NCBI RefSeq assembly: GCF_000211835.1
Contig: NZ_AEGR01000093.1
Location: 62,001 to 126,000 of the forward strand
DNA: 64,000 nt
Direction of reading: 5' to 3'
DNA from: Hylemonella gracilis ATCC 19624
Lineage (GTDB): Bacteria; Pseudomonadota; Gammaproteobacteria; Burkholderiales; Burkholderiaceae_C
In this document: positions 1 to 64,000 of the stretch, one piece after another
Layout of the letters: each line of letters begins with the position of its first letter
Numbering within the stretch: the first letter of the stretch is position 1
The notes under the pieces: generated by a model
Seen by the model: the letters and a program-made list of their open reading frames with translations, nothing else
Database searches by the model: none
What the model was told of the DNA's origin: nothing
Translations under genes and position numbers: made by a program

Positions 1-96
1 AGGAATCGAATGTTTTGGAGTTCATCCCTGGATTATCCGGCACCGTCGGCCAGATCGCCATCGCAAGTCCCGCCAGCATGCACCGATAATCCCGCC

Positions 97-642
97 ATGG
101 ACTCCTCCGCCTACCTCCGCTCCCACATCCGCACCGTGCCCGATTGGCCCGCACCCGGCGTGCAGTTTCGGGACATCACGCCGCTTTTGCAGGATCCGAA
201 GGTATTTCGCGTTCTCATCGACACATTCGTCCACCGCTACATGGACAAGCATCTCCGTCCAGACGTGGTGGCTGGACTGGATGCGCGTGGTTTCATCATC
301 GGTTCCGTGCTGGCCTATGAGTTGGGCGTGGGCTTCGTGCCGATCCGCAAGAAAGGCAAGCTGCCCTTCACCACGGTTGAAGAAACCTACGAGCTGGAAT
401 ACGGTAGCGCGACCGTCGAATTGCACACGGACGCCGTGCGCCCAGGCGACCGTGTGTTGCTGGTCGACGACCTGATCGCCACGGGAGGCACCATGATGGC
501 AGGCAAGCGTTTGCTTGAAAAACTAGGTGCGCAGGTGATGGAAGGCGCTGCCATCGTGGACCTGCCTGAGCTTCAGGGGTCACGTCGGCTGCGCGAAGGC
601 GGGCTTGCCTTATTCACCTTGGTGGATTTCTCGGGGCACTGA
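97..642 (+). CDS. apt: Adenine phosphoribosyltransferase
   Basis: This 181-residue cytosolic purine-salvage enzyme converts adenine and PRPP to AMP and pyrophosphate. The PRPP-binding loop [13 protein letters not shown] is at about residues 120-132. The N-terminal segment with [16 protein letters not shown] (about residues 16-31) is characteristic of the family. The length matches bacterial Apt (about 170-185 aa). The reading frame is open upstream to position 10, but those 29 extra residues look unrelated to the family, so I use the ATG at 97 ([10 protein letters not shown]). It converges on mnmE, with 47 bases between the two stop codons and no convincing T-tailed terminator between them. 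Family assignment is very secure. Confidence 0.95.
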
Positions 643-689
643 TCGCGCGCCGTTGTCGCGCATCCCCGGGTCGAAGCGACGGCCTGGGT

Positions 690-2048
690 TCATTTGCCGA
701 TGCAGAAGCGGGAGAAGATCACCCCGAGCAGATCATCGCTGGTGAATTCTCCAGTGATCTCGTTGAGCGCATTCTGCGCCAAGCGCAACTCCTCTGCCAG
801 AAGATCGAGGGCCAAGGCCTTCTCATCCAGATGGCACTCGGCAGCTTGCAGATGCCGGCTCACGCTGCGCAAAGCCTGTACATGCCGCTCCCGCGCCAGG
901 AACAGGCCTTCGGGCGCACTTTGCCAGCCCACCGTGCGCAACAAGGCTTGTCGCAGCAAGTCCAATCCCGCGCCAGTCTTGGCGGAAAGGGAAATACCCG
1001 GCCTGTTCACGGCTTCTGGAGCCTGGTCGTGCTTGTTCCAAATGTGGATGACGGGCACATCTGAAGGCAGGCGCTGAGCCAGGGCTTCGTCCGACGCCAA
1101 GTAGTCCGCCTGTATTTGGCGCGTCAAGTCATGCAGGAAAAGGACGGCATCCGCAGACGCAATCTGCGCCCAGGCACGTTCGATGCCGATGCGTTCCACC
1201 TCGTCTTGGCTCTCCCTCAACCCTGCCGTGTCCACCACATGCAGGGGCACGCCCTCAATCTGGATGGTTTGCTGAACCACGTCACGTGTGGTTCCGGCAA
1301 TGGGCGTGACGATCGCCAGTTCGGCGCCAGCCAGGGCATTGAGCAGCGAGCTCTTGCCAGCATTCGGCTGTCCCGCGATCACGACTTTGATGCCCTCACG
1401 CAGCAGACTGCCTTGCTGCGCCTGCCGCAAAATGACCTGCAATTGCACCTGCAGTCGTGAGAGCTGTCCTTGCGCGTCGGCCTGGCGCAGAAAGTCGATG
1501 TCCTCCTCGGGAAAATCCAGCGTCGCCTCGACGAGCATGCGCAGATGCACCAGGGCTTCGCGCAACTGAGCGATCTCGCGCGAGAAAGCACCTTCCAAGG
1601 AACGGCCCGCGCTGCGGGCAGCGGCCTCGGTGCTGGCGTCGATGAGGTCCGCAACCGCCTCGGCCTGGGCCAAGTCCAGTTTGCCGTTGAGGAACGCCCG
1701 CTGTGTGAATTCGCCGGGCAGGGCGATCCGCGAACCAGGCAAAGCCTCCAGGCACCGCGCCAACAGCAGTTGCAGGACCACCGGGCCACCATGCACCTGC
1801 AACTCAAGCACCTCCTCGCCCGTGTAGGAGTGGGGTGCGGGAAAGTGGATCGCCAAGCCATGGTCGATGGCCTCACCTCGGGCATCGCGCAAGGGCAGAT
1901 AGGTCGCATGGCGCGGCATCAAAGCCTTGCCGCAAACTGCGTGAACGAGCGTGGTCAGATCGCGTCCGCTCGCTCGCACGATGCCCACCGCACCACGCCC
2001 GGGTGCGGTGGCAATTGCGACGATGGGTTCGTGATGGCGCGCCAACAT
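690..2048 (-). CDS. mnmE: tRNA modification GTPase MnmE (TrmE)
   Basis: MnmE works with MnmG to install the carboxymethylaminomethyl group on wobble U34 of certain tRNAs. The 452-residue product shows the N-terminal tetrahydrofolate-binding domain (starts near [14 protein letters not shown]). It has a complete G domain: GQPNAGKSS at about 226-234, GTTRD at 252-256, DTAG at 273-276 and NKHD at 338-341. The obligatory C-terminal CIGK motif, whose Cys is needed for tRNA modification, is present. The frame is open 30 codons further upstream, but family proteins begin near [17 protein letters not shown], so I use the ATG at 2048. Its partner mnmG lies about 18 kb away on the other side of dnaA. 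Confidence 0.96.
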
Positions 2049-2165
2049 GATCCGATTTGACCACTCATCCGAGCACTTCGGATCCATCTCGTGGCATCCG
2101 CAGACCCCTGTGAATTGAGTCGGCACCTGCGTTGACACAGGGGCGCCGTTTGACGCCCGCGGGGT

Positions 2166-3881
2166 TTATCTGAACTTCGGCAGATTGAACTGGGGCGGCA
2201 CACCCATGCGTTTGTTGATGACCCATTGCTGGGCAATCGACAACACGTTGTTGGTCACCCAGTAGAGCACCAGACCAGCCGGGAAGAAGAAGAACATCAC
2301 GCTGAAGACCAGGGGCATGATCCACATCAGCTTGGCCTGCATGGGGTCCGGCGGCGCAGGATTCAGGGCCGTCTGCAGCATGGTGGTCAGCGTCATCAGC
2401 AGCGGCAGGATGTAGTACGGGTCTTGGGTCGAGAGGTCCTTGATCCAAAGTATCCAGGGCGCGTTGCGCATCTCGACGCTGGACAGAAGCACCCAGTACA
2501 GCGCGATGAACACGGGGATCTGGATCATGATGGGCAGGCAGCCGCCCAGCGGATTGACCTTCTCGTCGCGGTAGATGCGCATCATCTCCTGCTGCATCTG
2601 CTGCGGCTTGTCCTTGAGGCGATCGCGCATCTCGGTGATGCGCGGCGCGATGGCCTTCATCTTGGCCATGCTGGCATACGCCTTGGCGTTCAGCCAATAG
2701 AAAGCGATCTTGAGCAAGACCACCAAGGCCACAATGGACCAGCCCCAGTTGTGCAAGAGGTCGTGCAGTTTGTCGAGCAGCCAGTACAAAGGCTTGGCCA
2801 AGATGGTCAGCCAGCCATAGTCCTTGACCAACTCCAGGCCTGGGGCCAAGGCCTCCAGCTGCTTTTCTTCCTGCGGGCCGACAAAGAGCCGCGCGTCGAG
2901 CACGCGCGTGGCGCCCGGCGCAAGCGCCTGCAGCGGTGCGATCATGCCCACCGCATACAGGTTGTTGCTGACCTTGCGCACGAAGATTTCACGTTGCACA
3001 CCATCAGCCAACAGCCAGGCGCTGGCGAAGTAGTGCTGGACCATGGCAACGTAGCCGTTGGTCGATTCCTTGTCGAAATCAGCCTTGCCTTTTTCGATGT
3101 CGCCGAAATCGACCTTGTGGTACTTCTTGGCCTCGGTATAGACCGCCGGGCCCGTGAAGGTGGAATAGAACGAGGAACCACCGGGAATCTTGTTGCCGTC
3201 GCGGACCAATTGCAAGTAGACCTGGGGCGTGACGGATTCCTGACCCACATTGCGCACTTCATGCTTCACATCCACGGCATAGCTGCCTCGCTGAAGCGTG
3301 TAAGTCTTGAGAAGTTGAACGCCACCGGAAACAGGTGATTCGAATTGGACCTTCAGCGTGTCTGCTCCATCCCTGAGTTCACGCTCGCTGCTGACCAGTT
3401 TCATCACGGTCTTGTGGGTCGGCAGATCCGCACCGCCGATCAGACCCGTCTGGGACAAGTAGACCCGATCCTTGCTTTCGTCGAAAAGGACAACCGGCGT
3501 TTGCACGTCATGGGACTCGTGATGGCGCAGAAATTCTGAACGCACCAATGAACCGCCTTCCGTGTCGAAAGTCAGCTTCAGGACGTCGGTCGAGACCGTC
3601 ACACGCTCACGGGGCAGGGAAGAAACGGCCTGCGCTGCTGCCTGGATGGCTGCCACACCCCCGTCAACCCCCGTTGTCGCAAGCTGTCGCGCCTGGGGCA
3701 CTTCTGGATTCTGGGCTGAGACCGGGGTCTGTTCGGCTGGCGCGACAGGCTTGGCCACGGCGGCGGTCGGTGAAGGGAAGAACGTTGCCGGACGTCCGTT
3801 GTGAATCTGCCATTGGTCCCAAAGCAGAACTATGGAGAAGCCGAAAATCACCCAGAGGATGGTGCGGCGGATGTCGTTCAT
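2166..3881 (-). CDS. yidC: Membrane protein insertase YidC
   Basis: YidC inserts and folds inner-membrane proteins, alone or with SecYEG. The 571-residue protein has an N-terminal transmembrane helix (about residues 7-23). A large periplasmic beta-sandwich domain of the Gram-negative type (P1) follows, to about residue 350. The C-terminal Oxa1/YidC core contains several hydrophobic segments and the cytoplasmic loop around KMKAIAPRITEMRDRLKDKP. The start ATG at 3881 (MNDIRRTILW) overlaps the yidD stop as ATGA, so translation is probably coupled. The conserved order rpmH-rnpA-yidD-yidC-mnmE supports the call. Confidence 0.97.
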   Translation of the reverse strand: MNDIRRTILWVIFGFSIVLLWDQWQIHNGRPATFFPSPTAAVAKPVAPAEQTPVSAQNPEVPQARQLATTGVDGGVAAIQAAAQAVSSLPRERVTVSTDVLKLTFDTEGGSLVRSEFLRHHESHDVQTPVVLFDESKDRVYLSQTGLIGGADLPTHKTVMKLVSSERELRDGADTLKVQFESPVSGGVQLLKTYTLQRGSYAVDVKHEVRNVGQESVTPQVYLQLVRDGNKIPGGSSFYSTFTGPAVYTEAKKYHKVDFGDIEKGKADFDKESTNGYVAMVQHYFASAWLLADGVQREIFVRKVSNNLYAVGMIAPLQALAPGATRVLDARLFVGPQEEKQLEALAPGLELVKDYGWLTILAKPLYWLLDKLHDLLHNWGWSIVALVVLLKIAFYWLNAKAYASMAKMKAIAPRITEMRDRLKDKPQQMQQEMMRIYRDEKVNPLGGCLPIMIQIPVFIALYWVLLSSVEMRNAPWILWIKDLSTQDPYYILPLLMTLTTMLQTALNPAPPDPMQAKLMWIMPLVFSVMFFFFPAGLVLYWVTNNVLSIAQQWVINKRMGVPPQFNLPKFR

Positions 3882-4159
3882 GTCGTTTTCTTTTCCGAAA
3901 GGGATTTCAACAAGCCTGTGAATAAACGCGGCTTTTGCTCGGGAACAGGATCGTGTCCGCCAGCGCACCAAGGATGACAGCGCAACAGACGCGCCACGGT
4001 CAGCGCACTGCCGGCAACCGCCCCATGCGCGTCCAGGGCTTGCAGGGCGTATCGTGAGCAGGTCGGCTCAAATCGGCACGCCGAGCCTAGCCAGGGGCTC
4101 AAAAAATAGCGATACCCTTGAACGAGGGCCATCAGCATGCGGGCAGGCCAGCGCAACAT
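3878..4159 (-). CDS. yidD: Membrane protein insertion efficiency factor YidD
   Basis: This 93-residue protein of the YidD (haemolysin/DUF37) family assists YidC-dependent insertion at the inner membrane. The diagnostic segment runs from GYRYFLSPWLGSACRFEPTC through SRYALQALDAHGA to CHPWCAGGHDPVP and contains the conserved cysteines. The frame is open to 4426, but that stretch only shadows rnpA. The ATG at 4159 (MLRWPARMLM) overlaps the last base of the rnpA stop (TGATG). Its own stop overlaps the yidC start (ATGA). Both junctions suggest translational coupling in the order rnpA-yidD-yidC. Confidence 0.94.
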   Translation of the reverse strand: MLRWPARMLMALVQGYRYFLSPWLGSACRFEPTCSRYALQALDAHGAVAGSALTVARLLRCHPWCAGGHDPVPEQKPRLFTGLLKSLSEKKTT

Positions 4160-4587
4160 CAAGTTCTGCCTTTGCTCATGCCCGCTGCCCGCGTGAAGAG
4201 ACGTTGAAGTTCCGTACGCACGGCGTCGCGCAACAGGGCTGACGCGGCACTGCGAAACTGATCCGCACCGTAGGCCATCTTCAAGCGCACCAGAAACACT
4301 GATTGCGGCATCATCGTGCGCAGGGCATGCACGTGTTCCTCGCCCACGCCAAAAATCTGACGCCTGATGAGATTGCGAGTGACAGCCCTTTTGGCCCAAC
4401 GCTTGGGCGTGACAGCGCCAAGCCAAGGCCCTTCGCCGGGGAACAAGACAGGCACTTGCACAGGTATTTGTCCAACCGGGGTTTGCAAGGCCAAGCCATG
4501 CAAGACGAAATGCTCCGTGCGTGCCAAGGGCGGGCTGGAGCGCAGAGCCTCAAATTGAGGCTGAGCCCGCAGCCGACGCGCTTTCAA
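4159..4587 (-). CDS. rnpA: Ribonuclease P protein component
   Basis: RnpA is the protein cofactor of RNase P, which removes 5' leaders from tRNA precursors. The signature KRAVTRNLIRR lies centrally, and the protein ends just before yidD. Family proteins begin with a short basic segment close to ...LKxRxQFxA. Here the matching segment is KARRLRAQPQFEAL, and the only start codon at that point is TTG at 4587, which gives 142 residues. An ATG at 4662 would add 25 residues inside rpmH and looks wrong. A clear Shine-Dalgarno was not seen for the TTG, so coupling to rpmH translation is likely. Family call secure, start uncertain. Confidence 0.88.
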   Translation of the reverse strand: MKARRLRAQPQFEALRSSPPLARTEHFVLHGLALQTPVGQIPVQVPVLFPGEGPWLGAVTPKRWAKRAVTRNLIRRQIFGVGEEHVHALRTMMPQSVFLVRLKMAYGADQFRSAASALLRDAVRTELQRLFTRAAGMSKGRT

Positions 4588-4600
4588 TGAGAGGCGCGAC

Positions 4601-4735
4601 TCAGACAGCCAAGCGCTTGCGGCCCTTGGCGCGCCGCGCGTTGATGACGGCGCGGCCGCCACGCGTCTTCATGCGAACCAGAAAACCGTGGGTGCGGGCG
4701 CGGCGGATCTTGGAGGGTTGGTATGTGCGTTTCAT
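4601..4735 (-). CDS. rpmH: 50S ribosomal protein L34
   Basis: This 44-residue, very basic protein of the large ribosomal subunit begins [18 protein letters not shown] and ends [11 protein letters not shown], which is the L34 pattern. It is the first gene of the minus-strand block rpmH-rnpA-yidD-yidC-mnmE and lies directly beside the dnaA regulatory region, as in most proteobacteria. A sigma70-like promoter is visible upstream. The gene is short but beyond doubt. Confidence 0.97.
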
Positions 4736-4934
4736 GGAATGTCTACCTTGGGGAAACCTTGGATTATCCCAAAAAAATGCATTCCCGACAATGAGACGGT
4801 CAGCACCTCCATCTCACCGCGGCCAGCGGCATGGCGGAACCTGGCGGCTGGGCAGATGGTGTGGATAAATTATTGACAAGGTACAATCTCCATCCTTAGT
4901 TCATGCCACATATCCACAACAGAATGATTTCCGC
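4736..4934. other. rpmH-dnaA intergenic region with DnaA boxes, candidate origin or dnaA autoregulatory region
   Basis: This 199-base gap holds TGTGGATAA at 4860-4868, an exact reverse complement of the consensus DnaA box TTATCCACA. A near-box ATATCCACA (one mismatch) is at 4910-4918. A perfect -35 hexamer TTGACA at 4873-4878 follows the exact box directly. The best downstream -10 candidates are TACAAT at 4882-4887 (too close for that -35) or a weak TTAGTT at 4896-4901, so the promoter is not settled. The arrangement fits DnaA autorepression and possibly an origin subregion. Confidence 0.55.
4763..4791 (-). promoter_or_regulatory. Candidate sigma70 promoter of rpmH-rnpA-yidD-yidC
   Basis: Read on the minus strand, TTGTCG (4791-4786) is followed after 17 bases by GATAAT (4768-4763). 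That is four of six and five of six matches to the sigma70 hexamers. The predicted start near 4756 leaves a leader of about 20 bases before rpmH. Confidence 0.5.
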
Positions 4935-6368
4935 ATGAGCGACGGATTCTTCCACGCCCAGCAGGGCTCCACCCAGGATATCGGGCACAGCCTTTGGCAG
5001 GCATGTGTGGATCAGCTGGCGCAAGAGTTGCCGGAACAGCAGTTCAATACCTGGATTCGGCCCTTGTCCGCCCGCTTGGCCGATGACTATTCGTCTTTGA
5101 CACTGTACGTTGTCAATCGCTTCAAGCTGGACTGGATACGTGCTCAGTACAGCAAGCGCATTGCTGCCTTGCTGGAAAGCATCTACGGGCAACCCATTGC
5201 CTTGGAGTTGGCGATCGCACCTCGCGAAAACGTCAATGCCGTGAGGAATCAGATTGCCTCTTTTGTCGACGCGGAATCACTGCCCGAGGCCATACCCGTA
5301 GAAGAAGTTTCCTACAGTGTGGCTTCGGTTCAATCAGCGTCATCCAGCCGCCATCGCCTCAACACGGCGTTGACTTTTGATACCTTGGTGGAAGGGACGG
5401 CGAACCGCATGGCAAGGGCAGCGGCCATGCACGTGGCTGGCTCTCCGGGGCAGCTCTACAACCCCCTCTTCATCTATGGCAGCACGGGTTTGGGCAAAAC
5501 CCACCTGATCCATGCTGTGGGCAACCGCCTGCTGGCGGAAAAACCGGGCGCCAAGGTGCTTTACACACACGCGGAGTGGTTTGTCACCGACGTGGTGAAG
5601 GCCTACCAGCGCAAGACGTTCGACGAGTTCAAGGACAAGTACCACTCGCTGGACCTGTTGCTGATTGACGATGTGCAGTTCTTCGCTGGCAAAGACCGCA
5701 CCCAGGAAGAATTTTTCAACGCGTTCGAGGCGCTGCTCGCGAAAAAAAGCCACATCGTGATGACCAGCGACACCTATCCCAAGGGATTGCTCGACATCAA
5801 CCAAAGGCTCGTCTCACGTTTCGATTCCGGCCTGACCGTCGCCATTGAGCCCCCCGAGCTGGAAATGCGCGTGGCCATCCTGATCAACAAGGCGCAAAGC
5901 GAAGGCGCGAGCATGCCAGAGGAGGTCGCATTTTTCGTCGCCAAGAACGTGCGTTCCAACGTGCGTGAGTTGGAAGGCGCACTGCGCAAGATCCTGGCGT
6001 ATTCGCGCTTCAACCAGAAGGAAGTGTCGATCCAGTTGGCGCGTGAAGCCTTGCGTGACCTTCTGTCCATCCAAAATCGGCAAATTTCCGTCGAAAACAT
6101 CCAGAAAACGGTGGCCGATTACTACAAGATCAAGGTGGCAGACATGTACAGCAAGAAACGGCCTGCGTCGATTGCGCGGCCCCGTCAGATTGCCATGTAC
6201 CTGGCCAAGGAATTGACGCAGAAAAGCCTTCCAGAAATCGGCGAGTTGTTCGGGGGCCGTGACCACACAACCGTGCTGCATGCCGTGCGCAAAATTTCAG
6301 GCGAACGCCAACAGCTGACTGAATTGAACCAACAACTGCATGTGCTGGAACAGACCCTCAAAGGATGA
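4935..6368 (+). CDS. dnaA: Chromosomal replication initiator protein DnaA
   Basis: DnaA binds origin boxes as an AAA+ ATPase and melts the origin to start replication. The 477-residue protein has all four domains. Domain I starts at [22 protein letters not shown] (about 20-41). A variable linker covers about 90-145. The AAA+ domain has Walker [10 protein letters not shown] at 182-190 and Walker [10 protein letters not shown]. The C-terminal DNA-binding domain carries the signature [11 protein letters not shown] near residue 430. The ATG at 4935 gives the normal N-terminus. Exact DnaA boxes lie on both sides of the gene. Confidence 0.98.
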
Positions 6369-6630
6369 GATCCCAATAGGACATCATCAAGACTGCAAAC
6401 CCTGGGGATAGTTTTGGGATAAGAACGCACTTATCCACAGCTTTTTTAAAAAGAGCCGACTTGTTCAAATTGCTACGCATGCAAAAAGATTTCGTCCCAC
6501 AGGCTAGTCATCATCGCAAGTGCTTGATAAAAAAAGAGAAAATGCAGCTGTCCACAGAAACCAGCTGACTTCTATCTACGACTACTAATTTTTAATAAAG
6601 ATTCTGGAAGTTATTCAAGAAGAGGTTGAC
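6369..6630. other. dnaA-dnaN intergenic region, candidate oriC with DnaA boxes and AT-rich segment
   Basis: An exact DnaA box TTATCCACA is at 6431-6439. Two reverse-orientation near-boxes with two mismatches each (TGGGGATAG at 6403-6411, TTGGGATAA at 6414-6422) lie just before it. A further degenerate one is at 6548-6556 (CTGTCCACA). From about 6571 to 6620 the sequence is markedly AT-rich for this genome and resembles an unwinding element. No gene is seen here. The dnaN promoter must lie in the same region. Confidence 0.6.
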
Positions 6631-10375
<3,745 letters not shown>

Positions 10376-10403
10376 GTTCCTACACAAGTACAAGGAGATG
10401 ACC

Positions 10404-11693
10404 ATGGGAATGTTCAGTTGGCAGAAAAAAGACATCGAGGTGCTCGCTCAGGGCGGCGTGATCGCGCCCGATGAACGCTTGTCCTGGGGGCAGACCACCG
10501 CCATGGGCGTGCAGCACGTGATCGCCATGTTCGGTGCGACGGTGTTGGCTCCCATCCTGATGGGCATCGACCCCAATGTGGCGGTGCTGATGAGCGGCAT
10601 CGGCACCCTGATCTTCTTTCTCATCACCGGTGGCAAGGTGCCGAGTTATTTGGGCTCGTCTTTTGCCTTCATCGGTGTGGTGATCGCCGCCACGGGTTAC
10701 GCTGGTTCTGGCCTCAATGGCAATTTGGGCGTGGCGTTGGGCGGCATCGTGGCGTGCGGTGTGGTGTACATCGTGATCGGTGCCGTTGTTCAGGTGATTG
10801 GCATTGGCTGGATTGAGCGACTGATGCCGCCCGTGGTCACCGGCTCCGTTGTGGCCGTGATTGGCTTGAACCTGGCGGTGGTGCCGATCAAGAACATGGC
10901 GCCCACCAACTTTGATGCCTGGATGCAAGCCGTGACCTTTTTGTGCGTCGGGGCTGTCGCGGTGTTTACACGCGGCATGGCGCAGCGCTTGCTGATCCTC
11001 CTCGGGCTGATCCTGGCCAGTGTCATTTACGCCCTGCTGACCAATGGAATGGGCTGGGGCAAGCCCTTGGATCTGTCGGGCATCGCCGCCGCGGCGTGGC
11101 TCGGTTTGCCAACCTTCACGGCCCCGGTCTTCAGTGCACCGGCCATGCTGCTGATCGCGCCGGTGGCGGTCATTCTGGTCGCCGAGAATCTGGGACACAT
11201 CAAGGCAGTGACGGCCATGACGGGCCGTAACCTTGATCCTTACCTGGGCCGGGCCTTCATCGGTGACGGTGTGGCCACGGTGGTCAGCGGCGCGGCGGGC
11301 GGCACCGGCGTGACGACCTATGCCGAGAACATCGGCGTCATGGCCGCGACCAAGATTTACTCCACGGCCGTGTTTGTCGTGGCCGCCCTGATCGCTGTGC
11401 TCTTGGGTTTCAGCCCCAAGTTTGGCGCCGTGATCCAGGCCATCCCCTTGCCCGTGATGGGTGGCGTTTCCATCGTCGTCTTCGGCTTGATTGCCGTGGC
11501 GGGCGCGCGCATCTGGGTGGACAACAAGGTGGACTTCTCGGACAACCGCAACCTCATCGTCGCGGCCATCACCCTGATCCTGGGCACGGGCGATTTCACC
11601 CTGCGTTTTGGCGGCTTCGCCCTGGGCGGCATCGGTACCGCCACGTTTGGCGCGGTGCTGCTGTGGGCCTTGCTCGGTCGTTCGGCGAAATAA
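10404..11693 (+). CDS. NCS2-family nucleobase permease (uracil/xanthine type, UraA-like)
   Basis: This 429-residue inner-membrane protein has about 12-14 hydrophobic segments and belongs to the nucleobase:cation symporter-2 family. Family features are [14 protein letters not shown] near residue 40, [11 protein letters not shown], which carries the conserved substrate-site Glu, and the [13 protein letters not shown] segment. UraA/RutG-like pyrimidine transport seems likelier than xanthine or urate transport, but the substrate cannot be fixed from sequence. AAGGAG at 10392-10397 is six bases before the ATG at 10404, which decides that start over the ATG at 10398. Only 28 bases separate it from gyrB, and a strong terminator follows. 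Confidence 0.88.
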
Positions 11694-11732
11694 ACAGCCC
11701 GCGACGCCAAAAACAACCGTAAAACACGGAAG

Positions 11733-11764
11733 AACGGCGTGGCTGAGGGCACGCCGTTTTTTTT
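11733..11764 (+). terminator. Rho-independent terminator after the nucleobase permease
   Basis: ACGGCGTG (11734-11741) pairs perfectly with CACGCCGT (11750-11757) across an eight-base loop. Seven further T residues follow directly. It probably ends the gyrB/permease transcript. Confidence 0.85.
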
Positions 11765-11816
11765 GGGCGGGGAGCACGCATAATTCAACCCACCCTCCGC
11801 AGAAGCCACCCGGTTC

Positions 11817-13400
11817 ATGAGCGAGAAGACACCCTTCGAGATCGCCCGCGAAACGCTCAAGCAGATCACGCTGCGTAAGCTACCGCCGACGCCGGTCAAC
11901 TACCAGGCCATCTACCACGCGGTTGCTGGTTTGCCGCAGGTGGAACTGTTCCCTGAGGAACACTTGCGCCGGATTGCCCAGGCTTTGCCCGCCCGCAATC
12001 CGGGGCAGGAAAAGCAATTGGGCCTCTTGGATTACGCGATCAGCCAGCGCAATTGGTTGGGGGTGCAAAACGCCCTGCTCGGGTACTCAGGGTTTGCCGT
12101 GCCCAGCGGCGTGCCGCATCCCGCGGCGCCAGAACCCCTCTCCGCCGATGCGCCGAGCATGATGCCTCAGGTCCTCGAGCAGGTCGCCCGGCTCATCGAG
12201 TTCGCGCAACCGGCGTTCGGGGGTGAAGACACTCGCTTTCACGAGCGCATGCAGCAGACCTTGCAGGCTTTGCGCGATCCCGAGACCAGCGTCATCAGGG
12301 TTCGAAGTCTCTTGGCTGACTTCAACCACCGCTTGTCCTTCGCCGCAGAGGAACAGTCCGAGATCCGACTGGCCTTGTTCAAACTCCTTCAGCTGATCAT
12401 CAAGAACATTGGTGAACTGAGCCCCGACGATGCGTGGTTGCAGGGGCAGATCAATGCGCTGCAAGCCGCCGCGCAACCCCCCTTGACGCTGCGCCGTCTG
12501 GACGAGGTTGAGCATCAGCTCAAGGACGTGATCTTCAAACAGACCGAGGCCAAAGGCCGTGCCATCGAAGCGCAGGAGTCCTTGCGGCAGATGTTGGCGG
12601 CGTTCATCACCCGTCTCTCACAGGTCACGGCTTCCAGCAGCGATTACCAGGAAAAGATGGAAGACAGCCTGCGCGATCTGGAACAGGCCAAGACCCTGGA
12701 GGACATCGGCCCTGTGCTGCGCGGCTTGATCCGCGCGACCCGAGACATGCGGCTGGAGACGGTCAATGTGGGCGAAGAACTGCAGTCCATGCGCGCGCAG
12801 GTGCAAGCCAAGGAGGCGGAGCTGCGCAAGTTGCAGGCGGAGCTGGAGCGCTTGAGTGCTCAGGTCCGTCACGATGGGCTCACTGGGGCGCTCAACCGGC
12901 AGGGTCTCGACGAGGCCTTTGTGCGCGAACTTTCCACCGTGCGGCGCAAGGACGCGCCTTTGTGCGTCGCCTTGCTCGACATCGACAATTTCAAGCGCCT
13001 CAACGATGCCCGTGGGCATGAAACGGGCGACGTGGCCTTGCAGCACTTGGTGGCTGTCGCCAAGGAAAACCTGCGTCCTCAGGATACGCTGGCCCGGTAT
13101 GGCGGGGAAGAATTCGTGATCTTGTTGCCAGAGACCGGGCTGGAGCAGGCCATGGAAGTCATGATCCGGTTGCAGCGTGAACTGAGCAAGCGCTTCTTCC
13201 TCGCGCGCCCGAAACAGGGTGTGAAGACCGAGAGCGGCGGTGAGGTCGCCAGCGCTGATCAGGAGAAGATTTTCATCACTTTCAGCGCAGGGGTTGCCCA
13301 GTTGACTGTCGATGAAACGGCGGAGCAGGCCTTGCATCGTGCCGATCAAGCCATGTACTTGGCCAAGCGCGCGGGCAAGAACCGCGTGGTCGCGGCCTGA
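11817..13400 (+). CDS. GGDEF-domain diguanylate cyclase with helical N-terminus
   Basis: This protein probably makes cyclic di-GMP from two GTP. The first 340 residues of 527 are mostly helical with no obvious transmembrane segment, and they end in a coiled coil (about residues 322-345, rich in Glu, Lys and Arg). A GGDEF domain follows, with LDIDNFKRLND and an intact active-site motif GGEEF at 429-433. No RxxD inhibitory site is evident at the usual place. The N-terminal MSEKTPFEIARETLKQ together with PTPVNYQAIYH resembles a Pseudomonas/Burkholderiales subgroup of cytoplasmic or pole-associated cyclases, but the localisation is inference. Confidence 0.88.
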   Translation: MSEKTPFEIARETLKQITLRKLPPTPVNYQAIYHAVAGLPQVELFPEEHLRRIAQALPARNPGQEKQLGLLDYAISQRNWLGVQNALLGYSGFAVPSGVPHPAAPEPLSADAPSMMPQVLEQVARLIEFAQPAFGGEDTRFHERMQQTLQALRDPETSVIRVRSLLADFNHRLSFAAEEQSEIRLALFKLLQLIIKNIGELSPDDAWLQGQINALQAAAQPPLTLRRLDEVEHQLKDVIFKQTEAKGRAIEAQESLRQMLAAFITRLSQVTASSSDYQEKMEDSLRDLEQAKTLEDIGPVLRGLIRATRDMRLETVNVGEELQSMRAQVQAKEAELRKLQAELERLSAQVRHDGLTGALNRQGLDEAFVRELSTVRRKDAPLCVALLDIDNFKRLNDARGHETGDVALQHLVAVAKENLRPQDTLARYGGEEFVILLPETGLEQAMEVMIRLQRELSKRFFLARPKQGVKTESGGEVASADQEKIFITFSAGVAQLTVDETAEQALHRADQAMYLAKRAGKNRVVAA

Positions 13401-13432
13401 GACGGGTTCAAGGATTCAAGGAGTTTGCCATC

Positions 13433-14026
13433 ATGACTTTGCTGATCGTCGGCCTGCTGCTGTTCCTGGGGGTGCACTCCATCGGCATGCTGGCACCCAC
13501 CGCGAGGGAACAATGGCGTGCGCGTCTGGGTGCGGGCACCTGGAAGGCGCTGTATTCCCTGATCGCCCTCGCCGGCTTGGCACTGATCGCCTGGGGCTTT
13601 GATGCCGCGCGCGAATATCCGGTGATCGTCTGGATGCCTTCCTCTCCCGGCATGGCGATGGGCCTGCGCCATCTGACCGCCTTGTTCACTGTTCTTGCCT
13701 TCGTGTTGCTGGCGGCTGCTTATGTACCGGGCAATCACCTGAAGGCACGCTTTGGCCACCCCATGGTGCTGGGGGTGAAAACCTGGGCCTTGGCCCATCT
13801 GTTGGTGGCTGGCATGCTGGCCCATCTGCTGCTGTTCGGCAGTTTTCTGCTCTGGGCCATTGCCAACTACGCCGTCTCTCGCCGGCGCGACCGGCGTACC
13901 GGTGTCACTTACCCACAGGGCCGGTGGACCGCCACGGTCTTGGCCGTGGCCTTGGGTCTCGCCGGCTGGGCCGTGTTCGCTTTCGGTTTGCACGGCTTGC
14001 TGATCGGAATCAAACCACTCGGTTGA
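13433..14026 (+). CDS. NnrU family membrane protein
   Basis: This 197-residue protein has five or six hydrophobic helices and a family-typical start, LLIVGLLLFLGVHSIGM. It is of the NnrU family, named for a gene linked to nitric-oxide and nitrite metabolism in denitrifiers. No denitrification gene is nearby, so I assign family only. A related protein in plants (Z-ISO) acts in carotenoid isomerisation, which shows that the family name does not define one reaction. AAGGAG precedes the ATG. It follows the diguanylate cyclase by 32 bases and may be co-transcribed. Confidence 0.85.
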   Translation: MTLLIVGLLLFLGVHSIGMLAPTAREQWRARLGAGTWKALYSLIALAGLALIAWGFDAAREYPVIVWMPSSPGMAMGLRHLTALFTVLAFVLLAAAYVPGNHLKARFGHPMVLGVKTWALAHLLVAGMLAHLLLFGSFLLWAIANYAVSRRRDRRTGVTYPQGRWTATVLAVALGLAGWAVFAFGLHGLLIGIKPLG

Positions 14027-14061
14027 TCCGATCTTGGGCGTCATCGCGCCCAGTCAAGTGC

Positions 14062-14592
14062 TCAGCGCGGACGAGGGCCGGGAGCCGGGCCGCCAGGCTC
14101 TTCGCCGAAGAAGGGCCGTTGCGTGCGCTCATCGAAAGTTTTTTGCTGTTCCGCGCTCAAAGAGGCGTAGAAGGTTCGGGTTGCTTCTTCGCGTCGCGTC
14201 GCGGCCGCATCACGTTCCTGTCGCCAAGCGCGCATGCGGTCCAGGCGCTCTGGTGTCTTGAGCTTTGCCCACTCATCGCGTGGCGCGTCCTCGCGATGGG
14301 CTCGTGCCTCGCGCGCCGGGGGTTTGACGGCGGCTTGGAAAGTGTCCCAAGCGCCTGTCTGGGAAGGCGTCAGTTTCAGACTGGCCTTGAGTTCAGCAAG
14401 ACGTTTTTCCCAGTGATCCGCTTGACCTGCCGCCATGCGATCGGGGCGGTGATCAGCGCCGCGTTCATCGTGCATTTCCGGTCCCGGTCCATTGGCCGAG
14501 GAGGGGGGCGCCGCCGATGCGGGCGCGGACGAGGCCAGCAGCAGGGAGGCCGCCAGCATCGCGGTCGACAGAGGGGTCATGCGTGTTTTCAT
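14062..14592 (-). CDS. Spy/CpxP-like periplasmic protein with LTxxQ motifs
   Basis: The product has 176 residues and a clear signal peptide (about residues 1-27, cleavage near ASA-APP). The mature part is rich in Arg, Glu and Ala and largely helical, with LTPSQ at about residue 77 and LSAEQQ near 144. These resemble the paired LTxxQ motifs of the Spy/CpxP envelope-stress chaperone family. It probably acts in the periplasm as a chaperone or metal/stress-responsive protein. It is convergent with the NnrU gene. No partner two-component system is adjacent. Confidence 0.7.
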   Translation of the reverse strand: MKTRMTPLSTAMLAASLLLASSAPASAAPPSSANGPGPEMHDERGADHRPDRMAAGQADHWEKRLAELKASLKLTPSQTGAWDTFQAAVKPPAREARAHREDAPRDEWAKLKTPERLDRMRAWRQERDAAATRREEATRTFYASLSAEQQKTFDERTQRPFFGEEPGGPAPGPRPR

Positions 14593-14739
14593 GGCTTCAT
14601 CCTTTCAAGCATCCCGCCGCGAATGGGCGGGTGAAGGAAGTGTGGGTTGCGTGCGTTTCTCCTGCGTGTGCTCGTGCTGATCGCAGGTAAAGAAGGACAA
14701 AGTCAAGTCAAAGGCCGAGGCGTTCGCGCCAGCCTGCCC

Positions 14740-15672
14740 TCACGTCGCCGTCGGCGCAGGGGGCTCGTCGTCGTAGTCCCGGGCCCGACCCTCATGCTTG
14801 GCTCCGTACAGAGCGCGGTCTGCCCGTTGGTACAGCGTTGCAGCCTCAGTGTCTTGTGCGTTCATCTGGGCCAGGCCACTCGAAAAACTGAGCGCGAGAT
14901 CGGGATGGGCGGGCACGGGGAGGCTTTGCGTGAGGTCCTCCCGCAGACGCGCCAACACCTGGCGTGCGCCCTGCACGGTGGTGTTGGGCAACACCATCAG
15001 GAATTCTTCACCGCCGATGCGGCCCACCAGATCCAGCGGTCTGCGGCGAGCCTCGAATTTTTGAGCGAAATGAACGAGCACCTTGTCTCCGACGCTGTGG
15101 CCGTAGCGATCGTTGACTTGCTTGAAATGGTCCAGGTCGATCACGGCCAGGGTCAAGGGGTAACGCAGATCACGGGCCTGGTGGAACAAGGCGCCAAGCC
15201 GAGCAAAGACATGGCGCCGGTTGAACAGACCCGTCAGTGGGTCGGTGATGGCCAGCTGCACGGCTTGGTCTCGCGCTTGCTGCAGCATGGATTCATGGGC
15301 TTTGAGCGCCGTGACGTCGGTGACCACCGTGAGCAGCCAGCCATCGTTGTGCAGGGTCTCGGTGACTCGCATCCAGCGGCCGTCCACCATGTCGGATTCG
15401 AAGCAGCGCACGGCGGTTTGGCGTCGTCGTTGCGCGACCTGTCTCAACCAGCTGTTGATGTCGTTCGTCTGGATCAGCAGACCCGCGCGCGCCTGAAAGC
15501 AGTTGCGCATCATGTCGGTCCAATACGGGAACGCGCCGACCGCGATGCCGTAGGCTTCGCGCATGTACCGATTGGCGTAGCGCAGACGATCGTCGGGATC
15601 GAACAAGCCGATCCCGCTGGCTGCGTCATCCAGGCACTCGAGCAGTCGAAGGCGTGGGTCGTCGGTAGTCAA
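14740..15672 (-). CDS. PAS-GGDEF diguanylate cyclase
   Basis: An N-terminal PAS domain (SGIGLFDPDDRLRYANRYM and following) joins through a short helix to a GGDEF domain with VIDLDHFKQVNDRYGH and an intact GGEEF. It is therefore a predicted active cyclic di-GMP synthase. No transmembrane segment is seen. The frame stays open to an ATG at 15837, but that start would overlap the upstream DUF2892 gene and adds low-complexity sequence. The TTG at 15672 (LTTDDPRLRLLECLDDA) gives 310 residues and a compact protein. No good Shine-Dalgarno marks it, so the start is uncertain. Confidence 0.8.
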   Translation of the reverse strand: MTTDDPRLRLLECLDDAASGIGLFDPDDRLRYANRYMREAYGIAVGAFPYWTDMMRNCFQARAGLLIQTNDINSWLRQVAQRRRQTAVRCFESDMVDGRWMRVTETLHNDGWLLTVVTDVTALKAHESMLQQARDQAVQLAITDPLTGLFNRRHVFARLGALFHQARDLRYPLTLAVIDLDHFKQVNDRYGHSVGDKVLVHFAQKFEARRRPLDLVGRIGGEEFLMVLPNTTVQGARQVLARLREDLTQSLPVPAHPDLALSFSSGLAQMNAQDTEAATLYQRADRALYGAKHEGRARDYDDEPPAPTAT

Positions 15673-15784
15673 GCCGTGGTGGGTGAGTCCTAACTGGCTT
15701 GAATTGGAACACAGGCCCGGCTGTCTGGTCGAGTACCCCTTGTGGTTTGTAGGTCCCGGGGGCCGCGCCCCGCAGGACCACCGC

Positions 15785-15988
15785 TCAAGCGGTGTCGCCT
15801 GACTTGTTGGCGCAGGTGTTCCAACCCAAAAGTGCATAGGGCGGGCACCAACCCGTCAAGCCTGTGGCCAATGGAAGCAGGCCCAGCCAGCCCCACCAGC
15901 CGACGACACCTGCCAAGGCCAGGCCGATCAGCACCAGGCCGACCGTGATCCGGAGCGCGCGGTCCATGCCGCCGACATTGCGTTTCAT
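15785..15988 (-). CDS. DUF2892 (YgaP-like) inner-membrane protein
   Basis: This 67-residue protein has two closely spaced hydrophobic helices. It begins MKRNVGGMDRALRI, the usual DUF2892 opening, and contains the family segment GWCPPYALLGWNTC. The function of the family is unknown. It is often joined to rhodanese domains or found near sulfur and metal genes. GAGGAG lies a few bases before the ATG at 15988. It starts only 10 bases after the cueR stop, so it is probably the third gene of a copZ-cueR-DUF2892 transcript and hence copper-induced. Confidence 0.85.
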   Translation of the reverse strand: MKRNVGGMDRALRITVGLVLIGLALAGVVGWWGWLGLLPLATGLTGWCPPYALLGWNTCANKSGDTA

Positions 15989-15998
15989 GCACATCTCC

Positions 15999-16460
15999 TC
16001 AGTTGAGTGAAACAGAGGGGCGATCGGTGTCGCCCGCGAGGTCATCCAGGATGGGGCAGTCTGGCCGCTCATCGCCGTGGCAGTCGTGCAGCAGCTCCTT
16101 GAGGCTGCGTTGCATGGCTTGTAGCGATGCAATGCGGGCGGTCAGTTCGTCGACATGCCGTTGCGCGATCCGTTTGACGCTGGCGCTGGCGCGGCCCCGG
16201 TTGCTCCACAGGCCCAGCAACTCAGTGATTTCATCGAGGGAAAAGCCCAGGTCGCGTGCGCGCCGGATGAAGCGCAGCTGACGCACATCGGCTTCGCCAT
16301 ACTGCCGGTAGCCGCTGCCCGTGCGCGTCACCCGGGGCAGCAAGCCCAGCGATTCGTAGTGCCGCACCATCTTGGCCGAGATACCCGAGCGCTGGGCGGC
16401 CTGACCGATGGCGATGGGCCAGCGGTCCGGGCTGCGTGTTCCTTCAGGCCGCGACGGCAT
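15999..16460 (-). CDS. cueR: Copper-responsive MerR-family regulator CueR
   Basis: CueR senses Cu(I) and activates copper-export promoters by untwisting their long spacer. The 153-residue protein has the MerR winged helix ([15 protein letters not shown] and [18 protein letters not shown]), a dimerisation helix, and the metal loop C127-x7-C135 (CHGDERPDC). That spacing matches Cys112/Cys120 of E. coli CueR and argues against mercury or zinc regulators. The ATG at 16460 lies inside the last 17 bases of copZ and adds about 15 residues before the family start. No closer start codon exists. Two matching operators lie upstream of copZ and copA. Confidence 0.92.
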
Positions 16461-16641
16461 ACCCTTCTTCCGTGATGGCGCGGCTCAGGGTTTCGCGCGG
16501 CTGCTGTGACTGCACCTCGACGAGGTTGTGGCTGCGGTCGATGCGGACTTCGGCCTGCGGATCGACCTGCCGGATCGCCTGTGTGACGGCTTTCTCACAG
16601 TGGCCGCAGCTCATGCCGGTGACGGTGAAGGACTGGTTCAT
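16444..16641 (-). CDS. copZ: Copper chaperone CopZ-like heavy-metal-associated protein
   Basis: This 65-residue single heavy-metal-associated domain carries the Cu(I)-binding motif GMSCGHC at residues 9-15 and has the length of stand-alone copper chaperones. It should deliver Cu(I) to CopA or to CueR. The ATG at 16641 is preceded by GGAGG with good spacing. It is the first gene after the minus-strand CueR-type promoter, and cueR overlaps its 3' end. Neighbourhood and motif agree fully. Confidence 0.92.
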
Positions 16642-16698
16642 GCGGTGTTCCTCCGAAATGCTGAGGTGTTTCATCCGGCAGATGCCGGTCATCACGCC

Positions 16699-16731
16699 AT
16701 TGTCAACCTTGCCACCAGGGCAAGGTCAAGC
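16699..16731 (-). promoter_or_regulatory. CueR-type operator/promoter of copZ-cueR
   Basis: On the minus strand, TTGACC (16729-16724) and GACAAT (16704-16699) are separated by 19 bases, the lengthened spacer typical of MerR-family promoters. The spacer holds a 21-base dyad (16706-16726) with arms ACCTTGC and GCAAGGT, like the E. coli CueR site. The predicted start near 16692 leaves a leader of about 50 bases before copZ. Confidence 0.85.
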
Positions 16732-16788
16732 CCCGGCGGCATGCCCTGTTTTGCCCGGTCTGTTGCACGCTGCCCCGGTTGCCGGGCT

Positions 16789-16821
16789 GCTTGACCTTGC
16801 CCTGGTGGCAAGGTTCAGAAT
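16789..16821 (+). promoter_or_regulatory. CueR-type operator/promoter of copA
   Basis: TTGACC (16791-16796) and CAGAAT (16816-16821) are again separated by 19 bases. The 21-base dyad at 16794-16814 is the exact reverse complement of the copZ operator. The shared perfect inverted repeat is 27 bases long (16789-16815 against 16705-16731). The predicted +1 is at 16828 or 16829, which coincides with the copA ATG. Confidence 0.85.
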
Positions 16822-16828
16822 CGTGCGC

Positions 16829-19135
16829 ATGGACACTCTCGCCACCCCGCTCGCCACTGCGCCCCGTTCGGGGCAAGACCTGGCCACCCTGGATCTCGGC
16901 ATCGGCGGCATGACCTGCGCCGCCTGTGTGCTGCGCGTGGAAAAGGCCTTGAAGAAAGTGCCCAGTGTGCAAGACGCAGTGGTCAATCTGGCCACCGAGA
17001 CGGCCCGGGTCACCTACCGTCCGGACGCGTCCGATGAAGCGGCGCAGCTTCGACGCGCCGTCCGCAGTGCGGGTTACCAGCCACGGGCCGCCGACGCCCT
17101 GATGCACGAGGAGGTCTCTTCTTGGGCGGGCTTCGCTCCCGTGGCCTTGGGGGCGGTGCTTTCCTTGCCGCTGCTGGTGCCCATGCTGCTGGGCTGGTTG
17201 AGTTCGGGGTCGGGCGGCTCAGCCTGGATGCTGCCCGCCTGGGTGCAGTTTCTGCTCGCCACGCCAGTGCAATTCATCCTCGGCGCACGTTTCTACCTTG
17301 GAGCCTGGCATGCCGTGAAGAGTCGCACCGGCAATATGGATCTGTTGGTCGCGCTGGGGACCAGCTCGGGCTGGGGCCTGTCGGTATGGTTGTGGCTGAA
17401 TGCAACCTCTGGCATGCATGCGGGCGCTCACACTGCTGCAGAGCCTCATCTTTACTTCGAGGCCAGTGCCGTGGTGATCACCCTGGTGCTGCTGGGCAAG
17501 TGGCTGGAGGCCCGCGCCAAACGCCAAACCACGGCCGCGATCCGTGCCCTGCATGCCCTGCGGCCCGAGCAGGCGCATTGGCTGGGGTCTGGTCAGGCTC
17601 CCCAGGAGGAGACCGACATCCCGATCGGCGAGCTGCTGGTGGGGGACCACGTGGCCGTGCGTCCCGGTGAGCGCATCCCCGCCGATGGTGTGCTGTTGGA
17701 GGGCGAGAGCCAGGTGGACGAGTCCATGCTGACCGGTGAACCCCTGCCGCTCGGCAAGGTCCCTGGCGCGACCTTGACCGGGGGCTCGGTCAACGGGGAG
17801 GGCCGCATCGTTCTGCGCGTCACGGCCACGGGCAGCGAGACGGTGCTGGCGCGCATCATCCGTTTGGTCGAAGACGCGCAGGCGGCCAAGGCACCGATCC
17901 AGCGTTTGGTGGATCAGGTCTCTGCGGTCTTCGTGCCCGTGGTGCTGGTGCTGGCCTTCCTCACTTTGGTTGGCTGGCTGTGGGTCGGCGTGGGCATGGA
18001 GGCGGCGCTCATGCACGCCGTGACGGTGCTGGTCATCGCTTGCCCCTGTGCGCTGGGCCTGGCCACGCCCACGGCCCTGATCGCGGGAGCCGGCGTGGCG
18101 GCACGGCGCGGCATTTTGATCAAGGATGCACAGGCCCTGGAGCTCGCGCATCGGGTCGACACGGTGGCCTTCGACAAGACCGGCACGTTGACCGTCGGCC
18201 AGCCCCGTCTGACCGCCTTGCTGGTGTCGCCCGGGCAAGATGAAACCTCACTGATACGAGCGGTTGCCAGTCTGCAGAGCGGCAGCGAGCACCCACTCGC
18301 GAAAGCCGTTCTGCAGGCCGCACGTGAGCGGGGCCTGGCCTGGCCTCAGCCGCAGGCGGTGCAGGCCGTGCCAGGGCGGGGGAGCCAGGGCGTGGTCGGG
18401 GGTGTGACCTGGCGCATCGGTAGTCTGCGCTGGATGGCTGAACTGGGCGCTGAACTGGGCGCCCTGGAAGCCCAGGCGACCCGACTGCAATCCGAGGGCG
18501 CGACCTTGTCCGTGCTGGCCGAAGCCGTGCCGGATGCGGGGGATGCGCCTCCCACGGTTCGGGTGCGTGCCTTGCTGGCCTTTGGCGACGAGCCCAAGCC
18601 CGGTGCCGCAGCGGCCTTGCAGAGCCTGCGTCAGCGGGGCTTGAGGCTGGTGATGATTTCCGGTGACAACCCGGGCGCGGCCGAAGCCATGGCCCGGCGG
18701 CTGGGTCTGCGACCGCAAGCCGGCGAGGTGTTGGCCAATGTATTGCCCGGCGACAAGGCCGCCCAGGTCTGCGCCCTGCGGGCAGGCGGGCATGTGGTGG
18801 CCATGGTGGGCGATGGCGTCAATGATGCTCCCGCCCTGGCCGCGGCGGATGTGGGCATCGCCATGGGCAATGGCACGGACGTGGCCATGCACGCGGCGGG
18901 CATCACCTTGATGCGGGGCGACCCGGCCTTGGTGGAGGCGGCGCTGGACATCTCCCGCCGCACCGTGCGCAAGATCCGACAGAACCTGTTCTGGGCCTTC
19001 ATCTACAACGTGGCCGGCATTCCGCTGGCCGCCTTGGGGGTGTTGAGCCCCGTGGTGGCGGGCGCGGCCATGGCCTTGAGTTCCGTCAGCGTGATGGGCA
19101 ATGCCTTGCTGCTGCGACGCTGGAAGGGGCGTTAA
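16829..19135 (+). CDS. copA: Cu(I)-exporting P1B-type ATPase CopA
   Basis: CopA pumps Cu(I) out of the cytoplasm using ATP. The 768-residue protein has one N-terminal metal-binding domain with GMTCAAC (27-33) and about eight transmembrane helices. The intramembrane CPC motif is in [17 protein letters not shown]. The phosphorylation site is DKTGTLT and the hinge motif is [11 protein letters not shown], so the catalytic set is intact. The frame is open to 16436, but that region contains the promoters and copZ. The ATG at 16829 (MDTLATPL) gives the correct N-terminus. It lies at the predicted transcription start, so the mRNA may be leaderless. Its TAA overlaps the stop of the convergent YkgJ-type gene. 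Confidence 0.96.
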
Positions 19136-19431
19136 GGTCGTTGGGGAGCGGGTGGGCCGACCGGCGCAGGCGAGGTGTCCCGCTCCAGCCAACCCAGAAA
19201 GCGCAGTGCCTGGGTCCGGCTGTCGCCGCACATGTCGGGCGCGGGCATCAGGCTGCCGCACACGGCGGGTCGCTCGGGCCGACCGAAGAGCTTGCAACGC
19301 AGCGCCTCATCGAGTTGGATGCAGGGCACACCGGCCGGCTTGCTGACCCCATCGACCACCGGCATGCCCGGGATCGGGCTGGAGATGGACGGTGCGATGC
19401 AGCAGGCGGCGCAGCCGGGGCGACAGTCCAT
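19132..19431 (-). CDS. YkgJ-family cysteine-cluster protein
   Basis: This 99-residue protein opens [11 protein letters not shown] and has further cysteines at VPC, LRC, AVC and DMC. That is the eight-Cys pattern of the YkgJ family (putative zinc or iron-sulfur cluster binding). The reaction is unknown. It converges on copA: the palindrome TTAA supplies both stop codons, so the two coding regions overlap by four bases. This could create transcriptional interference under copper induction, but that is inference. Confidence 0.85.
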
Positions 19432-19450
19432 GGGGCAGGGATTCGCAGAT

Positions 19451-20029
19451 TCAGCCGTTCAGCCGTTGCGCGGCGAACAGCACTTGGTCGATCACGCCCT
19501 GGACGGCGCCGCGGGCACGGTCTGAGAGCAGCAGCCCTTCGGCGTCAAACGCTTCGCCTGCGCGCCCCAAGGCATAACTCTGCGGCGTGACCCAGCACTG
19601 GAGATTCAGCAGCAAAGGCACCAGATGGCTTTGCGAGCGCAGGCCACCAAGCGCGCCCGGCGAGGCGCTGAGCACGCCCACCACCTTGCCGCGCGTAGAT
19701 TTGTAGCCGTCGCTCCATTCCGGGTTGCCTGCAACCGGGCGCGAGAGCCAGTCAAAGGTGTTTTTCACCAGGGCCGGGTAACTGGCGTTGTACTCGGGCG
19801 TGCAGATGATCCAGGCCGGATGCTCGAAGAAGATGTGCTTGAGGCGGACCACGTCGGGTGGCGTGCCTTGGGCTTCCAGGTCGCCGTTGTAGAGCGGCAC
19901 GTCGTAGTCGCCCAGCTCCAAATGCGTGACCTCGGCACCGCTGGCGCGGACCATGTCTGCCGTGACGCGGGCGAGTTGGCGGTTCAGGGATTGCTGGCGG
20001 GTGCTGCCCGCGAAGACCAGGACTTTCAT
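19451..20029 (-). CDS. NADPH-dependent FMN reductase family protein
   Basis: This 192-residue flavodoxin-like protein starts [17 protein letters not shown], where the phosphate-binding loop AGSTRxxSxN is the family signature. The flavin-contacting segment [14 protein letters not shown] follows at about residues 79-92. It should reduce FMN, quinones or azo compounds with NAD(P)H in the cytosol. The substrate is not predictable. The frame is open far upstream, into the shadow of mnmG. An ATG at 20038 (MPA-MKV) is an alternative start. It lies 19 bases upstream of the YkgJ-type gene on the same strand and may share a transcript with it. Confidence 0.87.
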
Positions 20030-20166
20030 GGCCGGCATTGGACCACAGACTTTGAGACCGTGGTCACGCCGGTGGGGCGGTGGCGTGTTCATTGACGTAC
20101 GTGTTGCGGGCTCTGCGACTCGCAAAGTCATTCCGGCATCAGGAATCAGCAGGCACCCTCTCGTGT

Positions 20167-20182
20167 TGTTCCACGTGAAACA
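20167..20182. promoter_or_regulatory. parS-like site 1 (upstream of mnmG)
   Basis: TGTTCCACGTGAAACA fits the degenerate parS consensus TGTTNCACGTGAAACA at every position. It lies in the gap between the FMN reductase gene and mnmG, about 5 kb from parB. Confidence 0.85.
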
Positions 20183-20309
20183 CAAAACCTTGGCAGCGGC
20201 TGTGATGGCGCAAAAACAGACGGCCCGGTAAAATTTCGCCCCTCGCACTCCTACTCTGACTGTGAGTCCCGCCTTGATTCCCAAGGCTGCTGCCACAGGA
20301 GAAGCCCCC

Positions 20310-22349
20310 ATGCTGTACCCCGAAGAATTTGAAGTCATCGTTGTCGGTGGCGGCCATGCCGGCACCGAAGCCGCCTTGGCGGCCGCGCGCATGGGTTGCA
20401 AAACCTTGCTGCTGACCCACAACATCGAAACCTTGGGGCAGATGAGCTGCAATCCCAGCATCGGTGGCATTGGCAAGGGGCACTTGGTCAAGGAAGTGGA
20501 TGCGCTGGGCGGCGCCATGGCCATTGCCACGGACGAGGCCGGTATCCAGTTCCGCATCCTCAACGCCAGCAAGGGGCCGGCCGTGCGGGCCACACGCGCC
20601 CAGGCGGACCGCATTCTGTACAAGGCCGCCATCCGCCGACGTCTCGAAAACCAGCCGAACCTGATGCTGTTCCAGCAGGCCGTGGACGACCTGCTGGTGG
20701 AGGGTGACGGTGATGGGGCGAGGGTGGTCGGCGCTGTCACCCAGGCCGGCATCGCCTTCCGGGGCCGCACGGTTGTGCTCACGGCCGGGACCTTCTTGGA
20801 CGGGAAGATCCATATCGGCCTGGACAACTATGCGGCCGGTCGGGCCGGGGACCCGCCGGCAGTGAGTCTTTCGGCGCGCCTCAAGGAACTGCAACTGCCC
20901 CAGGGCCGGCTCAAAACCGGCACGCCGCCGCGCCTGGACGGTCGCACCATCGACTTTTCCCAATGCACCGAACAGCCCGGGGACGGCATGCCCGGTGCCG
21001 CCAGTCAAGGCGCGAACGAGGGCGAAATCCCGGTGTTCAGCTTCATGGGCCTCCGCGAGATGCACCCGCGGCAGATGCCTTGCTGGATCACGCACACCAA
21101 TGAACGCACGCACGAAATCATCCGTTCGGGTTTCGACCGCAGCCCCATGTTCACGGGCAAGATCGAGGGCGTGGGTCCGCGCTACTGCCCCAGCGTCGAA
21201 GACAAGATCAATCGATTCGCGGGCAAGGACAGCCACCAGATCTTCCTGGAGCCCGAGGGTCTGACCACGAACGAGTACTACCCCAACGGCATTTCCACCA
21301 GCCTGCCTTTTGACATCCAGCTGGCTCTGGTGCGTTCCATGCGGGGTCTGGAAAACGCCCAGATCCTGCGGCCTGGCTACGCCATCGAGTACGACTACTT
21401 CGACCCGCGCTCGCTCAAAAGCAGTTTCGAAACCCGCCAGATCCAGGGCTTGTTCTTCGCCGGCCAGATCAATGGCACCACGGGGTACGAGGAGGCCGCC
21501 GCCCAGGGGCTGTTCGCCGGCATCAATGCCGCCCTGCAATGCCGGGGCGAGGCGGCTTGGCTGCCGGGCCGCGACCAAGCCTACCTGGGCGTGCTGGTGG
21601 ATGACCTGATCACCAAGGGGGTGACCGAGCCCTACCGCATGTTCACCAGCCGGGCCGAGTTCCGGTTGCAGCTGCGCGAGGACAACGCCGACATGCGCCT
21701 CACCGAGATTGGCCGCCGGCTGGGCCTGGTGGATGACGCCCGCTGGGAGGCTTTCAACCGCAAGCGGGACGCCGTTTCACGTGAAACCGAACGCCTGAAG
21801 TCGACCTGGGTGAATCCGCGCATCCTGCCTGCGGCTGAGGCCGAGCGGGTGCTGGGCGTGGGCATCGAGCACGAATACCACCTCTTTGACCTGCTGCGGC
21901 GCCCGGGCGTGAAGTACGCGGAACTGATGTCCATGGATGGCGGCAAGTACGCCAGCCCGGCTTCGGCGGCGCGGAACGAGTTGCCAGTTGCCGGCGCAGC
22001 TGCCGTGACACTGACCGGTGTTTCACGTGAAACCTTGGGTGATCTGTACGAGCCCGTGGTGGACCAGATCGAAATTGCCGCCAAGTACGCTGGCTACATC
22101 GACCGCCAGCGAGACGAAGTGGAGCGTGCCGCCCATTACGAACAACTTCAACTGCCGGCCGATCTGGACTACATGTCCGTGTCGGCGCTGAGCATCGAGG
22201 CCCGGCAGAAGTTGCAGAAGCATCGCCCGGAGACTTTGGGCCAGGCTTCACGCATCTCGGGCATCACGCCAGCCACCATCTCCCTGCTGCTGATCCATCT
22301 GCGCAAGAGCGGCTTCAAGGGTTTCGCCAAGATGGCCGAGGCGGCATGA
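20310..22349 (+). CDS. mnmG: tRNA uridine-5-carboxymethylaminomethyl modification enzyme MnmG (GidA)
   Basis: MnmG is the FAD/NADH-dependent partner of MnmE in wobble-uridine modification. The 679-residue protein begins with a Rossmann motif, [19 protein letters not shown] (about 11-29). It carries the conserved [15 protein letters not shown] and the C-terminal helical segment ending [18 protein letters not shown]. The ATG at 20310 follows AGGAG. It is about 50 residues longer than E. coli MnmG. Part of the extra sequence is an insertion of roughly 25-30 residues around codon 570, and that insertion contains a parS-like palindrome. A second parS-like site lies near codon 490. Its stop overlaps rsmG (ATGA). 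Confidence 0.97.
21773..21788. promoter_or_regulatory. parS-like site 2 (inside mnmG)
   Basis: CGTTTCACGTGAAACC keeps the 14-base palindromic core of parS and differs only at the two end bases. In the mnmG frame it encodes Val-Ser-Arg-Glu-Thr. Confidence 0.75.
22019..22034. promoter_or_regulatory. parS-like site 3 (inside mnmG)
   Basis: TGTTTCACGTGAAACC matches the parS consensus at 15 of 16 positions. It again encodes Val-Ser-Arg-Glu-Thr in the mnmG frame and sits in a segment that seems absent from E. coli MnmG. Confidence 0.85.
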
Positions 22350-23023
22350 CGACAGCCGTGCATGCGACGAACCTGGCAGCCCGCCTGGAATCCGGTGCTG
22401 CCGCGCTGGGTTTGGCCTTGTCCGACACTCAGCGGACTCAGCTGCTGGACTACCTGGCCCTGGTTCAGAAGTGGAACAAGGTCTACAACCTGACGGCGCT
22501 ACGGGACGCGGAGGAGATGCTCACGCACCACCTGCTGGACAGCATGGCCGTGATTGCGCCGCTGCGGCGGCAGACCCAGGGCCAGCCCGTGCGCTTGCTC
22601 GACGTGGGGTCTGGTGCGGGCTTGCCGGGCGTGGTCATCGCCATCTGCTGCCCAGAGATCGACGTGACTTGCGTGGACACCGTGGCCAAGAAAGCCACCT
22701 TCATCCAGCAGGTGGCGATCGCACTCAAGCTACCCCATTTGCATGGCGTGCATGCTCGGGTGGAAAGCCTCTCCGGTCCTTTCGACGTGGTGTCGTCTCG
22801 GGCCTTTGCCTCCCTGGCTGATTTCACCGCCTGGTCCTTTGGTGCCCTGGCGGCTCAGGGTGTCTGGATGGCGATGAAAGGGCGGCACCCGGTTGACGAA
22901 ATTGCAGCCGTGTCCCCGGAGGTCGAGGTGTTTCACGTGGAACCACTGACCGTGCCTGGATTGGATGCGGAGCGTTGCATGGTCTGGTTACGCAAAAAAG
23001 CGGCTGCACGCGCCTTCGCCTGA
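22346..23023 (+). CDS. rsmG: 16S rRNA (guanine-527-N7)-methyltransferase RsmG (GidB)
   Basis: RsmG methylates G527 of 16S rRNA with S-adenosylmethionine. The 225-residue product contains [16 protein letters not shown], the HHLLDSMAV segment and motif [18 protein letters not shown], all typical. The ATG overlaps the mnmG stop as ATGA, so the two are translationally coupled. A fourth parS-like site lies near its 3' end, read in a different frame (Phe-His-Val-Glu) from the two in mnmG. Confidence 0.96.
22929..22944. promoter_or_regulatory. parS-like site 4 (inside rsmG)
   Basis: TGTTTCACGTGGAACC matches the parS consensus at 14 of 16 positions, with an internal A-to-G change and a terminal mismatch. 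It is probably weaker than the others. Confidence 0.6.
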
Positions 23024-23080
23024 GCCCCGCAGGCGGTGGGCGTCGTACACTCGACGCCTTCTTTTGAGAGACGATTCCCC

Positions 23081-23695
23081 ATGTTCGGCATTGCAGACTA
23101 CGGTGCTTTTGTCACCGCCATCGTCCTTTTCCTGTTGATTCCCGGGCCGGGCAATCTGGCCATCATCACCTCCACGGGCAAGGGTGGGCGTGCCGGGGGG
23201 CTGGCTGCATCGTTCGGCATCATCGTGGGCGATCAAATTTTGATGTGGTCCGCCGTTGCAGGCGTCGCCGCGCTGCTGGCGGCCTATCCCACGGCCTTTC
23301 ATCTTGTGCAGTGGCTGGGCGCGGCCTACCTCGCGTGGATGGGCTTCAAGATGCTGACCGCCAAACCCGGCGATGCGCCCGTGCTGCACATCGAACCCCG
23401 CCAGTACTTCCGCCAGGCCTTCATCATCACCTTGCTCAACCCCAAGGCCATCGTGTTCTACATGGCTTTTTTTCCACTGTTCATTGACCCTGTGCAGCAC
23501 CAGGGGCTGCTCACCTTTGGCGTGATGGCCGCTACCGTTGCGCTGCTCGGCTTTCTGTATTCGCTGATCGCCGTTTTGCTCACCCATCACCTGGCCGAGC
23601 GACTGCGCGCCAGTCCGCGCATCGGGCGAACGCTGGAAAAAATCGCGGGAATCTTCTTGATCGGTTTTGGCCTGAAGCTGGCGCTGACCAAGTAA
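23081..23695 (+). CDS. LysE/RhtB-family amino-acid exporter
   Basis: This 204-residue protein has five or six transmembrane helices and the family opening ending LLIPGPGNLAII. The conserved GxGxxxG-like region lies around GGRAGGLAASFGIIVGD, with the later segment LLNPKAIVFYMAFFPLF. It should export amino acids or derivatives across the inner membrane. The substrate is unknown. The ATG at 23081 is used, since the upstream open stretch starts within the rsmG terminus region and is poor. Its position between rsmG and parA makes co-transcription with the partition genes possible (45-base gap). Confidence 0.9.
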   Translation: MFGIADYGAFVTAIVLFLLIPGPGNLAIITSTGKGGRAGGLAASFGIIVGDQILMWSAVAGVAALLAAYPTAFHLVQWLGAAYLAWMGFKMLTAKPGDAPVLHIEPRQYFRQAFIITLLNPKAIVFYMAFFPLFIDPVQHQGLLTFGVMAATVALLGFLYSLIAVLLTHHLAERLRASPRIGRTLEKIAGIFLIGFGLKLALTK

Positions 23696-23740
23696 GACAG
23701 CGCATCCCTAGACACACAAAGTTCAGAACACGAGGGCGGC

Positions 23741-24526
23741 ATGGCCAAGATTTTTTGCGTTGCGAATCAGAAGGGTGGCGTGGGCAAGACCACGACCACG
23801 GTCAATCTGGCGGCTGGTTTGGCCAAGTTGAACCAGCGTGTGCTGATGGTCGATCTCGATCCACAGGGCAATGCCACGATGGGCTCGGGCGTGGACAAGC
23901 GCCAGCTGGCACGCACGGTCTATGACGTGCTGCTGGGGACCGCCACTGTCGCCGAGGCCCGCGTCAAGAGCGACAAGCTGGTCGAAGCCGGCTACAGCTA
24001 CGACATCCTGGGCGCCAACCGTGAACTGGCCGGTGCCGAAGTCGAGCTGGTCGATTTGGAGCAGCGCGAGCGCCGCCTCAAGAACGCCCTGGCCCAGGTC
24101 ATGGACGACTATGACTTCGTGCTGATCGATTGCCCGCCCAGCCTGTCCATGCTCACCCTCAACGGCCTGTGCGCCGCGCATGGCGTCATCGTGCCTATGC
24201 AGTGCGAGTACTTCGCGCTCGAGGGCCTGGCGGACCTGGTCAACACCATCAAGCAGGTGCATGCCAACCTGAACCCGGACCTGCAGATCATCGGCTTGCT
24301 GCGTGTCATGTACGACCCGCGTGTCACCCTGCAGGCCCAAGTCAGCGACCAGCTTAAGGCGCACTTCGGCGACAAGGTGTTCGACGCCGTGATCCCCCGC
24401 AATGTGCGCCTGGCCGAGGCGCCGAGCTACGGCCTGCCTGGCGTGGTCTTCGATCCGGCCGCGCGCGGCGCCCAGTCTTTCTTCACGTTTGCGGAAGAAA
24501 TGGTCGGGCGCATCGGCAAGATGTGA
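23741..24526 (+). CDS. parA: Chromosome-partitioning ATPase ParA (Soj)
   Basis: ParA is a deviant-Walker ATPase that forms nucleoid-bound dimers and moves ParB-parS complexes apart. The 261-residue protein starts MAKIFCVANQ, with the deviant Walker A motif KGGVGKTTT at 11-19. MVDLDPQGNAT and the Walker B LIDCPPS follow. Length and absence of an N-terminal DNA-binding extension mark it as the chromosomal type. parB is the next but one gene, and parS-like sites lie upstream. Confidence 0.97.
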   Translation: MAKIFCVANQKGGVGKTTTTVNLAAGLAKLNQRVLMVDLDPQGNATMGSGVDKRQLARTVYDVLLGTATVAEARVKSDKLVEAGYSYDILGANRELAGAEVELVDLEQRERRLKNALAQVMDDYDFVLIDCPPSLSMLTLNGLCAAHGVIVPMQCEYFALEGLADLVNTIKQVHANLNPDLQIIGLLRVMYDPRVTLQAQVSDQLKAHFGDKVFDAVIPRNVRLAEAPSYGLPGVVFDPAARGAQSFFTFAEEMVGRIGKM

Positions 24527-24551
24527 CACAAAAGTAAGCGCCTGCTGTCGA

Positions 24552-25109
24552 ATGAACCATTCCAAAGTTTTGCTCCTGCCCGGCTGGTACAACTCCGGTG
24601 CGGCCCATTGGCAGAGCCTGTGGGAAGCCCAGCACGGCTATGTGCGGGTCCAGCAGCATGATTGGGAGCGCCCACTTCGTGGCGACTGGCAAATCCAGCT
24701 GGAGGAAACCATCCTCGCCCGCGACACGGACCGCACCGGCCCCGTGGTGCTGGTGGCGCACAGCCTGGGTTGCATCCTGGTGGCGGCCTGGGCCGCGCAC
24801 AGCCGCAACACGCACCGTGTCCAGGGCGCCCTGCTGGTTGCTCCGGGGGACGCCGAGCGCGAGGAGCTCCGCGGCCAGCTGCCCAGTTGGTCGCCCATCG
24901 TGCGCCAACGCCTGCCCTTTCCCAGCATCCTTTTGGGCAGCCGCAATGACCCGTACTGCGGCTTCGACCGTGCGCAGGGTTTGGCGGCGGATTGGGGCGC
25001 GCGTTTCATCGACTACGGAGAGCGAGGCCACATCAATGCCGACTCGGGCCTGGGCGACTGGCCCGAAGGCCATGCCTTGCTGCAGACCCTGATGCAGCCG
25101 CCCGCCTAG
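24552..25109 (+). CDS. RBBP9/YdeN-family alpha/beta hydrolase
   Basis: This 185-residue small serine hydrolase begins KVLLLPGWYNSGAAHWQSLWE, the RBBP9/YdeN signature. It has the nucleophile elbow VAHSLGC (Ser about residue 76) and late catalytic candidates, Asp in SRNDPYC and His in GERGHIN. The natural substrate is unknown. It is inserted between parA and parB with short gaps and is probably co-transcribed. The same arrangement is, to my knowledge, seen in related Burkholderiales but has no assigned role in partition. Confidence 0.87.
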   Translation: MNHSKVLLLPGWYNSGAAHWQSLWEAQHGYVRVQQHDWERPLRGDWQIQLEETILARDTDRTGPVVLVAHSLGCILVAAWAAHSRNTHRVQGALLVAPGDAEREELRGQLPSWSPIVRQRLPFPSILLGSRNDPYCGFDRAQGLAADWGARFIDYGERGHINADSGLGDWPEGHALLQTLMQPPA

Positions 25110-25223
25110 CCCCGCGGCACGATGAAACAACGACACACGAAACGGCGGTTTCCACAAACTGCCCTGGCGGCCATGCCGCCCGATCTGAACCTGAACCTGA
25201 CGCCACCGGGAGTACACACAGAA

Positions 25224-26168
25224 ATGGTCACGAAAAAAACCAGGGGCCTGGGCCTGGGCCTGGAAGCCCTGCTGGGTCCCAAGGTCGAGGAACACCAGGC
25301 CGAGCCCGCGCCGGACGGCGTGGTGCCTCAAGCCGGTCAGGTCGGCAGCCTGCGCCTGGACGAGATGGTGCCCGGCATGTACCAGCCGCGCACCCGCATG
25401 GACGAGGGCGCCCTGTACGAGCTGGCCGAGTCCATCAAGGCCCAGGGCATCATGTCGCCCATCCTGGTCCGCAAGCTCCATGAAGGGCCGAACGCGGGCA
25501 AGCACGAAATCATCGCGGGCGAACGGCGTTTCCGTGCCGCCAAGCTCGCGGGCCTGGACAGCGTGCCCGTGCTGGTGCGCGAGGTGCCCAACGAGGCCGC
25601 GGCCGCGATGGCGCTCATCGAGAACATCCAGCGCGAGGACCTCAACCCGCTGGAAGAGGCCCAGGGTCTGCAGCGCCTGATCCGCGAATTCGGCCTGACG
25701 CACGAGCAGGCCGCGCAGGCCGTGGGCCGCTCGCGCAGCGCCGCCAGCAACCTGCTGCGCTTGCTCAACCTGGCCGAGCCGGTGCAGGCCATGCTGATGG
25801 CGGGTGACCTGGACATGGGCCACGCGCGTGCCTTGCTCGCGCTGGACCGCGCCACCCAGATCACGGCGGCCAACCAGATCGCCGCGAAGAAGTATTCCGT
25901 CCGCGAGGCCGAGAGTCTGGTCAAGAAGCTGGGTGCCGAATTCAGCCTGGCGCCGCAGAAACCGGGCAAGGAAAAATCGCGCGACCTCAAACGGGTCGAG
26001 GAAGAACTGTCGGACTTGCTGACCGCGCAAGTCGAGGTGCGCGTCAAGAAGCGTGTGAAGCGCAATGGTCGCGTCGAGGAAATGGGCGAGCTGTCGGTGC
26101 AGTTCGGATCGCTCGACGAGCTCAACGGCCTGATCGATCGCTTGCGCCGCGCCGGCGGCGGCGACTGA
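25224..26168 (+). CDS. parB: Chromosome-partitioning protein ParB (Spo0J)
   Basis: ParB binds parS, spreads along DNA using CTP and engages ParA. The 314-residue protein has the basic N-terminal KKTRGLGLGLEALLG and the Box I/II region with YQPR and GERRFRAAKLAG. The helix-turn-helix is around LTHEQAAQAVGRSRSAASNLLR. A C-terminal dimerisation domain ends the protein. The open frame extends to 25122, but MVTKKTRGLG at 25224 is the family start. Four parS-like sites within 5 kb upstream match its expected target. Confidence 0.97.
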   Translation: MVTKKTRGLGLGLEALLGPKVEEHQAEPAPDGVVPQAGQVGSLRLDEMVPGMYQPRTRMDEGALYELAESIKAQGIMSPILVRKLHEGPNAGKHEIIAGERRFRAAKLAGLDSVPVLVREVPNEAAAAMALIENIQREDLNPLEEAQGLQRLIREFGLTHEQAAQAVGRSRSAASNLLRLLNLAEPVQAMLMAGDLDMGHARALLALDRATQITAANQIAAKKYSVREAESLVKKLGAEFSLAPQKPGKEKSRDLKRVEEELSDLLTAQVEVRVKKRVKRNGRVEEMGELSVQFGSLDELNGLIDRLRRAGGGD

Positions 26169-26193
26169 CCGCACGCCCAGCAGCAGGCGCACC

Positions 26194-27009
26194 ATGCGGT
26201 CCTCCTTGCCTCGGATGTCGTTCCGGTCTTTCGGCTGGCCCCTGCCTGCCTTGATGGCCTGGAGCGTCTGCTGGTTTCTTTATTCCCTGCTTCAGCTGAA
26301 GACCAGCCTGCCTCTGTGGGCGGTCCTGGGCTTGGTGACCCTGGCCGGTGTGCTGCTCAGCCTGCTGGGCGGTACCTGGTGGCGCCGTCTGGTGATCGGC
26401 CTCGGTTTTCCGCTGTCGCTCTTTTTCTCGGGTGCGCTGAGCGTGCCGGCCTGGGCCTGGTTGCTGCCGCTGGCCCTGCTGGCTTTGATCTACCCGCTCA
26501 ACGCCTGGCGTGACGCGCCCTTGTTTCCCACGCCCGAAGACGCCCTGAACGACTTGCCCGAGGTGGCGCCGCTGGAGCCCGGTGCCCGGGTGCTGGACGC
26601 GGGTTGCGGCCTGGGCCACGGGCTGGAGGCGCTGCGTCAAGCGTATCCGCTGGCCGAGTTGCATGGTGTGGAATGGAGCCGCCCGCTGGCTTGGTGGTGC
26701 CAGCGGCGCTGCCAGGGCCGCGGCGTCCACGCGCACGTGGAGCGGGGTGACATGTGGGAGGTCGACTGGTCGACCTACGATCTGGTCTATCTGTTCCAGC
26801 GCCCTGAGACCTTGCCCCGTGCCATGGCCAAGGCCGAGGCGGAGCTGCGACCCGGTGCCTGGCTGGTGAGCCTGGAGTTCGAAGCGCGTGGCTTCAAGCC
26901 TACGGCCAAGCTGAAAACCGACTCAGGTAAGCCGGTCTGGGTGTATCGCTGGCCTGCCGTGCCTGTTGCCACCGGCACCGCAGCGCCGACAGACTCTGCC
27001 AGACGCTGA
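26194..27009 (+). CDS. Membrane-anchored class I SAM-dependent methyltransferase
   Basis: The first 100 of 271 residues form three or four transmembrane helices (about 15-35, 41-60, 66-82, 86-102). They are followed by a cytosolic methyltransferase fold with motif I VLDAGCGLGHG (133-143). An acidic residue ends strand 2 (HGVEWS), and DMWEVDW and DLVYLFQRPE come later. The substrate is unknown, and a lipid or membrane-associated target is an inference from the anchor. It starts 25 bases after parB and may be in the same transcript. MSFRSF at 26215 is an alternative start. Confidence 0.75.
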   Translation: MRSSLPRMSFRSFGWPLPALMAWSVCWFLYSLLQLKTSLPLWAVLGLVTLAGVLLSLLGGTWWRRLVIGLGFPLSLFFSGALSVPAWAWLLPLALLALIYPLNAWRDAPLFPTPEDALNDLPEVAPLEPGARVLDAGCGLGHGLEALRQAYPLAELHGVEWSRPLAWWCQRRCQGRGVHAHVERGDMWEVDWSTYDLVYLFQRPETLPRAMAKAEAELRPGAWLVSLEFEARGFKPTAKLKTDSGKPVWVYRWPAVPVATGTAAPTDSARR

Positions 27010-27040
27010 AACCGCCGCGTCGCTGTGCCATCATGCCGGC

Positions 27041-27463
27041 ATGGCGTCGACGGCGCACCCCACCTCCGCAGGCCTGGCCACGGGCGATGAAGGGGCTCGC
27101 GTGCTGGTCGTGGACGACGATGTCCTGAACTTGCGCGTCGCGTCGCGTCTGCTGCGGGAAATGGGCTGCCGGGGTGCGCTGGCGCCGGACGGGCGCACGG
27201 CCTTGGATCTCGTGCGGAAAGAGGCTTTTGACCTCGTGCTGCTCGACATCAGCATGCCCGAGTTCAATGGCCAGGACACCCTCCTGGCCTTGCGTGAGTT
27301 GGCGGGTCAGCGTTTGCCGATCGTCATGGTCACTGGCCACGATGACGAGGCCACGCGCAGGCATTACCTCGCCCTGGGCGCGGATGGTTTACTCCCCAAA
27401 CCCTTGTCCATTCCCGCGCTGCGCGACGTCATGCGTGGCGCAGGCCTGCGCATGCCCGGCTGA
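27041..27463 (+). CDS. Stand-alone response-regulator receiver (CheY-like)
   Basis: The protein has 140 residues with a single receiver domain after a disordered 19-residue tail. Acidic pocket residues are in VVDDD (24-27), the phospho-acceptor is Asp69 in LLDISMP, the switch Thr is 98 in MVTGH, and the conserved Lys is 120 in LPKP. There is no output domain, so it must act by protein contact. It ends 6 bases before a hybrid histidine kinase that has its own receiver and phosphotransfer domains. The two are likely partners in one phosphorelay. MASTAHP at 27041 is chosen over the upstream start because of gene packing. Confidence 0.88.
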   Translation: MASTAHPTSAGLATGDEGARVLVVDDDVLNLRVASRLLREMGCRGALAPDGRTALDLVRKEAFDLVLLDISMPEFNGQDTLLALRELAGQRLPIVMVTGHDDEATRRHYLALGADGLLPKPLSIPALRDVMRGAGLRMPG

Positions 27464-27469
27464 GTTCCC

Positions 27470-31423
<3,954 letters not shown>

Positions 31424-31601
31424 AAACAAGGAGCCTGCAAGCCTCCCCAAGGCACGCAGGTAGGACAAGGTCTGCACAAGCGGCCTCGACAACCGCCCTG
31501 GTCCGTCCAGGCCGCGCGTGCGTTTGGAGAAGCTTTCACCCGCCGCCGATCGGAACATCAAGCGTCAAGAACGCTGCACCCATCCAAGGAGCCATCGCAT
31601 C

Positions 31602-33272
31602 ATGCGCCTCAACCTGCCCGTCACCCAGAACGGCTATACCTTTCCCGCCGACCAGACCCTGATCTCCATCACGGATCTGAAGGGGCGCATGACTTACTGC
31701 AACACCAACTTCGCCAGCGTCAGCGGCTACACGGTGTCGGAGTTGATGGGGCAGCCGCACAACCTGGTGCGCCACCCCGACATGCCCGAGGAGGCGTTCC
31801 GTGACATGTGGGACACCATCCAGAATGGACGACCTTGGACCGCCCTGGTCAAGAACAGGCGCAAGAACGGGGATTACTACTGGGTGCGCGCCAACGCCAC
31901 GCCGATGCGTGATGGCGAGCGCATCATTGGTTATCTCTCGGTGCGCACCCGCGCACCCGACTCGGAAATCGCCGGCGCCGAGGCGTTGTACGCCACCATG
32001 CGGGAGGAAGCCGCCGCGGGGCGTCGGGTGCATGTGCTGCACCATGGCGAGGTTCGCAACAACAGCCTGACGGGTCGGCTCTGGCGTTGGCTGCGACCTG
32101 AACTGCGCGGCAGCTACTTCACGGCCATGTTGGTCACGGCCCTGATTGGGCCGCTGCTCGCGCACTTCGGTTTCTCCCCCTGGGTGGGCACGGCCGCCGC
32201 CGTCCTCGCCGCGTTGGTCTTTGGCTTCTACCTGGTGCGCGTTGGCATCAAGCCTTTGGAGAGCGTGATCGAGACGGCGAACTTGCTGGCGGCCGGTGAC
32301 TTGACGCGCCAGGTGCAAGTCACCAGCAAGGGCGAGATTGGCCAGTTGCAGCTGGCCCTGGCCCAGCTGGCCGTCTCCGTGCGCACCGTCGTGCGGGACG
32401 TTCGGCACGAGGTGGCCAATCTGCTGGGGAGCGCGCGCGAAATCGCCAGTGGGAACGCCGACATGTCCGCGCGCACCGAGTCGCAGGCCAGCAGCCTGGA
32501 ACAGACCGCGGCCGCCATGGATCAGATCAACGGCACCATCCAGCAGACCAGCAAGCTGGCGGAGGAGGGCGCGGGCGTGGCGCGCGAGACCGCGGGCGTG
32601 GCGCAGCGCAGCCACGAGGCGGTCCAGAGCGTGGCCAGCACCATGGACGAGATCGCCGAGTCGTCCCGCCGCATCAACGACATTATCCAGGTGATCGAAG
32701 GCATCGCCTTCCAGACCAACATCCTGGCCCTGAACGCGGCGGTGGAAGCCGCCCGGGCGGGTGAACAGGGTCGCGGTTTCGCGGTCGTGGCTGCCGAGGT
32801 GCGCACCCTGGCCGGACGCACGACGGACGCCTCGAAGGAAATCAAGGGCCTGATCGAAGAGTCGCGCCAGCGCGTCGAACTCGGTGGGCAGCGCGCGGTC
32901 GATGCGCGCGGACGCATGGACGGGGTCATGGAGTCGGTCGGTCGGGTGTCCGCCCTGCTGGACCAGATCAACACCGCAGCGCGTGAGCAAGCCTCGGGCG
33001 CGGCGCAAATCAATTCGGCGGTCTCCCATCTCGATGGCATCACGCAGCAGAATGCCGCGATGGTGGAAGAGCTGGCCGCCTCGGCCAAGTCCCTCAACGA
33101 CCAGGTGGGCATGGTGCACAACACCATCCGCGTGTTCCGCCTCACCGACAAGGACAAGACCCTGGCCGAGGCCGATGCCGTGGCCCTGCGCAAGCACGGT
33201 CGCGGGGACCTCGATGCGCAGGACGATCCGGCCCCCGCGCCCCAGGGGCGCATCGGCATGAAATCGGCATGA
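31602..33272 (+). CDS. PAS-containing methyl-accepting chemotaxis protein (Aer-like)
   Basis: The 556-residue receptor carries an N-terminal PAS domain (about 10-125, with [13 protein letters not shown] and [12 protein letters not shown]) in place of a periplasmic ligand domain. Two closely spaced membrane helices (about 165-210), a HAMP-like linker and a full signalling domain follow, with the hairpin tip [19 protein letters not shown]. This is the arrangement of the Aer redox/energy-taxis sensor. The PAS has the conserved aromatic and Arg pattern of FAD-binding Aer PAS domains, but FAD binding is inferred. AAGGAG about 10 bases upstream supports the ATG at 31602. Confidence 0.88.
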
Positions 33273-33456
33273 TCCGGGCTCGTGCCATCATCGGCCTTTC
33301 GCCGAAGCCGCTTGCGGCGCACAGCGCACGCCTGACCTCCTGACGACAACGGGCCGCCCGGCCTCGTTCCTGGCGGCATCCTGAGGTTTTCCCGGCCTCG
33401 GGTTTGTGTACTGTGCGCGGGCATGCGCCTTGCTCGATGATGGCGCCCGCCCGTAC

Positions 33457-36400
33457 ATGAAAGCAGACTCCACACCTCGCCCTTCCCGCTCCGCATCGGC
33501 CGCCCGGCCCGGCACCCGCGGCACCTTGACACGATCCCGCGGCACGCTGGACGTGGTATTGATCTACGTCGTCTTCGCGTCCCTGTGGATCTTGCTCTCC
33601 GACCGCCTGATGGGCTGGTTGGTTCGCGACCCGGACATGCTGCTGCTGGCATCCACCCTCAAAGGGTGGTTGTTCGTCGCCGTCAGCGCCACCATGTTGC
33701 ATTTCCTGCTGCGGCGTCGCGTCCGGGGCTTGCTCGCGCAATCGGCCTCGACCGACGCGGAAGCATCACGCTACGCCCTGCTGCGCTCCATGGCGGTGTT
33801 CGCCGTGCTCGCGCTGGTCGTGGTGATGTTCGTGGCGTCGACCATCTGGCAAGCCATGCGCGAGGAGCGCGAGCAGGCGCACGCCCAGTTGCGCGCCGTG
33901 GTCCAATCCAAGGCCCAAGAACTCTCCGCCTGGCAGCAGCAGCGGCTGGCTGACGCCAGCGAGCTTGCCAACACGCCTTACCTGCGCGCGCGCTGGACTG
34001 CCTGGCGCGAGCGCGGTGACGCCCAGGGCTTGCTCGAGATGCGGCGCTTTCTCGAGCGTTCCCGCCTGGCCGGCAGGTTTGTTCGCGCTGACGTCGTTGA
34101 CGCACAGGGACGGCGGTGGCTGGACAGCACCGAAGCGCCGCAACGCGACGTCCAGGTGGACCTGGAGCTGGCCGACGCGGTGCGCCTGGCCATCAGCCAG
34201 AACCAGCCGCAGCCGGCGGGGCCGTGGCGCGACGTGCACGGCCAATGGCGCTTGGCCTTTGTCGCCCCCTTGGTCCCCGCGAATTTGAACGATGGCGTCC
34301 GCCGACCCGCGCAGGCGGCCCTCGTGCTGCACGCCGATGCCCAGGCCTACCTGAAACTGGCGCTCAGCGATTGGCCCCTGCTGCGCCAGGGGGCCGAAGC
34401 GGTTCTGCTGCGTCGTGACGGTGAGCCGCTCATCTTCACGGGCGATGTGCCCGCCGAGCGCGTGGCGGAGCTGCGCAAGGGACTGAGCCGCATGCCCTGG
34501 CCCCGGGATGTCGCCGCGCCGGTCGAGGGGCTGGAACACCATGGCGTGCCGGCGCTGGCCGTGATGCACCGCATCGGCGACACCGAGTGGTGGCTGCTGG
34601 TCCAGCAAGGCCGGGAGGAGATGCTCCACGGCGCCGCCGCCAGCGGTGCCTGGATGGCCTTGACGGCCGTTTTGGGCTTGCTCGCCCTGGCCGTGGCGCT
34701 TTACCTGCGACACGAACGTCGGCGGCGCCTGCACTCGCTGCGCGACATCGAGGAGCTCCAGCGCGCCAAGCAGGCCTTGCTGGAAAGCGAGGCCTTGTAC
34801 CGTCTGTTGGCGGACAACAGCAGCGACGTGGTTTGGCTCTACGACCTGGAAGCTGACCACTACCTCTACGCCAGCCCGGCGGTGCGCCTGTTCGGTTATG
34901 ACCCGGCGCAGGCCACCAGCATGTCGTTCAAGGACGTGTTGCCCGCCGCCGTGGAACAGGCGACGCTCGAGCGTCTGCGCCAACGCATCGCCGCCTTGCA
35001 AGAGGGGGACGAAAGCCAGCGCACCGCGCTGGGCGAGACGCCGGTCCTCAACGGCGATGGCGTGCTCATGCCCACCGAAGTCGTGACCACTCTCCTGACC
35101 GACGAGAAAACGGGACGCGTGACCCGTGTTCTCGGCGTGACGCGCGACATCACCCAGCGCAAGAAGGACCAGGACCAGCTCATCCGCTTGTCCCAGGCCA
35201 TCGAGCAAAGCCCGGCCAGCGTGGTCATCACCAACCTCGAGGGCAATATCGAGTACGTCAACCCGGCCTTCGAAGCCATGAGCGGCTACACGCAGGCCGA
35301 GGTGCTGGGCACCAACCCGCGGTTGTTGAACTCGGGCCGCACCCCGGCCGAGGTGTACGACACCCTGTGGCTCACGATCAAGGCAGGCCAGGCGTGGCAT
35401 GGGGAGCTGATCAACCGCGCCAAGGACGGACGCGACTACGTGGTGAGCATGACCATCGCGCCCGTGCGCAATGCCAAGGACGAGGTGGCGCATTACCTGG
35501 CCGTGCAACTGGACGTGACGCTGCAGCGCAACGCCGAGGAGAAGGCGCGTCAGCTGGCCTGGTTCCATCCCTTGACCGGGCTGCCCAACCGCCATCGCCT
35601 GCTGCTGGATCTGAAGGAGACCCTGGAGACGCGCGCCGCGCCGCGCGCGCCGGACGAGGGGCCCGTGGCTGAGCAGTGCGCCTTGCTGTTGCTCGACCTG
35701 GACCGCTTCCAGACGGTGAACGACGCGCTCGGCCCGGCTGCCGGGGACCAGTTGCTGCGCCAGCTCAGCTGGCGCTTCGCCGCGGCCTTGCCGCCGGAGG
35801 CCCAACTGGCCCACTTGAATGCCGACGAATTCGCCGTCTTGTTGCAGCCCGTGCGCTCAGGCGACCATGCTGGCGCTCAGGGCGAGCCCGCCGCGCGTGA
35901 GGCCGTGGGCGCGCAGGCCCTGCGCCTGGCGCAAAGCCTGCACGACACGTTGACGACGCCGGTGCAATTGGCGCATGGGGAAAGCTTGGCCGTGAGCTGC
36001 TGCATCGGCATCACCTTGTTGCCGCACCGCGTCGAGGTCGAAGGACTACCTCAGAGTCCGGGGGGCGTGCTGGAGCAGGACTCGCCCGAGAATGTGCTGC
36101 GCCGCGCGGACACGGCCTTGCACCGCGCCAAGGACAGCCGCGGCCGGGAAGGCAGCGCGGGGCACACGGCCTTCTTCGACGCCTCCATGGAGCAAGTCGT
36201 GAGCCGCCGCTTCCTGATCGAGCGTGACCTGCGCCGGGGGCTGGCGGCCGGTGAGCTGCGCGTCTACCTTCAGCCCCAGGTGGATGCGGAAGGCCAGATG
36301 GTCAGCGCCGAGGCCTTGGTGCGCTGGCAGCACCCGGAACAGGGCCTGGTGGCGCCTGGCGCCTTCATTCCCGTCGCTGAGGAAAGCGAGCTGATCACGG

Positions 36401-36972
36401 ACGTCGGCCGCTGGGTGCTGCAAGGCGTCTGCGCCCACCTCGGCGCCTTGCGCGCGCGAGGCCTGCGCCTGCCCATCGCCGTCAATGTCAGCACGCGCCA
36501 ATTCCACCAGCCCAGCTTCGTGCACGAGGTGCAGGAGGCCTTGCGCGTCCATGGCGCCGCCCCGGGTGACCTGATCATCGAAATCACCGAGAGCATCCTG
36601 ATGGAACAGGTGGAGAACGTGACACGCAAGATGTCGCAGCTCGCCAGTCTGGGTGTGAAGTTCTCGCTGGACGATTTCGGCACCGGGTACTCATCCCTGG
36701 CCTACCTGAAGCGCTTGCCCATCGACGAAATCAAGATCGACCGCAGCTTCGTGCAGGACGCGCCCACCGACCCCAACGACGCGGCCCTGGTTGACGCCAT
36801 CCTGTCGGTGGCGCGCCACCTGCGGCTCAAGGTCGTGGCCGAGGGCGTGGAAACGCGCGCGCAGGCGGACTTTCTCCACGCGCGCGGCCAGATCGTGCAG
36901 CAGGGCTATTTGCACGGTCGCCCCGCGCCTGCGGAGGATGTCCTCGCGATTTGGCAAAAGGCGCAGGCTTAG
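33457..36972 (+). CDS. Membrane PAS-GGDEF-EAL protein, predicted cyclic di-GMP phosphodiesterase
   Basis: The 1,171-residue inner-membrane protein has helices near 32-50, 63-82 and 108-128. A periplasmic sensor region covers about 130-395, and a further helix lies at about 396-420. Two PAS domains (about 445-570 and 575-695) follow, the second with the NPAFEAMSGYTQAEVLG signature. The GGDEF domain is degenerate, NADEF at 788-792, so cyclase activity is unlikely. The EAL domain is intact: EAL at 952-954 in AEALVRWQHP, DDFGTGYSSLAYL, and KIDRSFV. Net activity should be cyclic di-GMP hydrolysis. The ATG at 33457 is preferred, and an ATG at 33406 is possible. Confidence 0.88.
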   Translation: MKADSTPRPSRSASAARPGTRGTLTRSRGTLDVVLIYVVFASLWILLSDRLMGWLVRDPDMLLLASTLKGWLFVAVSATMLHFLLRRRVRGLLAQSASTDAEASRYALLRSMAVFAVLALVVVMFVASTIWQAMREEREQAHAQLRAVVQSKAQELSAWQQQRLADASELANTPYLRARWTAWRERGDAQGLLEMRRFLERSRLAGRFVRADVVDAQGRRWLDSTEAPQRDVQVDLELADAVRLAISQNQPQPAGPWRDVHGQWRLAFVAPLVPANLNDGVRRPAQAALVLHADAQAYLKLALSDWPLLRQGAEAVLLRRDGEPLIFTGDVPAERVAELRKGLSRMPWPRDVAAPVEGLEHHGVPALAVMHRIGDTEWWLLVQQGREEMLHGAAASGAWMALTAVLGLLALAVALYLRHERRRRLHSLRDIEELQRAKQALLESEALYRLLADNSSDVVWLYDLEADHYLYASPAVRLFGYDPAQATSMSFKDVLPAAVEQATLERLRQRIAALQEGDESQRTALGETPVLNGDGVLMPTEVVTTLLTDEKTGRVTRVLGVTRDITQRKKDQDQLIRLSQAIEQSPASVVITNLEGNIEYVNPAFEAMSGYTQAEVLGTNPRLLNSGRTPAEVYDTLWLTIKAGQAWHGELINRAKDGRDYVVSMTIAPVRNAKDEVAHYLAVQLDVTLQRNAEEKARQLAWFHPLTGLPNRHRLLLDLKETLETRAAPRAPDEGPVAEQCALLLLDLDRFQTVNDALGPAAGDQLLRQLSWRFAAALPPEAQLAHLNADEFAVLLQPVRSGDHAGAQGEPAAREAVGAQALRLAQSLHDTLTTPVQLAHGESLAVSCCIGITLLPHRVEVEGLPQSPGGVLEQDSPENVLRRADTALHRAKDSRGREGSAGHTAFFDASMEQVVSRRFLIERDLRRGLAAGELRVYLQPQVDAEGQMVSAEALVRWQHPEQGLVAPGAFIPVAEESELITDVGRWVLQGVCAHLGALRARGLRLPIAVNVSTRQFHQPSFVHEVQEALRVHGAAPGDLIIEITESILMEQVENVTRKMSQLASLGVKFSLDDFGTGYSSLAYLKRLPIDEIKIDRSFVQDAPTDPNDAALVDAILSVARHLRLKVVAEGVETRAQADFLHARGQIVQQGYLHGRPAPAEDVLAIWQKAQA

Positions 36973-37218
36973 GCGGGTGCACGCCCTCGGGCGGGTTCCC
37001 GCAGGCCAATACCGTGTTTTTGCAATATGGGATTTGGCATGCTGCGCAGCAGCAAAAATCCGCCATACGAAAAAATGGCGTTTCTCATTGAAAAATTGAC
37101 CGCCTAAATAGTTGATTTAAAACAGAAAATTAATTCGTCGGCATCCCGGTAAAACAAAGTTGCTGGGCGGTGCTTGTTCGACACTGAAGGCGGTTTTTCA
37201 TCGCATCAAGGAGCAAGC
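36973..37218. other. Intergenic region with palindromes and a possible promoter
   Basis: It contains a perfect 12-base palindrome TGCTGCGCAGCA (37040-37051). A hairpin CGCCAT...ATGGCG (37061-37080) with a short T tail could end the EAL transcript. Further on is a -35-like TTGACC (37096-37101), 16 bases before TAAAAC (37118-37123). The stretch is clearly more AT-rich than its surroundings. AAGGAG precedes the small gene that follows. Confidence 0.4.
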
Positions 37219-37425
37219 ATGTACATCGAATTCGCACTGCACCACTACATCGGAGACAACGGCGACGACGTCCTGAACGAGGCCCGGGCCGCGCTGGGCG
37301 GCGCCGATTACGCCAACTACCTGAACAGCGAGCGCGCGGCCATCGTGGTCAATCCGCACAATTTGGCGCCCGTGGGTGTGAGCTGGACGGATGGCAACGG
37401 CATCCAGAACCGCTTCTTCCGTTGA
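37219..37425 (+). CDS. Small orphan protein, 68 residues
   Basis: I do not recognise this protein. It begins MYIEFALHHYIGDNGDD, has no signal peptide or membrane helix, is mildly acidic, and ends with NGIQNRFFR. The likely start at 37219 has AAGGAG nine bases upstream. An open frame begins 15 codons earlier but lacks a ribosome site. The gene stands alone between a hairpin-rich AT-rich leader and a strong terminator, which argues that it is a real, independently transcribed gene. The Asp/Asn-rich opening does not fit a metal-binding motif I can name. Confidence 0.75.
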   Translation: MYIEFALHHYIGDNGDDVLNEARAALGGADYANYLNSERAAIVVNPHNLAPVGVSWTDGNGIQNRFFR

Positions 37426-37456
37426 GAGTGTTCCCGCTGCCAGGGTTACAAAACCC

Positions 37457-37486
37457 AAGGGTGCCGTTGATCGGCGCCCTTTTTCT
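37457..37486 (+). terminator. Rho-independent terminator after the 68-residue gene
   Basis: AGGGTGCCG (37458-37466) pairs with CGGCGCCCT (37472-37480) with one G-T wobble and a five-base loop. TTTTCTTTC follows. Confidence 0.8.
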
Positions 37487-37610
37487 TTCACTCGCGCGGT
37501 GAGCCGATCCGTTGATCGGCGGCATGGTCGGTCCGGAACAAGGTCGGCTGCGCGCGCGTAAAAAACGGGGCTTAAATGCGATAGCGCCTCAGCGTCCCGG
37601 CGCTCTGGGC

Positions 37611-39050
37611 TCAGAGCGCGAAGATCTTGCCCGGGTTCATGATGTTCTTCGGGTCCAGCGCGCGCTTGATGGTGCGCATCACCTCCACCGCACCGTCGCC
37701 GGTTTCCTCGGGCAGAAAGCCCATCTTGTGCAGACCGATGCCATGCTCGCCCGTGCAGGTGCCGCCCAGGCGCAGCGCGCGGTGCACCAGCTGGTGGTTG
37801 AGTTGTTCGGCGCGCGCGCGTTCGTCCGCGCTGTCTGGGTCGATCAGGTAGCCCATGTGGAAGTTGCCATCGCCCACGTGGCCGACCAGGAAGTAGGGAA
37901 TGCCGCCCGCGTTGGCCTCGTCCACGCTCTCGACCACGGCCGTGGCCAGTTGCGAGATCGGCACACAGGCGTCGGTGGTGATGGCTCGGCAGCCCGGGCG
38001 GGTCTGCAAGCCCGCGAAGTAAGCCGCATGCCGCGCCGTCCACAAGCGCGTGCGTTCCTCGGGCGTCTCGGCCCATTCGAAGGCTTGCCCTCCTTGGTCC
38101 GCGGCCAGGGCCTGCACGGTTTCCGCCTGCTCGCGCACGCTGGCGGGGGAGCCGTGGAACTCCATCAGCAGCATGGCCTCCTCGCGCAGCGTGAGCTTGC
38201 TGTGCTTGTTGACCGCGCGCACGGTGTTGGCGTCCAGCAGCTCCACGCGGGCAATGGGCACCCCGAGCTGGATGATCTCGATGGTGGTGCGCACGGCGGC
38301 GCCGATGTCGGGGAAGGAACAGACCGCCGCGGTGATGGCCTCGGGCAGCGGGTAGACCTTGAGCGTGATCTCGGTGATGACGCCCAGCGTGCCTTCGCTG
38401 CCGACGAACAGGCGCGTCAAGTCGTAACCGGCGCTGCTCTTTTTCGCGCGGCTGCCGGTGCGGATGACTTCGCTGCCCTTGACGGGGTGCGGCGTGACGA
38501 CTTCCAGCGCCAGCACGTTCTCGCGCATGGCGCCGTAGCGCACGGTGTTCGTGCCCGAGGCGCGGGTGGCGCTCATGCCCCCGATGCTCGCGTCCGCGCC
38601 CGGGTCGACCGAGAAGAACAGGCCCAGGTGTTTCAGCTCTTCATTCAGCTGCTTGCGTGTCACGCCGGGCTGCACGGTGACGGTCAGGTCTTCGGGGTGG
38701 ATGGCCAGCACCTGGTTCATGCGACTCACGTCCAGGCTGATACCGCCTTCGATGGCTAGCAGATGGCCCTCGAGCGAGGAACCCACGCCGTAGGGAATCA
38801 CCGGCGTGCCGTGCTCGTTGGCTAGGCGCAGCACCTCGGCCACTTCGCTGGTGCTTTCGGCGTAGACCACGGCCGCTGGCGGCGGCACGGTGGTGAAGGC
38901 GGACTCATCACGTCCATGCTGCTCGCGCACCGCCAGCGCGGTGGAGCAGCGCGCGCCGAAGCGGGCCGAGAGCGCTGCCAGCAGCGCGGCGGGCACGGGT
39001 CGTTGCCGCGCCTGGGGCTGCAGCTGGGCGGATGTCTGTGGTGCGTTCAT
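37611..39050 (-). CDS. FAD-linked oxidase, D-lactate dehydrogenase/GlcD family
   Basis: The 479-residue protein has an N-terminal FAD-binding PCMH domain (about 45-230, with VIPYGVGSSLEGHLLA and DPGADASIGGM). A C-terminal FAD-oxidase domain contains the HVGDGNFHMGYL and TCTGEHGIGLHKMGFL motifs, as in cytochrome-linked D-lactate dehydrogenases and glycolate oxidase subunit GlcD. No GlcE or GlcF gene is adjacent, and length and motifs favour D-2-hydroxyacid (D-lactate) oxidation feeding the respiratory chain. MNAPQTS at 39050 is the likely start. It is monocistronic by context. Confidence 0.87.
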   Translation of the reverse strand: MNAPQTSAQLQPQARQRPVPAALLAALSARFGARCSTALAVREQHGRDESAFTTVPPPAAVVYAESTSEVAEVLRLANEHGTPVIPYGVGSSLEGHLLAIEGGISLDVSRMNQVLAIHPEDLTVTVQPGVTRKQLNEELKHLGLFFSVDPGADASIGGMSATRASGTNTVRYGAMRENVLALEVVTPHPVKGSEVIRTGSRAKKSSAGYDLTRLFVGSEGTLGVITEITLKVYPLPEAITAAVCSFPDIGAAVRTTIEIIQLGVPIARVELLDANTVRAVNKHSKLTLREEAMLLMEFHGSPASVREQAETVQALAADQGGQAFEWAETPEERTRLWTARHAAYFAGLQTRPGCRAITTDACVPISQLATAVVESVDEANAGGIPYFLVGHVGDGNFHMGYLIDPDSADERARAEQLNHQLVHRALRLGGTCTGEHGIGLHKMGFLPEETGDGAVEVMRTIKRALDPKNIMNPGKIFAL

Positions 39051-39188
39051 GGCGGGTCTCCTGAGGGCGCGGTCTGGGCGCAAGCCTGACTGTGAGGCCG
39101 CGAGGCCGCGCGGTCGAATGGCGAGAGGCTGAGGCGAGAGGCGAAATGCTGACGGATGCGCCGATGGCGAGATTGTGACGCCAGCCGT

Positions 39189-40544
39189 CTAGGCCCGGTT
39201 GTCGGCCGCGTCGCCGGCGCCTTCGGCCTGTTCCGTCGCGGGGGGTAGGCGTACCTCCGCGCGCAGGCCGCCGTGCGTGAGATTGCTCAAGCGCACGTCG
39301 CCTCCATGCGCGCGCAGCAGGTTGCGCGCGATGCTCAGGCCCAGGCCGGAGCCGCCCGTGTCCCGGTTGCGCGACATCTCCAGGCGCAGAAAGGGGTCGA
39401 ACACCCGCTCCAGCTGATCCGGCGGAATGCCCGGACCCTCGTCCTCGATGCCGATGACGATCTGCCCGTTCTCTTCGCTCAGCCGGATGCGCGCCTGCTG
39501 GCCATAGCGCACGGCGTTGTCCAGCAGGTTCTGCAAGGCGCGCCGCAGCGCGCGCGGTGCCGCGTGGACCGGCGGCTGAACCTCGCCTTGGCAAACGCAG
39601 TTCTGGCCTGCGTCGCGCATGTCCTCGGCCATGGCCTCGCACAGTGGACCGAGGTTCAGCAACTGGCGCGGTTCGCGCAGGCTGGCGCTCTCGGCGTAGT
39701 CCAGGCCGTCCTGGATCATGGCGCGCATGGCGTCGATGTCGGCCACGAAGCGCTCCCGCTGCTGCGCCGGTGCGTGGTTCTCGGCGCGCAGGCGCAAACG
39801 GGTCAGTGGGGTCTTGAGGTCGTGCGAGATGGCCGCCAGGATCTCCGTGCGCTCGGCCACGTGGCGCTGGATGGCGCGCTGCATCGCGTTGAAGGCGTGG
39901 GCCGCGCGGGCGACTTCCACGGGCCCATTCTCGGGCAGCGGCGGTGCGTGCAGATCTCGGCCCAGTGCCTTGGCCGCGGTGGCCAGGCGCGAGAGCGGGC
40001 GGGTGGTCTGCCGCACCGCCAGCCACGCCACCAGCATCACCGCCAGGCACAGCACGGCCAAGTAGGCAAAGCCCGTCGACAAGGAGGGCAGTGACAGCGG
40101 GCGTTCGCCGAAATGCACCAGCAGCGTCTGCTCCTGGTCGATCGGCAGCGACAGGAAGGGCTGGTCGGGTATCGCGCACAGCGCCACGGCCCCCAAGTTT
40201 TGCCCCGCCTGCGCGTGCAGGCTGTCGGCGAGTTCGGTGGCGTGCGGGTGCGTGCAGCGTGGCGCCGGGGAGGCGCCCTGGATCAGCTCGAAGCCGTAGT
40301 AGCCCCGATCCAGGTTCTTGAGCCAGATGCCGCGTTGATCGGGGGGCAGGCTGCGCAGGAAACGCTGCACGAAGGCGACGTCGGCGCTCATGAAGGCGTA
40401 CATCTGCGCGCGCCCCGCGCGCGCGCTGACGGCCAGCACCGCGATGAAACTGGCCGCTTGAATGAACACGGTGGCCAGCACCAGGATCAGCATCACGCGC
40501 GCGGTGAGCGAGCGCATGGCGCGCGGCAAGGTTGGCTTTTTCAT
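39189..40544 (-). CDS. EnvZ-like sensor histidine kinase
   Basis: The 451-residue inner-membrane kinase has helices at about 13-38 and 158-178 bounding a periplasmic domain of about 120 residues. HAMP follows, then the dimerisation/phospho-acceptor segment AAISHDLKTPLTRL with His241. The ATP-binding domain shows NLLDNAVRYG, DEGPGIP and GGSGLGLSIARN. The ordering matches the EnvZ/OmpR class. Its ATG overlaps the stop of the upstream response regulator (ATGA), so the pair is translationally coupled. Periplasmic cysteines at about residues 97 and 123 could form a disulfide. The signal is unknown. Confidence 0.92.
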   Translation of the reverse strand: MKKPTLPRAMRSLTARVMLILVLATVFIQAASFIAVLAVSARAGRAQMYAFMSADVAFVQRFLRSLPPDQRGIWLKNLDRGYYGFELIQGASPAPRCTHPHATELADSLHAQAGQNLGAVALCAIPDQPFLSLPIDQEQTLLVHFGERPLSLPSLSTGFAYLAVLCLAVMLVAWLAVRQTTRPLSRLATAAKALGRDLHAPPLPENGPVEVARAAHAFNAMQRAIQRHVAERTEILAAISHDLKTPLTRLRLRAENHAPAQQRERFVADIDAMRAMIQDGLDYAESASLREPRQLLNLGPLCEAMAEDMRDAGQNCVCQGEVQPPVHAAPRALRRALQNLLDNAVRYGQQARIRLSEENGQIVIGIEDEGPGIPPDQLERVFDPFLRLEMSRNRDTGGSGLGLSIARNLLRAHGGDVRLSNLTHGGLRAEVRLPPATEQAEGAGDAADNRA

Positions 40545-41284
40545 CGCGCTGCCTGAGCGCAGGACGTGACCGCCATGCAGAACACATACCCCTCGTTGCG
40601 CACCGTCTTGATGTAGGCGGGTTCCCGCGCGTCGTCGCCCAGGCGGCGGCGCAGGCGGCTCACCCGCAGGTCGATGCTGCGGTCATACACCTCGGCATCG
40701 CGCCCCGCGAGCTGGGCCAGCAACTGATCGCGGTTGACGATGCGCTGCGGGTGCCGCAACAGGAAACGCAACAAGGCGTACTCGGCACCCGACAGCGGCG
40801 TGACGGCACCGCGCGCGTCCACCAGGTGCCGCGCCACGGTGTCCAGGCGCCAGGCACCAAAGGCCAGGCAGGGGGTGTCGTCGTCCAGGCCCGCGCTGGT
40901 GGGCAGTGCGTGCGTGCGCCGCAGCACGGCGCGGATGCGCGCCACCAACTCGCGCGGCTCGAAAGGTTTGGGCAGGTAGTCGTCCGCGCCCATTTCCAGG
41001 CCGATGATGCGGTCCACGTTGTCGCCGCGCGCCGTCAGCATGAGCACCGGCACGTGGGCCCATTCGCTGTCGCGCAACCAGCGCAGCAGGCTCAAGCCAT
41101 CCTCGCCCGGCAGCATCAGGTCCAGCACGACCAGGTCCACCGGGGCGGCCCGCAGGGTTGCACGCATCTGACGACCGTCCGCCGCACAGTCCGCGCGCAG
41201 GCCTTGTCCGCCGAGGTACTCGGCCAGCAGCGCGCGGATATCGGGGTCGTCATCGACAACCAGGATGCGGTCGTTGCGTTCCAT
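40541..41284 (-). CDS. OmpR-family response regulator
   Basis: This 247-residue DNA-binding regulator has a receiver domain with acidic residues in VVDDDPD, phospho-acceptor Asp55 in LVVLDLMLPGEDG, and KPFEPREL. It is followed by an OmpR/PhoB winged helix with LSGAEYALLRFLL and the DNA-recognition region around YDRSIDLRVSRLRRRLGDD. The start at 41284 (MERNDRILVV) is family-typical. It pairs with the downstream kinase. It diverges from the DUF2141-ABC operon across a 200-base gap that contains four TGTATC half-sites, its probable operator. Confidence 0.93.
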   Translation of the reverse strand: MERNDRILVVDDDPDIRALLAEYLGGQGLRADCAADGRQMRATLRAAPVDLVVLDLMLPGEDGLSLLRWLRDSEWAHVPVLMLTARGDNVDRIIGLEMGADDYLPKPFEPRELVARIRAVLRRTHALPTSAGLDDDTPCLAFGAWRLDTVARHLVDARGAVTPLSGAEYALLRFLLRHPQRIVNRDQLLAQLAGRDAEVYDRSIDLRVSRLRRRLGDDAREPAYIKTVRNEGYVFCMAVTSCAQAAR

Positions 41285-41360
41285 GCAAGTGAGTCGGATC
41301 GTGTGGCTGTCCTCAAGGACAGCGGGCAGCGGGATTGTCCGCCGGGCGCGGCAGCGGGTT

Positions 41361-41427
41361 TGTATCCCAGTGTATCGACCGGGTCCGCCGACGCGTGCCG
41401 ATACAAAAATCAAGGGCCTGGGATACA
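41361..41427. promoter_or_regulatory. Candidate operator with four TGTATC half-sites
   Basis: TGTATCCCAG (41361-41370) and TGTATCGACC (41371-41380) form a direct repeat with 10-base spacing. On the opposite strand TGTATC occurs at 41405-41400 and 41427-41422, spaced 22 bases. The outer TGTATCCCAG is a perfect inverted repeat of CTGGGATACA at 41418-41427. Helical-turn spacing of direct repeats is typical for OmpR-family regulators. The array is 57 bases before the DUF2141 start. Confidence 0.6.
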
Positions 41428-41484
41428 TCGCCGACAAAGCGGCCCGATGCAATGGCGACTCCTCACCACAAACGGAGTCTGCTC

Positions 41485-41925
41485 ATGCATTCGTACACAA
41501 ACCGCCCGCTGGCCTGCGTGCTGTTGGCCTTGTCGTCCTTCTGCGCCTCGTCCGCCTTACCCGCCTTCGCTGCCGACCTGGTGGTCGAAGTCGAGGGCCT
41601 GCGCGGGACCCAAGGCGTCGTCTCGGTCGGCCTGTTCGACAAGCCGGAGAGCTTTCCCAAGCAGTTCACCAGCGGTCTGCGCACGCCGGCCGACAAGCCC
41701 GTGGTGGAGGTCGTGTTCCGTGACATCCAACCCGGCCGCTACGCGGTCTCGGCCTACCAGGACGAGAACGGCAATCTGGAACTGGACCGGGGGCTCTTCG
41801 GCATTCCCAAGGAGCCCTATGGCTTTAGCCGCGATGCGCGTGGCACCGCCGGCCCGCCCGAGTTCCGCGACGCACGTTTCGACCTGGGCGCCGAAGGCGC
41901 GCGCATCCGCATCAAGCTGCGCTGA
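41485..41925 (+). CDS. DUF2141 secreted protein
   Basis: This 146-residue protein has a clear signal peptide (cleavage about residue 29, PAFA-ADL). The mature DUF2141 domain includes GVVSVGLFD, the GRYAVSAYQDENGNLELD motif and a C-terminal KEPYGFSRDA segment. The family is a small beta-sandwich of unknown function that occurs in envelope proteins. The Asp/Asn/Glu-rich DENGNLELD loop could bind calcium, but that is inference. It is the first gene of the envelope operon that continues with an ABC transporter 8 bases downstream. Confidence 0.85.
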   Translation: MHSYTNRPLACVLLALSSFCASSALPAFAADLVVEVEGLRGTQGVVSVGLFDKPESFPKQFTSGLRTPADKPVVEVVFRDIQPGRYAVSAYQDENGNLELDRGLFGIPKEPYGFSRDARGTAGPPEFRDARFDLGAEGARIRIKLR

Positions 41926-41933
41926 GGCCCGCC

Positions 41934-42701
41934 ATGGACACCTCCGCAACCCCGGCCGCGCCCCGGCCACTCGCGCGCCTGCGCGGTCTGCGCAAGAACT
42001 ACCACCTGGGTGAGGTGCAGGTGCCCGCGCTGCGCGGCATCGACCTTGACATCACGGCCGGCGGCTTCACCGTGATCGCTGGCCCTTCGGGCAGCGGCAA
42101 GAGCACCTTGCTGCACGTCCTAGGCTGCATCGACCGGCCCGACGCCGGACAGGTCGAGATCGATGGCATCACGCCGCGGGAGCTGAACGACGACCAGCTC
42201 AGCGCGTTCCGCGCGCGCCGCATCGGCTTCGTGTTCCAGAACTTCAATCTGCTGCCCGTGCTCAACGCGCTGGAAAACGTGGAGTACCCCATGCGCCTGC
42301 TGGAGCGAGACGGCACGCGGCGGCGCCAGCGCGCGCGCGAACTGCTGGCCGCGGTGGGGCTGCAAGGGATGGAAACGAGGCGGCCCAACCAGCTGTCCGG
42401 CGGGCAGCGCCAGCGCGTGGCGATCGCCCGCGCCCTGGCCAACGCGCCCGGACTGGTGCTGGCCGACGAGCCCACGGCCAACCTGGACCGCCAGACCGGC
42501 GCCGACATCATCGCCTTGATGCGCCGCATCCAGCGCGAGACCGGCGCGAGTTTTGTTTTCTCCTCGCACGATCCGGCCCTGATCCAGGCCGCCGATGTCC
42601 TCGTCCGCATCGCCGACGGCCAGATCGTCCCACCCCTGACCCCGCCCGCGGCGCCGTCCGTACCGACCGCCCAGGAGGAAATCCGCCATGAATCTGTTTG
42701 A
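41934..42701 (+). CDS. ABC transporter ATP-binding protein (LolD/MacB class)
   Basis: The 255-residue ATPase has Walker A GPSGSGKST (50-58), the Q-loop FQNFNLLPVLNALENV, the signature LSGGQRQRVAIARAL, Walker B LVLADEPTANLD, and an H-loop in FSSHDP. The FNLLPVLxALENV stretch and overall length place it with LolD, MacB and FtsE-type mechanotransmission ATPases. These act with FtsX-fold permeases rather than importers. It overlaps the permease gene by 14 bases. It follows a secreted DUF2141 protein and precedes a LolA-like protein, which suggests lipoprotein or envelope-substrate handling. Confidence 0.92.
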   Translation: MDTSATPAAPRPLARLRGLRKNYHLGEVQVPALRGIDLDITAGGFTVIAGPSGSGKSTLLHVLGCIDRPDAGQVEIDGITPRELNDDQLSAFRARRIGFVFQNFNLLPVLNALENVEYPMRLLERDGTRRRQRARELLAAVGLQGMETRRPNQLSGGQRQRVAIARALANAPGLVLADEPTANLDRQTGADIIALMRRIQRETGASFVFSSHDPALIQAADVLVRIADGQIVPPLTPPAAPSVPTAQEEIRHESV

Positions 42702-44094
42702 CCTCGCCTGGCGCAACCTGCTGCGCAATCGCCGCCGCAGCCTGCTCACCTTGGGCGCCCTCGCGGTGAGCGCGATGGCCCTGGTCATCTTTGGCGGCTA
42801 TGTCGCCACCATCATCAGTGCCTTGCAGACGGAAACCGTGCGCGAGACCGGCCACTTGCAGATCATGCGCAAGGGCTTTCTCGATTTCGGCCGAGGCAAC
42901 ACGGCCCGCTACGCCATCCGCGATCACGCGGCGTGGATCGACCGCATCCGCGCGGACGCCGAACTGCAGCCCTTGCTGCGCGTGGTCACGCCCGTGCTGC
43001 AGGTGCAGGGCGTCGCGGGCAATTTCGCGGCCGGCGCGTCCAGCACCTTCGCCGGGACCGGCTGGCTCGCCGCTGATCGCGACGAGATGCTGGCCTGGGC
43101 CGGCGCGGGGCTGCCCCTGCCGCCACGCGCCAATCTCTTGCGCGCTGACCAGCCCCAGGGCGGTGTCATCGGTCTGGGGCTGGCCCAACTCCTGGCCCTG
43201 TGCGAAGCGCTGGAGTTGCGCGATTGTCTGCGTCCGCCCGCGGAGGCTGCGCCCGAAGGCGCGGCCATGGCGGCTGACCTGGGGGCCTTGGTTCAGCAAG
43301 CGGGTGCCGTCGCTCAGGGCCGCGCGCCGGCCAGCGATGCCGTGCCCGGCATCGAGTTGCTGTCGTCCACCAGCGGCGGCGCGCCCAGCGTGGTGCGCAT
43401 GGACATCCTGCGCACCGAGCGCCAGGGCGTGCGCGAGCTGGACGTCTCTTTCGTGGCCATGCCATTTGGCTTGGCCGAGCGTCTGGTGTTCGGCCCGGGC
43501 GGGCATGGGGCCTCGGCCATCGTCGTGCAGCTGGCCGACACCGCGCAAGTCCCGCGCGCGCAGGCCCGCTTGCAGGCTTTGCTGGCCAGTCACCCTGGAG
43601 GTGCGGACTTGGAGGTTCGGCCCTACACCGAGGTGCAACCCCAGTACCTGCAGGTGGTCGGCATGTTCGAGGCAATGTTCCGCTTCGTGGCTCTGCTGAT
43701 GGGTGCGGTCACGCTGTTCTCGGTGGCGAATGCCGTGGGCATGTCGGTCGGCGAGCGGGTTGGCGAAATCGGCACGCTACGTTCCCTGGGCTTTCGGCGT
43801 GGCCATGTGCGCCGCATGTTCATTCTGGAAGGGGTGCTGATTGGCGTGCTGGGGGCCGTGGTCGGCGTGCTGATCGGTGTGGTGTTCAGCGAGTACGTGA
43901 TCAACCGCGCCGGCTGGTCCTGGACGCCGCCCGGCCGGGTGATGCCGGTCCCGGTGGGCGTGGACGTGTTCGGCCATCCAGCCCTGTTCCTGGGCACGGT
44001 GCTGGCGCTGGCCGGTCTCGCGGCCCTGTCATCGCTGCTGCCGGCCAACCGCGCCGCGCGCATGCAAATCGTGGAGGCTTTGCGTCATGTCTGA
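42688..44094 (+). CDS. FtsX-like ABC permease (LolCE/MacB class)
   Basis: The 468-residue permease begins MNLFDLAWRNLLRNRRRSLLT, the LolC/E-type amphipathic entry and first helix (about 18-40). A large periplasmic domain covers about 45-325. Three C-terminal helices follow in the FtsX domain (about 330-352, 383-410, 430-450), with TLRSLGFRRGHVRRMF in the coupling loop. A single permease implies a homodimer, unlike LolCE. The ATG lies inside the ATPase gene and the stop inside the next gene, so expression is tightly coupled. The cargo is unknown. Confidence 0.9.
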   Translation: MNLFDLAWRNLLRNRRRSLLTLGALAVSAMALVIFGGYVATIISALQTETVRETGHLQIMRKGFLDFGRGNTARYAIRDHAAWIDRIRADAELQPLLRVVTPVLQVQGVAGNFAAGASSTFAGTGWLAADRDEMLAWAGAGLPLPPRANLLRADQPQGGVIGLGLAQLLALCEALELRDCLRPPAEAAPEGAAMAADLGALVQQAGAVAQGRAPASDAVPGIELLSSTSGGAPSVVRMDILRTERQGVRELDVSFVAMPFGLAERLVFGPGGHGASAIVVQLADTAQVPRAQARLQALLASHPGGADLEVRPYTEVQPQYLQVVGMFEAMFRFVALLMGAVTLFSVANAVGMSVGERVGEIGTLRSLGFRRGHVRRMFILEGVLIGVLGAVVGVLIGVVFSEYVINRAGWSWTPPGRVMPVPVGVDVFGHPALFLGTVLALAGLAALSSLLPANRAARMQIVEALRHV

Positions 44095-44917
44095 ACACTC
44101 AAGTGATCCCGGCTCTCCAGCACATGGAGCGCACCTTCGACGCGCGTGGTTGAGTGCTGGTGCCGCATTGCTGCTGGCTGCCCTGGCCTGTGCGGCCCGG
44201 GCCGGGGAGCGCAGCGCCGAGGAAATCCTGCAAGCGGCCGATGCCATCCGCAACCCCCCTGGCAGCTTCTCGGTGCGCTTGCAACTGACCGAATACCGCC
44301 AAGGCCGCCAAAGCGCCAACTCCGCGCTCATCGTCTACGCGCGGCCCAGTGTCGACAGTGGGCAGTACCGCAATCTGGTGCAGTTCGTGGCGCCCGCGCG
44401 CGACGCGGGCAAGCTGATGCTGCGCAATGGCGCGGACCTCTGGTTCTACGACCCTTCCAGCCGCGCCAGCGTGCGCATCTCGCCGCAGCAGCGCCTGCTG
44501 GGCCAGGCCTCCAACGGCGACGTCATGACCACGCAGCTGGCCCGGGACTACCGAGCGGAAAAAGTCGGACCTGAGCTGCTCAAGGATGGCGAAGGCGTGC
44601 AGCGCGATAGCCTGCACTTGCGCTTGAGCGCGCTGCGCGACGACGTGTCCTACGCGCGGGTGGACCTGTGGGTCGACGCGGCCGATGACCGGCCCCTGAT
44701 GGCGCGTTATTACTCGGCCGAGGACCGCCTGCTCAAGACCGCCTACTTCCGCCGCTACGAGACTGCGCTGGGCCGCGTGCGACCGACCGAGACGGTCATC
44801 ATCGACGGGCTGGACGGCGGCTGGGTCACGGTGATGCGCAGTGCGGACCATGCGACGCGCGAGGTGCCGGAAGCCTGGCTGCAACGCGATTACCTGCCGC
44901 GCTTCCGTGCCCAGTGA
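44087..44917 (+). CDS. LolA-like outer-membrane lipoprotein-sorting family protein
   Basis: The 276-residue exported protein has an extended N-terminus with the hydrophobic signal at about 18-40. The mature domain starts ERSAEEILQAADAIRNP and contains the beta-sheet segments SFSVRLQLTEYRQG, KLMLRNGADLWFYDPSSRASVRISP and the ARVDLWVDAADDRPL strand. This is the pattern of the LolA-like 'outer membrane lipoprotein-sorting protein' family, a half-barrel carrier of hydrophobic cargo. It overlaps the permease stop by eight bases and sits before an outer-membrane protein gene. It may take cargo from the permease across the periplasm. Confidence 0.82.
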   Translation: MSEHSSDPGSPAHGAHLRRAWLSAGAALLLAALACAARAGERSAEEILQAADAIRNPPGSFSVRLQLTEYRQGRQSANSALIVYARPSVDSGQYRNLVQFVAPARDAGKLMLRNGADLWFYDPSSRASVRISPQQRLLGQASNGDVMTTQLARDYRAEKVGPELLKDGEGVQRDSLHLRLSALRDDVSYARVDLWVDAADDRPLMARYYSAEDRLLKTAYFRRYETALGRVRPTETVIIDGLDGGWVTVMRSADHATREVPEAWLQRDYLPRFRAQ

Positions 44918-44936
44918 CGAGACGACGGAGCACGGC

Positions 44937-46262
44937 ATGCACAAACTCTTCTGGCTGCGCCCGTGGGCACGCGCATCTTTCGTCGGCCCTCCTCTCCTGG
45001 TCGCGGCCCTTCTCCCGTGGGGGCTGGCCGCGCAGGGCATGGAGCCGCTGCCCGATCCGCTCGCCTTGGGGGTGGAGGCGTCCGCGACCGACGAACGTCT
45101 GGGGCTGAAGCTGGAGGCCTGGGCCCAGGGCATGGACCTGCGCCGCGAGGCTGGCGAAGCCGAGCGCCTGGGGCGCGCGGTGCTGGATTTCCGCCGCGAG
45201 TGGCCGGTGGGCGATGGCGAGCGTTGGGTCGTGTCGGACCGGCTGGAGGCCGTGGAATACCAGGGCGCCGCCGATCGCATGGATGGCACGCGCCGCAACG
45301 CCCTGCGCGAGCTGTACTTCAGCGCGCAGGCCATGCCCTCGTGGTACGTGGACGCGGGCCGCATCAACCTGCGCCAGGGCGTGGGCCTGGGCTACAACCC
45401 GAGCGACTATCTGCGCGAGAACGCGGTGGTGATGCGCAGCTCGCAGAACCCCGCGGCCCTGCGCGAAAACCGGCTCGGCGCGGTGATGGTGCGCGCGCAG
45501 TGGCTGCACGACGAGGGCTCGGCCCAGCTGGCCGTGTTGCCTCAGCTCAGCGACGCGGACCGTTTCGACGACGACACCTGGGCCTTGGGCCTGGAGCGCA
45601 CCAACCGACAGGGCGCGGCCTTGCTGCGACTGTCCCCGCGCACCGGCGAACGCCTGGCCGTGGACTTCACCGCTTTCGCGCGCGACGGGGACGCGCCGCA
45701 GATGGGCAGCAACCTTTCTTGGACGGCCACCGATGCGCTGCTCCTCCAACTCGAATGGAGCGGTGGCCGCCGCGCGCCGTTGCCCACCGTGAATGCCGGC
45801 ACGACCGCCGCGGACGAACGCTGGTTCAACCGTCTGGCCGCGGGCGCGTCTTGGAGCTCGCCGTGGGGGCCGGTGTTGAGCCTTGAGCAGCACTACGCGG
45901 GTGATGCCCTGTCGGAGGCCGAGTGGTCGGCGTGGCGCACGGCCACGCGGCCAGCGGCTGGCCGCTTGGGCGCCTTGCGCCAAGACCTGCAAGAGCGGCA
46001 GGACCTGCTGACCCGGCGCTATGGCTTTGCGCGCCTGGGTTGGGACCGCGCCTTGGACCTGGCCAACCTGGACCTGAGCGCCTTCGTGCGGCGTAACACC
46101 GCAGACGGCAGCGCCTTCTGGCAGGCGGAGGCCGTCTGGCATGCCAGCGAGCGCTGGGATCTGGGCCTGCAGCACACGCGCAGCACCGGCGCTGACGACA
46201 GTGAGTTCGGCGCGGCGCCGGTCCGCGCCACGGTGGCCTTGTACCTGCGCTGCTTTCTGTGA
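44937..46262 (+). CDS. Predicted outer-membrane beta-barrel protein of the LolA-like/ABC operon
   Basis: I do not recognise a named family with certainty. The 441-residue product has a signal sequence (about 1-30, WGLAAQG) and then alternating-pattern strands rich in Trp, Arg and Asp, such as LGLKLEAWAQGMDLR, ALRELYFSAQAMPSWYVDAGR and ERWDLGLQHTRS. The protein ends in a final strand ATVALYLRCFL with a C-terminal aromatic-like residue. That is the look of a porin-sized barrel. The start at 44937 is 19 bases after the LolA-like stop. It is the last gene of the five-gene operon and the natural outer-membrane end-point. Confidence 0.7.
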   Translation: MHKLFWLRPWARASFVGPPLLVAALLPWGLAAQGMEPLPDPLALGVEASATDERLGLKLEAWAQGMDLRREAGEAERLGRAVLDFRREWPVGDGERWVVSDRLEAVEYQGAADRMDGTRRNALRELYFSAQAMPSWYVDAGRINLRQGVGLGYNPSDYLRENAVVMRSSQNPAALRENRLGAVMVRAQWLHDEGSAQLAVLPQLSDADRFDDDTWALGLERTNRQGAALLRLSPRTGERLAVDFTAFARDGDAPQMGSNLSWTATDALLLQLEWSGGRRAPLPTVNAGTTAADERWFNRLAAGASWSSPWGPVLSLEQHYAGDALSEAEWSAWRTATRPAAGRLGALRQDLQERQDLLTRRYGFARLGWDRALDLANLDLSAFVRRNTADGSAFWQAEAVWHASERWDLGLQHTRSTGADDSEFGAAPVRATVALYLRCFL

Positions 46263-46386
46263 GGGATGGCTGCAAGGGTGGGGAGCGAGGGCGATAATGC
46301 CCCGCTGACCGCGCCCAGGCTTCGTTGGTCGATGCCTCGGGCCGCATCCACCGCAATCCTTCTTTCCTTGTTCCAAGGCCACCACG

Positions 46387-46953
46387 ATGGGCAACCGCCT
46401 CACCCAGATCGCGACCCGCACCGGCGACGACGGCACGACCGGATTGGGCGACAACAGCCGCGTGCCCAAGGACGACCTGCGCGTGCAGGCCATGGGCGAT
46501 GTCGACGAGCTGAACTCGCACCTCGGCCTGCTGCTGTGCGAGCCTTTACCGGATGCGGTTCGCGCGCTGCTGGTCGAAGTGCAGCACGAGCTGTTCAACC
46601 TGGGTGGGGAGTTGTCCATCCCTGGGTTTGAGTTGCTGAAAGCCCAAGCCGTGCTGACCTTGGACGAGGCGCTGGCCACGCACAACGCGACCTTGCCGAG
46701 GCTCAAGGAATTCATCCTGCCCGCCGGCACGCGCGCGGCCGCGCAAGCCCATGTGTGCCGCACCGTGGCGCGTCGGGCCGAGCGCGCCTTGGTGGCGCTG
46801 GGTGCGCGCGAAGCCGTGCGCCCCGAGCCCCGGCAATACCTCAATCGCCTCTCGGACCTGCTCTTCGTGCTGGCCCGGGTGTTGAATCGCATGGATGGCG
46901 GTGACGACGTGTACTGGCGCAGTGAGCGTCTGCGGCGCGGTGAGGAAGAATGA
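46387..46953 (+). CDS. PduO-type cob(I)yrinic acid a,c-diamide adenosyltransferase
   Basis: This enzyme transfers the adenosyl group of ATP to Co(I) corrinoids to make coenzyme B12. The 188-residue protein starts MGNRLTQIATRTGDDGTTGLGD, the PduO/MMAB ATP-binding signature. It carries the conserved helix MGDVDELNSHLG and the C-terminal CRTVARRAERALVAL and YLNRLSDLLFVLAR. No B12-dependent enzyme is adjacent, although metH lies at the window's end. The stop overlaps the start of the next small gene (ATGA). Confidence 0.93.
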   Translation: MGNRLTQIATRTGDDGTTGLGDNSRVPKDDLRVQAMGDVDELNSHLGLLLCEPLPDAVRALLVEVQHELFNLGGELSIPGFELLKAQAVLTLDEALATHNATLPRLKEFILPAGTRAAAQAHVCRTVARRAERALVALGAREAVRPEPRQYLNRLSDLLFVLARVLNRMDGGDDVYWRSERLRRGEEE

Positions 46954-47324
46954 AGCTTGTGTTCATGAATCGGCTCGCGCCTGTCGTGCCGGCGGTTTCA
47001 TTCCGGTCCCTGGTCTTGGGGGGCCTGCTCAGCCTGCAACCCTTGGCCTGGGCCGACGCGCTGGTCAACTACCGCTGCGAACCCGTCTACCAGCCCGCGC
47101 GCAACGTGTGGGTGCGCACGGTGGGGCTGGTTCACGACGACAAGAAGATCACCGAGGTGCGCATCGATGGCGTGCCGGTCTACAGCTTCAATGTGCACGG
47201 CGCCCGCGTGCTGACCGCGCTGGACAACGAACGCATCGCCTTCGACGCGGACCAGCTGAGCTGGCAAAGCGACTGGCGTGGTGTCATGCAAGCCCAGGGG
47301 CGTTGCGAGCGTGCCTCGGACTGA
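46950..47324 (+). CDS. Small exported protein of unknown function
   Basis: This 124-residue protein has an N-terminal signal-like segment (hydrophobic about 17-35, cleavage near AWA-DALV). The small mature domain contains two cysteines (YRCEPV and GRCERA) that could form a disulfide, plus a basic, beta-rich sequence. No named family is recognised. It overlaps the adenosyltransferase gene by four bases and is probably co-translated, but no functional link to cobalamin is evident. MNRLAPV six codons later is an alternative start. Confidence 0.72.
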   Translation: MKLVFMNRLAPVVPAVSFRSLVLGGLLSLQPLAWADALVNYRCEPVYQPARNVWVRTVGLVHDDKKITEVRIDGVPVYSFNVHGARVLTALDNERIAFDADQLSWQSDWRGVMQAQGRCERASD

Positions 47325-47498
47325 GCGCTCAGCGCCACGTCGACGAGGTCCTTCCTGGATGGCGCGGGGTGCCGGATCAAGGTGCGTCCGACCAATCCAC
47401 TCGCGAGGAGCGAAGCGCGCATCTTGAGGAACCGTGCTGGACGAATCTGCGCCGGCCCCAGAATCCTGCTCAGAACCAACCACAACACACCTTGTTTC

Positions 47499-48908
47499 AT
47501 GACGTCTGAATCACCCATCCAGAAACCGACCAGCGCCGCTGGGCCTGCCCACGCCAGCGGCCCCACGGTTCGGCCCCTGTGGAAAATCTTCCTGCTCTTC
47601 CTCGGGCCGATGATCCTGGCCAATCTGTTGCAGTCGCTCTCGGGCACCGTCAATAACATCTTCGTGGGCCAGTTGCTGGGCACCCAGGCCTTGGCGGCGG
47701 TGGCGGGCATGTTCCCCATCCTGTTCTTCTTCATCGCGCTCATCATCGGCATCGGCGCGGGCGCCTCGGTGCTGATCGGTCAGGCCTGGGGCGCGCGCGA
47801 GCCAGCAAAGGTGAAGTCCATCGCGGGCGCGGCCCTGTGCCTGAGCCTGCTGATCGGTCTGGGCGTGGCCTTGTTTGGCGGCCTCTACACCGAGCCCATG
47901 CTCAAGGCCCTGGGCACCCCCGCCGACGTGCTGCCCCTGGCCCTGGGGTACGCGCGCCCGGTGATGCTGGCCATGCCCGCCTTGCTGGTCTTCATCCTCT
48001 ACACACAGTTGCTGCGCGGCGTGGGTGACACGGTCACTCCGCTGTATGCGCTCTTGCTGTCCACCGCCGTGTCTTGCCTGCTGACGCCGGCCTTCATCCT
48101 GGGCTGGCTGGGCCTGCCGCGCCTGGGTGTTGCCTCGGCGGCGGTGGCGGCCATCTTCTCCTTCGTGACCGCCTTGGCCTTTCTGGTCGCTTACCTGCGC
48201 TGGCGTGGTCATCCTCTCGCGCCGGATGCTCGCCTGCTGCGCGCCTTGCGGCCGGACTGGCACTGGCTCAAGCTGGTGCTGCGCATTGGTTTGCCCACCT
48301 CGGTGCAGATGATCGTGATCGCCCTGTCCGAGGTTGCCGTGCTGTCCCTGGTCAATGGCTTTGGCTCGGACGCCACCGCCGCGTATGGCGCGGTCAATCA
48401 GGTCGTGAACTACGTGCAGTTCCCCGCGCTGTCGATCGCGATCACGGCGTCCATCCTGGGCGCTCAGGCCATCGGCGCCGGCAAGTCCGATCGCCTGGCC
48501 GCGATCACGCAAACGGGTCTGGTGCTGAACCTGCTCATCACGGGCGGACTGGTGTTGCTGGGTTACCTGGCGTCGCGGCCCTTGATGCAGATGTTCATCA
48601 CCGACGAGCGCGTGGTGGGCATGGCGCAGAACCTGCTGCACATCATGCTCTGGAGCTGCTTGGTGTTCGGATTCGCCGCCCTGCTCGGTGGCGTGATGCG
48701 TTCCAGCGGCGCGGTACTGGTGCCCACGGCGATTGCCATCGTCAGCATCGCCTTCATCCAGGTGCCCGCGGCCTGGCTGCTGAGCCAGCGCGTCGGTATC
48801 GACGGTGTGTGGATGGCCTACCCGATTGCCTTCAGCGCCATGCTGCTGATGCAAGGCGCCTACTACGGCCTGGTTTGGCGCAAGCGCAAGATCAAGCGCC
48901 TGGTCTGA
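47499..48908 (+). CDS. MATE-family efflux transporter
   Basis: The 469-residue inner-membrane exporter has about 12 helices in two similar halves. It begins with a disordered 26-residue tail, then LWKIFLLFLGPMILANLLQSLSGTVNNIFVGQLLGTQALAAVAG, which carries the MatE opening pattern. The second half repeats it as IGLPTSVQMIVIALSEVAVLSLVNGFGSDATAAYGA. It should export cationic drugs or metabolites using Na+ or H+. The start at 47499 (MTSESPIQ) is used. The frame is open 39 codons further upstream, without family similarity there. Confidence 0.92.
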   Translation: MTSESPIQKPTSAAGPAHASGPTVRPLWKIFLLFLGPMILANLLQSLSGTVNNIFVGQLLGTQALAAVAGMFPILFFFIALIIGIGAGASVLIGQAWGAREPAKVKSIAGAALCLSLLIGLGVALFGGLYTEPMLKALGTPADVLPLALGYARPVMLAMPALLVFILYTQLLRGVGDTVTPLYALLLSTAVSCLLTPAFILGWLGLPRLGVASAAVAAIFSFVTALAFLVAYLRWRGHPLAPDARLLRALRPDWHWLKLVLRIGLPTSVQMIVIALSEVAVLSLVNGFGSDATAAYGAVNQVVNYVQFPALSIAITASILGAQAIGAGKSDRLAAITQTGLVLNLLITGGLVLLGYLASRPLMQMFITDERVVGMAQNLLHIMLWSCLVFGFAALLGGVMRSSGAVLVPTAIAIVSIAFIQVPAAWLLSQRVGIDGVWMAYPIAFSAMLLMQGAYYGLVWRKRKIKRLV

Positions 48909-48965
48909 GCTGGGGTTCCCGCCGAAGGCGCGCGTCGGCCCCAGGCGCGTGCCGTCAGAACGACC

Positions 48966-49391
48966 TCAGCGCGGGGTCAACACCGCCATGGTGATGCGCG
49001 AGATGCAGACCATCTCCTCCGCCTCGTTGCGCAGCTCGATCTGCCAGACGTGCGTGCTGCGTCCGATGTGGATGGGGCGCGCCACCCCGGTCACCCAACC
49101 GCTGCGCGCGCTGCGCAGATGGTTGGCGTTGATGTCCAGACCCACCACCTCATGGCCTTCGGGGCTGGCGTAATAGGCACCCATGGAGCCCAGGGTCTCG
49201 GCCAGCACGACGGACACGCCGCCATGCAGCAGGCCCATGGGTTGCACGGTGCGCGTGTCCACGGGCACGCGCGCCTTGAGGTAGTCGGGCCCCACGTCCA
49301 GGAACTCGATGCCCAGATGCGTGATGGCGGTGTTTTGCGCGTAGTGGGTGGCGGACTCGACGCTGACGGGTTTTTTCCAGATGGCGGTCAT
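48966..49391 (-). CDS. Hotdog-fold thioesterase (PaaI/MenI-like)
   Basis: The 141-residue protein has the hotdog signature PMGLLHGGVSVVLAETLGSMGAYY (central helix with HGG and the acidic catalytic candidate Glu in AETLGS). NANHLRSARSGWVTG follows. It should hydrolyse an acyl-CoA or aryl-CoA thioester, and the ligand class cannot be read from sequence. The start at 49391 (MTAIWKKPVS) removes an upstream low-quality extension. It is monocistronic between the MATE gene (convergent) and slyX (same strand, about 210 bases away). Confidence 0.88.
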   Translation of the reverse strand: MTAIWKKPVSVESATHYAQNTAITHLGIEFLDVGPDYLKARVPVDTRTVQPMGLLHGGVSVVLAETLGSMGAYYASPEGHEVVGLDINANHLRSARSGWVTGVARPIHIGRSTHVWQIELRNEAEEMVCISRITMAVLTPR

Positions 49392-49605
49392 GGTGGCGTG
49401 GGGCGAAGGACGATGCGGTGGATTATGCGAAGACAGCGCCTTGGCGCGTCCACAGACATGAAACCGTGTGACGCCGAGGTGACGCTGCGGCAGCCATCGC
49501 CCTGGCCGTTTGGGTCGGCCGCGAGCGCGGGCGGACCCCATCGCCAAGCGCGATTGCAAAACCGCAATGTCGACAACTTATTCCGGCATGAGGGCGTGGC
49601 CAAGG

Positions 49606-49863
49606 TCAGTAATGCGGCGGCCGTTCCTCGCGCGCATCGCGCTGACCCGCGCTCAACGCGGGGTCGCGCTCGGGCAATTGCTTGCGCAAATGTTCGATCT
49701 GCCTTTGCAGTGACTCAATCTGCTGTTGTTGACGGTACACCGTCAGATTCAGTTGCTCCAGCAAATCTTCGGCATAACTGGCCTTGATTTCCAACTCATC
49801 CAAGCGCTGCGACGGCACCAGGCTGGTGGGTTCGGTGGCCTCGCGAGTGCGAACGTGTTTCAT
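49606..49863 (-). CDS. slyX: SlyX family protein
   Basis: This 85-residue, strongly coiled-coil protein contains RLDELEIKASYAEDLLEQLNLTVYRQQQQIESLQRQ (central heptads) and ends ERPPHY. The PPHY terminus is the SlyX hallmark. Its role is unknown. In E. coli slyX lies near slyD and fkpA, which are not adjacent here. The likely start is 49863 (MKHVRTREA), since the preceding open stretch is unlike the family. Confidence 0.88.
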   Translation of the reverse strand: MKHVRTREATEPTSLVPSQRLDELEIKASYAEDLLEQLNLTVYRQQQQIESLQRQIEHLRKQLPERDPALSAGQRDAREERPPHY

Positions 49864-50122
49864 TCGATGTTTCTGAATCTGGAGAAACACCGATTTTGCG
49901 GCACCTTGTGACGAACCTGCCCGCACCTGAAAATTGCCGTTGGGTCAATGAAGGGGGAGGGGACATGTGGAGACGGTTGCGTGGGTATGACAAGGCACAC
50001 CCTGGTTTTCACTGTTGACGTAAAAAATGAGATCGCGTCCATTTGCATGAGCTGCATCGGCTAGCGATGAAGACCGCGTCGGCCCTGGTCGGCGCGTTCA
50101 ACCACAAAGGAAAGGCGAACTC

Positions 50123-51904
50123 ATGATGTTCTCCAACCTGAAAATCGGCGCCCGTTTGGCCCTGGCCTTCGGCATCCTGCTTTTCATCACCCTGGCGGTC
50201 GCGCTGCTCGGCATCTGGCGGCTGGACACGCTCAAGAACACCAGCGAGGAAATCGCCACGGTGGAGATGCAGCGTGCCTTGCTGGCGCAGGGCTGGAGCT
50301 CGCAGACCACCATCAACTGGATCCGCGCCTCCGCCGCGCTCAAGACCAAGGATGCCGCCTACCAAGAGCAATTGGCCAAGGACATGGCGGCCACTTCCAA
50401 GTCCATCAGCGAGGACCAGAAGGAGTTGGTCACCTTGATCACCGACGACAAGGGCAAGGCCTTGATGGAGGAGGTGGCCGCCAAGCGCAAGGTCTACGTC
50501 GATGCCCGCTCCGCCCTCATCAAGCGTCAGCAGGCCGGGGAAGACATCATGAGCGCGGTGGACAAAGACCTGCTGCCCCTGGCCACGGCCTACCTCAAGT
50601 CGCTGGACGACGTCGCCGATCACGCGCGTGGCCTGCTGCTGAAGACCCAGGGTGAGGCGCATGTGATGGCCCAACGCAGCCAGATCGGGCAGAGCATTGG
50701 CGTGGCGCTGGCCGTGCTGCTGGGGGTGCTGCTGGCGGTCGTCGTCACGCGGTCCATCGTGCGGCCCGTCCAAGACGCGGTGACCTTGACCCAGCACATC
50801 GCCGAGGGCAATCTGACGGCGCGCCTTGAATCGAACGCCAAGGATGAGATCGGCCAACTGCTGCGCGCACTGGACACCATGTCCGACCACTTGAGGCGCG
50901 TCGTGACCGAGGTGCGCATGGGCGTGGAGTCCGTCACCGCGGCGGCCGGCGAGATTGCCAAGGGCAGCGCCGATCTGTCGGCGCGCACCGAGCAAACCGC
51001 CGCCAACCTGGAGCAAACCGCGGCCAGCATGGAAGAACTGACCAGCACCATCACGCAATCGGCCGACACGGCGGTGCAGGTCAATCAGCTGGCTGGCAGC
51101 GCGGCGGGTGCCGCGCAGAATGGCGGGACCATCGTCGAGCAGGCCATCGTCAGCATGGGGCAGATCACCGAGTCGTCCAAGAAGATCTCGGACATCATCG
51201 GCGTGATCGATGGCATCGCCTTCCAGACCAACATCCTGGCGCTGAACGCGGCGGTGGAAGCCGCGCGGGCGGGTGAGCAGGGCCGTGGTTTCGCCGTGGT
51301 CGCCGGCGAGGTGCGCGCGCTGGCGGGCCGCAGCGCCGAAGCGGCCAAGGAGATCAAGACCCTGATCAGCAACTCCGTGCAGGCCGTGGATGAGGGTTCG
51401 CGCCAGGTCAGCCAAGCGGGCCAGAGCATGGGTGACATCGTCACCAGCGTCAAACGCGTCTCCGACCTGATCGGTGAGATCAGCACCGCCGCCGCCGAGC
51501 AGCGCGATGGCATCAATCAGGTCAACCAAGCCGTGGGCAACCTGGACCAGATGACGCAGCAGAACGCGGCCCTGGTGGAGGAGTCTTCCGCGGCGGCGGC
51601 CACCATGCGCGATCAGGCACAGCGCCTGGCCAGCGTGGTCGCGGTCTTCAATGTTGGCGATGCCGTGGCCACGCCTCCAAAGATGCCGCCAGCGCATGTG
51701 CCACGGGTCTCCCCCGCGCAGCGCGTGTCGGCCAACGCAACGACGGCCCCGACGCCCCGACGCGCTGCCGCGCCGTCTGCGCCCGCACCGGTGACGGAAA
51801 CAGGCTCGCCCAAGATGGATACGCCCAAGCCCGCCCCCAAACGACTGCAGGCGTCAGCGACACCCAAGTCGTCCGCGGACGATGGGGATTGGGACGAGTT
51901 CTGA
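50123..51904 (+). CDS. Methyl-accepting chemotaxis protein with CheR-tether-like C-terminus
   Basis: The 593-residue transmembrane receptor has helix 1 at about 10-32, then a four-helix-bundle type periplasmic domain (about 33-190). Helix 2 is about 192-213. HAMP follows, with [25 protein letters not shown]. The cytoplasmic signalling domain has the tip [20 protein letters not shown]. After a Pro/Ala-rich flexible linker it ends in DGDWDEF. The xWxxF pentapeptide at the extreme C-terminus resembles the CheR/CheB docking motif of Tar and Tsr (NWETF). Ligand unknown. Confidence 0.92.
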
Positions 51905-51952
51905 TTCGGGGGTCGCTCGCCAACCCGCTGGGCCGACGGGCCAGAGATGGGT

Positions 51953-52921
51953 TCAGCCCGAGGCCGTCACCCGCGCAGGGCTTTGTGCTTGCGCCAGCAG
52001 CCAATCGCGCAGCTGGCTGACCGCGGTCCGTTCCACCTGGTCTTGGTCCGGCTCCGGCGTGACGTAGTAATAGGTCCGGCCGCTTTTCAAGGGACGGGGG
52101 CTGGCGACGACGAGTTCCCCTCGCGCCAGCTCCTCCTCGATCAGCATCGTCGGCACGAGGGCCACGCCCAGACCATGCGCTGCCGCCATCGCGGTCATGG
52201 AAAACAACTCGTGGCGCGGCCCCGCCATGGCGCGCGGCGTGTCCACGCCCTGCGCTTCGAACCATTGCCGCCAGGCGGTCGGGCGCGTGCTTTGCTGCAG
52301 CAAGGGCAGACTCGCGATCTGGGAAGGTGTGAGGCCGGGCCGGGCTTGTGATGGCCGGCGGCTCACCGCACCCTGCAACAAGGCGGGGCTGCACACCGGC
52401 AGCACTTCCTCGGCCATCAGGGCCGTGGCCTGGGTGCCGGCCCAGCGCTGCATCTGATCGGCCGTGCCGGCGTAGAGGGCGGCGTCGAATTCCTGGTCCG
52501 CGAACAGAAAAGGGCGGGTGCGGGTTTCGATGTGGACCACCATGTCCGGGTGCGCCTGCGTGAGCCGGGGCAGGCGCGGGATCAGCCAGCGCGTCGCGAA
52601 GGTGGCCACGGCGGCCAGGGCGATCACGCCGCCATGAGCCCCATCGCCTTGCTGCGCCATGGCGTCCAGGGTGTCGCGCTCCAGTGCAGCCAGCCGCTGC
52701 GCGACTTGGCGTGCGTAAGCGGCGCCTTGCGCGGTGAGCACGACACCGTGGCGGCTGCGCGTGAAGAGCGTCAGACCCAGGAAGTCTTCCAAGGCCAGGA
52801 TCTGGCGCGACACGGCGCTTTGAGTGAGCGCCAGTTCCTGCGCCGCGCGCGTGTAGCTCTGGTGCCGGGCCGCGGCTTCGAAACAGGCCAGGGCTTGGGT
52901 GGAGGGTAGCTTGCGGCGCAT
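51953..52921 (-). CDS. LysR-family regulator, probable GcdR-like activator of the glutaryl-CoA operon
   Basis: The 322-residue regulator has an N-terminal winged helix (RRKLPSTQALACFEAAARHQSYTRAAQELALTQSAVSRQI) and the type-2 periplasmic-binding effector domain. The start at 52921 (MRRKLPS) is family-typical. It diverges from gcdH across 189 bases, the position occupied by gcdR in pseudomonads and Burkholderiales, where it senses glutarate. An imperfect dyad lies just in front of it. Naming rests on position, not on a distinctive motif. Confidence 0.82.
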   Translation of the reverse strand: MRRKLPSTQALACFEAAARHQSYTRAAQELALTQSAVSRQILALEDFLGLTLFTRSRHGVVLTAQGAAYARQVAQRLAALERDTLDAMAQQGDGAHGGVIALAAVATFATRWLIPRLPRLTQAHPDMVVHIETRTRPFLFADQEFDAALYAGTADQMQRWAGTQATALMAEEVLPVCSPALLQGAVSRRPSQARPGLTPSQIASLPLLQQSTRPTAWRQWFEAQGVDTPRAMAGPRHELFSMTAMAAAHGLGVALVPTMLIEEELARGELVVASPRPLKSGRTYYYVTPEPDQDQVERTAVSQLRDWLLAQAQSPARVTASG

Positions 52922-52959
52922 CGAAGGTATGAGTCCATGAGATGGATGCCGGCGAAAAG

Positions 52960-52984
52960 ACGATCCTTTCCCGAAAGAGATCGT
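52960..52984. promoter_or_regulatory. Dyad between the LysR gene and gcdH, candidate LysR-type operator
   Basis: ACGATC (52960-52965) and GATCGT (52979-52984) form outer arms. CTTTC (52966-52970) and GAAAG (52973-52977) form inner arms. One base of asymmetry breaks perfect symmetry. It is 39 bases from the LysR start and about 127 bases from gcdH, positions typical of a LysR recognition site. Confidence 0.5.
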
Positions 52985-53110
52985 TCCAGGCATGCACTGG
53001 AGACATTCTATTTTCGCATGACTGGATAAAAAATTCGCGTTTGCCGCAAACCACCCAGCGCACTACCATGCCGCCACATTCTGAGTCCCAGTCCTTCGAG
53101 GAGACCCCGC

Positions 53111-54307
<1,197 letters not shown>

Positions 54308-54309
54308 AC

Positions 54310-55563
54310 ATGGCCGGCGCACTCGAAGGCCTCAAGGTCCTGGACCTGTCCCGCGTGCTCGCGGGGCCGTGGTGCACGCAGATGTTGGCGGACTTGGGCG
54401 CGGACGTGGTCAAGGTCGAGAAACCCGGTGAGGGGGATGACACGCGCCAGTGGGGCCCGCCTTTCGTTCGCGACGCGCGGGGCGAGCCTACGACGCAGTC
54501 GACTTATTTCCTCGCCTGCAACCGCAACAAGCGCTCCCTCACCCTCGACATCGCCACGCCCGAGGGCCAAGCCCTGGTCCGCCAGATGGCCGCGCGGAGC
54601 GATGTGCTGGTTGAAAATTTCAAGGTCGGGGGGTTGAGGAAATACGGCCTCGACTACGACAGCCTCAAGGCCATCAACCCGCGCCTGATCTACTGCTCCA
54701 TCACCGGCTTCGGCCAAGACGGGCCTTATGCGCAGCGCGCGGGCTATGACCTGATGATCCAGGCCATGAGCGGCATGATGAGCATCACCGGGCGGCCCGA
54801 TGGCGAGGCGGGTGGCGGACCGCTGCGCGTGGGGGTGGCGATCACAGATCTCTTCACCGGCCTCTACGCGGCCAATGCCATCCTCGCGGCCCTGAACGTG
54901 CGCGACAACGCGCACAGCGGCACGGGCCAGGGCCAGCACATTGACATGGCCCTGCTGGACGTGGGCATGGCCGTGCTGGCCAACCAGGCCACGGCCTACC
55001 TCAACACCGGCGAGATCCCCCAACGCCAGGGCAACAGCCACCCGAGCCTGGCGCCGTACCAGGACTTTCCGACGGCGGACGGCGCCATGCTGCTGGCCAT
55101 CGGCAACGACGGGCAGTTCCAACGCTTCTGTGTCGCGGCAGGCCAGCCTGACTGGGCGAACGACCCCCGTTACGCGAGCAACACCTTGCGCGTGCGGCAC
55201 CGCGAAGTCTTGATTCCGCTGTTGAGTGCGTTGACGCGCACGCGCCGTACCGCGGATTGGGTGGCACTGCTGGGTGACCAGGCTGTGCCCTGTGGGCCGA
55301 TCAACGACATCGGCGCGGCCTTCGCCGACGCGCAGGTGCAAGCGCGTGGCCTGCGCTTGAGCCAGCCTTGCAGCCCGGCCGCCCGCACGCAACTGCAGGT
55401 GGACGCCTTTCACACCGTGGCCAGCCCCTTGCGTCTGGCGGCCACGCCGCCGGTGCTGCGCCATGCGCCGCCCTTGCTGGGTGAACATACGGACCAGGTG
55501 CTGGCCGAGCTGGGGTTGGACCCCGCGCGCATCGCGGCCTTGCGGCAAGCGGGCGTGGTCTGA
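54310..55563 (+). CDS. CaiB/BaiF-family CoA-transferase (glutarate CoA-transferase candidate)
   Basis: The 417-residue class III CoA-transferase starts ALEGLKVLDLSRVLAGPWCTQMLADLGADVVKVEKPGEGDDTR. It carries the active-site Asp in GQHIDMALLDVG (about residue 214) and FQRFCVAAGQPDWANDPRY. Genes of this family next to gcdH are thought to load glutarate with CoA (GcdG/SUGCT type). That gives a two-step pathway here: glutarate to glutaryl-CoA to crotonyl-CoA. The ATG begins two bases after the gcdH stop. A GC-rich hairpin (55610-55631) without a T run follows, before the convergent exporter gene. Confidence 0.87.
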   Translation: MAGALEGLKVLDLSRVLAGPWCTQMLADLGADVVKVEKPGEGDDTRQWGPPFVRDARGEPTTQSTYFLACNRNKRSLTLDIATPEGQALVRQMAARSDVLVENFKVGGLRKYGLDYDSLKAINPRLIYCSITGFGQDGPYAQRAGYDLMIQAMSGMMSITGRPDGEAGGGPLRVGVAITDLFTGLYAANAILAALNVRDNAHSGTGQGQHIDMALLDVGMAVLANQATAYLNTGEIPQRQGNSHPSLAPYQDFPTADGAMLLAIGNDGQFQRFCVAAGQPDWANDPRYASNTLRVRHREVLIPLLSALTRTRRTADWVALLGDQAVPCGPINDIGAAFADAQVQARGLRLSQPCSPAARTQLQVDAFHTVASPLRLAATPPVLRHAPPLLGEHTDQVLAELGLDPARIAALRQAGVV

Positions 55564-55637
55564 GGCCCTCGCCCACACCTGCTCCTGGGTTCGCGGCAGG
55601 CGCAGGGCAGGGCGCTCTTTTTCGAGTGCCCGCGCCC

Positions 55638-56543
55638 TCAGGCCTTGCGGTTCACCAGCACGATGCCCAGCGTCACGCCCACCAGGGCCAGCGCCAGTTG
55701 AAGCGTCAGCGTTTCGCCCAGCAGGAGCACGCCCGCCAGCAGCGCGCACAGCGGCGTCAGGAAGGTGAAGGACGAGAGCTGGGTGGCTGGATAGTGCCGC
55801 AGCATCCACATCCAGACCAGGTAGCTCGCGAAGGCGCCCACACCGGCTTGCAAGGCCAGCGACGCCCAGGCCCAGGCTGGGTAATCGAACGACCAGGCTT
55901 CGCCCAGGGCCAGCGAGGCCAGCGGCGAGACCGCCGCACTCACGGCCAACTGATAGAACAGCGTCTTCTCCGCGCTGAGCGTCGCCATGCGGCTGCCGCG
56001 GATGACGAGGGTGGTCAGGCCCCAGAACAGGCCGGCGGCCAAGGCCAGTGCGTCGCCGCGCAACTGGTTCGGCGCGGGGTGCTGCGTGCCGTCGTGCAGG
56101 AAGCCTTCGCTGAATGCCAGCGCCACGGCCAGAAAGGCGATGCCCAGTCCCAGCCACTGCAGGCCACGCAGGCGCTCAGCGTGCACGAAACGCGGCAGCA
56201 GCAAGGCCACCACGAAAGGCGCGCTGTAGAGGAACACCGTCAGGCGCGAAGCGTGCGTGTCGCGCAGGCCCAGGTAGATGCAGATGAACTCCGCCGCGAA
56301 CAGCAAGCCCGCGAGCAAGCCGACGCCCAAGGTGCCGTCACGTGTGAACAAGGCCACGCCACGCCAGCGGCTCCACAGCAGCAACAAAGTCGTGGCGGCA
56401 GCGAAACGCAGCGTGGCCTGCCACAGCGGCGGGATGGTGCCCACGGTGGCTTTGATCAGGATTTGTTGCAGACCCCAGAACGCGCAGCAGACGATCAGCA
56501 GGGCGATGGCGGGGGTGTCGAGGTGGGATTTGCGTTGCGTCAT
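55638..56543 (-). CDS. EamA/DMT-superfamily transporter
   Basis: The 301-residue membrane protein has ten predicted helices in two EamA repeats, beginning TPAIALLIVCCAFWGLQQILIKATVGTIPPLWQATLR. An internal repeat begins ALAAGLFWGLTTLVIRGSRM. It should export metabolites or amino acids across the inner membrane, and the direction and substrate are unknown. The start at 56543 (MTQRKSHLD) is used. The frame stays open a further 98 codons upstream with no similarity to exporters. It converges on the CoA-transferase gene. Confidence 0.88.
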   Translation of the reverse strand: MTQRKSHLDTPAIALLIVCCAFWGLQQILIKATVGTIPPLWQATLRFAAATTLLLLWSRWRGVALFTRDGTLGVGLLAGLLFAAEFICIYLGLRDTHASRLTVFLYSAPFVVALLLPRFVHAERLRGLQWLGLGIAFLAVALAFSEGFLHDGTQHPAPNQLRGDALALAAGLFWGLTTLVIRGSRMATLSAEKTLFYQLAVSAAVSPLASLALGEAWSFDYPAWAWASLALQAGVGAFASYLVWMWMLRHYPATQLSSFTFLTPLCALLAGVLLLGETLTLQLALALVGVTLGIVLVNRKA

Positions 56544-56699
56544 GTCGACGCCGATTGTCACCCTGCCGTTGAACCGGCCCCGAAGGGTGCTTGGGCTTGG
56601 CGTGCTTGACCCCGCTGAAAAGACCTGTCCCCGATGGCCTGCGCTCGGCTGGGTAAATAGGCGGACGGCTGCTGCGGCGACGGGTTCTAGAATCCCGCC

Positions 56700-57725
56700 A
56701 TGGGCTTTTGGAACAGGACAGCTGCGGGCCACCCTGCCGCATTTTTTGTATGGACCGCAGTGATGTTGGGCGCCTGGGCTTCGATCCCAGGCGGCGCGGG
56801 TGCGCAGTCCGCGGACTCGCCGCAAACGCCGGCGCAACCCACGGCAGCGCAGGCATCAGCAGCGCCACCGGCAACCGCATCGTCCTACGCCAGCTTGGTG
56901 GAGCGCGACCTGCCGCCTCCGCTGGAACAGCGCAAGGGCAAGGTCTGTGACGAATTCTGGACCCGCCTGCCCAATGTGACCTGGGCGCTGTGCGAAGCTG
57001 CCCGCTTGGAACCGGGCGAAGGGCGCAGCGTGCGTGGTCGGCCGATCTATGTGCGTGACGTTGCGCCCGCGGCGGAACAGCGCCTGCGGGTGCTGGTCAT
57101 CGGAGGCATCCATGGGGACGAGTTGTCCTCGGCCTCCGTGCCTCTGCATTGGATTCAGTTTGCGCAGACGGAGCCGGAGCAAGGCATCCTCTGGCGCTTC
57201 ATCCCGGCGCTGAATCCGGACGGTTTGTTTGACCGGCCCTCACGTCGCGTCAATGCCAACGGCGTGGATCTGAACCGCAACTTTCCCACCCCGAATTGGG
57301 AACACGACGCCACCCATTACTGGACGGTACGCACCCGCAAGGACCCGCGCCGTTATCCCGGGGTCGAGCCCTTGAGCGAGCCGGAATCGCGGTATCTGTT
57401 CGAGGAAATGCAGCGTTTCCGGCCCCACTTGATCGTGAGCATTCACGCGCCGTATGGCGTGCTGGACTTCGACGGCCCGCAGGAGCCACCGCGCAAGCTG
57501 GGCCGCCTGAGCCTGAACCAGCTCGGTGTGTTTCCCGGTTCCTTGGGCCACTACGCGGGCGTGCACAAGGGCATGCCCGTGGTGACGGTGGAGCTGGTGA
57601 GCGCCGAGCTGACACCCCGCAACGTGGAAATCCGCCGCATGTGGGACGACCTGCAGCAGTGGATGGGCATCACCTTGGCGCAGGTCGAAGCGGGTGAGGC
57701 GGTGCAGCCCCGCTTGCGTCGCTAA
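56700..57725 (+). CDS. M14-family zinc carboxypeptidase (MpaA-like)
   Basis: The 341-residue exported peptidase has an N-terminal hydrophobic signal (about 11-36). Zinc ligands are His138 and Glu141 in GGIHGDEL and His249 in SIHAPYG. Substrate-site segments are ALNPDGLFDRPS and NGVDLNRNFP, and the catalytic Glu is about 298 in VTVELVS. It resembles MpaA-type enzymes that trim muropeptides, so cell-wall recycling in the periplasm is plausible but not proven. A long Ala/Pro/Gln linker follows the signal peptide. It is divergent from the DMT gene, with 156 bases between them. Confidence 0.85.
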   Translation: MGFWNRTAAGHPAAFFVWTAVMLGAWASIPGGAGAQSADSPQTPAQPTAAQASAAPPATASSYASLVERDLPPPLEQRKGKVCDEFWTRLPNVTWALCEAARLEPGEGRSVRGRPIYVRDVAPAAEQRLRVLVIGGIHGDELSSASVPLHWIQFAQTEPEQGILWRFIPALNPDGLFDRPSRRVNANGVDLNRNFPTPNWEHDATHYWTVRTRKDPRRYPGVEPLSEPESRYLFEEMQRFRPHLIVSIHAPYGVLDFDGPQEPPRKLGRLSLNQLGVFPGSLGHYAGVHKGMPVVTVELVSAELTPRNVEIRRMWDDLQQWMGITLAQVEAGEAVQPRLRR

Positions 57726-57768
57726 GGAGGGGGCTTGGCGGGGTGCCCGCCGCGCCTTTCACTCGGCC

Positions 57769-58191
57769 TCAGCGCACGATCAGCACGGGCACCGCGCAGT
57801 GGGCCAGCACCTTGGTGGCGACCGAGCCAAGGATCAAGTTGCCCAGCGTGCCGTGACCATGTGAGCCCATGACCAGCAAATCGAATTTGCCGCTGGTGGC
57901 CAGCTTGGCGATCAGCTCGCCAGCATTCCCAACTTTCCAGTCCGTCTTGGGCGTGATACCTTGCTGCGCGAGGAACTTGCTGACCGGCTTGAGCACTTTC
58001 TCGGACTCTTCCGCGTAGTACTTCTCCACAATCTCCTTGCCCAGGGCGGCCCTGGCCCGCGGCGGTATCGGCGCTTGCACCGTGAACAGCACGTACTGGT
58101 GGTCGGTGCCCAGCAGGGTGTCGTTCGCGGCCAGGTAGGCCAGCATCTTCTTGGTGTACTCGCTGCCATCAACGGCCAAGAGAATCTTCAT
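57769..58191 (-). CDS. Universal stress protein, UspA family
   Basis: The 140-residue protein starts MKILLAVDGSEYTKKMLAYL. It carries the ATP-binding signature GSHGHGTLGNLILGSV near its end (G-x2-G-x9-GS), so it is probably of the nucleotide-binding UspA type. Function is general stress response, with no specific partner nearby. The start at 58191 matches the family. The 74 upstream codons of open frame lie in the region facing the LysR gene and are not similar. Confidence 0.92.
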   Translation of the reverse strand: MKILLAVDGSEYTKKMLAYLAANDTLLGTDHQYVLFTVQAPIPPRARAALGKEIVEKYYAEESEKVLKPVSKFLAQQGITPKTDWKVGNAGELIAKLATSGKFDLLVMGSHGHGTLGNLILGSVATKVLAHCAVPVLIVR

Positions 58192-58343
58192 GGAGGGTTT
58201 CCTTTCGTGCAGTTGTCGCCAATGCGGACCGAGGTCCCCTGGCGCGTGGGCCGGCGCGAGTGGCCGGGTCGAGTGTCTCCAAGCCAAGAATATCAGCCAG
58301 GCTTCAGATGGCGACCAAGTTTTGCGAGGCTTTTTGCGCTGCG

Positions 58344-59321
58344 TCAAGAAAGCGAGGGGGAGGGCGCGGCGACGCCCTGGGGCGGCAAGCGCGTCATCAC
58401 GCCACGCAGCCACGTGTGGGCCGGATGGTGGCGCAGCCGCCGGTGCCAGAGCGCGTCCACATGGATGGCGGGAACGGCGAAGGGCAGCTCGCGCAGCACC
58501 AGATGGTCCGCGATGCCCGTGGCGTTCACGAAGTGCTGAGGCAGGACGGTCAGCAGGTTGGAGCCGGCCACCACGCGCCCCGCGGTGAAGAACTGGTTGA
58601 CGGTGAGCACGATGTTGCGACGCAGTCCCAATCCCTGCAGCGCCTCATCAATGAAGCCCCAAGGCCGCCCCGAGAACGTCACAAGCAGGTGGCGTGCCGC
58701 GCAATAGCGTTCGAGCGTCAATTCCTGCTCGGCGAGCGGGTGACCGCGCCGCATGACGCAGACATACCGGCTCAAGTACAGGCGCTGGTGCTCGTAAGGC
58801 ACGGTTTCACCGGCCTGCGCCTGCGCCGTTAAGCCAGCCATCACCGCCGGGAAGTACCCCACGGCCAGATCGGCCCCCTCTTCGTCCAACAGGCGGCGCG
58901 GGTCCCGCGTGGTCAGCGGCACCACGCGGATGGAGACGCCCGGCGCTTCCTGATCCAGCACCTGAACCAGCCCCGGAATCAGCTCGGCCGCCGTGGCATC
59001 GGCCATGGCCAGCACGAACGTCGTCGTGGCCTCGCCGGGAGCAAAGTGTCCTGGCACCAGGGTTTCCTGCAACTGCCGCAGCGCCTGCTGCACTGCCGGC
59101 CACAAAGCCATCGCGCGGGGCGTGGGCTCCAGACCCTGGCCGTTGCGGCGCAGCAGTTCGTCACCCAGTGCCTCACGCAGGCGGCGCAATGCGTTGCTGA
59201 CCGCCGGCTGAGTGAGCGCAAGCTTTGAGGCGGCTTTTGTCAAGCTGCGCTCGGTCATGACCTCGTTGAAAACCCGCAGGAGGTTGAGATCGAGCGTGCG
59301 GAAGTTGAGTTGCTCTGGCAT
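58344..59321 (-). CDS. LysR-family transcriptional regulator
   Basis: The 325-residue regulator has an N-terminal HTH (FRTLDLNLLRVFNEVMTERSLTKAASKLALTQPAVSNALRRLREALGD) and an effector domain. The HTH and the PTPRAMALWPAVQQALRQ linker resemble the NodD/NahR/LinR subgroup that senses aromatic or small-acid inducers. It diverges from the orphan membrane protein at 59458 across 136 AT-rich bases and may control it. The start at 59321 (MPEQLNFRTLD) is used. Confidence 0.88.
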   Translation of the reverse strand: MPEQLNFRTLDLNLLRVFNEVMTERSLTKAASKLALTQPAVSNALRRLREALGDELLRRNGQGLEPTPRAMALWPAVQQALRQLQETLVPGHFAPGEATTTFVLAMADATAAELIPGLVQVLDQEAPGVSIRVVPLTTRDPRRLLDEEGADLAVGYFPAVMAGLTAQAQAGETVPYEHQRLYLSRYVCVMRRGHPLAEQELTLERYCAARHLLVTFSGRPWGFIDEALQGLGLRRNIVLTVNQFFTAGRVVAGSNLLTVLPQHFVNATGIADHLVLRELPFAVPAIHVDALWHRRLRHHPAHTWLRGVMTRLPPQGVAAPSPSLS

Positions 59322-59457
59322 GGAACGGATAGCCTCACAATACATCACCAATATGAATACCAAATATCAACAATATAAAGTTGAACGGCATCAGAGAAAA
59401 CCCTAGTATTGCAACCAATCCAATCGACACATCACAGCAACTTCCTAGGGAATCACC

Positions 59458-60117
59458 ATGACAACCAACAGCTTCATTCATCTGGACTATCCCCGCAGCC
59501 ATCCGGGTGCGGAGCGCCTTGAGCGCACGGTCGAGGCCGCCGGCCACCTGGCGACTCGTCTGCGCAAGAATCTGAGTGCATCGCGCGGTCTCGCCGTCGT
59601 CCTGCTGGCGGCCATGGTGGCCACCCTGCTCGTGGTGACCGACCAGCTCGTGGACACCTGGGCCGATGGACACCTCATGGCGGTATGGGTGTTGACCTGG
59701 GTGGTCGGCTTTTCGGCCGTCGCCCTGCTGGCACCCACGGCGCGCAGCCTCGCGGGTCGCCTGACTCGGGGCCTGGACAACTGGTCTCGCACGGTGGCGT
59801 ACCGCCGTGCCGATGAGCGCCTGTGGGCCCTGGCGCGCAAGGATCCGCGCGTCATGGCCGACATCCGCGCCGCGGTGCTGCGCGAGGAAGTCGCCTTGGA
59901 AGCGAACAAGAGCCCGGCGACCCTGAAGAGTGCCCTGGGTGAAACTGGTTTTGGCGGTGGACAGGGTCCGGAACTGGGTCAGGGCACCGGCAAGAACAAC
60001 GCCGCCCTGGACATCAACGCTGCGGAGTTCGTCTCGGCCTTGGCAGCTGCCCGTGGTCTGCGTCCGGAAGTCGCGGCCCGTCTGTCCCGCATGAGCCGCC
60101 GCATCTGGAACGAATGA
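59458..60117 (+). CDS. Orphan membrane protein divergent from a LysR regulator
   Basis: I do not recognise this 219-residue protein. It has two transmembrane helices (about 42-62 and 73-92). A charged amphipathic region follows with RADERLWALARKDPRVMADIRAAVLREE (about 117-145), then a Gly-rich linker and a helical C-terminus ending MSRRIWNE. The segment VMADIRAA resembles regions in several uncharacterised Burkholderiales proteins, but I cannot name a family. AGGGA precedes the ATG and a strong terminator follows, so it is a single-gene unit. Divergence from LysR suggests it is a target. Confidence 0.75.
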   Translation: MTTNSFIHLDYPRSHPGAERLERTVEAAGHLATRLRKNLSASRGLAVVLLAAMVATLLVVTDQLVDTWADGHLMAVWVLTWVVGFSAVALLAPTARSLAGRLTRGLDNWSRTVAYRRADERLWALARKDPRVMADIRAAVLREEVALEANKSPATLKSALGETGFGGGQGPELGQGTGKNNAALDINAAEFVSALAAARGLRPEVAARLSRMSRRIWNE

Positions 60118-60439
60118 TCCTTCCGGCGGGTTCGTGCGCCAGATGACCTGACCTCGAAGCCCCTGGGGTATGTGCCAAAAAGGGGCAGGCGGTCTGGACG
60201 CCCGTCAGTCCCCCCTCAAGCCACCGCTTCGCGGTGGCTTTTTGTTTTTTACGCTTGTTTACTAGACCGCGCAGCCTTCTCTGCGTGAGAATAAGGGCGT
60301 CGTTGGATCAGGGGTCGATTTGTCAAGGGCTTGCCCCCCCGGCGCCAAAATAGCAAATCCACGAATCCGGCGGGTGAGCCCAGCCATCGAAAGTCTCAAC
60401 AGCGTGTCTTCTTCGTCCAAGCGCACCATTTTTTCCGAG
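60118..60439. other. Gene-free stretch between two orphan membrane-protein genes
   Basis: Apart from the terminator at 60218-60250 I see no gene, tRNA or strong promoter. A frame continuous with the next gene is open from 60320. Its extra 40 residues are Ser/Arg-rich and not obviously protein-like. Confidence 0.5.
60218..60250 (+). terminator. Strong rho-independent terminator after the orphan membrane protein
   Basis: AAGCCACCGC (60218-60227) and GCGGTGGCTT (60231-60240) form a perfect ten-base-pair stem with a TTC loop. TTTGTTTTTT follows. Confidence 0.92.
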
Positions 60440-61072
60440 ATGACGCCTAGCATCGTCATCACAGACCCCATCCCGCTCTGGAAAGCCTGGGCGCGGTCTT
60501 TTTTCAAGCTGTGCTTCGTCGCGGTGTTGTGCACCATCAGTTTCTATGCCGGGCGTTATTACCAGCCTGGGCTGTCGGGCGGTGGTGATCTCGCGTATTC
60601 CACCCAATTGGAGGTGGATGGCGTGCCGCAAGCCGTTGCCGTCCCTGACAGACCCGCTGTCTCTGCGGCCTCTCCCGCACCGCAGCCGCGCGAGGCCGAT
60701 GGCACGCAACCTCTGGCCGACGTGTTGGCTTCGCATTCACTGGAAGGGCTACAGGTTCAAACCCTGCAAGTCGCGCGCAACGGGGCAGTTCCGGGACAAC
60801 TGAATTACACCTTTGAGCTGGTCAACAACGGGCGCCTGTTCGAGGGCCGCTTTGAGTTCCTCGTGCTGGGGCTCAAGGACGGCCGGCCTGAACAGCAGGT
60901 CATTACTTCCGAAAGTGCCTCCGACCCCAACTACCGCCTGCGCGTGGCGCGCTACATCAAGATGGATGGCAAGCTGATCCTGCCTGCCGGTCTGCAGCCA
61001 CAGGCCGTGGTGCTGAGCTTGCACGAAACTGCCGGTGTTCGGGCCAGCCGAGGGATGGAGCTGCCACGCTGA
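60440..61072 (+). CDS. Inner-membrane-anchored protein of unknown function
   Basis: This 210-residue protein has one membrane helix near the N-terminus (FFKLCFVAVLCTISFYAG, about 21-38), so a periplasmic C-terminal domain is likely. The linker is Pro/Ala/Ser-rich. The soluble part, about 95-205, contains the strand-rich stretch LNYTFELVNNGRLFEGRFEFLVLG. The family name is uncertain. The ATG at 60440 (MTPSIVITDPIPLW) is used. An ATG at 60320 would add 40 residues of poor composition. It converges on the 43-residue membrane protein, with a shared terminator between. Confidence 0.72.
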   Translation: MTPSIVITDPIPLWKAWARSFFKLCFVAVLCTISFYAGRYYQPGLSGGGDLAYSTQLEVDGVPQAVAVPDRPAVSAASPAPQPREADGTQPLADVLASHSLEGLQVQTLQVARNGAVPGQLNYTFELVNNGRLFEGRFEFLVLGLKDGRPEQQVITSESASDPNYRLRVARYIKMDGKLILPAGLQPQAVVLSLHETAGVRASRGMELPR

Positions 61073-61131
61073 TGCCCGTTGTCGCCCGGTCGGGTGTTTT
61101 CACCTCTGACCGGCAAGCCGAAATGAAATGA

Positions 61132-61156
61132 AAAGGGGACCTGAAAGGTCCCCTTT
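61132..61156. terminator. Bidirectional terminator between the 60440 gene and the 43-residue gene
   Basis: AAAGGGGACC (61132-61141) pairs with GGTCCCCTTT (61147-61156) around a five-base loop. T-rich sequence follows on the minus strand. On the plus strand only TTT precedes GTCAT, so the minus-strand direction is the better terminator. Confidence 0.75.
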
Positions 61157-61176
61157 GTCATGCTGCGGCGTTAGCT

Positions 61177-61308
61177 TCAGGCCATGAACACGGCGATGAA
61201 GGCCAGCAGGAAAATCAACAAGCCGCCCAGAACGGGAATGACCACCGGTGCGGTGTGCGCGATCTGTTCGATCGGATCGTGGGTGGCGGGGGACTGATGC
61301 TCGGACAT
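61177..61308 (-). CDS. 43-residue single-helix membrane protein
   Basis: Reading the minus strand from 61308 gives MSEHQSPATHDPIEQIAHT followed by a strongly hydrophobic helix of about 22 residues with two glycines, ending AVFMA. A good ribosome-binding site (GAGGA with five to seven bases of spacing) precedes the ATG. A bidirectional terminator follows the stop. The protein is too small for family assignment. Its gene structure (ribosome site, clean helix, terminator) argues that it is real. It may be a small membrane-associated regulator or a component of a larger complex. Confidence 0.75.
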   Translation of the reverse strand: MSEHQSPATHDPIEQIAHTAPVVIPVLGGLLIFLLAFIAVFMA

Positions 61309-61447
61309 GGGTTTCCTCGTGATCGACTCGTAGGGACGCGAAACATTCTAACCGAGCACAAAAGGGCTGCCAGTCCGCATGAACCCGCAAGCCCCGCAGG
61401 TGTGCGGATCCGTGTCGGCGCAACAACCGCAGCGTTTTGGACCCGTT

Positions 61448-61681
61448 TCAGCCCTTGTCCGCGCTGGACCGCGTCCTGTGCGTGACCATGCGCACATGCA
61501 AGCGCGTGACGATCTGGCTTGCCGTCCGAGGGAAAAGACCCGGCAGCAGGGCGTGCAGGGCCGCGCAGACGGCCGCGAGCAGCAAGGGCCCCGCGAACGA
61601 CAGCGCGGTGCTCAGGTGTTGCAGATAACTTTCGCCGACGCTGGCGGGATGCTCTGTGAAAAAGCGGTGGAGGGATTTCAT
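61448..61681 (-). CDS. DUF6356-like small membrane protein
   Basis: The 77-residue protein begins MKSLHRFFTEHPASVGESYLQHL. One hydrophobic helix of about 20 residues follows (LSFAGPLLLAAVCAALHALLPGLF), then a short basic tail with RLHVRMVTHRTR. The FTEHPASVGESY segment and layout fit the DUF6356 family as I recall it. Function unknown. It is on the same strand as recQ, whose stop lies 120 bases upstream in the direction of transcription. Confidence 0.75.
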   Translation of the reverse strand: MKSLHRFFTEHPASVGESYLQHLSTALSFAGPLLLAAVCAALHALLPGLFPRTASQIVTRLHVRMVTHRTRSSADKG

Positions 61682-61801
61682 CGGCCTTAAGCTTAGACGC
61701 GGGGCCGGGAAACTGGATTGCGATTTTTTCGTGCCGGTCGAATGGATCGCGATTCGATTGCCTGTTTTTCCTATTTTTTGGAAAATTTCCCCGGTCGCTT
61801 T

Positions 61802-63673
<1,872 letters not shown>

Positions 63674-63729
63674 GAAGGGGGTCCGGGGCTGTGGCCCGAT
63701 TGTCGCCTGCCCGCCAATGACCGCCTCCC

Positions 63730-63735
63730 TACAAT
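63730..63735 (+). promoter_or_regulatory. Candidate -10 element of metH
   Basis: TACAAT matches the sigma70 -10 hexamer at five of six positions and lies seven bases before the metH ATG at 63743. No good -35 is at the standard distance. If used, the transcript would start at about 63742, leaving one base or none as leader. Confidence 0.35.
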
Positions 63736-63742
63736 GTGGCCC

Positions 63743-64000
63743 ATGAAACCGCTCGCCTACACCCGCGCCCGTGAACTGCCAGGCACGCTCCAACAACGCA
63801 TCGCCATCCTCGATGGCGCCATGGGGACGATGATCCAGCGTTTCAAGCTGAGCGAAATGCAGTACCGCGGCGAGGGCGGCCCCGCCGAGGCGCTGGCGCG
63901 CTTTCGCGACTTTCCGCGGGACCTCAAGGGCAACAACGAGCTGCTGTCGCTCACCCGGCCGGACGTGATCTCCGCCATCCACGAGAAATACCTGGCGGCG
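63743..64000 (+). CDS. metH: Methionine synthase MetH, N-terminal part (runs off the window)
   Basis: MetH transfers a methyl group from methyltetrahydrofolate through cobalamin to homocysteine. Only the first 86 codons are visible, all in one open frame from ATG 63743. They contain [15 protein letters not shown], the start of the homocysteine-binding barrel, and the family-typical [20 protein letters not shown]. In several Burkholderiales MetH is split into two proteins, and this window cannot show which form is present. It is divergent from recQ, with about 70 bases between them. The 3' part is missing. Confidence 0.9.

Follow-up and report, generated by a model that had tools for sequence, protein, structure and literature searches.

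Described systems of related composition

Several described systems resemble, each in part, the operon reported here. With the LolCDE-LolA-LolB lipoprotein route it shares the ATPase and permease fold and the idea of a carrier. It differs from the MacAB-TolC efflux pump in that no MacA-type adaptor was detected by Pfam among its five proteins. For Borrelia BBJ23-29, the available text describes an ATPase, a LolA-like protein, an Omp85-type barrel and a proposed homodimeric MacB/LolE-like permease acting on a non-polar cargo (PMC13078400). This is likewise one cluster holding an ATPase, a permease, a LolA-like protein and an outer-membrane barrel, but two TPR proteins and BBJ29 set it apart, as probably does the Omp85 type of its barrel, in a comparison made by description rather than by sequence. 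YbbAP-TesA includes a Type VII transporter able to lift hydrophobic compounds; its partner is a hydrolase, and the accessible portion of the source names neither a carrier nor a barrel (PMC12646458). Thalassolituus TOL_3187-3188, tied to long-chain alkane in the text available, also has a LolA-like domain followed by a predicted porin, but there MMPL/RND domains are fused to the LolA-like domain in place of an ABC transporter (PMC6304351).

The Burkholderia afc (AFC-BC11 lipopeptide) cluster holds counterparts of four of the operon's proteins, namely the ATPase afcB, which is BCAS0221 in the excerpted source (PMC2753556) and the ATPase of the cassette by gene order, the permease BCAS0220, the PF17131 protein BCAS0219 and a barrel. 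Dedicated trafficking across both membranes has already been suggested for this cluster in the available text of PMC12186527. Within the same excerpts, afcD was dispensable for production (PMC12186527), whereas an earlier source counts both it and afcB among the genes that matter for antifungal activity (PMC6301696); because these sources disagree on afcD, the older afc phenotypes need care. Deletion of afcI, the outer-membrane channel gene, left production unchanged in the text accessible (PMC12186527). That profile measured production and not export, yet it lends no support to an exporter reading.

The first-pass annotation knew of no named system with exactly the operon's parts. This holds for the general family, of which no description was found in the open-licence PubMed Central literature among the matches listed, but must be amended for the afc cluster, which by gene order has the same four parts, and for Borrelia BBJ23-29, which has near equivalents. 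The four-gene set is of a known kind, but as a variant it has gone largely undescribed. Little is known of the way in which Gram-negative bacteria move amphiphilic natural products and unusual lipids across the periplasm, and a cassette with an outer-membrane partner other than LolB offers a defined, testable four-gene unit.

The operon and its conserved core

The operon lies in a 64-kb stretch of the Hylemonella gracilis ATCC 19624 genome, hereafter the window. The sequence and its open reading frames confirmed five tightly packed genes, all on the + strand and in the order first proposed, with a regulator pair on the opposite strand. The features are as follows.

39189-40544, - strand: EnvZ-like sensor histidine kinase with HAMP, HisKA and HATPase_c domains; accessory, divergent from the operon
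40541-41284, - strand: OmpR-like response regulator; accessory, divergent from the operon
41361-41427, no strand assigned: putative regulator-binding region, with TGTATC at 41361 and 41371 (10-bp direct repeat) and GATACA at 41400 and 41422
41485-41925, + strand: DUF2141 secreted protein with a hydrophobic N-terminus (PF09912, 108 bits by Pfam; hydropathy); accessory
41934-42701, + strand: LolD/MacB-type ABC ATPase (ABC_tran PF00005, 114 bits by Pfam); core
42688-44094, + strand: single FtsX/LolC/E-type permease (FtsX PF02687, 70 bits by Pfam; AlphaFold2 model); core
44087-44917, + strand: LolA_like periplasmic carrier (PF17131, 110.7 bits against a gathering cut-off of 30 bits); core
44937-46262, + strand: predicted outer-membrane beta-barrel of 18 predicted strands with an OprD/Occ- and AlgE-like fold (AlphaFold2 model); core

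Successive junctions from the DUF2141 gene to the barrel gene are an 8-bp gap, a 14-bp overlap, an 8-bp overlap and a 19-bp gap; an alternative GTG start of the barrel gene is possible at 44841. A PHROGs search gave no match, and a PDB search found no solved relative of the DUF2141 protein by sequence.

The gene set was then compared among relatives, using the 80 top-ranking loci out of 346 relatives, a selection that favours near relatives and contains many MAGs. The ATPase, FtsX permease, LolA_like protein and barrel were all present in 74 of the 80, and as separate genes, in order and on one strand, in 73; the difference is L088, in which ATPase and permease share one open frame, and the 74 include three loci whose barrel is cut by a contig end (L075, L093 and L095). 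Among the six without the full quartet, L069, L080 and L106 end at a contig edge, L098 and L120 lack the permease between ATPase and LolA, and L126 has only LolA and barrel. The four core genes are thus not dispersed in relatives, and it is they that stay together, whereas the DUF2141 gene was found beside the cassette in only 5/80 relatives, and the five-gene set originally proposed as the unit was rejected. The heritable unit is the quartet, with the DUF2141 gene and the regulator pair as add-ons of the window's clade. This clade comprises 14 members with a FastTree local support of 1.0, in a tree using 75 of 81 sequences. Since L008 and L067 share one layout (Derxia gummosa), the 85 loci compared are in effect 84.

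More distant cassettes were sought by examining 18 of 24 more distant LolA matches and taking all eight with the order ATPase-permease-LolA (L052 and L054-L060), whose LolA proteins are 29-34% identical. In each of the eight a remote barrel homologue stands immediately 3' of LolA (E 3e-4 to 3e-20), and the barrel is therefore deduced to be an old part of the unit.

The cassette occurs in Betaproteobacteria and a Myxococcus; a sample of 120 genomes from the order contained six with it, one of them the window genome. Its varied backgrounds and mixed neighbours would suit general phospholipid or glycolipid transport for outer-membrane upkeep. Such sparseness is unlike a housekeeping lipid route, and the regulator and cluster links given below suggest a conditional cargo; we consider this explanation very unlikely.

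Predicted folds and the proposed route

The AlphaFold2 model of the permease (pLDDT 93) has four long TM-type helices and one large periplasmic domain. Of five hydropathy peaks, the weakest (residues 159-177) falls inside that modelled domain. The best VIA-align match was LolE (Z 25.3, rmsd 5.6, 364 aligned), LolE and LolC being the closest folds. With its FtsX domain, four modelled TM helices and a large predicted periplasmic domain after TM1, the permease fits the Type VII (FtsX/MacB/LolE) ABC transporters. A LolA_like profile built from six relatives matched the solved protein NE2245 (3buu) at 1.1e-46; nothing on NE2245 was found in the open-licence PubMed Central literature.

The fifth protein is predicted to be an outer-membrane barrel, as the first-pass annotation had supposed. 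Its AlphaFold2 model has 18 strands with a mean pLDDT of 86, residues 1-53 being poorly modelled. The closest folds were OprD/Occ and AlgE, the OprD/Occ match having Z 23.4, rmsd 3.5 and 306 aligned residues at 9% identity, and Omp85 and LptD barrels were absent among the best 50 rows of this comparison (Foldseek's best 1000 chains). By sequence, the window protein matched no Pfam family. Taken together, 67 barrel members hit seven families with E values of 0.1 or below, and the OprD/Occ Pfam model was not one of these. Against the PDB the barrel sequence gave four matches, three small designed proteins and one fluorescent fusion, with a best E of 0.033.

OprD/Occ proteins are mostly uptake channels, and with such channels among the closest folds an uptake system may be envisaged, with the barrel as the entry point for a compound that the ABC part then uses. 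By Pfam, none of the five genes encodes a binding protein of importer type, no FtsX-type transporter is known to act as an importer, and LolA-type carriers work outward. Uptake is considered highly improbable.

The window genome encodes canonical LolC/E, LolD and LolA away from the operon, and the operon is therefore deduced to be a parallel system, in agreement with the first proposal of a parallel Lol-type route ending in a barrel; the quartet would thereby be freed for another cargo. Against the LolD equivalog TIGR02211 (cut-off 307.75 bits) the operon ATPase scored 218.4 bits and the genome's other LolD 310.6 bits, while against the lolCE model (cut-off 362.45 bits) the operon permease scored 72.5 bits and the canonical permease on C14 scored 456 bits. 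The operon carrier had PF17131 as its sole significant Pfam family, neither of two further matches (E 0.04 and 0.08) being PF03548, and it had no NCBIfam match, TIGR00547 included; the canonical LolA (PF03548/TIGR00547) was located on C34. As first noted, LolB is missing from the five genes, and PF03550 had no match genome-wide by Pfam, which could miss a divergent LolB. The operon thus differs from LolCDE-LolA-LolB in its one permease, its PF17131 carrier, the barrel in LolB's place, and its sparse distribution alongside canonical Lol genes.

These data lead us to propose, with about an even chance of being right, that the quartet is a conserved envelope exporter relaying a lipid or lipopeptide from the inner membrane to the outer-membrane barrel. 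By analogy, the ATPase and a homodimer of the FtsX permease would form a Type VII ABC transporter, in which cytoplasmic ATP use would lift an amphiphilic molecule from the inner membrane at its outer face. The hydrophobic cavity of the LolA_like protein may then ferry the cargo across the periplasm to the 18-stranded barrel, which would replace LolB as acceptor so that the cargo reaches the outer membrane or the surface.

Lipids or lipopeptides are the most likely cargo class, ahead of lipoproteins. A lipoprotein route would match the Lol-like permease and carrier, and is one option offered for BBJ23-29 in the available text of PMC13078400. It is nevertheless judged unlikely, given that canonical LolC/E, LolD and LolA are already present, that ATPase and permease score far under the Lol cut-offs, that the closest folds of the barrel are porin- and AlgE-like, and that some cassettes adjoin small-molecule, lipid-type biosynthetic genes.

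Regulators and biosynthetic neighbours

The two-component system thought to be attached to the operon is indeed present on the opposite strand, but is accessory: a divergent OmpR/EnvZ-type pair adjoins the cassette in 10/80 relatives. In the window's clade this pair probably switches the operon on through the TGTATC repeats. The upstream region holds four of the five occurrences of the TGTATC/GATACA hexamer in the window, and the same four elements are kept in L061, L062 and L063, with varying spacing of the last; the remaining seven regulator-type relatives retain them in part or not at all. Regulator and conserved site together give a handle for finding the inducer. Allowing up to two mismatches, the motif had 27 matches in the genome against 26 for a reversed control, so a large regulon was rejected and only the strict form was used. 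The strict TGTATC-repeat form, defined post hoc after the C60 site was seen, recurs once in the genome.

In another 10/80 loci a LytS-type kinase lies directly 3' of the barrel, with a LytTR-type regulator grouped in eight of them; Pfam identified the kinase in L103 and L194 only, and the remaining nine of the ten were assigned by BLAST grouping. Together with the conserved site, these pairs would suit an inducible envelope-defence pump, in which a membrane-active compound detected by the two-component system would be cleared from the inner membrane by the quartet, as Bce-type ABC/two-component pairs do in Gram-positives. Compound-making clusters also carry related cassettes, as they often carry self-resistance genes. 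At the remaining 60 loci no pair of either type directly adjoined the cassette, and a resistance phenotype was not found; we hold such a pump to be quite unlikely.

For the preferred lipid or lipopeptide exporter, no experiments on members of the window's clade were found, and cargo clues come from neighbouring genes. The distant cassette L195 repeats the four parts and their order, placed after the AMP-ligase gene of a B. cepacia afc-type cluster; its gene content and order suggest that it is the Burkholderia afc cluster, with BCAS0218 or AfcI as its barrel. Homology to the window is weak but significant, with 43% identity for the ATPase and 25% for LolA, and matches by profile only for the permease (8.9e-50) and barrel (5e-5). 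Besides this distance, the afc cassette differs in that it belongs to a single lipopeptide cluster and has a LysR-type gene in its vicinity, and no DUF2141 gene or EnvZ/OmpR pair was seen adjoining it. It is possible, though doubtful, that there is a general class of LolA-relay exporters for lipids and lipopeptides, combining a Type VII ABC transporter, a PF17131 carrier and an 18-stranded exit barrel in a shuttle distinct from TolC-type channels and Lpt bridges; producers would export their product, and others would use it for two-component-switched defence or surface remodelling.

KAS-III-like biosynthetic genes lie within 6 kb of the cassette in three of the 14 clade members. This family was found at 3/80 loci, the neighbours at the others being mixed, a point against the preferred reading. 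The orthologous genes stand directly 3' of the barrel in L096 and L105, which share an ATP-grasp gene, and about 6 kb off in L081; an ACP was identified in L105. Unlike the afc cassette, that of the window has no lipopeptide-cluster link, and the sole KAS-III-like match in its genome is weak (4.3e-9, 36 bits) and was taken for housekeeping FabH. As there is no stronger match, the idea that a KAS-III cluster makes the window's cargo was rejected. Among the ten regulator-type relatives, a stronger match was seen only in the genome of L062 (1.1e-31).

Composition of the operon and its relation to the housekeeping Lol set

The span that the first-pass annotation had assigned to the five genes agreed with both the gene calls and the sequence, which place them as follows:

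41485-41925, + strand, DUF2141 protein
41934-42701, + strand, ATPase
42688-44094, + strand, FtsX permease
44087-44917, + strand, LolA_like protein
44937-46262, + strand, barrel

The families proposed for the first four proteins were recovered in order by Pfam (DUF2141, ABC_tran, FtsX and LolA_like PF17131), and the same scan gave no family for the fifth. The outer-membrane barrel proposed for the latter is supported by a structure model predicting 18 strands (pLDDT 86, residues 1-53 poor). Most of the best 41 VIA-align rows for this model (Z 20.5-23.4, 7-14% identity) were OprD/Occ porins and AlgE; chitoporins and Campylobacter MOMP were also present, and the highest plain Foldseek matches were OmpM1, OmpF and AlgE (TM about 0.4-0.5). 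The permease model (pLDDT 93) matched LolE and LolC best, followed by HrtB, YtrF and MacB (Z 25-20, rmsd mostly at least 5), and the LolA_like profile matched the solved structure NE2245. For the opposite-strand upstream pair, the top matches were OmpR and EnvZ models, both under cut-off.

The operon's ATPase and permease fell far under the NCBIfam Lol cut-offs. A LolC/E permease (456 bits, cut-off 362), LolD (310.6 bits, cut-off 307.75) and LolA are encoded elsewhere in the window genome, an arrangement that bears out the earlier suggestion of a parallel Lol-type route; LolB was not found in a Pfam search of this genome, possibly owing to a sensitivity limit. Judged by sequence, the operon is distinct from the housekeeping Lol set.

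Conservation and clade of the quartet

The quartet of ATPase, permease, LolA_like and barrel is real, conserved and largely undescribed. Of 120 genomes sampled from the order, six had a barrel relative (window genome counted); LolA and permease adjoined the barrel in all six, and the ATPase was confirmed in the other five. LolA matches occurred in 24 of the 120 in two tiers, the same six genomes at at least 55% identity and the remainder at 30-39%. Eighteen loci of the distant tier were fetched: eight had the order ATPase-permease-LolA, each followed by a remote barrel homologue, and ten with a divergent LolA (L043-L051, L053) had a sister arrangement in which the ATPase diverges from the PF17131-like gene. 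No significant barrel match was found in these ten, and two FtsX permease hits lay nearby in five (L043, L045, L049, L051, L053). In the phylum sample, the barrel profile matched 13 of 299 genomes, strongly in only two, the window genome among them.

A scan of named genomes with the LolA alignment yielded 346 relatives, and the best 80 were kept. The gene set, which the first-pass annotation had proposed to seek in other genomes, recurred as the four core genes in 74 of these 80, separate, in order and on one strand in 73 (median gaps -1, 48 and 144 bases); the fifth member, DUF2141, was found in six members of the window's clade. In L088 (6061-8115) a single open reading frame holds ATPase and permease, possibly a natural fusion. 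The permease is missing from the cassettes of L098 and L120, and ATPase as well as permease from that of L126, which may reflect decay or assembly gaps. A Myxococcus cassette (L196 7521-14227) contained an ATPase and PF17131, gave two permease hits and matched the barrel weakly. In L119 and L138, a gene about 0.4 kb past the barrel may encode a secreted lipase, which it resembles by sequence.

In a midpoint-rooted FastTree tree of permease and LolA from 75 sequences, the window belonged to a 14-member clade with local support 1.0. The divergent OmpR/EnvZ-type pair was present in eleven members, six of which carried DUF2141, a family that according to PMC5989583 is co-located with a carotenoid gene in sphingomonads and has no known function. 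The remaining three members formed one branch (support 0.996): L081 is a Rubrivivax MAG, L096 is Myxococcus dinghuensis and L105 is a Burkholderiales MAG. They shared orthologous KAS-III-like genes, which in L096 and L105 lie immediately 3' of the barrel; in L081 the distance is about 6 kb. KAS-III matches in genomes of other clade members were weak, except for that of L062 (1.1e-31).

Small orthologous biosynthetic clusters
L096 11397-17691, KAS-III-like genes and ATP-grasp
L105 11162-17473, KAS-III-like genes, ATP-grasp and an identified ACP

The ATP-grasp gene is common to both (56%). That orthologous clusters occur both in a Myxococcus and in a Burkholderiales MAG suggests that they moved between phyla along with the cassette.

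Elsewhere in the tree, a LytS-type kinase immediately followed the barrel at ten loci, eight of which also had a grouped LytTR-type regulator. In a further B. cepacia LK29 quartet (L194 24-6652), the contig end truncates the ATPase; a LytS/LytTR-type pair follows this quartet, a layout also seen in Chitinibacter and Vogesella relatives.

The afc cluster and the proposed export route

Quartet homologues were also located in a second B. cepacia LK29 locus:

L195 5628-16254, quartet homologues between an AMP-ligase gene and AurF/KAS-III-type genes

The AMP-ligase gene is followed by those for ATPase, permease, PF17131 and barrel, in that order; three genes that match no Pfam family then separate the barrel from the AurF-type and KAS-III-like genes. 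A LysR-type gene lies upstream. By gene content and order this cluster is identified as afc, the Burkholderia cluster for the lipopeptide AFC-BC11. A 12-kb stretch of it aligned end to end, at 92% identity, with a B. cenocepacia record without listed genes. PMC2753556 gives BCAS0222 as afcA, BCAS0221 as afcB (ATP-binding, marked a pseudogene in that genome) and BCAS0220 as a putative permease, and one table of PMC7565204 lists BCAS0219 as PF17131. PMC12186527 describes AFC-BC11 as an N-acyl tetrapeptide and suggests that a trafficking system operates across both membranes; afcI is named there as an outer-membrane channel, and its deletion did not alter production. Both afcB and afcD are said to be important for antifungal activity in PMC6301696, yet afcD was dispensable for production in PMC12186527. 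The second KAS-III of both L096 and L105 shares 36-37% identity with the KAS-III of L195. Against the window cassette, tblastn identities were 43% (ATPase) and 25% (LolA), and for the L195 permease and barrel, matches came from the profiles alone (8.9e-50 and 5e-5); on these comparisons the afc cassette is only a distant relative.

Type VII transporters lift their cargo from the inner membrane by ATP-driven action. Gene order, families, predicted folds and the conserved site are observed. On the proposed route, ATPase and permease would lift cargo out of the inner membrane in this established manner, LolA_like would receive it and the barrel would accept it, the cargo being presumably lipid-like. 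The quartet is of the same kind as Lol and Type VII systems but differs in its outer-membrane partner. Lifting of hydrophobic molecules by a related transporter is supported by PMC12646458. A Borrelia cluster described in PMC13078400 is comparable, but its barrel is of the Omp85 type. In PMC6304351, an MMPL protein that carries a LolA-like domain and precedes a predicted porin was raised during growth on a long-chain alkane. The best reading, which we hold with evenly balanced confidence, is export of a lipid or lipopeptide at the level of the class, the claim leaving aside the window's particular cargo.

The TGTATC/GATACA site

TGTATC/GATACA occurs five times in the 64-kb window, four of them inside 67 bases between regulator and operon, a clustering with a Poisson chance of about 3e-11 at window density for a hexamer chosen after looking. 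The four elements were kept in L061, L062 and L063, the last being spaced differently in L062 and L063, only in part in L064-L067, L073 and L074, and not in L083. Conservation in L062 weighs less because the hexamer is common there (12 in 18.8 kb). We infer that these elements may be bound by the neighbouring regulator.

The strict form TTGTATCNNNNNGTATC occurred twice in the window genome, twice in that of H. gracilis, and once each in the L062 and L063 genomes; it was absent from two Derxia genomes, and its reversed control gave 0 in all six. The second of these sites, of the TTGTATC type, is syntenic and conserved between the window genome and that of H. gracilis; it lies 5' of two genes, one for a CsoR-type repressor (PF02583) and one for a 5'-nucleotidase, and is a possible further target of the same regulator:

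G000:C60:49747 (L179 3749-3830), second site in the window genome
L226 4257, second site in H. gracilis
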